A stretch of DNA of 42,540 nucleotides, from assembly GCA_016926255.1 (NCBI GenBank), contig JAFGOY010000021.1:1-42540 (forward strand). Reading direction: 5' to 3'. Positions 1 to 42,540 of the stretch are shown here, one piece after another. Position 1 is the first letter of the stretch; every line of letters starts with the position of its first letter. The notes under the pieces were generated by a model, which was not told the origin of the DNA, ran no database searches, and worked only from the letters and a program-made list of their open reading frames with translations. Made by a program: the position numbers and the translations under genes. The stretch comes from Anaerolineae bacterium. Lineage in GTDB: Bacteria; Chloroflexota; Anaerolineae; Aggregatilineales; UBA3940.

Positions 1-392
1 ACGGCCACGTCGATGGCCAGCCGACCGCCCTGCTCCACATAGTTGAGCAGCGATCCGCCCGCCATGAACTCCATCGCGTAATACCAGGGATTGCCCCGAA
101 TCTGCATCGCCCGCGCCGCCGATGGATAAACCCGCTGATTCGGCACCGGGATCGGCACCAGCTTGACGATGTTCGGATGGTCGAGGTGCTCGAGCAGGCT
201 CGCCTCGAACCGCACTGCGTCGCCATAGCGCTTGTCCGACTCGGCGAACCGGCTGATCTTCAACGCGACCTTACTACCGTTGCGATCCTGCTGCTGCGCC
301 CGGTAGACGGTCGCCATGCCGCCGCGCGCAATCGACTCCATCACCATGAATGGCCCGACGATCATGTTCGGTTCGAGCGCGCCAACGCTCAT
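1..392 (-). CDS. Ser/Thr protein kinase, N-terminal part (runs off left edge)
   Basis: Reading leftwards from the ATG at 392, 130 codons are open to the window edge. The protein begins MSVGALEPNMIVGPFMVMES and continues with the glycine-rich loop IARGGMATVYRA (about residues 19-31) and the ATP-binding lysine in VALKI (about 43-47). Further on comes a hinge-like YYAMEFMAGGSL. This order is that of the N-lobe of bacterial Hanks-type kinases (PknB-like). The catalytic loop and DFG lie outside the window, so activity cannot be judged. The next gene leftwards-reading upstream encodes an FHA-domain protein, and FHA domains bind phosphothreonine, so the two may be functionally linked; that is inference. 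Confidence 0.9.
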   Translation of the reverse strand, partial: MSVGALEPNMIVGPFMVMESIARGGMATVYRAQQQDRNGSKVALKISRFAESDKRYGDAVRFEASLLEHLDHPNIVKLVPIPVPNQRVYPSAARAMQIRGNPWYYAMEFMAGGSLLNYVEQGGRLAIDVA

Positions 393-486
393 TCAAAGGC
401 TCCTCAACAACATCGTTGTACAAGAGAAAGAGACCATCGTCATTAGTTACGATCTACCCCCTCTGGCGAACCTTCGGTTCACCTTC

Positions 487-570
487 TCCCCCTGAAAGGG
501 GGTGAGTAGAATCTTGTATATTTGCCCCCTCTAAGGGGGAAATGTCCCGCAGGGACAAAGGAGGTGATCG
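487..570. repeat. Family C nested-hairpin repeat, copy 1
   Basis: Two C-run/G-run pairs (CCCCCTGAAAGGGGG, then CCCCCTCTAAGGGGG) are followed by an inner hairpin GTCCC-GCA-GGGAC at 544-556 and the family tail GGAGGTGATCG. The stretch 393-644 contains no gene. The same inner stem recurs in reverse orientation at 42329-42341. Confidence 0.75.
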
Positions 571-644
571 TACTCAGATAGCCCACTCCGCGAAAAAATG
601 GGGAGTAATCACAGCTGATTCTTATCACACTTAATCAGACATCG

Positions 645-2603
645 CTACTCTTCCTCCACCGCCTCGTTGACCTCTTCCACATCCTCGTCTTCCATCGCCA
701 GTTCGAACCGGAATAATATCCCACCCCGCTCGATTGGCCCAAGCCCAACTTCATCGCCGTGATGCAGCACTTCCGATCCCAGTTCGGCCAGCTTGACATT
801 GTTCAGGTAGGTGCCGTACTTGCTGGCGAAATCGCGCAGCCTGAAAACACCATCGGCCTCGCGGATTTCGCAGTGCTTGCGGCTGATCACCGAGTTCTCT
901 TCGTCCGGCAGGGCGATCACCACCTGGCTCCGGTCGCGCCCTATCGGTGTGATCGTGCCCAGCGGCACCGGGAACTTCCGGCCTTCCAGATCGGGGCCGC
1001 CGCCCCGGATGACCGTCAGGTAAGCCGCCGCTGCTCGCGGATAACCCGCTGGCCGGGTGACCCGGCTCACCGCTTCGGTTGCCGCTTCGGTTGCCCGTTC
1101 AGCCGTCTGCGCAATCTGCCGCCGGTTCCGCCAGATGATCATCACGATGATCAGCGTCGCCAGCGCGATCACCAGGGCGATCATCCCCGCCCCTTCGAAG
1201 ATGAAGCACTTCAGGTAGGCCAGCAGCCCGTTGTCCATACTGCACACCGGCTCCTCGACCACTTCCTCCGGCGGCGGCGCGGGGATATCGACCACCACCG
1301 CGACCTGCATTTCGTCGCTCCGGGCGATATACCCCAGTTCGTCGACGACCTGGATTTCCAGCCGGGCAAGGTTGTCCCCCTGAGCCCGGTACGTTCGCAA
1401 ATCCCAGCCGAATAATAAATTGTCGCCGGGCGCGATATCCATCAGCGGCGGGCCGTATTCCTCCCCATCGACATAAAACTGGGCGTTCATGATCCGGCGC
1501 GGGTAGCCATCCGGCCATTCCAGGTGGGCGATCACGTTCGCCGAGGAAGGCCGGATCGAATCCGGGTTTTGATCCCACGTCTCGGCCTCCCGCACGATCT
1601 CCGCTCCCGGGACGGGATCATCCACTATCACCACCGGGTCATCGAGCGAAACCGCATAGCTCAGATAATCCTGTGGCGCACTCGACCCGCCCCCGCGTGC
1701 CCGGAGCACAATCGAGCGTTCCGCGTTCGTCCCATCGGTCGAGCGGAAGGTGAACTTGAACTGGACGCGCATCAATTCCAGCCCGGCGAACACTTCCTCG
1801 ACCGCCGGATCGGCATCACTGACATAAAAAGCGTATCGACCGTTCGTACTGGCCGCCAGTTCTTCGAGGCGCGGCCCGAAGGTGTCCTCGGTCGCGTGCG
1901 ACAGCACCGCGTAGATCGGAATCCCGAATTCTTTGGCAATTGTCCCGACCGCCGTATAGCCCGGATCGATAGCGTTCTGCACGCCGGTCGTCAGGAAGAC
2001 CACCGCTTGAGTCTTGCTCGACCCGGTGATCGCCTGTAATTCTTCAATAGCCAGTTGAACGGCTCCCAGGCCGTTGGTCGCCGTGCCGTAGTTCGGTTCG
2101 AGCGCCGCCAGCGCCGCGCGGAGTTGATCCTTGCTGCTCGTCATCGTCTGCACGACGCCCATCCCGGCCTCGTCCTGAACGACCAGCATCGCCGAGTCGT
2201 TGCTCCCCATCCCCTCGATATAGCGTTCGGCTAATGAAACGAGTTCGAGATAGCGCGGCTCGCCGGTCACCCCGTGTGAATCGCTTCCCGCCCCCAGGTC
2301 GATCACCAGCGCGGCCTGAGCCCCCGCATCGACGGTGGTATGGGTAAACGGCTGCTCAACCCCGTTCTCGGCCAGGATGACCGCATCGGCATTGAGCACC
2401 GGCACCGGCAGTCGATCCGGCCCCACCACCCGCGCCTGGATCGTCACGTCCGGAAACGACGCCGTATCGATGTCGACGATCTCCACCAGGTCGATATTGG
2501 TTTGCGAGGCAGCCGGGGAAACAACCGCGAACAGTACACAAACAGTAATGGCGATCCCGGCGATCCGGATCGCTGTGCGGTGGTTTTGGGGCTTTCGCGT
2601 CAT
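645..2603 (-). CDS. Membrane-anchored VWA-FHA protein
   Basis: The protein has 652 residues from the ATG at 2603. The frame is open further upstream, but GGAAGG sits 5-6 bases before this ATG and a signal peptide follows directly (residues 1-33, ending SPAAS). Residues about 96-275 look like a von Willebrand factor A domain. The MIDAS is degenerate: IDLGAGSDS at 101-109 instead of DxSxS, so metal binding is doubtful. A transmembrane helix spans about 473-491 (GMIALVIALATLIIVMIIW). The C-terminal FHA domain (about 530-635) has GRDR, the SxxH-like ISRKHCEI and YGTYLNN, the phosphothreonine-binding signature. The predicted topology is VWA outside and FHA inside. The tail is very acidic. It probably reads out phosphorylation by the adjacent kinase. 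Confidence 0.88.
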   Translation of the reverse strand: MTRKPQNHRTAIRIAGIAITVCVLFAVVSPAASQTNIDLVEIVDIDTASFPDVTIQARVVGPDRLPVPVLNADAVILAENGVEQPFTHTTVDAGAQAALVIDLGAGSDSHGVTGEPRYLELVSLAERYIEGMGSNDSAMLVVQDEAGMGVVQTMTSSKDQLRAALAALEPNYGTATNGLGAVQLAIEELQAITGSSKTQAVVFLTTGVQNAIDPGYTAVGTIAKEFGIPIYAVLSHATEDTFGPRLEELAASTNGRYAFYVSDADPAVEEVFAGLELMRVQFKFTFRSTDGTNAERSIVLRARGGGSSAPQDYLSYAVSLDDPVVIVDDPVPGAEIVREAETWDQNPDSIRPSSANVIAHLEWPDGYPRRIMNAQFYVDGEEYGPPLMDIAPGDNLLFGWDLRTYRAQGDNLARLEIQVVDELGYIARSDEMQVAVVVDIPAPPPEEVVEEPVCSMDNGLLAYLKCFIFEGAGMIALVIALATLIIVMIIWRNRRQIAQTAERATEAATEAVSRVTRPAGYPRAAAAYLTVIRGGGPDLEGRKFPVPLGTITPIGRDRSQVVIALPDEENSVISRKHCEIREADGVFRLRDFASKYGTYLNNVKLAELGSEVLHHGDEVGLGPIERGGILFRFELAMEDEDVEEVNEAVEEE

Positions 2604-2744
2604 GAACGCCTTCCGAAGATGGACGGCCAGCAGGCCGCTCCGATGATTAAGAAAGATACCTCCCTTATTATACAAAGGATCGGCTATTTCGCTGTAACCA
2701 TCGAAATAGCATTGCCCCGATCCCGTCCCGCTTATCGGCATATT

Positions 2745-2802
2745 GCCCCTCGCCATGAGGGAGGGGGTAGACCGAGCAGCAGCGAGGTCGGGAGTGAGGG
2801 CC
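2745..2802. repeat. Family E repeat, copy 1
   Basis: The unit is GCCCCTCGCCATGAGGGAG, then a G-run, then AGACCGAGCAGCAGCGAGG and TCGGGAGTGAGGGCC. It matches 15311-15371 almost base for base and, in its ends, 22338-22379. It occupies most of the gene-free stretch 2604-2814. Confidence 0.75.
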
Positions 2803-2814
2803 TTTCGAACACCA

Positions 2815-3813
2815 TCAGCGCCCCACAATATTCGCCCGCAGCGCCTCGATCAGCAGTTCCAGCCCATCGGTGTAGCCGTCCCGAAAGTCGATATGCTGTA
2901 ACCGGCTGAGTCGATACGGCATTTCTTCCATCTTGAAATCATCGGACAGGACGGGCACGATGGTTTTCTTGTTCTGCAGGAAGTAGTGATACTCGTCGGC
3001 CACGTTGTCCGAGCAGCAGGACTCACCGGTCAGGATCAGCAGCATCACCGTCGATGTCATCAATGCCTGCTGGATCGTCCGATCCCACCGGTCACCGGGA
3101 CGGATGCGCAGTTGATCGATCCAGACGTTGAACTGCCTTCCAATCAGGTCATCGGCGATCCGCATCGCCGTCGATTCGTCCCGCCGCGCGTAGCTCACAA
3201 ACACCAGCGGCTCATCGCGGGCCGCAGTCTGCTCTACCCGTGCCGCCATCTCTACCGACGGCGCAAGGATGTTGATCGCGCTCTGCACCGCCGGATGTTC
3301 CCTAAGCATGATCGCCAGTTCATCCGCCATCACATCGACCCGGTTTTCTCTTCGCTCGATGAATGTAATTTTCTTCAACGTGGGCGGGTATTCACCGTCG
3401 TTGATCGCATGGGCGATGCCCAGCAGTTCGGCGCGAAAGGCTTCTCTTGTATCCAGCCCGTATCCGGCCCCGTGCAGGGTGACCGCCATGTGTGTGACAG
3501 GCTCCGGGGCGATCTGTAACGCGGCGACGAAATTGTAGCCAAGCTCTCGGATCCCCATGTAGTCCACTTCGCGCAGGCGCGGAGTCCCCACGACCAGGAG
3601 TTGCTTCGCGGCGATTATCCCCTCCGGATCGACATAGACCACTTCCCCCGCCAGTGGTTGAACCTCACTCAGTCCGGGATGCCCGTTCTTCGTCAGGGTG
3701 TTGTTCACGGCAATTGCCACGCCGTGATAAGCCCTGGAATACTTCAACGCAAGTACATCTGCATCGAATGAAAGCGCGTCCTCGTTGACCACTTCGATGG
3801 GAATCTCATTCAT
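2815..3813 (-). CDS. Macro-like/TIR domain protein
   Basis: The protein has 332 residues. The ATG at 3813 is chosen because AGGAG lies seven bases upstream; an earlier in-frame ATG at 3840 lacks such a site and would overlap the preceding gene. Residues 202-328 form a TIR domain: LVFVSYARRDE, then VWIDQLRIRPGDRWD, TVMLLILT, and ADEYHYFLQNKKTIVPVL, whose Glu274 is at the place of the NADase glutamate. Residues 1-175 have a macro/leucyl-aminopeptidase-N-like pattern (DADVLALKYS, KQLLVVGTP, VTHMAVTLHGAGYGLD) found ahead of TIR in other Chloroflexota proteins; this assignment is from memory of the family and is tentative. TIR domains often cleave NAD+ in phage defence. It is the last gene of an HD-methyltransferase-TIR operon, 10 bases after the methyltransferase stop. 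Confidence 0.85.
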   Translation of the reverse strand: MNEIPIEVVNEDALSFDADVLALKYSRAYHGVAIAVNNTLTKNGHPGLSEVQPLAGEVVYVDPEGIIAAKQLLVVGTPRLREVDYMGIRELGYNFVAALQIAPEPVTHMAVTLHGAGYGLDTREAFRAELLGIAHAINDGEYPPTLKKITFIERRENRVDVMADELAIMLREHPAVQSAINILAPSVEMAARVEQTAARDEPLVFVSYARRDESTAMRIADDLIGRQFNVWIDQLRIRPGDRWDRTIQQALMTSTVMLLILTGESCCSDNVADEYHYFLQNKKTIVPVLSDDFKMEEMPYRLSRLQHIDFRDGYTDGLELLIEALRANIVGR

Positions 3814-3823
3814 CGAATCGCTC

Positions 3824-4549
3824 CTATGTACCGGACTCATCCGGCCTGATCCCGGCAAAAACGGCCAGTTCGGCTATCTTCAGGTAGACATCAACTTCTA
3901 CAAACCCGATCCGGCGAAGCCACCCACATTGATCCTCAACCGGGGCCAGGATATTGTCATCTTTATCTTTTCTGTTGTGGAAGGCTTCCGCCACTTCCTC
4001 GCGTGTGGTACCTTCTTCACTTTGCCCATAAATCGTATCGATCAACATATCGTTGAACAGCCGCTCCCCTAACGACCCCCGCGAGGCAACATGCTCGACA
4101 TTGATGAAAATCCCACCCGGATTGAGCATTTCGAAGATGTCTTCGTAGAGACGCTGTTTCGCTTCATGCGGAACATGGTGAATCGCATACCGCGAGGCAA
4201 TCACGTCGAACCCCGGAGCGATGTCTTTCTGCCAGCCCGCTTCGCCAAAATCGGCAAGGCGATAGCTTGTCGCTGGCGGCTGGGGTGGGAGTATAGCCGT
4301 CGCAGCTTCAAGCATTGGTTCAGAATAATCGACAAAAACCAGTGTGCATTCAGGATAGACCGATCGAATGCTTCGCCCGACGATACCATCCCCGCAGCCG
4401 ATATCCAGCACACGTGACACCCCGGATTGAGTTGTCTCGATCAGCCGCATCATGATCTCAATCTGCTGTTCTGCCAGTGGCAGCAGTTGTCGAATACCTC
4501 CCAGGTAGCTTCTGATGACATCTGACTTTTTCCACGCATTTCGATGCAT
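3824..4549 (-). CDS. Class I SAM-dependent methyltransferase
   Basis: The protein has 241 residues and a Rossmann-type methyltransferase fold. Motif I is VLDIGCGDGIVGRSI (about residues 47-61), the acidic residue after beta-2 is in VFVDYSE, and the post-motif region is FDVIASRYAIHHVPHE, followed by LNPGGIFINVEH. The central motifs are those of UbiE/Methyltransf_11-12 enzymes acting on small molecules. The substrate cannot be told. AAGGGA lies about nine bases before the ATG. The gene starts 33 bases after the HD gene and ends 10 bases before the TIR gene, so the three are probably co-transcribed. Confidence 0.88.
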   Translation of the reverse strand: MHRNAWKKSDVIRSYLGGIRQLLPLAEQQIEIMMRLIETTQSGVSRVLDIGCGDGIVGRSIRSVYPECTLVFVDYSEPMLEAATAILPPQPPATSYRLADFGEAGWQKDIAPGFDVIASRYAIHHVPHEAKQRLYEDIFEMLNPGGIFINVEHVASRGSLGERLFNDMLIDTIYGQSEEGTTREEVAEAFHNRKDKDDNILAPVEDQCGWLRRIGFVEVDVYLKIAELAVFAGIRPDESGT

Positions 4550-4582
4550 GAAACTATCCCTTATTTTTCATCCACATCAAGC

Positions 4583-5173
4583 CTACTCGCCGATGATCCC
4601 CTGTCTCAGGGCAGCATTCAGCACCGTCTCGAAAATATCCGGTGAAGTGATTCGTCTGGTCGCATTCCAGAGATCGTGGCTGGCCTGCAAAGCCCGGTGC
4701 GCGGCAGCGGTTCGAAGATGCCGCTTATCCAGATCGAATATCCGCCACCGGTCGAGGCCGTCCGAATCCTTGAACACCTTGAGATCGTCTGTCATCTCTG
4801 GCGCAAGATTGTCGTCTGGCACATGCCAGCGGCACAGGTACACAATCTGCTCGACCGGCATCGACTCCGGGAAATCTTCCCGGTGATCTTCCAGCCACGC
4901 TGCCGCCCGTTCCCCGTGCTGACGATCGCGCCCGTCACTCCAGCGCTGTGTATCGTGGATCACCGATGCCCATGCCAGCGCATCAGCATCGACAGTCATC
5001 CCCTCATCCCGAACCATCTGCGCCAGCACCTGCGTCCAGATCAGGACGCGGGTCATGTGCGCCATGCCGTGAATCCCCCCCACCGGTCTGATCGACCACT
5101 CCGCGCGCGGTTTGTATTTCATTAACTTGCTTAACGACACCTGTGAAACAAACCCATCGATCACAATATCCAC
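4583..5173 (-). CDS. HD-domain metal-dependent hydrolase
   Basis: The ORF gives 196 residues. It shows the HD-superfamily metal ligands in order: GIHGMAHMTRV (His), WASVIHDTQRW (the His-Asp pair), QHGERAAAW and LCRWHVPDD (His), then KDSDGLDRWR (Asp). HD enzymes hydrolyse phosphate esters, commonly of nucleotides, but the substrate here is unknown. The start is unsure: the longest frame begins with GTG at 5173 and has no clear ribosome site, and an internal ATG (MKYKPRAEW) lies 17 codons later at 5122. It is the first gene of the operon with the methyltransferase and TIR genes, and diverges from the DUF1349 gene. Confidence 0.82.
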   Translation of the reverse strand: MDIVIDGFVSQVSLSKLMKYKPRAEWSIRPVGGIHGMAHMTRVLIWTQVLAQMVRDEGMTVDADALAWASVIHDTQRWSDGRDRQHGERAAAWLEDHREDFPESMPVEQIVYLCRWHVPDDNLAPEMTDDLKVFKDSDGLDRWRIFDLDKRHLRTAAAHRALQASHDLWNATRRITSPDIFETVLNAALRQGIIGE

Positions 5174-5273
5174 TCGCTTTAATGATATGTAGAACCCATG
5201 CTGGAAATCCGTACCATTGTATCATCCGCCTGCGGATTGAGGAAAACCATTTCCCCCGGCCCAAATCCTGGTA

Positions 5274-5279
5274 TATACT
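5274..5279 (+). promoter_or_regulatory. Possible -10 element
   Basis: TATACT within CTGGTATATACTCC lies 48 bases before the DUF1349 start. No good -35 box is visible. Very similar GTATACT sequences stand 30-45 bases before several other rightward genes in the window. Confidence 0.3.
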
Positions 5280-5326
5280 CCTGACTGGTAATCGCCGATG
5301 ATAATCACCACATCAGGAGGATAATC

Positions 5327-5929
5327 ATGAGCACAGTCTCTCTTAGCGCCATCCCCGCCGATCTTCACTGGAAAGTCGATCCCCTCGATTTCAGTACCGA
5401 TAACAACCAATCGTTGACCATCACCGCAGGCAAAGATACCGACTGGTTCACCAGCCCCGGCGGTGACATCATCAGCGCCAATACTCCCTGCCTCGTCTTC
5501 CCAGTTTCGAGCGACTGCCTGCTTTCCGCAAAGGTCGAAGTCGGCTTCAAATCGACCTTCGATGCGGGTGTGCTGGCTGTTATCGTCGACGAAGATCGCT
5601 GGGCCAAGCTCTGCTTCGAGTACTCTCCGCAGAACAACCCGATGGTCGTCACCGTCGTCACCCGTGGTCTTTCCGACGACTGCAACTCGACCATCATCGA
5701 CGGCAACCAGGTCTATCTCCGCATCGCCCGAATCGGCGATACGTTTGTCTTCCACGCCTCCACCGATGGCAAAACCTGGAATATGATCCGTTATTTCTCG
5801 CTTGGCCCGGTTGACGAGGTACTTCTCGGCTTCTCGTCTCAATCCCCGACCGGGGAAACCTGCACCGCATCATTCACCGAAATCAGCTTCGCCGCCCAGA
5901 CGCTCGAAAATCTCCGCGACGGAAGTTGA
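5327..5929 (+). CDS. DUF1349 family protein
   Basis: The protein has 200 residues, starting at ATG 5327 with a strong AGGAGG-type site (CAGGAGGATAATC) before it. The sequence, including LHWKVDPLDFS, TDWFTSPGGD, AGVLAVIVDEDRWAKLCFEY, VVTVVTRGLSDDCNS, VYLRIARIGDTFVFHASTDG and LLGFSSQSPTG, is characteristic of DUF1349, a concanavalin-like beta-sandwich related to yeast REE1. There is no signal peptide, so it is cytoplasmic. Its biochemical role is unknown; ligand-binding sugar-related roles are only suggested by the fold. A long open frame on the opposite strand (5222-5842) is a codon-bias shadow. Confidence 0.9.
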   Translation: MSTVSLSAIPADLHWKVDPLDFSTDNNQSLTITAGKDTDWFTSPGGDIISANTPCLVFPVSSDCLLSAKVEVGFKSTFDAGVLAVIVDEDRWAKLCFEYSPQNNPMVVTVVTRGLSDDCNSTIIDGNQVYLRIARIGDTFVFHASTDGKTWNMIRYFSLGPVDEVLLGFSSQSPTGETCTASFTEISFAAQTLENLRDGS

Positions 5930-5975
5930 GTATGGGGACAGCGACGTCTTGTGTCGCCCACAGCAAAAGTCCATC

Positions 5976-5996
5976 TTTAGCCCGGCGGCTTTAAGG
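5976..5996. repeat. Family B repeat, degenerate copy
   Basis: TTTAGCCCGGCGGCTTTAAG matches the left arm and loop of the family B hairpin (TTTAGCCCGG-NGCTTCAGC-CCGGG); the right arm is eroded. Just before it, 5932-5960 resembles a family A unit (GCGAC-GTCTTGT-GTCGC). Confidence 0.45.
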
Positions 5997-6026
5997 CTTG
6001 TCAGGTCGTTCATGCACCCTCGTGCC

Positions 6027-6048
6027 GGGGGAAAGTTGATTTTCCCCC
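6027..6048. terminator. GC-rich hairpin, possible terminator
   Basis: GGGGGAAA-GTTGAT-TTTCCCCC forms a perfect 8-bp stem about 100 bases after the DUF1349 stop. There is no T-run after it, so termination is only a guess. Confidence 0.35.
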
Positions 6049-6111
6049 GAATCTGCTGCATACTTTTCTCCTTACCCCCCTTTGATCATCGAGTAACTGA
6101 GGTGAATGGCT

Positions 6112-7032
6112 ATGGCAAAAAGTTCGTCGCGTGTGAAGGCGATTCTGCTTGCGCTGCTGGTAACCGTTCTCTGGTCGTCGTCGTGGGTGCTGATCAAGAT
6201 CGGGCTGGCGGATATTCCCCCGCTGCTGTTTGCCGGGCTGCGCTACGTGTGGGCCTTCCTGGTGCTGCTCGTCGTCGTGATGTCGAGCAGGGATCGGCGG
6301 GCCGAGCTTCGCACGATATCGGGGCGTGACTGGCGTCGGATCGCGGCGCTGGGGTTGATCTCTTACGCGTTAACGCAGGGATTGATGTACGTGGCGCTCT
6401 CGTACCTGGAAGCGGTGACGCTGTCGCTGATGCTCAATTTCACGTCAGTGGTGGTGGCACTGATCGGGATCGTGTGGCTGCGGGAGATGCCAACCGGGCT
6501 GCAATGGCTGGGCGTGGCGATCTATCTCGGCGGGACGGTGGTGTATTTCTACCCGGCGGGGCTGGCGGGGATCGAATCGGCAGGCCTGATCATCGGGGGG
6601 ATCGTCGTGCTGGCGAACGCGATATCGTCGCTGCTGGGGCGGGAGGTCAACCGGGAGAAAACGGTCAGCCCGCTGATGGTAACAGTGACGAGTATGGGCA
6701 TCGGCAGCCTGACGCTGCTGGCGGTGGCGCTGATCATCCACGGCCTGCCGCGCATCGATCTGCTGGGCTGGGCGATCATCGGCTGGCTGGCGGTGGTCAA
6801 CAGCGCGCTGGCCTTCACGCTGTGGAACCACACCCAGCGCACCCTCTCCGCGACCGAGTCGAGTGTGATCAACAACACGATGCTGATCCAGATCGCGGTG
6901 CTGGCCTGGTTGTTCCTGGGGGAGGAGATCACCGGGATCGAGGTGATCGGGCTGGCGCTGGCGGTGGTGGGGATTCTGCTGGTGCAGGTGCGAGGGCGCA
7001 AAACAGCATCCAACGCTGAAGCACCGGGCTAA
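6112..7032 (+). CDS. EamA-family (DMT superfamily) transporter
   Basis: The protein has 306 residues with about ten hydrophobic segments in two EamA repeats, the usual length and layout for this drug/metabolite transporter family. The first repeat starts AILLALLVTVLWSSSWVLIK and includes YALTQGLMYVALSYLEAVTLSLMLN; the second ends LAWLFLGEEITGIEVIGLAL. The ATG at 6112 has GAGG nine bases upstream; the ATG at 6106, two codons earlier in the same frame, has it only three bases away and is less likely. The transported compound cannot be inferred. The last codons and stop (NAEAPG-stop) lie in a family B repeat, so the C-terminus is written by repeat sequence. Confidence 0.92.
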   Translation: MAKSSSRVKAILLALLVTVLWSSSWVLIKIGLADIPPLLFAGLRYVWAFLVLLVVVMSSRDRRAELRTISGRDWRRIAALGLISYALTQGLMYVALSYLEAVTLSLMLNFTSVVVALIGIVWLREMPTGLQWLGVAIYLGGTVVYFYPAGLAGIESAGLIIGGIVVLANAISSLLGREVNREKTVSPLMVTVTSMGIGSLTLLAVALIIHGLPRIDLLGWAIIGWLAVVNSALAFTLWNHTQRTLSATESSVINNTMLIQIAVLAWLFLGEEITGIEVIGLALAVVGILLVQVRGRKTASNAEAPG

Positions 7033-7034
7033 AG
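7012..7034. repeat. Family B repeat overlapping a stop codon
   Basis: AACGCTGAAGCACCGGGCTA is the reverse complement of the family B core (TAGCCCGGTGCTTCAGCG at 37272). It supplies the last residues and stop codon of the EamA gene. Confidence 0.65.
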
Positions 7035-7071
7035 TGAATGGGGCAAGCGGTGGACGGTTTAATGCCTCGTT

Positions 7072-7125
7072 CCACCCCCTTCGCTCGACCTGCGGTCGAC
7101 CACTTCCCCCAAGGGGGCAGGTGGG
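7072..7125. repeat. Family C nested-hairpin repeat, copy 2
   Basis: Outer arms CCACCCCCTTCGC and AAGGGGGCAGGTGGG enclose the perfect inner hairpin TCGACC-TGC-GGTCGA at 7085-7099. Confidence 0.75.
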
Positions 7126-7170
7126 GCACGAACTGTAAGACTCGGATCAATATACCACGCCAACCCACTC

Positions 7171-7222
7171 GCCCCCAAGTTAGGGGAGATGGGCGACGTT
7201 AGTCGGCCAGAGGGGGCCGTTT
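7171..7222. repeat. Family C nested-hairpin repeat, copy 3
   Basis: GCCCCCAAG, a short G-run, GGAGAT, the inner hairpin CGAC-GTTA-GTCG (7194-7205), then AGAGGGGG. It has the same build as 28511-28560 and 42177-42227. Confidence 0.7.
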
Positions 7223-7226
7223 TCCG

Positions 7227-9239
7227 CTACTCCACCGGCCAGATGATGACCGTGCCATCCCCCGACCCGGTTGCCAGCAGCGACCCATCTGGGCTGAAGT
7301 CCACGCTCGTTACCGTATAGCCACCATCCTCTGATAGTGTCTTCACCGTCTGTCCGGTTTCGACATTCCACAGAATGGCTGTTCCGTCAAAAGAACCGGA
7401 GGCAAGAAGATTTCCATCAGACGAAAAGGCCAAATCATGGATATATCTTTTGTGGCCGTGTAACTCGTACGTAGGCTGGCCACTGGCAATATTCCAGAGT
7501 ACAATCACTGCATTATCATCCAAAAGCGGATCCGGGCTGGTTGCCAGGTAGACGCCGTCGGGTGAGTAAGCAATCGACGTGACACGCTCGGAACACTCAA
7601 ACGCCTGGAGGACAGCCCCTTCCGGCAGTCCGTACAGAATAACTGAGTTGATATAAACCGCTGCCAGTGTGTTGCCATCTGGTGAAAATTCCAGATCGCC
7701 ATCCGCCTCTTTGATTTCGAGTATAGGCTGCCAGGTAACGACATCGCGGAGGGTAACTGCTGACCTTGCCGACCGGTATGCCAGCCACCGTCCATCTGGA
7801 GAGAACTCAACTTCTGCGTAGTATCCTGAGAAAGTATTGATCAATTCCCCAGTCGATGTGTCCCACAAATATACACAATCATCACTATAACTAGCTGCGG
7901 CAATGAGGCTCCCATCAGGCGAGATAGCTGCATCAATCAAGCCTTCTTCGGCGAATCCGGCCAGTTTGAGCACGATCTGCCCACTCTCTAAATCCCTCAG
8001 CGTAATGGATGGTTCCCCAAGTTCTGAGTTTGCCGTGAGCAACTGCGAACCGTCCGATGAGAAGACTGCCCGATCAACCGAACTGGTGAACCCATCAAGT
8101 ATCACAACTATCTGCCCGGTGGTAGGGTTGACCTTGTAGATGGCATCGGTCTCGCGGCTGGCAACGAACAGGTACCCATCCGGTGAAAAAGCCACACTTG
8201 CCGCAGAGTCAAACGTATCAAGGCGACGCAGCAGTTGCCCGCTGCTGGCATCCCGGATGTCAACGATGTAATCCTTTTCATTGCGCGCAGCCAACAGGGT
8301 GCCGTCTGGCGAGAACACTGGGGCAATGTAGTGAGCATCTATCGTGGTCAACTTTTCACCGGTCAGCACATCCCACAGAATAGTCTGTGCTACCGAATCT
8401 TGTGTCTTCTTTGAACTGGTTACAAGTATCTGGCCATCCGGCGATACAGCCAGAGTGTAGACGGTACTTTCGTGCCCTTCCAGCACTTTTACCACTTCAC
8501 CTGTTGCCAGATTCCACAGAATGACCTTTGCATCCTTACTCCCTGAAGCAAGCAGATCGTCCGTCACAAATACCGCTGCGGTGACTTCATCGGAGTGTCC
8601 AACAAGGGAGGTTTCGATAGCCCCGCTCTGAATATTCCGGACGACGACGCTGTTCCCGGAACCGTAGGCCAACCGGCTCGAATCAGGCGAAAAGGCAGAC
8701 TGGTTGAAGTTGTGGTAGTTATTGGCCTCGAAGGTCTGGAGCAGTTCCCCCGTCTCGGCTTCCCACAATGCAAAAAGCTCTGCCCGCCGACCGGCCAGCA
8801 ATCGGCTGTCAGGTGAGAAGGCCAGGAAAGATGCCCTTTGGCCAGTGCTCCACAATTCTTCAAAGGTGGCCATGTTGTACAGAAACGTTCCAATGGGTGT
8901 GCTCACCGCCAGGTACTGGCCATCCGGGGATGGCACTGCTGCCTCGACATTGCCCATCCCGATACGAGCGACCGCCCCTTCGGGTACCTGCGGGGTATAC
9001 GGCAGCGTGATCACCGGGAGCGGCGTGTCGGTTGGGGTTGGTACCGGTGTGTCGGTCGGTAGCGGCGTACTCGTCGCATCAGGTGTGACCGTCACCTCGA
9101 CTGTCGCCGTGTCGGTCACTGCGGGGATCGACGAGGGCGAGGCGGTATTCTCGACCGGGGCTGCATCGGGCGTGCAGGCAGCGAGGGTGGTAATCAGTGC
9201 GAGGGTGCAGAATATGTAAAGGATTTTTCGTATTGACAC
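7227..9239 (-). CDS. WD40-repeat lipoprotein
   Basis: The protein has 670 residues, starting at a GTG (9239) with GGGAGG about ten bases upstream. A lipoprotein signal peptide ends in the lipobox LAAC (Cys22). A Pro/Thr/Ser-rich linker follows (about 25-80) and then WD40 blades to the end. I count fourteen FSPDG-type blade signatures, which fits two seven-bladed propellers. The propellers would sit outside the membrane on a flexible tether, as a protein-binding surface. No catalytic domain is visible. It is transcribed in the same direction as the histidine kinase and lies 57 bases downstream of it, so a joint transcript is possible. A small role as a sensor partner is speculation. Confidence 0.93.
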   Translation of the reverse strand: MSIRKILYIFCTLALITTLAACTPDAAPVENTASPSSIPAVTDTATVEVTVTPDATSTPLPTDTPVPTPTDTPLPVITLPYTPQVPEGAVARIGMGNVEAAVPSPDGQYLAVSTPIGTFLYNMATFEELWSTGQRASFLAFSPDSRLLAGRRAELFALWEAETGELLQTFEANNYHNFNQSAFSPDSSRLAYGSGNSVVVRNIQSGAIETSLVGHSDEVTAAVFVTDDLLASGSKDAKVILWNLATGEVVKVLEGHESTVYTLAVSPDGQILVTSSKKTQDSVAQTILWDVLTGEKLTTIDAHYIAPVFSPDGTLLAARNEKDYIVDIRDASSGQLLRRLDTFDSAASVAFSPDGYLFVASRETDAIYKVNPTTGQIVVILDGFTSSVDRAVFSSDGSQLLTANSELGEPSITLRDLESGQIVLKLAGFAEEGLIDAAISPDGSLIAAASYSDDCVYLWDTSTGELINTFSGYYAEVEFSPDGRWLAYRSARSAVTLRDVVTWQPILEIKEADGDLEFSPDGNTLAAVYINSVILYGLPEGAVLQAFECSERVTSIAYSPDGVYLATSPDPLLDDNAVIVLWNIASGQPTYELHGHKRYIHDLAFSSDGNLLASGSFDGTAILWNVETGQTVKTLSEDGGYTVTSVDFSPDGSLLATGSGDGTVIIWPVE

Positions 9240-9296
9240 AGGTATTTTGCCTCCCGGCCATGAGCGGCTGAATAGCTTATAGAAAAAGGCGACCGG

Positions 9297-10061
9297 CTAG
9301 CTCCCGGCGGCGGCAACCGGCAGATAGATGGTAAACGTCGATCCATCCCCCACAGCGCTCTCGACGGTGATATGCCCGCCGTGCAGGGCAACCAATTGCT
9401 GGGTGATGGCCAAACCAAGCCCCATGCCGCCGAACTCCCGCGTGGTCGAGCTGTCGACTTGTTTGAACGCCTCGAAAATTTTATTCAGCGCGTCGTCGGG
9501 AATGCCGATCCCGGTGTCGGTGACGGCTATCGACACCATCTGCTGTTCCGGCAGATGGCCGATCTTGACCGTCACGCCGCCGGATTTGGTAAACTTGATC
9601 GCATTGTCAACCAGGTTGTTGAGCATCCGGGTAAGATGCCCCCGGTCGGCGATGATCGGCGAGACGTCGTCGTCATTGAGGGTCAGAATGAGGTCTTTTT
9701 GAGTGGCCTTCACCTCGTGGTTGGTCAGCACTTCACGGGCGACTTCGGACACATCGATAGGCATCGGGTTGAGTTCCATGCTGCCCGATTCGATCTTCGA
9801 GAGATCGAGCACCCCGTTGATCAGGTCGAGCAGGCTCTCGGCGTTGTTGAGAATCGTCGTCATCCGGTCGCGCTGCTTGTCGGTGATCGGCCCATACAGT
9901 TCTTCGAGTAGAAGCTGGGTGAAACCAATGATCGCATTGAGCGGGGTGCGCAGTTCGTGGCTTATCATCGCCATGAACTGCGACTGCGCCTGCGAGATAG
10001 ACTCTGTCTGGCGGTTTGCCCCGGCTGGCCCGGTGTCCGGATCGGGGAACGGGTTCGTCAT
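9297..10061 (-). CDS. Sensor histidine kinase (HisKA-HATPase)
   Basis: The protein has 254 residues from the ATG at 10061, chosen because GGGAGG lies seven bases upstream and the stop of a tiny upstream ORF overlaps it (ATGA). The longer open frame upstream is low-complexity shadow. The H-box is MISHELRTPLNAIIGF (His35); the N-box is LVDNAIKF, G1 is DTGIGIP and G2 is GMGLGLAI. It has no transmembrane helix or sensor domain of its own, which makes the coupled 40-residue membrane peptide upstream a plausible membrane partner. No response regulator gene is near. It diverges from a second histidine kinase at 10343. Confidence 0.93.
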   Translation of the reverse strand: MTNPFPDPDTGPAGANRQTESISQAQSQFMAMISHELRTPLNAIIGFTQLLLEELYGPITDKQRDRMTTILNNAESLLDLINGVLDLSKIESGSMELNPMPIDVSEVAREVLTNHEVKATQKDLILTLNDDDVSPIIADRGHLTRMLNNLVDNAIKFTKSGGVTVKIGHLPEQQMVSIAVTDTGIGIPDDALNKIFEAFKQVDSSTTREFGGMGLGLAITQQLVALHGGHITVESAVGDGSTFTIYLPVAAAGS

Positions 10062-10180
10062 CGGCTGCCCTCCCTGCTGCTGACCGGCAGGAGAAGGATC
10101 AATAACAGGACAGCCAGGCTGACGACGAGGGCAATGAAGTTGAACGTCAGCGCAATCTGGCTGAAAAACGGGAGACTCAT
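10058..10180 (-). CDS. 40-residue membrane microprotein coupled to the histidine kinase
   Basis: A short ORF runs from the ATG at 10180 to the TGA at 10058. AAAGGA lies seven bases upstream of the start. The product starts MSLPFFSQIALTFN, has one strongly hydrophobic helix (about residues 12-32, FIALVVSLAVLLLILLLP) and ends in SSREGSR. The TGA overlaps the kinase ATG in the sequence ATGA, the classic arrangement for translational coupling, and the ribosome site of the kinase lies inside this ORF. A consensus-like promoter precedes it. The function is unknown; a detached membrane anchor or regulator for the soluble kinase is inferred from context. It could instead be only a leader peptide. Confidence 0.6.
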   Translation of the reverse strand: MSLPFFSQIALTFNFIALVVSLAVLLLILLLPVSSREGSR

Positions 10181-10210
10181 CTAGGGTCCTTTCAAGTAAT
10201 ATCACTCTCC

Positions 10211-10238
10211 ATAATAGGCCAATTTGCGCTGAAAGCAA
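10211..10238 (-). promoter_or_regulatory. Promoter for microprotein-kinase pair
   Basis: On the minus strand TTGCTT, a 16-base spacer and TATTAT stand about 30 bases before the microprotein ATG. This is a good vegetative-sigma match. Confidence 0.5.
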
Positions 10239-10288
10239 GAACAGGGGACTGCCGGGATGGGGTATTGATATGAAGGGCAGTCGATATG

Positions 10289-10297
10289 TGATAAGAT
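10289..10297 (+). promoter_or_regulatory. Extended -10 element for the GAF kinase
   Basis: TG-A-TAAGAT fits an extended -10. It lies 45 bases before the start at 10343. No -35 box stands at the normal distance (TTGATA is 21 bases away). Confidence 0.4.
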
Positions 10298-10342
10298 AAC
10301 GCATGCAGGGATCAGCAGGAGAGGCGCAGCAGCGAAGAATCA

Positions 10343-11758
10343 ATGACCGATCAGTTAACTCCACTGGATGACCGTATCCAACAGTACCTCGAAGCCGCAG
10401 AACGGATCGCGCAGGGCGATACTGCCGTCGAACTACCCGTCTCGCCCAACGACGAGATCGGGCAGCTTGGGCTGAAGATTCTCGATTTCGCCTGGGACCT
10501 GGAGCGGCGCACCCGCAAGGAACAGGTGCTCGCCGAGATCGTGGCAAGCATCAACGATGGCCTTTTGCTTACCGACATCCTTGAGAAGGTTTACGAAAGT
10601 TTCAAGGGAATCATCCCTTACAACCGGATCGGACTTTCGTTGATCGAAGAGGGTGGGATCGTCAGGGCATATTGGGCTAAAACCGACCGCCCGGTGATGC
10701 AATTGGGGACCGGGTACAGTGCATCACTGGAAGGCAGCACACTGCAAACAATCATCGAAACCGGGCAGCCGCGCATTCTCAACGATCTCCAGGCCTATCT
10801 CGAACAAAAACCCGGATCGCATTCAACTGGATTGATTGTCAAGGAAGGGCTGAGATCGTCACTCACCTGCCCGCTGTTCGTCGCCAGGGAGCCGGTCGGT
10901 TTTATCTTCTTCTCCAGCGCCAGCCCAAACACCTATACTGACGAACATGTCGATACGTTTGTCAGAATCGCGTCTAAACTGTCGGTGATCGTGGAGAAAG
11001 GCCGCCTGACCTCCGAACTGGCTGCACAGAAAGAGGCGGTAGAACGCCAGAACAAGGAGTTGGAAAAACTCAACGAGTTGAAAAACACCTTCCTGGGGAT
11101 TGCGGCCCATGACCTGCGCAACCCGCTTTCGACCATCCTGCTGGCCTCCGAAATGCTGGTCGACGACACCTTCGAAATCGATGAGAACGAGCAGAAAATG
11201 CTGCTGGGCGATATCCAGTTACAGACAAATTACATGCTGAAGCTGATCGACGATCTGCTGGACGTGACCATGATCGAGTCGGGAAAGCTCGATCTCGACC
11301 TCGAACCGCTCGACCTGCCGGATTTCCTGATAAGTGCCGTCAAACGCCATGCCAGGCTGGCCGCAGCCAAGGATATCAGTATCACGTACCAGCCGGGCGA
11401 CCCGGCAGACATTCTGGCTGATTCGCGGCGGCTGCGGCAGGTGATCGACAACCTGCTGTCAAACGCGGTGAAGTATTCGCCGCCGGGGAGCCGGATCACT
11501 GTCCATGCGCGGGTAGATGGCCGGATGTGCTGGATCGGTGTGACGGACGAAGGGCCAGGAATCAAGCCCGAGGAGTCACCCCAACTGTTTGAGTATTTCA
11601 GCCGGGCGTCGTCGCGGCCAACCGGCGGGGAGAAGAGCACCGGGCTGGGGCTGGCGATCAGCCGCCGGGTGATCGATGCGCACGGTGGGAAGATCGGCTT
11701 CGAGTCGGAGGTCGGGAGAGGGAGCACCTTCTGGTTTACCCTGCCGCTCAATCATTAG
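10343..11758 (+). CDS. GAF-domain sensor histidine kinase
   Basis: The protein has 471 residues. It starts with a HAMP-like segment (RIAQGDTAVELPVSPNDEIG, residues 21-40), then a GAF domain (about 62-218), a coiled coil (219-247), HisKA with GIAAHDLRNPLSTI (phospho-acceptor His256) and a HATPase domain with DNLLSNAVKYS, DEGPGI and TGLGLAI. There is no transmembrane segment, so it is cytoplasmic, probably sensing a small ligand or redox state through GAF. There is no clear ribosome site close to the ATG (GGAGAGG is about 17 bases away). The gene diverges from the first kinase, and its TAG overlaps by four bases the stop codon of the convergent regulator gene. Confidence 0.93.
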   Translation: MTDQLTPLDDRIQQYLEAAERIAQGDTAVELPVSPNDEIGQLGLKILDFAWDLERRTRKEQVLAEIVASINDGLLLTDILEKVYESFKGIIPYNRIGLSLIEEGGIVRAYWAKTDRPVMQLGTGYSASLEGSTLQTIIETGQPRILNDLQAYLEQKPGSHSTGLIVKEGLRSSLTCPLFVAREPVGFIFFSSASPNTYTDEHVDTFVRIASKLSVIVEKGRLTSELAAQKEAVERQNKELEKLNELKNTFLGIAAHDLRNPLSTILLASEMLVDDTFEIDENEQKMLLGDIQLQTNYMLKLIDDLLDVTMIESGKLDLDLEPLDLPDFLISAVKRHARLAAAKDISITYQPGDPADILADSRRLRQVIDNLLSNAVKYSPPGSRITVHARVDGRMCWIGVTDEGPGIKPEESPQLFEYFSRASSRPTGGEKSTGLGLAISRRVIDAHGGKIGFESEVGRGSTFWFTLPLNH

Positions 11759-12210
11759 CGAAGCAGCGGCAGACGCAGGCCGCGCGGCACGGCGTAATCG
11801 CGCTCGATCAACCCCACATCTTCAAGCTGCTTCAAGTAATGGGACGCCGAACTGGTGCTGTTCCAGGCGAACTCGTCGCTCATCTCGCGCAGGGTGGGAG
11901 CGTATCCGTGCGCCTCGACATAGCGCCGGATGAAAATATATAGGGCGGCGGGCGTGTTCTGTACTTCGCTTATGAGTTCGCGCTCGACCACCCGCATCGA
12001 GATCGATTCTTCGGCTGGCGGATCGACGCCGGTTCTATCGGCGGGGCTGTTATAGTAGCGTACGATCCAGGTTTCGCAGGACAGGCAGCGGATCAGCAGG
12101 CGGTCACGGGTGCGGTATTCGCACACATTTGCCCGGCCACATTTTTCGCAGACGACGGGTAATCGCTGCCAGGATCGATCCCGGCGCGTCGGTTTGATGT
12201 TTACGGCCAT
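11755..12210 (-). CDS. Zinc-ribbon/LexA-like winged-helix regulator
   Basis: The protein has 151 residues. Residues about 20-50 hold two CxxC pairs (CEKCGRANVC and CLSC), a zinc-ribbon pattern. Residues about 85-148 match the LexA DNA-binding domain: IFIRRYVEAHGYAPTLREMS, then SSASHYLKQLEDVGLIERD and RGLRL. The LexA peptidase domain is missing, so it is not an SOS repressor that self-cleaves. The ribosome site GAGGT lies nine bases before the ATG. It is convergent with the GAF kinase, with overlapping stops, and divergent from the unknown gene at 12385, which it may control. Confidence 0.8.
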   Translation of the reverse strand: MAVNIKPTRRDRSWQRLPVVCEKCGRANVCEYRTRDRLLIRCLSCETWIVRYYNSPADRTGVDPPAEESISMRVVERELISEVQNTPAALYIFIRRYVEAHGYAPTLREMSDEFAWNSTSSASHYLKQLEDVGLIERDYAVPRGLRLPLLR

Positions 12211-12261
12211 TGTTGTGTACCTCTAAATCGCTTTTTACTACCAATCCGATTACCGGTGCCC

Positions 12262-12276
12262 CAGGGCTTCGCCCTG
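12262..12276. repeat. Small perfect hairpin in divergent gap
   Basis: CAGGGC-TTC-GCCCTG has a 6-bp stem and a 3-base loop. It lies between the divergent regulator and unknown genes. It could be a repeat or a protein-binding site. Confidence 0.4.
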
Positions 12277-12304
12277 ATATTTAAACGACATTACCAGAAG
12301 TTCA

Positions 12305-12333
12305 TTGCGCCAAATGACTCATTCCCGTAAAAT
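12305..12333 (+). promoter_or_regulatory. Promoter for unknown gene
   Basis: TTGCGC, a 17-base spacer and TAAAAT. Transcription would start near 12340, before both possible translation starts (TTG 12349, ATG 12385). Confidence 0.45.
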
Positions 12334-12384
12334 AGGGACGACTCTACATTGGGTGAACTTCGTTCAAGAGACGTGAGCAAAAGT

Positions 12385-13215
12385 ATGGTTGCGCAACCCG
12401 CACAAAATGATGATCGAATACAGGCACTGGCGAACATTCTCAGTTTGCTGGCGATAATCGGCGGGATGGACAAAGCCGCCGTCCAGCGCGTTTTGATTTC
12501 GCTTGGCTCGAACCTGATCGCCGGAACGGGCGCCGGGCGCATCGAGATGGACCTCGCGGCGCGGCTGCTTGCCCAGGTCGCCAACGAAGACGGCGAGGAG
12601 GCAGCGTTGCGTATTGCCTCGGATATGGGCTTTGTTGCTAAAGCCTGGAAGCCGGTGCTGATTGAATTCACAAGCAGCGATCCCTATCGCATTGTGCCAT
12701 CCGCCGAGATCATCTACCAGCTGGTCAACTACAGCAGTTTTACGCTCCAGAGTTACGGCGCGTTTGAACGCTTCGGCGGGCCAGACCAGGTGATCTCAAT
12801 GCCCCAACTGACCGCTTCGCTGAAACCGTACCCAGTTCCCGATACAGGGCTGATCTGGGAGTTGGTCGGGTTTAGCGACCCGCCCGACCAGGCGCTGGTC
12901 GGCACGAGCATGGATGCGATGTACCTGTTCAAGGCAGCCTCTTCGAATGTTGATCTGCGCTTCTCCGAACTGGAGCGCAACGCCGATTCCGACGCACGCC
13001 AGGAACATGACGTCCGGATTGACGACGGTCTGTTCGCCGCTTTCATAGCTGGCCTGCTCGGTGACCTGCTTTACTGGGCCGCCCGCCTGCGTGCGGACGC
13101 GATTACCGGGCAGCAAACCTGGCGGCGAATCAAGGCACTGATCATCGCCCCGGAAGCTGATGTCCAGCAGGACACCGACTCCAACCCTGACGATTTCGAG
13201 CAGTTCTCAGGCTAA
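12385..13215 (+). CDS. Uncharacterised soluble protein
   Basis: The protein has 276 residues from ATG 12385 (MVAQPAQNDDR); the frame extends twelve codons up to a TTG at 12349, and neither has a strong ribosome site. I do not recognise the family. It is soluble, mostly helical at the start (IQALANILSLLAIIGGMDKAAVQRVLISLG) and has an acidic tail (DTDSNPDDFEQFSG). There are no cysteines to suggest metal binding and no nucleotide-binding motif. Codon use looks like that of the neighbours. The divergent LexA-like regulator gene shares its promoter region. Confidence 0.75.
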   Translation: MVAQPAQNDDRIQALANILSLLAIIGGMDKAAVQRVLISLGSNLIAGTGAGRIEMDLAARLLAQVANEDGEEAALRIASDMGFVAKAWKPVLIEFTSSDPYRIVPSAEIIYQLVNYSSFTLQSYGAFERFGGPDQVISMPQLTASLKPYPVPDTGLIWELVGFSDPPDQALVGTSMDAMYLFKAASSNVDLRFSELERNADSDARQEHDVRIDDGLFAAFIAGLLGDLLYWAARLRADAITGQQTWRRIKALIIAPEADVQQDTDSNPDDFEQFSG

Positions 13216-13270
13216 CACACCCTCTTAAGAATATCAATAGTGGGATGGTGATAATCCCGTTTGGATTCAG

Positions 13271-13288
13271 TTAGAACGGGCGTTCTAA
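13271..13288. repeat. Perfect palindrome between convergent genes
   Basis: TTAGAACG-GG-CGTTCTAA is an 8-bp perfect inverted repeat. A smaller one, GGGAT-GGTGATA-ATCCC, lies at 13242-13258. Both sit between converging genes, so they may help end transcription, but T-runs are absent. Confidence 0.4.
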
Positions 13289-13329
13289 TCACGCAAAGGG
13301 GATTGGCAGGTTCTCAGGGTGAAAAGGTT

Positions 13330-14217
13330 CTATACACCACCTACTCTCCCACACAGATCGGCAAGATGATCCTCCGCCCACATCTGCCCCTCGACGTACT
13401 GCTCGACCGGCACGCCGTAAAAATCGGCCATCTCTTCCGCAGAGTCGTGATCGACATTCGCGTACAGCGCCCGCTCGATGTCACCGGGCCGCCGCAGTCG
13501 GCCATCGTAGCGCTGGCCGCTGGGCAGGATCATCAGGTGCAGCCGGTTGACTACCACCAGCCGTTGGGCAAGCTGGCACCACTCGTCGACCGGGTCGGTG
13601 CGCGGGTAGACGTTCCCTTCCGGTGTCACGATCCCCAGGAACGCCCCGACCAGGTTCGCCGAACTGAGATCGGCTCCGCGCAGGTTGACACAGCCCAGGT
13701 TCGCATCCCGCAGATTCGCCCAGCTCAAATCGGCCCATTGCAGGTTGGCCCACGAGAGATTCGCTTCCTGGAGTTGGGAATCCCGCAGCGACGCCCGCTG
13801 GAAGTTCGCCCCGATCAGGCTTGCGCCATGCACCCGACTGTACCACAGAAATGCCCCCATCAGGCTCCCATCCCGCAGATCGACCCCCTGCAGGTTGGCC
13901 CAGTGCAGATCGGCCCATTCGAGATCAGCCCCCGACAGGTTGCTGCCCGACAGATCCGCCCGTGTCAGGTTGGCCCGGCTGAAGTTCGCATCCCGGAGAT
14001 CGGCGTCCGGCAGTTCGACGTGTGAGAGATCGCGCCCGGCAAGGTTGAACCCACGCAGCGGGCGCTTCTGATCCCAGTCCATGACTACCCGGTACTGTTC
14101 CTCCAGCGCGATCGATTCGCCGGGCGGCTGGAGCTTCGTGCCACATTCCGAACAGTATTTCGCACTGTCGTAGTAAAGTTCAAAACCGCATTGCGGGCAT
14201 TGAGCAGACATCGTCAT
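13330..14217 (-). CDS. Zinc-ribbon pentapeptide-repeat protein
   Basis: The protein has 295 residues. The first 30 contain a zinc ribbon (CPQCGFELYYDSAKYCSECG). Pentapeptide repeats of A(D/N)Lxx type fill about residues 57-195 (ADLRDANFSRANLTRADLSG and so on) and should form a right-handed quadrilateral beta-helix. The C-terminal 100 residues are unrelated and unrecognised. The ATG at 14217 or the one two codons on (14211) may be used. The preface FNLAGRDL before the repeats is nearly the same as FDLAGRNL in the next gene, so the two share an ancestor while carrying different N-termini. The role is unknown; no membrane segment is present. Confidence 0.87.
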   Translation of the reverse strand: MTMSAQCPQCGFELYYDSAKYCSECGTKLQPPGESIALEEQYRVVMDWDQKRPLRGFNLAGRDLSHVELPDADLRDANFSRANLTRADLSGSNLSGADLEWADLHWANLQGVDLRDGSLMGAFLWYSRVHGASLIGANFQRASLRDSQLQEANLSWANLQWADLSWANLRDANLGCVNLRGADLSSANLVGAFLGIVTPEGNVYPRTDPVDEWCQLAQRLVVVNRLHLMILPSGQRYDGRLRRPGDIERALYANVDHDSAEEMADFYGVPVEQYVEGQMWAEDHLADLCGRVGGV

Positions 14218-14362
14218 TACTCACAGAGTCTATTGATACAGTTAGTTTTGCCCACCGCTCCGGCGGGACTGGCTGTACCACTATCTTGATTATAGTGTTC
14301 CGGCTGCGGATTTTGTACGAAGTTGGCGTGTTTTGCGATTACAGTCGTGTTACGACTAGGCA

Positions 14363-14397
14363 GCTTCTCGCTCCACGAGAAGCAGGAGAGTGATCGA
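14363..14397. repeat. Family C relic
   Basis: GCTTCTCG-CTCCA-CGAGAAGC followed by AGGAGAGTGATCG. It has the same inner stem as 28374-28394 with a different loop; the left C-run arm is missing. The gene-free stretch 14218-14412 holds nothing else clear. Confidence 0.6.
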
Positions 14398-14412
14398 TGG
14401 AACCAATTGCTT

Positions 14413-15171
14413 TTACATCGCCTTCCAGGGTTCCGGGTCGCCGTCATAGAGACGGCCATCGGGCATCGTCGCCCCGTCGAGCGAGCTGACCGAAGCAAGC
14501 TGCCTGCGATGTACCTGCGCCCCTTTCAGGTTGGCTCTGAGCAGATTCGCCCGGTTGAGCTGTGCCCCGCCCAGGTCGACTCCGCTGAGGTTCGCCCCGG
14601 TCAGGTCGGCGCGGGTGAGCAGCGCGTAGCGCAGGTTGGCGCTGTCGAGTTTGACATAGTGGAGACGGGCGAAGGTCAGGTCGGTGGAGTTGAGCACCGC
14701 GCGGGAAAGGTCGGCGCGGGTAAGCTGCGCCCGGCTGAGATCGGCCTCGCTGAGATCGGCCCGACCCAGCTTCGCAGCGGTCAGATCGGCGCGCGACAGG
14801 TTCGCCCCCACCAGCCGCGAGTCCTTCAGATCGATATTGCGCAGATTGCGCCCGGCGAGATCGAACTCGCCCAGGTCCTCGACGCGGCCATTGTCCGCCC
14901 AGTGCAGGACGATCTGGTACTGTATTTCAGGCGGCTCCGGCTCGTACCCCACCGCCTCGACGACGATCTCCGGGGGTACTTCGACCACCACTTCGACCGC
15001 CTCGAATGCTTCCTCCACCGGCGGCTCGACCGCTTCATCGATCTCCTCGACCAGCCCGGTGATATCCCGAACGCTGGCGACCTGCTGCATCTCGATCAAC
15101 TGCTGAAGCATCTGGTAGATTTCTTCGACACGCTGTTCGATCTTCGATAGGCGCTGATCCAGCCGTCCCAT
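14413..15171 (-). CDS. Coiled-coil pentapeptide-repeat protein
   Basis: The protein has 252 residues from ATG 15171 (MGRLDQRLSKIEQRV), which has AAGGA six bases upstream; a TTG eight codons earlier is less likely. Residues 1-35 are a coiled coil (LSKIEQRVEEIYQMLQQLIE), 45-80 are very acidic (EEIDEAVEPPVEEAFEAVEV), and 110-225 are pentapeptide repeats (ADLTAAKLGRADLSEADLSR and so on). It carries the same FxLAGR(D/N)L preface as the neighbouring zinc-ribbon protein and is read in the same direction, 195 bases upstream of it. The function is unknown; the coiled coil suggests an oligomer. Confidence 0.87.
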   Translation of the reverse strand: MGRLDQRLSKIEQRVEEIYQMLQQLIEMQQVASVRDITGLVEEIDEAVEPPVEEAFEAVEVVVEVPPEIVVEAVGYEPEPPEIQYQIVLHWADNGRVEDLGEFDLAGRNLRNIDLKDSRLVGANLSRADLTAAKLGRADLSEADLSRAQLTRADLSRAVLNSTDLTFARLHYVKLDSANLRYALLTRADLTGANLSGVDLGGAQLNRANLLRANLKGAQVHRRQLASVSSLDGATMPDGRLYDGDPEPWKAM

Positions 15172-15220
15172 GTGCCATCCTTTTCCTGTGTTCAACTGTG
15201 CCTGCTCGATGGTGCAAACC

Positions 15221-15248
15221 AGTATAGCACCGATCCCCCCACTGCAAT
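15221..15248 (-). promoter_or_regulatory. Promoter for coiled-coil pentapeptide gene
   Basis: On the minus strand an extended -10, TGC-TATACT, is preceded 16 bases away by ATTGCA. It lies about 50 bases before the start at 15171. Confidence 0.45.
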
Positions 15249-15310
15249 ATTTTCCAACATCAGATGTTGGGATTCTTTCATCCGGCGCTCTGTAACCTTT
15301 TCGATACGTG

Positions 15311-15371
15311 GCCCACTCACCATGAGGGAGAGGGGGCAGACCGAGCAGCAGCGAGGTCGGGGGTAAGGGCC
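15311..15371. repeat. Family E repeat, copy 2
   Basis: GCCCACTCACCATGAGGGAG, G-run, AGACCGAGCAGCAGCGAGG, TCGGGGGTAAGGGCC: the same unit as 2745-2802. The rest of the gene-free stretch 15249-15497 shows only a TATACT at 15452-15457, which may be the -10 of the next gene. Confidence 0.75.
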
Positions 15372-15497
15372 ATATCTTGGATATTTCGCTACAGGCGAAA
15401 CTCCCAGGCAGCCGAAAACGGCCGCCAATAGCGCCCTACCACCCACCTGAGTATACTGGTCGTCGAGAAACACCTCATCGCACCGATCAGGAGCGCC

Positions 15498-17513
15498 ATG
15501 AACGGCACCGCCTTCGACGATTACAGCTTGAGCCGCATCACCCGCATCGGGCTGATCATCGTCGGCCTGATCCTGCTGATCTTTGGGCAGCGCCGTCTGC
15601 TCGTCGAATACAACGATATCGGAGAGAGCCTGTTCACCATCACCGTCGGCCTCCTGGCGCTTGGCTTCGCTGCCTGGGGATTCCACCTTCCCACCGACCG
15701 TCCTTTCAATCCCGGCAGTCCGCCCGCCGGTCAGCCGTTCCGCCCCCTCCCCTCCGGCTGGCTCCGCCTGACCCTATCCGTGTTGAGTGTTGTCCTGGTC
15801 GCCGCCGCCGGGCTGATCGCCCACCGTTTCCGTGATAAATGGCCCGTCCTCATCCCGATCGCGCTCTGGCTGGTGGGATGTATTTGCTATCTCTTCGTCC
15901 TGATGAAGCCCGGCGAGTTCCGCGCCCGCCTCGCCGCCTTCCGCGAGTCGCTAAAAACCGACCGCATCGCCACGTTGATCGTAACAGCAGCGACGCTGGT
16001 CGCCCTCCTTGCCCGAATCGTCTATCTGGGCCGCTGCCCCGAAGTCTTCTCCTTTGACGAGGCCGCTTTCGCCCACGAAGCTGCCGCCATCGCTGAAGGC
16101 ACTTTCCGGGGCAACCCCTTCGGCCCGGCCTGGCTCTCCCATCCCCGCCTCTTCCACTATTTGATGGCGATCCCGGTTGCCCTCTTTGGCCGCACGGTAT
16201 TTGCGGCGAGGCTGGTCGTCGCCATTTTCGGCACGCTGACCGTTCCCGCCGTTTATTATCTGGGCCGCGAGTGTTTTGGCCGCCGCGTCGGATTGGTCAG
16301 CGCGGTGGCGCTGTCCGGCTTCGCCTTCCACGTCCATTTCAGCCGCCTTGCGCTCAATAACGCCGTCGATCCCCTCTTTGGAACACTTGCCTTCGCCTTC
16401 CTGATTCACGGGCTTCGATCCCGCCGCCTCTCCGATTTCGCCCTCGCGGGCCTGTCGCTGGGCCTGTCCCAGTATTTCTATGCCGGGGCGCGTCTCCTCC
16501 CGCTGATCTGTGCTGTCTGGCTTGCCTTGATCGCCATCTTCCGCCCCTCCCGGTTGATCGGCACCTGGCCGCTGATCCTCGCCCTGATCCTCGGTTTTCT
16601 GATCGTCACCTGGCCCGCCAATTGGCACTACCTTGTCACCGGCGAGCCGCTCACAACCCGCCTGGGCAGCACCGGCCTTTTCCAGACCGGTCGATACGAG
16701 GTGATGCTCGAATCCCGCACTGCCGGGGAAATCGTTCTTTACCAGTTCAAAAACTCCTTCCTTGCCCCGATCCACACCCTCGACAGCACCCTCTTTTACG
16801 GGCCGGTCGCCCCGCTGATGGGCCGCTACATGGGCGTCCCCCTCCTGATCGGGCTGGTCGTCGCGCTGATGCAGCCGCGCCGCTCCGAGGGTTGGCTCCT
16901 GCTCATGTGGATCGCCGCCGCGCTGATCGCGGGCAGCGTCCTTCTTGCCCGGCCTCCTGGCTATGCCCGCCTCGTCCTGATCGTCCCTCCGCTGATCGTG
17001 CTCGTCGGGCTGGGCATTGTCGGTCTGGTCGATCTGCTTCCCCTCTCGGCATCCCTGACCTGTCACTGGGCCCCGGTCGGGATCGCCGTTGCGCTGATCG
17101 CCGCCGATCTGCTGTTCTACGGGATGGTCTACCAGAACCACGACCAATCCTACGCCCACGACCCCAACACCCTGATGGGCCGCGAAATTGTCGATTACGT
17201 CGTCGAAGAAGACGCCGAGCCGGGTCTGCTCCATGTCTATTTCGCCACCGCGCCCCGCTCCTATCTCAACCGCTCGACGCTCCGCCAGTATTTCCTGCCC
17301 AACCTGCTCGGTGATGAACTCGTCAACCCGGCTGTCGACTCCCTCCCCGGACTCTACGACCCTGCCGAGGACAGTCTGTTTATCATCGAGCCGGGCCGCC
17401 GCGCAGATCTCGTCACCCTGCTCGATCTCGCCCCTGGTGGTCGTGTCTATGTCCACCGGGAACCCGGAGGCGAGATTCTCTTCTACTCCTACCGCGTCCC
17501 GCCCCAATCCTGA
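15498..17513 (+). CDS. GT39/GT83-type membrane glycosyltransferase
   Basis: The protein has 671 residues, starting at ATG 15498 with AGGAG four to five bases upstream. It has about a dozen hydrophobic segments and the layout of GT-C enzymes that use a polyprenyl-phosphate sugar (PMT_2/ArnT-like). The first outer loop carries FSFDEAAFAHEAAAIAEG (about residues 183-200), with the acidic pair typical of GT-C catalysis, and later HPRLFHYLMAIPVALFG and LSQYFYAGARLLPL. The sugar and acceptor are unknown. RfbC and a GT87-type enzyme elsewhere in the window point to surface glycan synthesis. The long opposite-strand frame is a shadow. Confidence 0.9.
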   Translation: MNGTAFDDYSLSRITRIGLIIVGLILLIFGQRRLLVEYNDIGESLFTITVGLLALGFAAWGFHLPTDRPFNPGSPPAGQPFRPLPSGWLRLTLSVLSVVLVAAAGLIAHRFRDKWPVLIPIALWLVGCICYLFVLMKPGEFRARLAAFRESLKTDRIATLIVTAATLVALLARIVYLGRCPEVFSFDEAAFAHEAAAIAEGTFRGNPFGPAWLSHPRLFHYLMAIPVALFGRTVFAARLVVAIFGTLTVPAVYYLGRECFGRRVGLVSAVALSGFAFHVHFSRLALNNAVDPLFGTLAFAFLIHGLRSRRLSDFALAGLSLGLSQYFYAGARLLPLICAVWLALIAIFRPSRLIGTWPLILALILGFLIVTWPANWHYLVTGEPLTTRLGSTGLFQTGRYEVMLESRTAGEIVLYQFKNSFLAPIHTLDSTLFYGPVAPLMGRYMGVPLLIGLVVALMQPRRSEGWLLLMWIAAALIAGSVLLARPPGYARLVLIVPPLIVLVGLGIVGLVDLLPLSASLTCHWAPVGIAVALIAADLLFYGMVYQNHDQSYAHDPNTLMGREIVDYVVEEDAEPGLLHVYFATAPRSYLNRSTLRQYFLPNLLGDELVNPAVDSLPGLYDPAEDSLFIIEPGRRADLVTLLDLAPGGRVYVHREPGGEILFYSYRVPPQS

Positions 17514-17598
17514 ATTCCGCTATCAAAACCGAAGAGGACGCGGAGAGCGCAAAGAAACATCGTCACCCCCTGAATTATTCTTCCATCTGGTTTACCGG

Positions 17599-17604
17599 TA
17601 TACT
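17599..17604 (+). promoter_or_regulatory. Possible -10 element
   Basis: TATACT in CCGGTATACTATC lies 31 bases before the lipoprotein start at 17636. No -35 box is visible. Confidence 0.3.
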
Positions 17605-17635
17605 ATCGCCATTACTCTCACCGGAAGGCCCAACG

Positions 17636-18664
17636 ATGAAAAATCGAACACCGTTCGTTACCGGTATTGTCCTGCTGATCGCACTGACCACAATCGCCTG
17701 TGCAGTGACACAGAGCGTGATCCCACCCACGCCCACCAACACTCCCGAACCCACCGCCACCTCAACCAACACCCCCACGCCGACACTCACCAGCACCCCA
17801 ACCAATACCCCGACTCCCACCTACACCCCTACCATCACCGCCACGCCTACCCCGGCCTGTGATGAGCAAATGGCCCTGATGCAGGCCCGCGATTTCCTGT
17901 CCGATTACGAGTCAGCTGTAAACTGGCACAACTATGGGGAAAGAACGATCCTTCGCTACTGGGTCGTTTCTCCCGAACTCCATCCTGAGTGGACTGAGCA
18001 GAGTAAATTGTGGGAGAATACCGGGGTGGCATCGTACGAAATTGTGCGGATAGCAGACGAAATGGTGAAGGAATGTCCCTGCGTCAGGGAGATGTTCACC
18101 CATCTCAATCCTCTGATTGTCGACAGCGCCTACAACAGCTGGTATAGCACAACCTTTCCGCTCAGTTCGCTTCCCCTGCCCGACGATCCTTCCTCAAATG
18201 ACTATCTCAATCTATTGCAAGATAACGCTGATGCAGAATACATGCGCACCAACAGACCGCCCTCCCAGAGTTTTACAACCCCACCCCAGGACGCCTGCTC
18301 ATGGCACGAACTTCGCGAGGCAATCGAATGGCATTTTGGCGATATGCCCGAAGTGGGCAACGATGCGTTTTTCTTGGTGCTGAATGACAACCGGGTGGAG
18401 CTCAAAGCCTATGTGATGTCAATGCGCGTACTTCGTGACAACTTTGACAGTGAAGTAGCGATGACGCTCAGCAACATTCTGCTTGAAGTGGATTGTGCTT
18501 ACCCACCCATCGATGTTATTCAACTGATGATGATTGATGAAATAACGGGCGAGGTTCTCTCGTACAGTGAGCTGCCTGTAGATGCACTGACCGACCCGTC
18601 TGATCCTGAGCAGATGATAGACGATATCATGTCGAATATCGTATTCTACATCTACAATCCGTAG
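17636..18664 (+). CDS. Lipoprotein with Pro/Thr linker, unknown domain
   Basis: The protein has 342 residues. GGAAGG lies about eight bases before the ATG. The signal peptide ends in the lipobox TIAC (Cys22), followed by about 45 residues of PTPTNTPEPTATS-type linker. The remaining 270 residues form a soluble domain that I do not recognise; it begins CDEQMALMQARDFLSDYESA and has scattered cysteines (CPC, CSW, CAY) that could form disulfides outside the cell. It probably stands on the outer face of the membrane. Confidence 0.85.
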   Translation: MKNRTPFVTGIVLLIALTTIACAVTQSVIPPTPTNTPEPTATSTNTPTPTLTSTPTNTPTPTYTPTITATPTPACDEQMALMQARDFLSDYESAVNWHNYGERTILRYWVVSPELHPEWTEQSKLWENTGVASYEIVRIADEMVKECPCVREMFTHLNPLIVDSAYNSWYSTTFPLSSLPLPDDPSSNDYLNLLQDNADAEYMRTNRPPSQSFTTPPQDACSWHELREAIEWHFGDMPEVGNDAFFLVLNDNRVELKAYVMSMRVLRDNFDSEVAMTLSNILLEVDCAYPPIDVIQLMMIDEITGEVLSYSELPVDALTDPSDPEQMIDDIMSNIVFYIYNP

Positions 18665-18761
18665 TCAATGCGGTTGTGTCTGGTATGGCTTGATTACGCT
18701 CGTTTCAGTCATACGATTCTGAACATCACAATTTCTGGTCACCATTTTCAAAGAGATCGAT

Positions 18762-18789
18762 GGTAGGGGCGACCCTTGTGGTCGCCCTC
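18762..18789. repeat. Family A repeat, copy 1
   Basis: GGTAGGGGCGACC-CTTGTG-GTCGCCC. The flank AAAGAGATCGATGGTAGG is shared with 19850-19870, so the repeat unit starts upstream of the hairpin. Confidence 0.7.
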
Positions 18790-18813
18790 CTCATTGCGAA
18801 TCGATTCGCCGTA

Positions 18814-19689
18814 TCACGGTTCTGCCGGGGTAGCACACCGGAATCCGAGGTTGAGATCGCGCCACGACATGCGGCTGGTTACGCGCGCCGTGGTGCGAAC
18901 ATCGTACCAGTAGTAGTCGAATTCACCACCCCCGCGCACCACCCGGAACTGTCCCACCTCCGGCCCGGTGGGGTTATCGAGCGAAGAATACTCATAATAG
19001 TCCGTCGCATACCAGTCCGCCACCCGCTCCCAGGCGTTCCCGGCCATATCCAGAGCACCGTAGGGACTCGCCCCTTTGGGTTTGCTGCCCACAGGCCAGA
19101 CCGTGTTACCTTCGCCGCAGAATCCGCTGCCCGTACCGTCGTTGATTACCGCGTACTCACACGTTGCAGGCTCATCGCCCCACGGATAAATCCGGCCATC
19201 CGTCCCCCGTGCCGCCTTCTCCCACTGGGCTTCGGTCGGCAGTTGACGCCCCGCCCAGGCGCAGTAGTCCACAGAGTCAATGTAGGAGACACAAATCACC
19301 GGGTAATCATCCCCGCCATGGGAGCAAGAGGGCTCCTTGCATTGACCCTCTGCCACACATTTGGCATACATCTCTTGCGTGACTTCAGTCTGGTCGATCC
19401 AATAAGCATCGAGGTAAACCATATGTTGAGGGCTTTCATTAAAGACAACGAAACGGCCTCTCTCCGTCTTGGATTCCTGTGGTTCACCAGTATACTCTGC
19501 TCCCATCAGGAATTCTCCGGCAGGCACGTACACCATCACCATACCATCTTTAGGCGAAACTTGAGTGGAGCCAATGCCAGGCTCAGGCGTGCGGGGGTAG
19601 CCAGATAACCGGCCTGCAAGTATCAGGATGATCGCCAGCAAACCGGCGGCAACAAAGAAAATGACTGTGGTCTGGCGCTTCGATTTCAT
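18814..19689 (-). CDS. SUMF1/FGE-sulfatase-fold protein, membrane-anchored
   Basis: The protein has 291 residues; AGGTGA lies five bases before the ATG. An N-terminal signal anchor (TTVIFFVAAGLLAIILILAG) is followed by the SUMF1/FGE fold: VYVPAGEFLMGAE, YWIDQTEVTQEMYAKC, RQLPTEAQWEKAARG, YPWGDEPATC, PYGALDMAGNAWERVADWY and RVVRGGGEFDYYW, ending NLGFRCA. The cysteine pair that copper-dependent formylglycine enzymes use near RGGS...CR is absent, so true formylglycine activity is unlikely. Many bacterial members bind ligands or carry out other modifications. It faces outward and diverges from the radical SAM gene. Confidence 0.9.
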   Translation of the reverse strand: MKSKRQTTVIFFVAAGLLAIILILAGRLSGYPRTPEPGIGSTQVSPKDGMVMVYVPAGEFLMGAEYTGEPQESKTERGRFVVFNESPQHMVYLDAYWIDQTEVTQEMYAKCVAEGQCKEPSCSHGGDDYPVICVSYIDSVDYCAWAGRQLPTEAQWEKAARGTDGRIYPWGDEPATCEYAVINDGTGSGFCGEGNTVWPVGSKPKGASPYGALDMAGNAWERVADWYATDYYEYSSLDNPTGPEVGQFRVVRGGGEFDYYWYDVRTTARVTSRMSWRDLNLGFRCATPAEP

Positions 19690-19847
19690 GATTCACCTGT
19701 ACTGTCATAGGGTATTTGAGTAGGCGTTCCGCTCCCTCGAACCAGCAACATAATGCACCATTATAGTGACACTTCTGCGGAGAGAACAAACAGTGATTCC
19801 CATCAGGATAACGCAGGAAAAGACTGCATCTCCCCATGTCTCGCTGC

Positions 19848-19911
19848 CATTTTTAAAGAAATCGATGGTAGGTGCGGGGCTGTACGACCGCAGGTCGTCC
19901 CCCGCCCTTAA
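19848..19911. repeat. Family A repeat, copy 2, with inserted hairpin
   Basis: CCATTTTTAAAGAAATCGAT, GGTAGGTGCGGGG, CTGTACGACC-GCA-GGTCGTC, CCCCGCCC. The usual CTTGT loop is replaced by an ACGACC-GCA-GGTCGT hairpin. At 19912-19940 follows a small run of related words, TGCGTAATTCGCGCAATTCG. Confidence 0.65.
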
Positions 19912-19979
19912 TCTGCGTAATTCGCGCAATTCGCGGATAATATCCCTATCGACAGTTCGCAGCATCCCGGAGTCCACGT

Positions 19980-21005
19980 ATGACAAGGCTCAAAATTCCC
20001 CGCCCGATTTCCGGCGGGTTGATCCTCTCCTACAAGTGCCAGGCGAGATGCCGACACTGCATCTATGCCTGCTCGCCCGATTGGAAAGCCGATTGGATCA
20101 CCGAGGCCGATCTCGAAAAAGGGCTGGCCCAGCTTCAACACACCATTCAGCCAAGCGCATGGGGGCCGGATGCTATCGGCCTGAGCGATGGCCTCCACTT
20201 CACCGGCGGCGAACCCTTCCTGAATTTTCCGCTGCTGCTCAAAGCCGCCGAAATCGCCGAAGCCCACGGCATCCCCTCCACCTTCGTCGAAACCAACAGC
20301 GTCTGGGCCACCGACGACGACTCGACCCGCGAGAAGCTCCAGAAGCTCCGCGATGCGGGCCTCAAAGGGATCATGATCTCGGTCAATCCTTTCTACGCCG
20401 AATACGTCCCCTTCGAAAACACCGAGCGCTGCATCCGTATCAGCCTGGAGACTTTCGGCCAGCGCAATACAGTTGTTTACCAGTTCGAATACTATCGCCA
20501 GTTCCTCCGATTGGGCATCAGGGGCACGATCACCATCGAGGAATATGCCGCCCTCGCTAAAGATGATCGCTTCCTGGGCCGCGTCGAGATGTTCTTCATG
20601 GGCCGTGCCACTACTCAGTTGAAACCCTTCTACCCGACCTACCCGGCGCAGACATTCTTCAAAGCCCCCTGTCAGCCGACCTTTCTCCGCGAGTGGCACA
20701 ATCATTTCGACAACTACGGCAACTACATGCCGGGCTTCTGCGGCGGCATCTCTCTCGGCAACTGGCTCGATCTCGATCACCTGCTCGCCGAAGGCATCGA
20801 CCTCGACGATCACCCCGTGCTGGCCTACATCGTCGCCAATGATTTCGAAGGACTCTTCACCTTCGCAAAGGATCGCGGTTACACCGAACCCGAAGATGGC
20901 TACCTCTCGAAATGCGATCTCTGCACCGGCCTCCGCCGTCACCTCGTCTCGGTGGGCGATTTCGCCGAGCTTCGCCCGCTGCAATTCTACGAGCACCTTG
21001 AATAG
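19980..21005 (+). CDS. Radical SAM enzyme
   Basis: The protein has 341 residues; GGAG lies seven bases before the ATG. The SAM/[4Fe-4S] motif is SYKCQARCRHCIYAC (Cys20, Cys24, Cys27), very near the N-terminus. The glycine-rich motif is LHFTGGEPFLNF and the next strand TFVETNSVWA. C-terminal cysteines in KCDLCTGLRRHL may bind an auxiliary cluster or metal, as in SPASM-like or anaerobic-maturase relatives. The substrate is unknown. The divergent neighbour has a SUMF1 fold without the active cysteines; a link is not supported by the sequence. Confidence 0.92.
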   Translation: MTRLKIPRPISGGLILSYKCQARCRHCIYACSPDWKADWITEADLEKGLAQLQHTIQPSAWGPDAIGLSDGLHFTGGEPFLNFPLLLKAAEIAEAHGIPSTFVETNSVWATDDDSTREKLQKLRDAGLKGIMISVNPFYAEYVPFENTERCIRISLETFGQRNTVVYQFEYYRQFLRLGIRGTITIEEYAALAKDDRFLGRVEMFFMGRATTQLKPFYPTYPAQTFFKAPCQPTFLREWHNHFDNYGNYMPGFCGGISLGNWLDLDHLLAEGIDLDDHPVLAYIVANDFEGLFTFAKDRGYTEPEDGYLSKCDLCTGLRRHLVSVGDFAELRPLQFYEHLE

Positions 21006-21067
21006 CTGCAAGATAGAGGTAAGATTCATCCTATAACTGCCTGATATTTGTTGAACAGGATATAAGG

Positions 21068-22111
21068 ATGAACATGCGTACCCAACAGTTTTTCCTAATC
21101 GTAGTGTTTGCTGCCGGTATGATGATCGGTATGACGGCCTGCTCTGCACCTGCACCGGAACCTGTGACGGAAATCCCCCCGACCGCTGCCGCAAGCCCGC
21201 TGCCGCCCACGCCCGAACCCGCCACACCGCTTCCGCCGACCGAGACGCCGCAGCCGGAGAACACGCCAGAGCCCAGCCCGACACCCTACGCCGGGGCCGG
21301 GCGGCTGGTGTTCGATTCGACCAGGGATGGCACCGGCTACCGCGAAGTCTTCATCATGGAGATAGGCACGGAAGCCGTCCAGCTGACAGGCGGAGAGAAC
21401 AACAATTTCGCCGGGCCGTGTGCTCCTACCGGCGACAAGATTCTCTATACGTCGTTTGGACTGACTACCAGCGACATCTGGGTGATGAACCCCGACGGGA
21501 CGCTGCCCCTCAACTTGACCAACAGCGAGGATGTCGACGACAGCTTCCCGGCCTGGTCGCCCGACAGCAGTCACATATTGTTCACCTCGCGGATGGATGG
21601 CAACAATGAAATCTACCTGATGTCGATGCTGACCAGCGAAGTCACCCGCCTGACCGATGACCCGCGTGACGATTTCGGGGCTGCATGGTCGCCTGATGGA
21701 AGCCTGATTGCCTTTGTCTCAGACAGAGACAGCGACCAGTTGGGTATCTATGACCTGTATGTCATGAATGCGGACGGCAGCGGAGTCACCCGTCTGACCG
21801 ACGATGATGCAATTGATTACCATCCCACCTGGTCGCCCGATGGAAGCCAGATCGCGTTCCGATCGCACCACGACGGGCCAGCCGATATCTATGTGATCAA
21901 TGTCGACGGAACCGGCCTGTATAATCTGACCGAAAGCGAGGCCAACGAGTGGGCACCAAGCTGGTCGCCCGATGGGTCACTGATCGCCTTCCAGACCGAC
22001 CGCGATGGGAACTGGGAAATCTACGCCATCCAGCCCGATGGCACGGGCTTGGTCAACCTGACCAACAACCCGGCTGACGATCAGAGCCCATTCTGGTGCC
22101 CGCAGCCATAG
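21068..22111 (+). CDS. TolB-like beta-propeller lipoprotein
   Basis: The protein has 347 residues. The signal peptide ends in the lipobox MTAC (Cys25), followed by a Pro/Glu/Thr-rich linker (about 27-75). The rest consists of PD40/TolB-type blades, about six: WSPDGSLIAFVSDRD, DLYVMNADGSGVTRLTDD, WSPDGSQIAFRSHHDG, DIYVINVDGTGLYNLT and so on. CAGGA lies about eight bases before the ATG. The protein should sit outside the membrane. PD40 propellers bind proteins or peptides; no peptidase domain is fused here. It follows the radical SAM gene by 62 bases and may be co-transcribed. Confidence 0.93.
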   Translation: MNMRTQQFFLIVVFAAGMMIGMTACSAPAPEPVTEIPPTAAASPLPPTPEPATPLPPTETPQPENTPEPSPTPYAGAGRLVFDSTRDGTGYREVFIMEIGTEAVQLTGGENNNFAGPCAPTGDKILYTSFGLTTSDIWVMNPDGTLPLNLTNSEDVDDSFPAWSPDSSHILFTSRMDGNNEIYLMSMLTSEVTRLTDDPRDDFGAAWSPDGSLIAFVSDRDSDQLGIYDLYVMNADGSGVTRLTDDDAIDYHPTWSPDGSQIAFRSHHDGPADIYVINVDGTGLYNLTESEANEWAPSWSPDGSLIAFQTDRDGNWEIYAIQPDGTGLVNLTNNPADDQSPFWCPQP

Positions 22112-22136
22112 CGATCCAGGACAGACACAACCGGCG

Positions 22137-22183
22137 ATTCCCCCTTCGCCCTGAGGGCGAAGGGGCCGGGGGATGAGGGCAAA
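22137..22183. repeat. Family E-related hairpin
   Basis: CCCCTTCGCCC-TGA-GGGCGAAGGGG is an 11-bp perfect stem, followed by CCGGGGGATGAGGGC. It lies 26 bases after the TolB-like gene and could end its transcript. Confidence 0.6.
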
Positions 22184-22212
22184 CGGATCGCCGGAGTCAG
22201 TTACTTTCCTCC

Positions 22213-22221
22213 TGGTATAAT
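22213..22221 (+). promoter_or_regulatory. Consensus extended -10 element
   Basis: TG-G-TATAAT is a perfect extended -10. It lies 190 bases before the next start (22412); either the leader is long or a small RNA begins here. Confidence 0.4.
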
Positions 22222-22337
22222 AGAGAAATGCTATTGCTATCAGATGTGTAGTCTGTTTGTGAGGATTTACCAGCATCTAAACGACTGCAAAGAACCAACT
22301 CCACATTTTCCAGATGCAGGCAAAATCAGGGTATTAA

Positions 22338-22379
22338 GTCCCCTCGCCATGAGGGAGAGGGGATTTAGGAGTGAGGGCA
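22338..22379. repeat. Family E repeat, short copy
   Basis: TCCCCTCGCCATGAGGGAGA, GGGG, ATTTAGGAGTGAGGGCA. It has the two ends of family E but lacks the middle ACCGAGCAGCAGCGAGG. Apart from the extended -10 and two E-type units, 22112-22411 holds nothing recognisable. Confidence 0.65.
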
Positions 22380-22411
22380 GGATGATTTACAGTTCCTTAA
22401 GGAGATGAACT

Positions 22412-23389
22412 ATGACGAGAGCGCGCTTACTGGTTGTTGGGGCAGGTCTATGCCTGCTGATGATAATACAGACCGCCTGCGGCGCGGGCGCAACGGTCAA
22501 ACAGGCTACCCTCGAAATGGAAGTTCCGGCAGAGCAAGCCACCGTCGAGCAGACCGAACCCGAAGTCGAACCCACCGTCGAACCCACACCACTCCCCACC
22601 GAAACGCCCATCCCCGAACCCACCGTCGAACCTGCTCTGGAACCACTCCCCCCTGACCCCATCGAAGTCACCATTCCCACCTCGGACGGCCTTGAACTGG
22701 TCGGCACCTATTTCCCTGCTGCCGTGAACCCGGCCCCGATTGTCGTCTTGATGCACTGGGCACCCGGCAAACAGGACGACTATTTCAAAGAGGGAAACCC
22801 CTGGCCCCAGCTTGCGTTGATCCTGCAAAACCGGCAGGATGAGCTTACCGGCGCAGGCTTCCGCGCCCGCCCCGTCATGCAGGATCGCGGAGACATCAGC
22901 TACGGCGTCCTCACTTTCGACTTCCGCAACTTCGGACGCAGTCCGGCAGGCAATGTTCGGGAGGCCGGTTATCTCGATGCGCAGGCTGCTGTTGCCCGCG
23001 CCAAAACTCTCGAAGGCGCGAACCCGGACTCGATCATGACCTTCGGGGCCAGCATTGGCGCTGATGGCGCAGCGGATGGCTGTGTTCCCGATGGAGTCAG
23101 GGACCCGGCCTGCAAAGCCGTAATCGCGGCTTCGCCCGGCGATTACATCGGCGTACGTTTCGCCGACGCGGTCAGCGCAGCGGGCGATTTATCGATTGCC
23201 TGCTTCGCCACCGAGGGCGATACACCCTCCGCCGAAGCCTGCAAAGCCGGGGAAGCGGTCGGGGTGCCAAATTATATGTCCTATATTCTTCCCGGTAATG
23301 CGCATGGCATGGACATGTTCGGCCTGCCCGCCGAACCCGACCTGTACACCTTCATCCTCAATTTCTTCGACGCCGCCGTAGACAGTTAG
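22412..23389 (+). CDS. Alpha/beta-hydrolase lipoprotein
   Basis: The protein has 325 residues; AAGGAG stands eight bases before the ATG. The lipobox is QTAC (Cys23), followed by a Pro/Glu-rich linker to about residue 85. The hydrolase domain begins VTIPTSDGLELVGTYF, with PIVVLMHWAPG (oxyanion region), YGVLTFDFRNFGRSPAG, the nucleophile elbow FGASIGADG (Ser214) and a C-terminal GNAHGMDMF (His298). The acid is probably in ATEGD. The pattern resembles dienelactone-hydrolase or acyl-peptidase-type enzymes. It would act on the outer surface; the substrate is unknown. Confidence 0.88.
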   Translation: MTRARLLVVGAGLCLLMIIQTACGAGATVKQATLEMEVPAEQATVEQTEPEVEPTVEPTPLPTETPIPEPTVEPALEPLPPDPIEVTIPTSDGLELVGTYFPAAVNPAPIVVLMHWAPGKQDDYFKEGNPWPQLALILQNRQDELTGAGFRARPVMQDRGDISYGVLTFDFRNFGRSPAGNVREAGYLDAQAAVARAKTLEGANPDSIMTFGASIGADGAADGCVPDGVRDPACKAVIAASPGDYIGVRFADAVSAAGDLSIACFATEGDTPSAEACKAGEAVGVPNYMSYILPGNAHGMDMFGLPAEPDLYTFILNFFDAAVDS

Positions 23390-23450
23390 CTGCTGCTTGA
23401 CGATGCTGCATTAACCCGAATTTTGACAATTCCATCGCATAAAAAGTTAT

Positions 23451-23507
23451 GTCGCCCCCCTTGCTAAGGGGGGCAGAATTTCGCTCCGCGAAATACGGGG
23501 GGTGATC
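23451..23507. repeat. Family C nested-hairpin repeat, copy 4
   Basis: GTCGCCCCCCTTGCTAAGGG, GGGCAG, inner hairpin ATTTCGC-TCC-GCGAAAT (23478-23494), then ACGGGGGGTGATC. Confidence 0.78.
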
Positions 23508-23552
23508 TGGCTGAAATAGTTGAGATTCATTAATATCGGGGACAACCCGGAA

Positions 23553-23581
23553 TTCAACTTAACAGAGCAATACGATACAAT
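23553..23581 (+). promoter_or_regulatory. Possible promoter for the uridine-kinase-like gene
   Basis: TTCAAC, a 17-base spacer and TACAAT, 90 bases before the start at 23672. The -10 is good, the -35 weak. Confidence 0.35.
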
Positions 23582-23671
23582 ATACGGTAGATACAACGGT
23601 CATCTTTATACTTATCGAACACACAGCTTCGGTACTGGCTCAAACAGCCTACTGGCAACGGAACGAACACA

Positions 23672-25447
23672 ATGAGCAAGAACACCAACCAATCAGCCCC
23701 ACTCGTCCAGAAATCGCGCCCGCGTGAGACGGTTCGCGTCACCATGTGCGACGACGGCACCATCTGGAGCGCACCGGTCGGCACACGCCTTGAAGAATTC
23801 TTCAAACAGGCCGCCCCCAACCTTGTCCCGACGGCCCGTACCAACCCGTCGAAGGATGACCGCACGGTGATCGCCGCCATCGTCGACGGCCAGCTCCGCG
23901 AGCTGACCATCCACCTTCAACACGACGTTCAGGTCGAACCCGTATTGATGAGCGACTCCGACGGCCTGCGCATCTACCGGCGTTCGCTGTCCTTTTTATT
24001 GATCGTTGCCGTCGAGGAGCTTTTCCCCGGTCGCAAGATAACCATCGATCACTCCCTGCCCTTTGGCGGCTACTACTGCGCCCCGGTAACAGGTGACCCG
24101 TTTACCGAGGAAGAACTGGAGCAGATCGAGGAGCGGATGTGGCAGATCGTCGAGGCCGATGAGCCGATTACCCGCACGCCGATCCCGCTCGAAGACGCCT
24201 TCGAGATTTTCGAGCAGCAGGGCGACGAGGACAAGGTGCGCCTGCTTCACAGCCGCACGAAGAACTACCTGATCGTCTACGAGCTGCGCGGGGTGCGTAA
24301 CTACTTCTTCGGTTATATGGTACCCTCCACCGGCTACCTGACCCACTGGGACCTCACCCACGACGGCGAGGGATTCATTCTCCACTACCCGCGCCGCACG
24401 GAACCCAACGTCCTCCAGCCGATCACCGCCCTGCCCAAGCTTCGCCAGGTGTTCCACGAAACCGCCCACTGGCTGGAACTGCTCGGCGTCGAAGATATCG
24501 GCGCGCTCAACGAGGCGATCAAGAATGGCCGCGCGATGGAGTTGATCCTCGTCTCTGAGGCGCTCCACGAACGCCGCATTGCCGAAATCTCCGGGGCGAT
24601 TGCCGACCGCCAGCCCGGTGTCCGCCTCGTGCTGATCGCCGGGCCGTCGTCGTCAGGCAAAACCACGTCGAGCAAGCGCCTCGCCGTCCAGTTGATGGCA
24701 CATGGGCTGAAGCCCTACACCCTCGCGATGGACAACTACTTCGTCGACCGCGAAAAGACCCCCCTCGATAAAAAAGGCGAGCTCGACTTCGAGCATCTGG
24801 AAGCTGTCAACCTCGATCGTTTCAATCACGACCTGCTCGCGCTGATGGATGGCAGGCAGGTGCGGCTTCCATACTACAACTTCATATCCGGCAAACAGGA
24901 GGAAGGCGACACCGTCCAGCTGACGCCGGAGCACATCCTGATCGTCGAGGGCATCCACGCGCTGAACCCGGAGTTGGTCCGCGAGATTCCCCCCGACCGT
25001 CTGTTCAGGCTGTATATCTCCTGCCTCACCCAGTTGAACATCGACCGCCACAACCGCATCCCGACCACCGATGTGCGCCTGCTACGCCGCATCGTCCGCG
25101 ATTCCCGCAAGCGCGGTTATTCGGCCCTCGATACGCTCTCGCGCTGGCCGAGCGTCCGCAATGGCGAACGCCGCTGGATTTTCCCCTTCCAGGAAAACGC
25201 CAATGTGATGTTCAATTCGGCGCTGGTCTATGAACTGGCAATGCTCCGCCCGCTGGCCGAACCGCTGCTCTTACAGGTCGAACCCGGATCGCCGCACCAC
25301 GTCGAATCCAAGCGCCTGCTGACCTTCCTGCGCTGGGTCGAGCCGCTGCGTAAACTCGATCTGATTCCCGATAACTCGCTCCTGCGCGAGTTCGTCGGTC
25401 GCGGCATCCTCGACGATTACATCCCCGGCAAGCCGTCGCCGGTATAG
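23672..25447 (+). CDS. Uridine kinase-like nucleoside kinase with TGS/ThrRS-like N-terminus
   Basis: The protein has 591 residues. Residues about 20-90 are TGS-like and 95-170 resemble the second-additional domain of threonyl-tRNA synthetase (HSLPFGGYYCAPVTG in place of the usual HxxxH signature). The C-terminal half is a P-loop kinase of the PRK/uridine kinase type: Walker A GPSSSGKTTSS (324-334), MDNYFVDREKTPLD, LPYYNFISGKQ and ILIVEGIHALN. This three-part build is known for phosphoribulokinase/uridine-kinase-like proteins in several bacterial phyla. It should phosphorylate a nucleoside with ATP or GTP in the cytoplasm. It ends DDYIPGKPSPV, and this ending recurs at 26494-26526. Confidence 0.9.
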   Translation: MSKNTNQSAPLVQKSRPRETVRVTMCDDGTIWSAPVGTRLEEFFKQAAPNLVPTARTNPSKDDRTVIAAIVDGQLRELTIHLQHDVQVEPVLMSDSDGLRIYRRSLSFLLIVAVEELFPGRKITIDHSLPFGGYYCAPVTGDPFTEEELEQIEERMWQIVEADEPITRTPIPLEDAFEIFEQQGDEDKVRLLHSRTKNYLIVYELRGVRNYFFGYMVPSTGYLTHWDLTHDGEGFILHYPRRTEPNVLQPITALPKLRQVFHETAHWLELLGVEDIGALNEAIKNGRAMELILVSEALHERRIAEISGAIADRQPGVRLVLIAGPSSSGKTTSSKRLAVQLMAHGLKPYTLAMDNYFVDREKTPLDKKGELDFEHLEAVNLDRFNHDLLALMDGRQVRLPYYNFISGKQEEGDTVQLTPEHILIVEGIHALNPELVREIPPDRLFRLYISCLTQLNIDRHNRIPTTDVRLLRRIVRDSRKRGYSALDTLSRWPSVRNGERRWIFPFQENANVMFNSALVYELAMLRPLAEPLLLQVEPGSPHHVESKRLLTFLRWVEPLRKLDLIPDNSLLREFVGRGILDDYIPGKPSPV

Positions 25448-25472
25448 GGAATCCATGACACGATTTGACTGC

Positions 25473-25532
25473 CGTCCCCCCATTGCTAAGGGGGGACAGA
25501 TTCTCGCGGAGCGATAACCAGGGGGTGATCGT
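25473..25532. repeat. Family C nested-hairpin repeat, copy 5
   Basis: CCGTCCCCCCATTGCTAAGG, GGGGACAGATTC, inner stem TCGC-GGA-GCGA (25504-25514), CAGGGGGTGATCG. Confidence 0.72.
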
Positions 25533-25567
25533 CACTCTCTTTGATCATCTCTTTACATCATGCCACC

Positions 25568-25595
25568 GGTAGGGGCACGGCGTGCCGTGCCCGCC
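25568..25595. repeat. Family A repeat, copy 3
   Basis: CGGTAGGGGCACGGCGTGCC, GTGCCCGCC: same frame of GGTAGGGGC...GCCC with the inner stem GGCAC/GTGCC type. Confidence 0.65.
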
Positions 25596-25638
25596 TAACT
25601 TGTCCCCGCCCAACCCTTCCACCAGATCACAACAGGTA

Positions 25639-25668
25639 TTGTTGCCAGAGCTTTAGTTTCAGTAAAAT
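25639..25668 (+). promoter_or_regulatory. Possible promoter for methyltransferase
   Basis: TTGTTG, an 18-base spacer and TAAAAT, 57 bases before the start at 25726. Confidence 0.35.
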
Positions 25669-25725
25669 GTTGAAAACAGCGGTACGCCAGGAGCAATTAC
25701 ATCAATTGGGGAGATACTCAAACCG

Positions 25726-26487
25726 ATGAGTCTGCGTTTTCACGAAATTATTGAAGAAGGCATTCGCATTATTAACCCGTTCACAGCCGAGAAATTAGCC
25801 CGCGTCGGTGAAATCGTCCAGCCTGCCGCCACCACGAACATCCTCGATCTGTGCTGCGGCGAAGGCGAAATGTTGTCACAATGGGCCAAAACCTACGGGC
25901 TGCACGGCACTGGCATCGATCTGAGCCACGTATTTTCCGCAAGCGCGCGTAAGCGTGCCGCCGAACTCGGCGTCAGCGATCAAATCACGATTATTCAAGG
26001 TGATGCGGCACAGTACCGCGATTTGCTGCCAGACCCGGATCAGTCATTTGACATCGTCAGTTGCATCGGCGCAACCTGGATCGGGGATGGGCTGGTTGGC
26101 ACATTGGAACTCATGCGCCCGGCACTGAAAGAATCGCCGAACAGCCTGATCCTGATCGGTGAACCGTTCTGGAACATGGAACCCACCGCTGACGTGCTGA
26201 AAGCCGTGAACTTCCCGCCAGAATTGTATCTGACACTTCCCGCTACCCTGCAACGCATCCGTGACGCCGGGTACAACCTGCTGAGCATGGTCATGGCTGA
26301 CAAAAATAGCTGGGATCACTACAAAACGGCAGGCTGGATCAATGGCTTCCGGTGGCTGGCAGCCAATCCTACCGCTCCCGATGCTGCCGAATTGCGAGAC
26401 TGGCTCGAAACAGATCAGATGCGCTACATGACTATTGATCGCGATTACTTTGGCTGGGGGGTATTTATTCTCTCCCCGACTGACTGA
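25726..26487 (+). CDS. SAM-dependent methyltransferase
   Basis: The protein has 253 residues. Motif I is ILDLCCGEGEMLSQW (about residues 39-53), followed by GTGIDLSHVF, IIQGDAAQY and FDIVSCIGATWIGDG. It resembles the Methyltransf_25/ubiE-like enzymes that act on small molecules; the substrate is unknown. The only purine-rich site, GGGGAG, is about 13 bases from the ATG. Base use is slightly lower in GC than in the kinase gene before it. It stands between the kinase stop and a copy of the kinase's last codons (26494-26526), so it may have arrived together with a stretch of foreign sequence. Confidence 0.85.
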   Translation: MSLRFHEIIEEGIRIINPFTAEKLARVGEIVQPAATTNILDLCCGEGEMLSQWAKTYGLHGTGIDLSHVFSASARKRAAELGVSDQITIIQGDAAQYRDLLPDPDQSFDIVSCIGATWIGDGLVGTLELMRPALKESPNSLILIGEPFWNMEPTADVLKAVNFPPELYLTLPATLQRIRDAGYNLLSMVMADKNSWDHYKTAGWINGFRWLAANPTAPDAAELRDWLETDQMRYMTIDRDYFGWGVFILSPTD

Positions 26488-26493
26488 CAAATA

Positions 26494-26526
26494 GACTACA
26501 TACCGGGCAAACCATCGCCGGTATAA
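26494..26526 (+). pseudogene. Remnant of the uridine-kinase-like gene 3' end
   Basis: Read from 26494 the bases encode DYIPGKPSPV and a stop, the same as the end of the kinase at 25418-25447. Four codons (Ile, first Pro, Lys, second Pro) differ at the third base and the stop is TAA instead of TAG; all changes are silent. Upstream of it the frame is closed by the methyltransferase end. It is best explained as the tail of a related kinase gene left by recombination or insertion. Confidence 0.7.
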
Positions 26527-26569
26527 ATTACCCAATGCCTTCTTGAATCTCCCTAAAATCAAATTCGCT

Positions 26570-26599
26570 GGTAGGGGCGGGGCTTGTCCCCGCCCTTTA
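26570..26599. repeat. Family A repeat, copy 4
   Basis: GGTAGGGGCGGGG-CTTGT-CCCCGCCC, the cleanest copy, with an 8-bp perfect stem. Confidence 0.75.
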
Positions 26600-26748
26600 T
26601 CTTCTGGCTAGTCATAGCCAATGCCGATTGCTACCAAAACCTCGCTATGTTCGTATACGATTTTGAATCTATAGCTGGCGGCTCTGGTAATAATCGTCGG
26701 ACTGCCGCTTCCTTGGCGGCAAACGACTCACAGAATAAAGGGATTGAG

Positions 26749-28299
26749 ATGAACAGGAAAAAACGGATACTGAGTGGACTATATCTAGGCGTTTCTCTGG
26801 CGGCGTTTTCCCTCTCAATGTTCAAAATCGATAACCCGATCTGGATCGCGGGCTGGATCGCCCCTGTGTTCCTCATCCGCTTTATGCGCGATAACAAGTG
26901 GGCTTTTTCGATTGTGCTGTGTTTCCTCACCCTGCAAATAGCCTCGTTTATTGGCGCAATCCCCCGCTTCGAAATGATGACAGCCTCGTCGGTCAAAATG
27001 AGTTTTCCATTTGTGCTTACAATGCAGCTACGATCAGGCGCGATGTTTTTTGTCCTATCATTTTTGATCCCGTTTATTGTGGACAAAGCCCTGCACAAAC
27101 ACCTGCCAAAGTTTGCTGCCACACTCGTCTATCCATCGACAGTAGTCGCTGTTGAATTACTGTTCTGTTTAATTACAGGCGCTGGTTACACCTTTAGCGA
27201 TTCCCAGTATTCACTCGCCCCCCTCGTTATGACCGCCTCACTTTTTGGCATTTTTGGGTTGAGTTTCATGGTTGCCTGGTTTGCCCCCATGATCAATGCC
27301 CTGTGGGAAGAAGACTGGAATATAAAACACCTCGGCGCCACTGGATGGGTTTATTCAGCCATCATGACAGCGATGCTGCTGTACGGCGGAATCGTGAGCG
27401 CCTTTCCTCAGGAACCATCTGAGACTGTCGCTGTAGCAGGGATCACAATCGAAAACGGCTTTTTTGACCGTATGGCTGGATCAGAATTGTACGTTAGCGA
27501 GCTTTTCGATTTAGATCCGGCTGAAACCGCAAACCTGATGAGCAGTCCGCAATCACATCTGGATGAGGTACGGCAAAAAACCCTGGCAGCGGTTGATGCC
27601 GGTGCAGAAATTATCGTCTGGCAGGAATACGCATTGACACTGGATTCATCTGTTGCCGATAGTTATCTACAGGAAATACAGAACCTGGCCGATCAAGAGG
27701 ACATCTATATATTGGCCTCGTATATAAGAGTGCTGAATGAAGCAGAGCGAAGCGATCAGCCGATGAAAAACATGAGCATCCTCTACACGCCAGAGGGCGA
27801 TATTGGCTGGGAGTATGCAAAAGCCTTTCCTGCTCCCGGGTATGAAGATTTGATGGTTGAATCTGGCACAGCCGACATTCCTTATCTGGATACACCCTAC
27901 GGCAGGATTGGTCAGGTCATCTGTGCGGATATGATCTATCCCCAATATATTCAGCAAGCAGCCGCTAAGAATATCGATCTGCTGCTGGTTCCCTCGTACG
28001 ATACGACCTTCCTGACCCCTCTACTTACCTTTAGCAGCGCGTATCGAGCAGTTGAAAATGGCTTTACGATGGTCAGGATTACAGGCGACGGCTATAGTGC
28101 GGTCATCGATCCGTACTATCGTGTCTGGGCTGGACAGAACTTCTTTGAACAGGGATCGATGAATTTCTACGCCAACGTACCGGTTGTTTCCAGGAACACC
28201 GTCTATGCCAGTATTGGATATCTCTTCCCATACGTTGTCGTACTGCTTCTGATTTCTCTCACTGTATTAGCGATTGCCCGGAAAGCGAAAGAGAGGTAG
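26749..28299 (+). CDS. Apolipoprotein N-acyltransferase-like protein
   Basis: The protein has 516 residues from ATG 26749 (MNRKKRILSG), with AGGG six bases upstream; the longer frame starts in non-coding repeat sequence. Six or seven N-terminal membrane segments span residues 8-215. A nitrilase-fold domain follows (about 226-490) with the catalytic triad Glu293 (IIVWQEYAL), Lys358 (WEYAKAFPAPGYED) and Cys392 (QVICADMIYP). A last membrane helix lies at about 488-508. This is the layout of Lnt, which adds the third acyl chain to lipoproteins; overall similarity to classic Lnt looks distant. Five lipoprotein genes in this window are possible substrates. Confidence 0.85.
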   Translation: MNRKKRILSGLYLGVSLAAFSLSMFKIDNPIWIAGWIAPVFLIRFMRDNKWAFSIVLCFLTLQIASFIGAIPRFEMMTASSVKMSFPFVLTMQLRSGAMFFVLSFLIPFIVDKALHKHLPKFAATLVYPSTVVAVELLFCLITGAGYTFSDSQYSLAPLVMTASLFGIFGLSFMVAWFAPMINALWEEDWNIKHLGATGWVYSAIMTAMLLYGGIVSAFPQEPSETVAVAGITIENGFFDRMAGSELYVSELFDLDPAETANLMSSPQSHLDEVRQKTLAAVDAGAEIIVWQEYALTLDSSVADSYLQEIQNLADQEDIYILASYIRVLNEAERSDQPMKNMSILYTPEGDIGWEYAKAFPAPGYEDLMVESGTADIPYLDTPYGRIGQVICADMIYPQYIQQAAAKNIDLLLVPSYDTTFLTPLLTFSSAYRAVENGFTMVRITGDGYSAVIDPYYRVWAGQNFFEQGSMNFYANVPVVSRNTVYASIGYLFPYVVVLLLISLTVLAIARKAKER

Positions 28300-28350
28300 T
28301 GAACCGCCCCTCCGTCCTTCACATATAGACAAACCACGAGAAGTCATGCC

Positions 28351-28407
28351 GTCCCCCTTTGTTAAGGGGGGCAGCTTCTCGCTTTACGAGAAGCGGGGGG
28401 TGATCAT
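28351..28407. repeat. Family C nested-hairpin repeat, copy 6
   Basis: GTCCCCCTTTGTTAAGGGGG, then inner hairpin GCTTCTCG-CTTTA-CGAGAAGC (28374-28394), then GGGGGGTGATC. The inner stem is shared with the relic at 14363. Confidence 0.8.
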
Positions 28408-28451
28408 CGCGAACAGCCCAATACCGCATACCTGAAAGGTACAAAACACGC

Positions 28452-28505
28452 CAACCCACCTGCCCCCTTGAGGGAAGTGCCGCGCAGCGGCGAAGGGGGT
28501 GGGGT
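28452..28505. repeat. Family C nested-hairpin repeat, copy 7
   Basis: CAACCCACCTGCCCCCTTGA, GGGAAGT, inner hairpin GCCGC-GCA-GCGGC (28479-28491), GAAGGGGGTGGGG. It is nearly the same as 30968-31024 apart from the inner stem. Confidence 0.8.
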
Positions 28506-28510
28506 ATATC

Positions 28511-28560
28511 GCCCCCAAGCCTGGGGGAGATAGCCGACCATAGGTCGGTCAGAGGGGGTT
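28511..28560. repeat. Family C nested-hairpin repeat, copy 8
   Basis: GCCCCCAAGCCTGGGGGAGA, inner hairpin CCGACC-ATA-GGTCGG (28534-28548), TCAGAGGGGGTT. Copies 6-8 fill the gene-free stretch 28300-28641. Confidence 0.8.
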
Positions 28561-28641
28561 ATCCTGTCTTCGTCAGTCGTCATCTCGACGAGTACCATCG
28601 TCAATGGTATACCGATGTCGAGTATGTTTGTCGTCTCAAAC

Positions 28642-29319
28642 TCAATCCCAGTCAAAGGGATCTTTTGGGGCGGTGTCTCTTAAGTCAGACGTTGGATACA
28701 GAGTGGGGTTTTCCTCCAATATATAGTTAGACCACAATGAGTTGTAGAACTCTTCTTCGGTCATTGGGGTAAAATAACGAATCGCTCCGATGGCCAGACT
28801 CTCTGAAACTATACTTACCTCGGCTTGGATTCCTTTGGTTGGCCAGACAATCGTGCGCGCAAAACCACCATTGCTATATCCAACCAGTTCGGCACGTCCA
28901 TACAGTTCCTTTGCCTGTTCAAATGTTCGTGGTATTTCTGCCCTTTGAAAAGTGGGCTGACGTGGATAAGTCTGCCCAAACTCCAAACCTATTACTGTGT
29001 CACCAGCTATCCAAACGTTAAAGCTATTACCATCATCCTCTTTGAAGATATAAAGACATGCCTCAGGTCGACCATCAGGCCGCAAGCGAGTCAAATCCGG
29101 TTCACCGAACTCAGCTATGATATCCTGCTCTGTTGACTCACCTATAGTAACATTCAACCATGTCCAGGCTGATGCTTCCGGCAAGTTTTGACCGGGGACA
29201 TCCGCCCCGGTACATTCCTTTTGTTCCGTAATCGTATCCCTATCTGTAGTTACCTGAGAACAAGCTCCAAGTACTCCCAACAATACGATTAGCATTAAAC
29301 ACTGGATTTTATTACTCAT
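28642..29319 (-). CDS. Small lipoprotein, BamE/SmpA-like motif
   Basis: The protein has 225 residues from the ATG at 29319 (MSNKIQ); an ATG four codons earlier (29331) is also possible and neither has a strong ribosome site. The lipobox is LGAC (Cys20). The region LNVTIGESTEQDIIAEFGEPD (about residues 54-74) resembles the start of the SmpA/OmlA/BamE-like fold, a two-helix, three-strand unit common in lipoproteins; that is a weak match. The rest is unrecognised. GC and codon use are lower than in the neighbours, which may mean recent arrival. Confidence 0.78.
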   Translation of the reverse strand: MSNKIQCLMLIVLLGVLGACSQVTTDRDTITEQKECTGADVPGQNLPEASAWTWLNVTIGESTEQDIIAEFGEPDLTRLRPDGRPEACLYIFKEDDGNSFNVWIAGDTVIGLEFGQTYPRQPTFQRAEIPRTFEQAKELYGRAELVGYSNGGFARTIVWPTKGIQAEVSIVSESLAIGAIRYFTPMTEEEFYNSLWSNYILEENPTLYPTSDLRDTAPKDPFDWD

Positions 29320-29418
29320 GTTGACTACCATCCGCGGCTGATAAACGAAGTCTCTCCGTAGGCACAGAAGGAATTGTCCACAACGCCATCGCCGACACCG
29401 TCAAACCTGAACGATAGA

Positions 29419-29468
29419 CGTTTTGGCGCAGTCAAAACTCCTATGTCAATAGGCTCCCGCCTATTGAC
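29419..29468 (-). repeat. Family D double-hairpin repeat, copy 1
   Basis: Read on the minus strand: GTCAATAGGC-GGGA-GCCTATTGAC, then ATAGGA, then GTTTTGAC-TGC-GCCAAAAC. The TAG stop of the membrane protein gene lies inside the first stem. The order and spacing match the copies at 41861, 41969, 42118 and 42361. Confidence 0.75.
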
Positions 29469-29853
29469 GCAGCCGCCCGAACAGGTTCCCGGCGATGATC
29501 GTAAACACGAACAGCGACAGCACCTCCCCCGCGAAGAATCGAATCGCCCACACGGTCGATTTCGTCAGCAGTTCCCTGACCACCCCCCGCATCGATTCGT
29601 TGTCCGACGCCCCCAGCACCGAAAACAGCGAGAACTGCCCCGACACCGAAAAGATGATCGTCAGCCCCGCGCACACAATCGCCAGGAAGAACGATACCCG
29701 GTAGAGAATCTTCTCCACCGTCGATCCCGGCTCGACGAACACCTTCTCTTTCAGCGTCGCCATCACCAGTATCAGCCCGGTCGAGAGCGCGATGATCTGC
29801 CCAAACCAGTTGGTGAACAACTCGATGAATTTCAGAAAAGTCTCTTCACTCAC
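29461..29853 (-). CDS. Small three-helix membrane protein
   Basis: The protein has 130 residues from a GTG at 29853 (VSEETFLKFIELF), chosen because GGAGGAG lies nine bases upstream; the longer open frame crosses the promoter region of the divergent gene. Three hydrophobic helices are visible: WFGQIIALSTGLILVMATL, ILYRVSFFLAIVCAGLTIIF and FFAGEVLSLFVFTIIAGNLF. I do not recognise the family. The last codons and stop fall in a family D repeat. It diverges from the AbrB-like gene. Confidence 0.72.
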   Translation of the reverse strand: MSEETFLKFIELFTNWFGQIIALSTGLILVMATLKEKVFVEPGSTVEKILYRVSFFLAIVCAGLTIIFSVSGQFSLFSVLGASDNESMRGVVRELLTKSTVWAIRFFAGEVLSLFVFTIIAGNLFGRLRQ

Positions 29854-29946
29854 GTTTTCATGCTCCTCCGCAGCAGTTGATCCATGCCTCCAACCATCAT
29901 ACACGAAAAGCCGCAGCGGAAAAGGTGCAGGATTGAAACCATCGTC

Positions 29947-29952
29947 TATAAT
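29947..29952 (+). promoter_or_regulatory. -10 element for the AbrB-like gene
   Basis: A consensus TATAAT lies 39 bases before the start at 29992. No -35 box is seen at the normal distance (TTGAAA is only eight bases upstream). Confidence 0.45.
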
Positions 29953-29991
29953 CGAATCGGTTTCCCTTTTTTCTCGTGAACGGAGCGAACC

Positions 29992-30390
29992 ATGCCCCAA
30001 CTGGTCAAAGGTGGAAAATGGGTCTTTGGCTGGACGATTGTCAACCCCAGCCGTTTAATCACCATACCGCCCGCCGCCTGGATCGAATATGGATTCCAGG
30101 TCGGCGACAAGATTGCGTTTCTCAAGGGGAGCAAGACGTCGGGCGGATTCGCCATCGGGCGGATGGTCGTCCTGACTCAGAAATCCACCCCCATTATCGA
30201 CCACGCCCTCGCCCACGCGGAGATCGCCGAAGCGGGCCGCATCGCCCTACCCCCAACCATCAATGTCCACACCGGAGATCGTCTACTGGTGGTGCGCGGC
30301 AGCGGCCTCGCCCTCGGATTCTTGATCAAAGGCCCGATCATCGATGAGGCGATCAATCACCCGGAAATCGAAACCTTTACCTGCGATTGA
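29992..30390 (+). CDS. Possible AbrB/SpoVT-like protein
   Basis: The protein has 132 residues; GGAG lies six bases before the ATG. Two similar halves are visible: RLITIPPAAWIEYGFQVGDKIAFLKGS (about residues 21-47) and RIALPPTINVHTGDRLLVVRGSGLALGFL (about 83-111). Each has the (I/L)xxPxxxxxxxxxGD pattern of swapped-hairpin AbrB beta-barrels, so a tandem AbrB-like fold is likely. That fold usually binds DNA or acts as an antitoxin, but no toxin gene is adjacent: the divergent gene is a membrane protein and the convergent one another membrane protein, whose stop is 5 bases away. Confidence 0.65.
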   Translation: MPQLVKGGKWVFGWTIVNPSRLITIPPAAWIEYGFQVGDKIAFLKGSKTSGGFAIGRMVVLTQKSTPIIDHALAHAEIAEAGRIALPPTINVHTGDRLLVVRGSGLALGFLIKGPIIDEAINHPEIETFTCD

Positions 30391-30395
30391 ATCGA

Positions 30396-30794
30396 TCAGG
30401 TGGTCGCCTTCCCCGGCCTGATCGCCGACACCAGCGGGATCACATAACACGCCACGACAATCGAACACAGCACCACCACGAACAGCGCATCCACCGCAAA
30501 CCCGACGTAGATCAGTTCCAGAATCACCCGCCACAGCCAGAACGCCACCAGCATCCCCGTCACGCCCCGGCCAATCGCAGTCGTCGTCAGGCTCTCGGTA
30601 TACCCCAGCGTGATGAACGCATATCCGAAGATCACGGCGGTCGTCGCATAGTTGAAAATATACATAATGTCCCGGTCGGCTTTGGACAATGGCGCGAGCA
30701 CCTCGCCCCAGTTGAACAACTGCGGAAATACCACGTGGAAAATCCCAAAGAACACCGTGATCCCGCCCGCAATGCGCAGCAAAGTCTTGTTCAT
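30396..30794 (-). CDS. Small four-helix membrane protein
   Basis: The protein has 132 residues from the ATG at 30794 (MNKTLLRIAGG), with AGGAG nine bases upstream. Four membrane helices: LLRIAGGITVFFGIFHVVF, YIFNYATTAVIFGYAFITLG, GMLVAFWLWRVILELIYVGF and ALFVVVLCSIVVACYVIPLV. The pattern resembles DoxX/DUF4345-like small membrane proteins but I cannot place it. Its stop is 5 bases from the convergent AbrB-like gene's stop. Confidence 0.75.
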   Translation of the reverse strand: MNKTLLRIAGGITVFFGIFHVVFPQLFNWGEVLAPLSKADRDIMYIFNYATTAVIFGYAFITLGYTESLTTTAIGRGVTGMLVAFWLWRVILELIYVGFAVDALFVVVLCSIVVACYVIPLVSAIRPGKATT

Positions 30795-30918
30795 CTTTAC
30801 GTTCTCCTGATTATCGTTATAAGTCAATCCGCACCCATTATATTCCATCTTTCTAAACTTTCAAAAGTTTATAAAAGTACTGGCGACATAAAATCCGATC
30901 CCCGCCCGGCCTCAGATC

Positions 30919-30944
30919 GTTAGCCCGGCGGCTTCAGCCCCGGG
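30919..30944. repeat. Family B repeat
   Basis: GTTAGCCCGGCGGCTTCAGC, CCCGGG: a good copy of the TAGCCCGG...CTTCAG...CCGGG unit. Confidence 0.7.
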
Positions 30945-30967
30945 TTTTCGAATCGTAAATATAATAG

Positions 30968-31024
30968 CCAACCCACCTGCCCCCTGAAAGGGGGAAGTGG
31001 CGCGTAGCGCCGAAGGGGGTGGGG
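30968..31024. repeat. Family C nested-hairpin repeat, copy 9
   Basis: CAACCCACCTGCCCCCTGAA, AGGGGGAAGT, inner hairpin GGCGC-GTA-GCGCC (30999-31011), GAAGGGGGTGGGG. It is the close partner of 28452-28505. Confidence 0.8.
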
Positions 31025-31053
31025 TGCTCCTCCACGACAAAATCGAGCGCCCC

Positions 31054-31082
31054 TTGACACGCCGCCCAAACGGGTGTACCTT
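31054..31082 (+). promoter_or_regulatory. Promoter of the ICMT-like operon
   Basis: A perfect -35 TTGACA, a 17-base spacer and a weak -10 TACCTT. The operator palindromes follow at once, over the expected transcription start. Confidence 0.5.
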
Positions 31083-31083
31083 A

Positions 31084-31117
31084 TAGACTGAATAGTCTAG
31101 ACCAATCAGTCTAGACT
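31084..31117. promoter_or_regulatory. Double palindromic operator
   Basis: TAGACT-GAAT-AGTCTA (31084-31099) is followed by the palindrome AGTCTAGACT (31108-31117); the half-site AGTCTAGAC occurs in both. Its place directly downstream of the promoter suggests a repressor site. The regulator (TetR-, MarR- or PadR-like) is not encoded next to it. Confidence 0.6.
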
Positions 31118-31143
31118 GGCAAGTCAACGAAAGGATACGTACC

Positions 31144-31743
31144 ATGATTGCCATAATCAACTTCATCGTGATGGTCGTCGCCGGGGCACTGATGACGATT
31201 TTTTATGTGATGAGCGTCCGCCCCGCCGCTATGGAGCAGAAGATCGGCGAGCGTGCTTACAAACGCGCCGCCACCTACCGCATGATCGGCGGTGGCATAT
31301 GTATGTTCGTCGTGATGGCGAATTACATCATCTACTATTGGTATCCCCTGCCGATCCCCCTTGCCCGAACCTTCCCCTGGCCCCACTGGATATCGGCGAT
31401 CTTCGCCGCGTTGATCGGAATCCCCGGCGTCACCCTGATGATCATCTCCGCCCGCGCAACCGGCGAAGAAGCGATGGTCCCGAAAAAGGAACACACCATG
31501 TACAGCGGCATCTACCAGAAAATCCGCCACCCGATGGCCGTCGGCGAACTGCCGCTCTGGTTTGCGATTGCTTTTGCGCTGCACTCACCCTTCCTGCTGA
31601 TCTTCTCCCTGGTCTGGATACCGGTCTGGTATTCATGGTGCATCGCCGAGGAGAAAGACCTGCTGATTCGCTATGGCGACGCCTACGCGGAATACTGCCG
31701 CCGCGTGCCCCGGTTCATCCCCCGCCGCCAGCAGAAAGCATAA
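31144..31743 (+). CDS. Isoprenylcysteine/phospholipid methyltransferase-like membrane protein
   Basis: The protein has 199 residues; AAAGGA lies about eight bases before the ATG. It has about five hydrophobic helices. The C-terminal part carries the ICMT/PEMT signature: GIYQKIRHPMAVGELPLWF (the RHPxxxG motif, about residues 124-142) and EEKDLLIRYGDAYAEYCRRVPRFIP (the EE...Y..Y motif). Enzymes of this type methylate lipids, quinones or isoprenylated substrates using SAM at the membrane. The substrate is unknown. It is the first gene of a two-gene operon behind a palindromic operator. Confidence 0.87.
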   Translation: MIAIINFIVMVVAGALMTIFYVMSVRPAAMEQKIGERAYKRAATYRMIGGGICMFVVMANYIIYYWYPLPIPLARTFPWPHWISAIFAALIGIPGVTLMIISARATGEEAMVPKKEHTMYSGIYQKIRHPMAVGELPLWFAIAFALHSPFLLIFSLVWIPVWYSWCIAEEKDLLIRYGDAYAEYCRRVPRFIPRRQQKA

Positions 31744-31747
31744 CCCG

Positions 31748-32197
31748 ATGACCAAAACAAATGACACCCGCCGCGCCGACCATCTCTACCGCGCTGCCGC
31801 GATCATGCTGGCGATCTACAGCCTGATCGAACTCACCGACTGCATCACTGTTGTACTGATGCACTTCGGAGTCGTCCCCAACTACTACCCTGAGATCGCC
31901 TTCGCCGACATCAACCGCCTGTTCACCGACCGCCCGCTGTCGCTCCTGCCGTTATTCCTGTTTTTCACCTCGAACCGGATCATCGCCGCGATTGGCCTGT
32001 TCAAGCGGCGGATGTGGGGCTTCTGGATGGCGATCTTCGTCTGCGCCTCGACGATTGTCGTCGCACCGGTGCTGCTCCCTTTGACCGGCAGCGAGATGAT
32101 CATCGATGGCCTGATCGTGTTTATGCTGCTGCTGGCCCGTTTCGGGGCGCGGGGGCTGGCGGATAGTGGGGAGACTGGTACACACCCATCAACTTGA
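31748..32197 (+). CDS. Small membrane protein, operon partner of ICMT-like gene
   Basis: The protein has 149 residues from the ATG at 31748 (MTKTNDTRR), four bases after the stop of the ICMT-like gene, so co-translation is likely; the ribosome site would lie in the end of that gene. Four hydrophobic stretches are visible (AAAIMLAIYSLIELTDCITV, SLLPLFLFFTSNRIIAAIGL, WMAIFVCASTIVVAPVLLPL, DGLIVFMLLLAR). The family is not recognised. Confidence 0.75.
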   Translation: MTKTNDTRRADHLYRAAAIMLAIYSLIELTDCITVVLMHFGVVPNYYPEIAFADINRLFTDRPLSLLPLFLFFTSNRIIAAIGLFKRRMWGFWMAIFVCASTIVVAPVLLPLTGSEMIIDGLIVFMLLLARFGARGLADSGETGTHPST

Positions 32198-32260
32198 GAC
32201 ATGCTCGGTCCACCGGCTCCTCCTTCTGATCTCATTCCAACGACAGTCCAACAACCCGAT

Positions 32261-32286
32261 TTTAGCCCGGCGATTTCATCACCAGG
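32261..32286. repeat. Family B repeat, divergent copy
   Basis: TTTAGCCCGGCGATTTCATC, ACCAGG. It keeps the left arm and spacing. The stretch after it (32305-32340) is C/T-rich and contains CTCTGCGTCCTTTGCCTCCC, similar in reverse to 17530-17550. Confidence 0.5.
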
Positions 32287-32414
32287 ACTTTTATCTTTCA
32301 TCTGTTTTCCCCTCTGCGTCCTTTGCCTCCCTCCCCCACTTTCTTGACCACATCGCACGGGCGTGGCATCATTGATGCCGGATCGATGCCCAGTTACTAA
32401 GGAGACAGCACCCC

Positions 32415-32963
32415 ATGCCCGATATCCGGCCACTGAACCTGGAAGGCGTCTACGAGATCACCCTGAACCCGCATGGAGACAAACGCGGCTACTTCGTCGA
32501 GACCTACCGCGCCGAGTTTTTCGCCGCTCATGGCCTTCAAACCGAATGGGTGCAGGAGAATCAATCTCTCTCGACGCGTAAAGGGGTGATCCGGGGGCTG
32601 CATTTTCAAAAGCCGCCTTACGCACAGGCAAAGCTTGTCCGGGCGGTGATCGGCACGGTGTTCGACGTGTTCGTCGATCTGCGGAAGGACTCCCCGACCT
32701 ACGGGCAGTGGGGTGGCGTGGAACTCACGGCGGAGAAATTCAATATGGTCTATATCCCCAGGGGATTCGCCCATGGGTTCTGCACGCTGACCGCCGACGT
32801 GATGGCCGCCTACAAAGTCGATGAGTATTTCAACGCCGAGTCGGAAGACGGACTGATGTGGAACGACCCGGCAGTCGGGATCGCGTGGCCGTGTGCCGAT
32901 CCGCTGCTGTCAGGGCGGGATCAAAAATGGGGGCCGTTCGAGGCATTCGAGTCGCCCTTCTGA
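32415..32963 (+). CDS. rfbC: dTDP-4-dehydrorhamnose 3,5-epimerase
   Basis: The protein has 182 residues, the normal length for RmlC/RfbC. It is a cupin enzyme that epimerises dTDP-4-keto-6-deoxyglucose on the way to dTDP-L-rhamnose. Key motifs are DKRGYFVETY (Arg24), VIRGLHFQ (catalytic His63), VFVDLRKDSPTYG, YIPRGFAHGFCTL (His120) and YKVDEYF (Tyr133/Tyr138). AAGGAG lies about 11 bases before the ATG. The other rhamnose genes are not here. Part of this gene (about residues 77-123) is repeated beyond the next gene, at 34459-34599. Confidence 0.95.
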   Translation: MPDIRPLNLEGVYEITLNPHGDKRGYFVETYRAEFFAAHGLQTEWVQENQSLSTRKGVIRGLHFQKPPYAQAKLVRAVIGTVFDVFVDLRKDSPTYGQWGGVELTAEKFNMVYIPRGFAHGFCTLTADVMAAYKVDEYFNAESEDGLMWNDPAVGIAWPCADPLLSGRDQKWGPFEAFESPF

Positions 32964-33021
32964 TTGACGCAGGCAAGTTGGGGTAGACATATGGGGCCGG
33001 ACGTGTGGACGTGTGCCGGTG

Positions 33022-33050
33022 TTTACCCTGTATGGTTATTCGTATACAAT
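33022..33050 (+). promoter_or_regulatory. Promoter for GT87-type gene
   Basis: TTTACC, a 17-base spacer and TACAAT, 49 bases before the start at 33100. Confidence 0.5.
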
Positions 33051-33099
33051 TTGCTGTTGGGGTGTCAAATCATGATTGTAAATTGGGATAGGGATTATT

Positions 33100-34452
33100 A
33101 TGGGAACTGCGCAGCGTTTCGTTGGGAGTACTGTGTCATGGCTTAGAAGTAAAACACTTGATTTCTACCTGGTCGTCTCGATCATAATCCTTGCTCCACT
33201 CAGTATCCTCTCCATCTACCGAAGCTTTATCGTATCACGTGACTTTTTATACGATTTCGAAGTGTTTCACGTCGCCACCCGGCTGCTGCACGACGGTGAA
33301 AACCCGTATCGCGCATGGGGCGAAAACCCCGATCTTCTGGCCGAGTACAAGCAGCCCGCTGGCCCGTTGAACGACGTATACATCGAAAACCTGCCGCTGT
33401 ACAATCTCCCGTTGTTCCCGGTCGTCCTCTACCCGCTGAGCGGGCTGACCCACGACAACGCCGAGACAGTATGGTTCGTCCTTCAAATAGTGATGGCGGC
33501 GGCCATACCGGTGATCGTCATGCACACTTTCGATGACAGGCCGAACCCGCTTTTGATCGCTGCTCTTGCGCTGCTTCTGCTGGCCTGGCTGCCGACTCGC
33601 TTTACCTTGAAAGTGAATCAGGCCGCGCTGTTCGCCATCGTGTTTGCGGTGCTGGCGCTCTATTTTGACAGGAAAGATCGGCCTGTCTGGGCGGGAGTCT
33701 GCCTGGGACTCGCGCTGACGAAATACACGCTGACCGGCCCGCTGATCGTCTACTTCATCGTTTTCCGCCGGTTCAAGACTGTGATCTGGGCTTTCCTTAC
33801 CAACCTTGCAGGGCTGCTGGTCTTCTCGCTGATGGCCCACAAGTCGATGTTTGCGGTCGTGGCGTCCTACGTGAACATGGTGTCGGCGGCGACGTTCGGC
33901 AATTCGTTTCCGGGGGCGGCGTCGCTGGATGGCTGGCTGCAGTTGCTGGGAGTCGAGAGCCGGACGGCGGCGATGGTTGGCCTGCTGCTGGGCATCGCTG
34001 CCGGTGTCGGTCTGATCCTTCCCCGCTTCTGGCGCGATCTGTTCAACCGGGGCAGGAGCGATCCGCCCGGAGTCGGGCTGCTGCGCCAGGATATCCTGTT
34101 CCTGCTCCTGTCGGCGATGGGGCTGTTCTTCCTCTACCACCGGGGTTATGACTTCCCGATCCTGATCCTGTTCGTGGCGTTTGCGTCGAGCCGGTGGCTG
34201 TCGGAAGTGCTGGCGAACAGCGATTCCCGGCTGCTGCATGTGCTTCAGGGTACCGGCCTGTTTGTCGCGCTCTTCCTGCTGGTTCCCCAATCCATCATCG
34301 AAGGGGTGCTGGTGCCGCCCGTCTCAGCGCTGGCCGCTGACAGCACCCAGTTGTATGTCATACAGAGCACCGTGACCGCCATCCCGGAGGCAGTCTCGTC
34401 GCTGGTCGCTTTCGGAGTGCTGCTCTGGGCGCTCTACCGGATCGACCGGTAG
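33100..34452 (+). CDS. GT87/DUF2029-type membrane glycosyltransferase
   Basis: The protein has 450 residues and about ten hydrophobic segments; AGGGA lies five bases before the ATG. After the first helix stands YDFEVFHVATRLLHDGENPYR (residues about 51-71), the typical GT87 loop with the catalytic-type Asp. Later come WLPTRFTLKVNQAALFAIVF and LGLALTKYTLTGPLIVYFIV. GT87 enzymes use polyprenyl-phosphate mannose or related donors at the membrane. The gene lies between rfbC and a partial copy of rfbC in the same direction, so recombination between them could delete it. Confidence 0.88.
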   Translation: MGTAQRFVGSTVSWLRSKTLDFYLVVSIIILAPLSILSIYRSFIVSRDFLYDFEVFHVATRLLHDGENPYRAWGENPDLLAEYKQPAGPLNDVYIENLPLYNLPLFPVVLYPLSGLTHDNAETVWFVLQIVMAAAIPVIVMHTFDDRPNPLLIAALALLLLAWLPTRFTLKVNQAALFAIVFAVLALYFDRKDRPVWAGVCLGLALTKYTLTGPLIVYFIVFRRFKTVIWAFLTNLAGLLVFSLMAHKSMFAVVASYVNMVSAATFGNSFPGAASLDGWLQLLGVESRTAAMVGLLLGIAAGVGLILPRFWRDLFNRGRSDPPGVGLLRQDILFLLLSAMGLFFLYHRGYDFPILILFVAFASSRWLSEVLANSDSRLLHVLQGTGLFVALFLLVPQSIIEGVLVPPVSALAADSTQLYVIQSTVTAIPEAVSSLVAFGVLLWALYRIDR

Positions 34453-34458
34453 AGTGGG

Positions 34459-34599
34459 GTGGTGATCGGCACGGTGTTCGACGTGTTCGTCGATCTGTGG
34501 AAGGAGTCGCCGACCTACGGGCAGCAGGGCGGGGTGGAGTTCGCGGCGGAGAAATTCAACAGGGTCTACATCCCCAGGGGATTCGCACACGGGTTCTGC
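34459..34599 (+). pseudogene. Internal fragment of rfbC
   Basis: This stretch encodes VIGTVFDVFVDLWKESPTYG and, after a gap-free run, VYIPRGFAHGFC, matching RfbC residues 78-123. By eye about 17 of 140 bases differ. There is no start region, catalytic His63 or C-terminus, so it cannot make an epimerase. Similarity stops sharply at 34599. The convergent DnaJ-TPR frame reads antisense into it and finds its stop there. Confidence 0.88.
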
Positions 34600-35887
34600 C
34601 CAGGCGGGTGCTCCGGCAGGGATTCCAGCAAAGCCTCCAGCAGCCCACGAAGCGGCGGCAGTACCTGATGCTCCCCTATGACCCATCCGGCATCGCGGTA
34701 GCCTGATTCAAGTGGCAGCAGCTCACACAGCCATATCTGGTGAGCGCGTGCTTCTTCGCCTTTTCCCAGATACGCCAGCGCCCGGACCAGGCTGATGGTG
34801 GCTCCCGGCGAATTTCTCGCGATACGATACTGCCTGCCCTGAAGCAACCTGTCGGTCTGCTCGAAGTCGGCCAGTGCAAGGTCGTATTCCTGCCGGAGTA
34901 GCCACACAACCCCGCGATTGAGACAGGCAGGCGCGTAATCGGGACACAGTACAAGCGCATGCCGGAAATCGTCGAACGCCTCGTCGTATCTCCCAGCCCG
35001 CAGGAACACCTGCCCACGACTGTTAATCAGCCTGTGATCCTGCTGTACCAGGCTCAACGCGGCGGTCAGGTCAGCCAGTGCCCTGCCATACTGCTGGGTG
35101 AACACGTAATCATTGGCCCGGTTGAGATAAGCGTCCACATATTCCGCGTCGAGTTCTATCGCCCGCGTGTAATCCGCAATCGAGTTCTCATACTGCCGCA
35201 GGGCGCTGTAGGCCAGCCCACGATTGCAGTAATAGAGGCTATGGCCGGGCCTGATTCCGATGGCGGTCGTATATTCCTCAATCGCCCTGTGATGATCCTT
35301 GAGTTCGGAATAGGCATTGCCCCGCAGATTGTACGCCGAATCCATGCGCGGGTAGATTTTTAGCGCTGCCGCAGTATCCGCCAGCGCTCCTTCGTAATCG
35401 TGCAATGCCTGGCGGATCTCCGCCCGTTCCCGCAGGGCGAAAGCATCTCCCCGGTCAAGGTCGACAGCCCGATCAAGATCGTCCAACGCACGGCGAAGCT
35501 CGCCCAGTTTGTGAAAACAGCGCCCACGATACTCGTAGGCGGTTGCATAATTCGGATTGAGCAGCACAGCCTGATCAAATTCGATGACAGCCAACCCGTA
35601 CATCCCGCGCTGGTAAAGCTCGTACCCGCGCAGGTAGGCCGCCAGAAACCCAGGGATCGCCTCTTTCTGTGCCCTCGCCCCGGCAAATCTCCGCGAATCC
35701 GTGCCATCACCGGCCAGCGCAACCAGGATCTGGTAGGCTTCGTTGATCTGCTTGAAACGCTCCCCGGCATCCGGCCGGGGTTGACGTCAGGATGGAGTTC
35801 CTTTGCCAGCCGGTGAAAAGCCTTCTGAATAGTTTTCTTGCCTGCCCCCGGCTTGATCCCCAGGGTCGTGTAATAGTGATCAAGCAT
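34566..35887 (-). pseudogene. DnaJ-TPR protein gene with a one-base frameshift
   Basis: The first frame, from ATG 35887, gives a J-domain: MLDHYYTTLGIKPGAGKKTI, then FHRLAKELHPDVNPG with the HPD motif. After the HPD the J-domain sense (DAGERFKQINEAYQILVALA) continues in the next frame, which stays open to 34566 and encodes about eight TPR units (for example AIEEYTTAIGIRPGHSLYYC). One base is missing in the run of four G at 35777-35780 (C on the coding strand); five would restore NPRPDAGERFK. It could be a real mutation or a homopolymer sequencing error. The last ten residues (QNPCANPLGM) come from antisense rfbC sequence, so the 3' end is also altered. The intact ancestor would be a co-chaperone of about 440 residues. 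Confidence 0.85.
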
Positions 35888-35904
35888 TTGACATACCCGG
35901 ATGA

Positions 35905-37245
35905 TTATTTCGGAAACAACCGCTCAAAGATTTGCGGGGCGTAGCGGCGGGTCATGTCGCTGCTGATTGTCCCCGATCCGGCGATCTCGGCGTAGAGTTC
36001 GCCGCTCTGGCGGAGCGTCCGCTTCTGCGTCTCGAAATCTACCCCATACAATCCAAAATAGTAGCGCGGATCGTAACCCTCGGCCCACTCGAAGTTGTCG
36101 AGCAGGCTCCAGAAGTAGTAGCCGGTCACCGGGATCGAATGCATCACTGCCTGCCAGACATGGCGCAGGCTTTCAAGAATCCAGGCCGGACGGAGCTTAT
36201 CGAACTCGTCGGGAACGCCGTTTTCGGTGACGGCAATCGGTACCCTGAACTGTTTGTACAGCCGCATGATGCACTCGTAAATCCCCTGTGGGTATAGTTC
36301 GCCCCAGTCTTCCGGCCCCTTCGGGGCAGCGGGATTCGGTCCGAACCGGATTCCCATTGCCGACAGCGCCCGCAGGCTGAACCACGCATCCTGGCGCGTG
36401 TAATAGTTCAGGCCGATCCAGTCGAGCGTGTTTTGCAGTTCGGGGAGCGTCTCGCTCTTCGAACCGATGGGCCGCCAGCGCCCGGTCGATAACGCATCGA
36501 ACGTCACCTGGTTGAAGGCATAGTCGAGCAGATTGGCGATCAGCCGATCCTGCGGCATCCGGCTGCGCGGCTGCCAGATGACCATATGTTTAGCGAGGCC
36601 GACTTTCGCCTGCGGCTGGATAGCGTGGATCGAGCGGTATGCGGCAGTGTGGGAGATCAGCATGCTGCGCACCACGCGGAAATAGTCGTTCATATTCGAT
36701 ACGCCCGGCGGCCACTTCCCGACGAAATATCCCTGCGATGCGTAGACGTTCGGCTCGTTGATCGTACACCACGAGTCGCACTGGTCGTAAAGATCGCCAA
36801 CTGCTTTCTTGACGAAGCGGTCGAACCATTTGGGCGAATCGGGATGCAGCCAGCCGCCCCGCTGGGATACCCAGACCGGGTTGGTGAAGTGATGGAGGGT
36901 GACCATCGGCTCGATTCCGGCGCTGCGCAGGGCGGCGAGAATCTTGCTGTAGCGGTCGAGGGCCTCGTAGTTCCATTCACCTTCTTGCGGTTCGATCCGG
37001 CTCCACTCGATGGACAGACGGTGAGCGTTGGTGTTGAGATCGGCCATGCGCTTGATGTCTTCTTCGGCGCGGCCATCCCACCAGTCACAGGCCGCCCCGG
37101 AGGTGTGATCGCCGAAGACGCGGCCTTCACCGCGCTGTTCCCATTCCCACCAATCGTTGTGGGTGTTGTTCCCCTCAACCTGGTGGGATGACGTCGCCGT
37201 GCCCCATAGAAAATCGGACGGGAAAGTAAAGACTGCGTCTGGCAT
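35905..37245 (-). CDS. GH1 beta-glucosidase
   Basis: The protein has 446 residues, the usual length for glycoside hydrolase family 1, with GGAG seven bases before the ATG. It starts FTFPSDFLWGTATSSHQVEG, the GH1 N-terminal signature. The acid/base is Glu164 in WCTINEPNVY and the nucleophile Glu341 in IAVTENGVPDEF. WSRIEPQEGEWN and YYFWSLLDNFEWAEGYDPRYYFG form the sugar-binding walls. There is no signal peptide, so it acts in the cytoplasm on beta-glucosides or related disaccharides. It lies 17 bases before the DnaJ-TPR gene and may be co-transcribed with it. Confidence 0.96.
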   Translation of the reverse strand: MPDAVFTFPSDFLWGTATSSHQVEGNNTHNDWWEWEQRGEGRVFGDHTSGAACDWWDGRAEEDIKRMADLNTNAHRLSIEWSRIEPQEGEWNYEALDRYSKILAALRSAGIEPMVTLHHFTNPVWVSQRGGWLHPDSPKWFDRFVKKAVGDLYDQCDSWCTINEPNVYASQGYFVGKWPPGVSNMNDYFRVVRSMLISHTAAYRSIHAIQPQAKVGLAKHMVIWQPRSRMPQDRLIANLLDYAFNQVTFDALSTGRWRPIGSKSETLPELQNTLDWIGLNYYTRQDAWFSLRALSAMGIRFGPNPAAPKGPEDWGELYPQGIYECIMRLYKQFRVPIAVTENGVPDEFDKLRPAWILESLRHVWQAVMHSIPVTGYYFWSLLDNFEWAEGYDPRYYFGLYGVDFETQKRTLRQSGELYAEIAGSGTISSDMTRRYAPQIFERLFPK

Positions 37246-37268
37246 AGGATTGCTCCAGAGAGGTATCG

Positions 37269-37297
37269 TTTTTAGCCCGGTGCTTCAGCGCCGGGGA
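37269..37297. repeat. Family B repeat, best copy
   Basis: TTTTTAGCCCGGTGCTTCAG, CGCCGGGG. The inner stem GGTGC...GCGCC and outer CCCGG...CCGGG are visible. It lies between the GNAT and GH1 genes. Confidence 0.72.
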
Positions 37298-37317
37298 AAA
37301 GAGACCAGAGTCCGACT

Positions 37318-38064
37318 TTACAGGTCGCTGCTATCCACCCGTATCCCCTGCGCCATGATCTCCCGCGCACCGGTATCGACGAACCCGACATCCAGCGCGA
37401 GCTCGTAGGAGGCGTCATTGTCCTCGGCGACGGCATAGAGCGGCGTGACGCGCATATCGAGCAGCGCGGAGGACACTGCCCGCACCACCGATTGACCCCA
37501 TCCATGCCCGCGCCCTTCCTGTTCGACCTTCACGTATACTTCGGCGAAGATCGGTGAACGCCAGTTGACCCCCGCCTGGGCGATCACCCGGTCGCCGCGT
37601 GCGATCTCGGCGCGGGGATGGCCCTCGGCGTCGGTGCGGGTGACGACCAGCGTGTTCAGGTCAGGTTGGAAACGCGACGATTCGAGCCGCATGATCCGGT
37701 TGCAGGTACTTTCGCTGAGCGTGACCAGCTCGCCGACCTGGTCGCGCAGGGCCGCCGGAAAAACCATCAGGTAGGGACGGCCCACCACAAGCGCCGAGTC
37801 GATCAGCGGCGAGATCGGGTCATTCGCCCCCCGGACGCGCAGCGTGATCACCGGGCGGAACAGGTCGATACCGGTCTGGCAGCGGACGAGAAACCCATCG
37901 ACGACTCCGGTGGTGTCGAAATGGGTATAGAGAACGGTGCGCCGGTTGGCATGGTAAAGAGCATAATAACTCGCCAGCCCGTCGGCGGCGTCGAACTCGT
38001 TGAGCAGTTCGCGGGCCTGGCTGCGAAGCGTGGAAAGGGTATCGGGAGTCGATTCTTTGGTCAT
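37318..38064 (-). CDS. GNAT-family N-acetyltransferase
   Basis: The protein has 248 residues from ATG 38064 (a GTG directly before it could also serve). The C-terminal 110 residues carry the GNAT fold: RSPIFAEVYVKVEQEGRGHG followed by WGQSVVRAVSSALLD (the acetyl-CoA-binding RGxGxG-like motif, here EGRGHGWG) and YAVAEDNDASYELALDVGFVDTGA. The N-terminal 140 residues resemble the accessory half seen in two-domain GNATs. The acceptor is unknown. It lies upstream of the GH1 gene with a family B repeat between them. Confidence 0.85.
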   Translation of the reverse strand: MTKESTPDTLSTLRSQARELLNEFDAADGLASYYALYHANRRTVLYTHFDTTGVVDGFLVRCQTGIDLFRPVITLRVRGANDPISPLIDSALVVGRPYLMVFPAALRDQVGELVTLSESTCNRIMRLESSRFQPDLNTLVVTRTDAEGHPRAEIARGDRVIAQAGVNWRSPIFAEVYVKVEQEGRGHGWGQSVVRAVSSALLDMRVTPLYAVAEDNDASYELALDVGFVDTGAREIMAQGIRVDSSDL

Positions 38065-38289
38065 CACTGTGTGGGTCGCTTAACTTGATTGTCAGGTTAT
38101 CCGTCACGATTATAGTCGGGGAAAGCCCGTTGGCAAAACAAGAAGTGTAATGTCACTGAAAGGCAGTTATCTTTCACGCAGGCCGGGAATAGAGTACACT
38201 AAGCCTGACGTGCGATTGGCGTCGAAAAAGCTCGTGAAATCCACGTTTCCGCAGGATTCATCCATTATTCCGAGGAGAGATCGGACACG

Positions 38290-41200
38290 ATGGCGCAGCG
38301 CATAATGGTCGATCATTACGAGGTCACGTCTGAGATCGGGCGCGGCACGATGTCGGTCGTCTACCGGGCCGATGACCTGCGCAACGACCGCCCGGTAGCG
38401 CTCAAGCTGCTCCCCCGCGAACTCTACGCCGATATCGCCGTGCGGACGCGCTTCGAGCAGGTAGCGCAGGCATTGACGACCATCGAGCACCCGGCGATTG
38501 TTCCCGTATACAGCTTCGGCGAATTCAACAACCAGCCCTACCTGGTGATGCCCTATATGGAGGGCGCACCCTTCGCCTGCCAGTTAGAACTCGGCCCATT
38601 TTCGATCAACGAGGCGGTAGGCTATATCGAGCGGCTGGCCCCCGCCTTGCAGTTTGCCCACGACGCCGGGCTGATCCACCGCAACATCAAACCATCGAAT
38701 GTGTTGTTCGACGATGAGGGCAGTCCTTATCTCTCCGATTTTGGCCTGATCGCCTTCGGGCGGCCTTTCGCCCAGATATCAGGCCATATTGTCGTCGGGA
38801 CGCCCGAATATATCGCGCCGGAGCTGGCCGAACCGGGAACAACCTCGCCGTTGGCCGATATATACGCGCTCGGCGTGCTGCTCTACAGGATGCTGTCCGG
38901 CCATCTGCCTTATGACGGCCATTCGGCCATCGAGATTTTCCGGGGGCACATCGAGAAGCCGGTGCCGAACCTGCGCACCGACCGCCCCGATCTGCCGGAA
39001 GCGGTGCAGCAGGTCCTGCTGGGTGCGATGGCAAAAGACCCCTCCGACCGGTATCAAAGCCCGATGGAGATGCAGGAAAACCTGCTCAACATGATGAGCA
39101 GGATCGGGATGACCGCGTCAGAAGCGGGGGCCATCCCGGTCTATATTCAACCGTCCAGGCTCGAACCAACCACCGCACAGGAGCCGACCTTCGGGCAGTA
39201 TGACACGATCCCCGAATGGTACGAAGAAGAGATGTCGACGACGAGGGACATCCAGGTTGGGCTGACATCAAGCCAGCCTGACCGCGCGCCGACTATACCG
39301 CGTGGTGTCGGCGAGGCACCAGCCGCCGAACCGTCCCTCGAACCGCGCAGACGGCGCAGGCGATCGGACGAGCGCCGGGCGATCGGGAACTGGCGTGCGG
39401 CCCAGGCCCGGCGTGCGGGTGCCAACGAGTTCTTCGTCAGGCTGGCCGGGTTTACCATGCCACCGGCGCTGGCCCTGTCGATGGTGGGCGTGATGCTGGC
39501 TGTCATGGCGATCTGGTTCCGGATCACTTTCCAGCCATATTGGGACGATATAAAAATCTGGCTAGGCATGGCAACCCCGCCCCCGGACATCGAGGAATCG
39601 CTGGCCGATGCCTATCCAACACCGGTTCCGGTGCCCACCGTCCTGCCGACGGCGGTGCCATTCCTCCAGGCGGTGCAGGCACACAGCGGTCCGGTGACCG
39701 CCCTGGCTTACGATCCGGTCGGTGGGCGGGTGGCTTCCTCCGGTGAAGATCACCAGATCATTCTCTGGAAAACGGGGGCAGATGGCATCAGCCAGTCATT
39801 GACATTGACCGGACACCGGTCAGGGGTGACCGACCTGAGCTTTTCGCCGGACGGCTCCCAACTGGCATCGGTGGGGATTAGGGGCACGGTGCGCATCTGG
39901 GATACCGCGACGGGCACAGCGCTGCTGGCCCTGGGAGGTGAATTCAACCAGCAGGTCAATGCGGTGGCCTGGTCGGCTGATGGTCGGTACCTGGTGGCTG
40001 GGGGCAACGAAGGGCTGCTGGTCGCCTGGGATGTAACCAGCCTCACCGATTACGAACGGGTGCTGTACCAGCCGTTGAACCGGGGGCCAATCGAGGCGCT
40101 CGCCTTTAACGGGAACACGACGCTGCTGGTCGGCGTTGGCTACCTTGAAGACAACCACCTGCTGACGATGGACATCACGCGCGGGACGATCAGCCGGGAA
40201 GTGCTGATCGACTCAGCAATCCACGACCTGGCACTGAACCCCGACGGCGACACGCTCTACATATCGACCGACTCCGGCCTGCGGGCGATTGACCCGGCGT
40301 CGGGGGCACCGGCAGCGGGCGAGATCGATGACCGGGCATTTACCGATTCGGCAGTCGCACCGGACGGCCTGATAGTAGCCGGGGCAACCGGTGAAACATC
40401 GACCAGCCTGTGGGAACTGGCGAGCGGGATGCGGATCAGGCAGTACCCGCAGGAGACGATATCCGCTGCGGCCAGCGGCGGTGATCAGCCAGTGACAGCT
40501 GCGGTGGTGACCGCAGTTGTATGGACGGACGACGATCAACTGGTGACCGGGTGGAGCGACGGGGTGGTCACGGCCTGGGATTTGCTCTCGACGGCCTATG
40601 GCCCACCTGCGGGCGTGGTCGAGGCCGAGATCGACGCCTCGACGGCGGCGCTGATCGAGGAACCGGTGCTGCGGCTGGGCGGCCTGTCCTACCCGGTGCA
40701 GTCGCTTGGATTCAGCCCGGACGGATCGCTGCTGGTAGCCGGATCGCAGGGCGGGCGGCTGTTGATGTGGGATACCGAAACCGGGCAGCCCTACCCCACT
40801 CTGGTCGAGGCTAACGTACGGATGAACGGAGCGGCCTTCCACCCGTCGGGGGGCTGGCTGGTGTCGGTATCGGAAGACGGATACGGCATCGACATACGGG
40901 ATGTGTTGAGCGGCGATGTGCTGGTCACGCAGCCGGTCGACGAGGGCTTCGAGATCGATAGTGTGACCTGGTCATCCGATGGAAAACTGCTGGCGGTCGG
41001 GCTGCGCTCGAACACCGTGTTCCGCGACGACCCGTTCTGCAAGGAGAACCCGAACTGCCTGTGTGATGAGAGCGGTCTGGTCTGCCCGGAGGGCAGCGAA
41101 CCGACCAGCGACAGCCTGTGCCAGGAAACCCCGGACTGCTACTGCCTGGGCGTGGATCGCTACTGCGATCAGGGTCGGGTGCTGTTCTGGCAGTGGGATG

Positions 41201-41724
41201 GCGCAGCACTTTCCGATCCACAGCATCTCCAGGCTTCCAACGCCGGGGCAGTGGCCGACGTGGTAATCAGCCCGGATCGAACGGCAGCAGCAGCGGCCTT
41301 TGACGGGCTGTACCGGGAACTTGTGATCTGGTCGCTGGAAAGCGGCGAGGTGACCGGGATGCTTCAGGCCGATTATACAGTTGGTGGGCTGGCATGGTCT
41401 GACAGTGGGCTGGCGGTTGCGCATGGAACGGGCCTGGACATCATCAACATGGAGACGGGTGACCTGGTCAAACAGATACCCGCAGGGGAAGAAAACGGGT
41501 TCCGAAGTGCCGCGTGGAACCCATCAGGCGAACTGCTGGCCGGGGGAATGATCGGCGGGGAAGTGATGATCGTCGATGCCCAGGGCGAAGAAATCACGAC
41601 GCTGAGTTTGCCGGATGACGAATACCAGGGGCCGGTCGACCGGCTGGCTTTTTCTCCCGATGGGCGGCTGCTCGCCGCAGGAATGGACAACGGGATGGTC
41701 GTGCTGTGGGGCGTGGTGGAGTAA
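38290..41724 (+). CDS. Membrane Ser/Thr kinase (HRN-type) with WD40 propellers
   Basis: The protein has 1144 residues. The kinase domain (about 10-270) has IGRGTMSVVYRA, the lysine in VALKLL (Lys39), SDFGLI (Asp150) and GTPEYIAPE. In the catalytic loop, however, it reads LIHRNIKPSN, with Asn132 (codon AAC at 38683-38685) in place of the catalytic Asp. This suggests a pseudokinase or greatly weakened enzyme. A basic linker (RRRRRRSDERR-like, about 355-365) precedes one membrane helix (about 391-412). The outer part (about 455-1144) has about fourteen WD40 blades, enough for two propellers. An insertion at about 917-959 has eight cysteines in two C-x5-C-x-C-x6-C units. It probably senses something outside and signals through protein binding. 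Confidence 0.93.
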   Translation: MAQRIMVDHYEVTSEIGRGTMSVVYRADDLRNDRPVALKLLPRELYADIAVRTRFEQVAQALTTIEHPAIVPVYSFGEFNNQPYLVMPYMEGAPFACQLELGPFSINEAVGYIERLAPALQFAHDAGLIHRNIKPSNVLFDDEGSPYLSDFGLIAFGRPFAQISGHIVVGTPEYIAPELAEPGTTSPLADIYALGVLLYRMLSGHLPYDGHSAIEIFRGHIEKPVPNLRTDRPDLPEAVQQVLLGAMAKDPSDRYQSPMEMQENLLNMMSRIGMTASEAGAIPVYIQPSRLEPTTAQEPTFGQYDTIPEWYEEEMSTTRDIQVGLTSSQPDRAPTIPRGVGEAPAAEPSLEPRRRRRRSDERRAIGNWRAAQARRAGANEFFVRLAGFTMPPALALSMVGVMLAVMAIWFRITFQPYWDDIKIWLGMATPPPDIEESLADAYPTPVPVPTVLPTAVPFLQAVQAHSGPVTALAYDPVGGRVASSGEDHQIILWKTGADGISQSLTLTGHRSGVTDLSFSPDGSQLASVGIRGTVRIWDTATGTALLALGGEFNQQVNAVAWSADGRYLVAGGNEGLLVAWDVTSLTDYERVLYQPLNRGPIEALAFNGNTTLLVGVGYLEDNHLLTMDITRGTISREVLIDSAIHDLALNPDGDTLYISTDSGLRAIDPASGAPAAGEIDDRAFTDSAVAPDGLIVAGATGETSTSLWELASGMRIRQYPQETISAAASGGDQPVTAAVVTAVVWTDDDQLVTGWSDGVVTAWDLLSTAYGPPAGVVEAEIDASTAALIEEPVLRLGGLSYPVQSLGFSPDGSLLVAGSQGGRLLMWDTETGQPYPTLVEANVRMNGAAFHPSGGWLVSVSEDGYGIDIRDVLSGDVLVTQPVDEGFEIDSVTWSSDGKLLAVGLRSNTVFRDDPFCKENPNCLCDESGLVCPEGSEPTSDSLCQETPDCYCLGVDRYCDQGRVLFWQWDGAALSDPQHLQASNAGAVADVVISPDRTAAAAAFDGLYRELVIWSLESGEVTGMLQADYTVGGLAWSDSGLAVAHGTGLDIINMETGDLVKQIPAGEENGFRSAAWNPSGELLAGGMIGGEVMIVDAQGEEITTLSLPDDEYQGPVDRLAFSPDGRLLAAGMDNGMVVLWGVVE
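41038..41166 (+). other. Twin cysteine module inside the WD40 region
   Basis: Within the kinase-WD40 gene, two units follow the exact spacing C-x5-C-x-C-x6-C: CKENPNCLCDESGLVC and CQETPDCYCLGVDRYC, separated by 11 residues. Outside the membrane they would probably form disulfides, or they could bind metal. Confidence 0.75.
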
Positions 41725-41726
41725 CA

Positions 41727-41764
41727 ATCTATCCGTAAATTCACTTCGTTCATTTCGGATAGAT
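41727..41764 (+). terminator. Hairpin after the kinase-WD40 gene
   Basis: ATCTATCCG and CGGATAGAT form a 9-bp stem around a 20-base loop, three bases after the stop codon. The loop centre ACTTCGT may fold too. No T-run follows. Confidence 0.45.
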
Positions 41765-41860
41765 GATAAGAAATACCAACCGTGAGGGGCTTGACGCCCG
41801 TTTCGCTTTCTGATACAATAGAACATGTGTTTTATTTTCTATCCATCAAGGGCCGGATTG

Positions 41861-41910
41861 ATAATACGCCTGCGGCGTATTAATAGGAGTTTTGACTGCG
41901 TCAAAACGTC
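41861..41910 (+). repeat. Family D double-hairpin repeat, copy 2
   Basis: TAATACGCC-TGC-GGCGTATTA (41862-41882), the 6-base spacer ATAGGA, and GTTTTGAC-TGC-GTCAAAAC (41889-41907). Both stems are perfect. From 41765 to 41860 nothing else is recognisable. Confidence 0.8.
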
Positions 41911-41934
41911 CAACATCAGAAATGCCAAAGTGGG

Positions 41935-41968
41935 CGTTTTGTAACGTGGAATCTTACCCTGGGTGTCG
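41935..41968 (+). repeat. 34-base direct repeat, copy 1
   Basis: Starts CGTTTTGTAACGTGGAATCT and ends CCTGGGTGTCG. It is the same, base for base, as 42026-42059; a degenerate third copy is at 42084-42117. Confidence 0.85.
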
Positions 41969-42016
41969 TCAATTTTCCGAGGGAAAATTGATCGGGGTTT
42001 TTGCAGAGCAAAAACG
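41969..42016 (+). repeat. Family D double-hairpin repeat, copy 3
   Basis: CAATTTTCC-GAG-GGAAAATTG (41970-41990), spacer ATCGGG, and GTTTTTGC-AGA-GCAAAAAC (41997-42015). The geometry is the same as copy 2 with entirely different stems. The 43 bases 41981-42023 recur exactly at 42129-42171. Confidence 0.82.
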
Positions 42017-42025
42017 CCCATGCTG

Positions 42026-42059
42026 CGTTTTGTAACGTGGAATCTTACCCTGGGTGTCG
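42026..42059 (+). repeat. 34-base direct repeat, copy 2
   Basis: Exact copy of 41935-41968, 91 bases further on. It follows a family D unit, as copy 1 does. Confidence 0.85.
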
Positions 42060-42083
42060 CGGCGGAATTTTAGGCAATGCAGG

Positions 42084-42117
42084 AGTTTCGTAACACGGTT
42101 TTTGGGGCTGGGTGTCG
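42084..42117 (+). repeat. 34-base direct repeat, degenerate copy 3
   Basis: AGTTTCGTAACACGG, a TTTTTGGGG middle and CTGGGTGTCG keep the two ends of the unit while the centre has drifted. Confidence 0.6.
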
Positions 42118-42164
42118 ACAATCCTCCGGGGAAAATTGATCGGGGTTTTTGCAGAGCAAAAACG
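42118..42164 (+). repeat. Family D double-hairpin repeat, copy 4
   Basis: CAATCCTCC-GG-GGAAAATTG (left arm with two mismatches), spacer ATCGGG, and GTTTTTGC-AGA-GCAAAAAC (42145-42163). The right two thirds duplicate copy 3 exactly. Confidence 0.75.
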
Positions 42165-42176
42165 CCCATGCAGACA

Positions 42177-42227
42177 ACCCCCTCTGTCGGACATGCGTCC
42201 GACATCTCCCCCAAACTTGGGGGCGAT
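42177..42227 (-). repeat. Family C nested-hairpin repeat, copy 10
   Basis: AACCCCCTCTG, inner hairpin TCGGAC-ATGC-GTCCGA (42187-42202), CATCTCCCCCAAACTTGGGG. It is the reverse-orientation partner of 28511-28560. Confidence 0.8.
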
Positions 42228-42262
42228 CTTCGCTGGCCTGGTTTGTTACGATCCGAATCTCT

Positions 42263-42288
42263 GTTCTCCCCCAATACTGGGGGAGAAC
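42263..42288. repeat. Family C-related hairpin, copy 11
   Basis: GTTCTCCCCC-AATACT-GGGGGAGAAC, a 10-bp perfect stem. Confidence 0.7.
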
Positions 42289-42317
42289 AAGAAGCGTTCG
42301 AATTTGCGCGTGATGGA

Positions 42318-42354
42318 GCACCCCCTTTGTCCCTGCGGGACATTTCCCCCACAG
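42318..42354 (-). repeat. Family C nested-hairpin repeat, copy 12
   Basis: CACCCCCTTT, inner hairpin GTCCC-TGC-GGGAC (42329-42341), ATTTCCCCCACAG. It is the reverse-orientation partner of 530-570. Confidence 0.75.
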
Positions 42355-42360
42355 GGTGCG

Positions 42361-42408
42361 TTTATCAGCCTGCGGCTGATAACTGGGAGTTTGGGCTATG
42401 CCCAAACA
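42361..42408 (+). repeat. Family D double-hairpin repeat, copy 5
   Basis: TTATCAGCC-TGC-GGCTGATAA (42362-42382), spacer CTGGGA, and GTTTGGGC-TAT-GCCCAAAC (42389-42407). It has the same 9-3-9, 6, 8-3-8 layout as copy 2, with new stem sequences that all pair. Confidence 0.8.
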
Positions 42409-42454
42409 TCCACGGTCCGGGTTGGCGTGGAATGATACGGTGAGTTGCGGGTGA

Positions 42455-42540
42455 GTCAAGACCACCCGCATAGCGGGTGGCTTGCTCTAGCCCTATAAGG
42501 GCTTGTTACTAGCAGCGCCTCAAGACGCTGCTTTCACTTC
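42455..42540 (-). mobile_element. Probable end of an IS200/IS605-type element (partial)
   Basis: Three hairpins follow one another: CCACCCGC-ATA-GCGGGTGG (42462-42480) within CAAG...CTTG, AGCCCT-ATA-AGGGCT (42489-42503) and AGCAGCG-CCTCAAGA-CGCTGCT (42511-42532). Compact subterminal hairpins are typical for the ends of IS200/IS605 and TnpB-only (IS1341-like) elements, and this sequence resembles such ends as I remember them. If so, a transposase or tnpB gene would lie to the right, read leftwards. No ORF of the element is inside the window. Confidence 0.4.

Follow-up and report, generated by a model that had tools for sequence, protein, structure and literature searches.

The minus-strand gene at 2815..3813 of the window, by which we mean the whole 42,540-nucleotide stretch of an Anaerolineae bacterium contig that was analysed, encodes a TIR protein of 332 residues composed of a macro/M17-N-like domain (residues 1–175), a linker (residues 176–200) and a TIR domain (residues 201–330). 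We consider it an even chance that this protein is a self-contained N-glycosidase controlled by its ligand-binding macro-like domain. The fusion is real and somewhat unusual; no description of an M17-N/TIR fusion was found in the open-access literature searched.

The N-terminal domain (3289..3813, minus strand) belongs to a family specific to the bacterial order. In an AlphaFold2 model built from ten window and locus sequences (mean pLDDT 76.5), residues ~1–175 match macroH2A1.1 (Z 18.4, rmsd 2.6, 165 aligned) and the N-terminal domain (PF02789) of the P. putida leucine aminopeptidase (Z 18.0, rmsd 2.4, 162 aligned). A previous interpretation made from the letters alone, referred to here as the sequence-only reading, had proposed a macro/M17-N-like fold at this end of the protein, and the model matches to macro domains and to leucine aminopeptidase N-terminal domains bear it out. 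The N-domain of the window protein itself has no Pfam match, and its comparison by hhalign with single macro and PepA sequences gave a weak match. The profile of its relatives matches Chloroflexota M17 aminopeptidases at up to 8e-15, which establishes homology to M17-N. When aligned with E. coli YmdB, the family keeps the macro-type QGD and the putative adenine-pocket Asp, while the catalytic motifs of the MacroD/YmdB type, NAAN and GGGVD, are lost. Residue D19 is nearly invariant in the family and aligns with an Asp of YmdB, which makes it a candidate for the adenine-contacting Asp that follows strand 2. At residue 11 the window protein has Glu in place of the family's Gly, giving NED instead of QGD. 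Such family motifs support the view of the N-domain as a putative ligand-binding, non-hydrolysing macro-like domain.

The TIR_2 domain spans about residues 201–331 (2821..3213, minus strand), and Pfam TIR_2 (PF13676) covers residues 204–321 with an E-value of 2.3e-24 (86.6 bits against a gathering cut-off of 28; profile positions 1–121 of 122). In a fold comparison, residues 201–330 of the model match TIR domains, with Z 17.9 to SPARTA, whose TIRs are also the best solved relatives by sequence. In contrast to SPARTA TIR-APAZ, the window protein has no APAZ or Argonaute, and its C-helix is shorter. Glu274 aligns with the Glu of WxxxE in six other TIRs and stands in catalytic register in the model, so that both the two domains and the glutamate at the NADase position are as the sequence-only reading guessed. 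That reading had missed the loss of the Trp of WxxxE, which is replaced by N270 (hence NxxxE) and is present in all 19 aligned relatives of the TIR-bearing architecture described below as type B. The loss makes a cyclic-ADPR product less credible: N270 speaks against strong synthesis of cyclic ADPR, and hydrolysis would be compatible with it (PMC11374754, PMC10937652). The W204A substitution lowers AbTir activity and W240 is dispensable in TcpC (PMC11374754); given the latter, the NxxxE TIR may still be active. By our own alignment reading, the window TIR has Phe at position 205, and not the Tyr of the NDT-resembling ThsB subfamily; at the equivalent position Phe characterizes NAD-cleaving TIRs and Tyr the NDTs, according to PMC11204291.

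In a first pass, the N-domain was searched for in 60 related genomes, 18 of which matched, a few through M17 peptidases only. A profile search at 1e-6 gave a match in 35 of the 154 genomes of the order; with G011 left out (an aminopeptidase-type match only), about 34 of the 154 remain, the window's own included. None of the eight other genomes of the window's own family contained the N-domain family in this profile search. One genome outside the order carried a member in the class sample, and no member was found outside the order in the phylum sample; the other matches in these samples are M17 aminopeptidases, or of aminopeptidase length, at about 1e-12 to 1e-15. The family is lineage-specific, being restricted to the order within Chloroflexota and nearly absent elsewhere. 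Genome contigs searched with P0001 gave no relative, and the same search with the type A alignment gave nine relatives, all of the DrHyd type; viral contigs searched with the N-domain alignment gave none.

Two architectures predominate among the chains read. In type A, the N-domain is followed by a DrHyd-like (nucleoside-deoxyribosyltransferase-like) domain with the motif NPNVYLEVGYAWG, and in type B the order is TIR, N-domain, DrHyd-like domain. The window protein, an N-domain followed by a TIR, is the sole chain of that order among those read. Unlike M17 leucyl aminopeptidases, the chains of this family carry no peptidase domain, their N-domain being fused to TIR or DrHyd-like domains instead.

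Because the macro-like domain filled the fold-search lists, the DrHyd assignment draws on weak profiles together with the motif. Pfam Nuc_deoxyrib_tr stays below its cut-off in the relatives (best 22.5 bits against 28.8), the TIR-effector profile in PADLOC is matched with an E-value of about 1e-11, and a search of the PDB with the DrHyd-like profile returned nine matches, consisting only of CMP hydrolases, NDT, Rcl/DNPH1 and BlsM (E 0.008 to 0.84). In the closest relatives the C-terminal domain has the Glu motif yLEvGyA, which likens it to the DrHyd/NDT superfamily (DNPH1/Rcl, MilB-type CMP hydrolase); the window protein differs in having a TIR in place of any DrHyd domain. All 16 complete chains that have no TIR possess the DrHyd-like catalytic Glu, and all 19 TIR-bearing chains have lost it (18 Gln, 1 Gly), L091 (incomplete at a contig end) and L076 1-952 (cut off at the locus edge; the complete type B gene to which it belongs is in L092) being excluded from the count. 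WxxxE is intact in the TIRs of all 19, and their other DrHyd motifs (FTGDI, FDVRGQR) are eroded as well. In ThsB the corresponding Glu-to-Gln substitution, E85Q, is an engineered mutant that is inactive (PMC10022894). Judging by these residues, every chain of the family apparently retains a single functional site for splitting NAD or a nucleotide. Since the TIR-bearing chains form almost one clade and represent few independent events, the pattern carries moderate weight. In the N-domain tree, 13 type A sequences and the window N-domain form one group (support 100/97). Given this position, the simplest account is that a TIR took the place of the DrHyd domain, and the window protein would be a DrHyd-type member with its C-terminal domain swapped.

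The mechanism that we propose builds on the modelled folds, the homology, the architectures, the Glu pattern, the tree position and the absence of conserved partners. The TIR would cut the N-glycosidic bond of NAD+, the presumed substrate, or of a related nucleotide by means of Glu274. The macro/M17-N-like domain, related to ADP-ribose-binding macro domains but itself non-catalytic, would bind a nucleotide, be it the substrate, the product or some other signal, and the nucleotide-bound domain may then set the activity or the assembly state of the TIR; we infer both the binding and this control step. DrHyd and TIR domains would be interchangeable catalytic partners in the family, with one active site kept per chain, and in the window lineage the DrHyd domain would have been exchanged for a TIR. 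TIR, DrHyd and SLOG form one Rossmannoid superfamily that cleaves N-glycosidic bonds, its inactive versions sensing nucleotides (PMC9503650), and in macro-type Thoeris both ADPR and imidazole adenine dinucleotide are ligands of the ThsA macro domain, which oligomerises (PMC11204291). A bolder version, which we regard as unlikely, is a one-polypeptide device in which an exchangeable TIR or DrHyd module makes an ADP-ribose-type nucleotide, the attached macro-like domain senses it, and the dead, Gln-bearing DrHyd domain serves as a second sensor in the three-domain relatives.

The alternative that fares best, though we hold it rather doubtful, assigns the family to housekeeping nucleotide or NAD metabolism or to stress regulation, as a nucleotide-turnover enzyme unrelated to phage. 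In genus g15 the N-domain gene lies in the same neighbourhood in five genomes, which indicates vertical inheritance in that genus and suits such a role, as does the proximity of relatives to genes for nucleotide or phosphate processing (LOG/SLOG, MazG, CYTH and metallophosphatase). However, the patchy presence reported above, with no member in the other genomes of the window's own family, is unusual for core metabolism, and so is domain swapping. The LOG/SLOG-cluster4 family gene at L099:7029-7640 overlaps the stop of the N-domain–DrHyd gene as ATGA, and a LOG/SLOG-family gene overlaps or lies within about 1.5 kb downstream in four genomes of one family (L099, L094, L038, L036/L100); it is a possible third partner in a TIR–DrHyd–SLOG set. 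At L038:5564-6562 a Nal1-like gene (weak Pfam match) stands between the N-domain gene and the LOG gene.

Less probable than a housekeeping role is a single-chain defence resembling type II Thoeris, in which infection would prompt the TIR to produce a signal of the ADP-ribose type, to be sensed by the macro-like domain of its own chain or of one next to it, leading to assembly and NAD loss. Type II Thoeris pairs a transmembrane, macro-domain ThsA with a TIR protein, ThsB, and thus uses a macro fold together with a TIR/NDT-like N-glycosidase; both folds occur in the one window chain, and its TIR matches defence TIR profiles. The two nevertheless differ, since Thoeris consists of adjacent thsA and thsB genes and the window protein is one fused chain with no transmembrane part. 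The macro domains of ThsA bind ADPR-type nucleotides (PMC11204291), whereas the nearest kin of the window's macro-like domain are in the M17-N branch. The scan of window genes covered a DUF1349 gene, a transporter, histidine kinases, a glycosyltransferase-like gene and a kinase-WD40 gene, and it showed no transmembrane effector, second gene, ThsA-like neighbour or defence gene. Phage records held no match for the window protein, plasmid matches were TIR-only, and the shared neighbourhood in g15 also speaks against this alternative. A defence role is possible but unsupported, because there is no defence island, synteny is vertical in one genus, and the motif is NxxxE and not WxxxE. A plasmid match from Ca. 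Chlorohelix (residues 108-323) was rejected as a family member, having an FHA-GAF-like N-terminus and no N-domain profile match. The window's own genome (G000) contains at least nine other TIR domains (for example in L002, L003 and L004); those read are N-terminal TIRs fused to transmembrane and beta-propeller-like, sulfatase-modifying-like or HEAT-like parts.

It is also improbable, slightly more so than the Thoeris-like defence, that the TIR has little or no catalytic activity and serves purely as an oligomerising scaffold, leaving the macro-like domain as the working part. The Asn in place of the WxxxE Trp and a low-confidence loop at residues 236-242 of the AlphaFold model would fit such a scaffold, but Glu274, F205 and the TIR_2 core are retained, the pattern in the family speaks for a single intact glycosidase site in each chain, and the N-domain lacks the macro catalytic motifs.

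That the HD, methyltransferase and TIR genes form one defence or signalling system, as the sequence-only reading had suggested from their common strand and short gaps, is very improbable, as the three were nowhere together in the genomes searched and the methyltransferase relatives lie mostly in leu operons. The three leftward genes themselves are real and arranged as that reading described. A class I SAM methyltransferase of 241 residues (3824..4549) and an HD-domain hydrolase-like protein of 196 residues, which lacks conserved neighbours (4583..5173), are encoded on the minus strand with the TIR protein, separated by gaps of 33 bases (4550-4582) and 10 bases (3814-3823). The TIR gene starts with ATG at 3813, preceded by AGGAG, a good ribosome-binding site; that of the methyltransferase gene is weaker, and the HD gene has a GTG start and no obvious site. 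The base composition of the three genes is ordinary relative to the rest of the window, and promoter and terminator scans gave signals no better than chance. On the same strand downstream, the gene at 645-2600 encodes VWA, a transmembrane stretch and a C-terminal FHA domain, with no match at 1e-20 in eight relatives. At 38290-41724 the window encodes a serine/threonine kinase fused to WD40 repeats (1144 aa).

The methyltransferase matches Methyltransf_25 (E 1.9e-15), and no ortholog was found at 1e-15 in the 60 related genomes. Of its four closest homologs (44-45% identity), three lie inside leuA-leuC-leuD operons and the fourth beside an acetyltransferase gene, the gene names being our own reading of the sequences; these contexts point to a metabolic substrate, and the window methyltransferase is probably unrelated to the TIR protein. 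In L122, L123 and L124 the uncharacterised methyltransferase (44-45% to 3824-4549) adjoins leuC/leuD in leucine-biosynthesis operons, suggesting that it acts on isopropylmalate- or aconitate-like acids. The HD protein (P0003) has no Pfam match itself; a relative with 39% identity scores above the Pfam HD cut-off (26.4 bits against 22), and H35, H39, H73-D74 and D136/138/141 are invariant in three sequences. That relative, the one clear case, lies beside a decarboxylase-like gene, and the 60 related genomes gave only two weak ones at 1e-3. At the N-domain loci for which neighbours were read, neither the methyltransferase nor the HD partner occurs. Thus, of the earlier proposal, the union of a macro/M17-N-like domain and a Glu-bearing TIR in one chain stands, and the HD and methyltransferase partners fall away; these two genes look like chance company, the true unit being the single chain.

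If the macro-like domain of this chain binds the product of the TIR, the window protein would condense the maker-plus-sensor logic of type II Thoeris into a single chain. The N-domain family as a whole amounts to a natural experiment on the question of functional equivalence between TIR and DrHyd domains.
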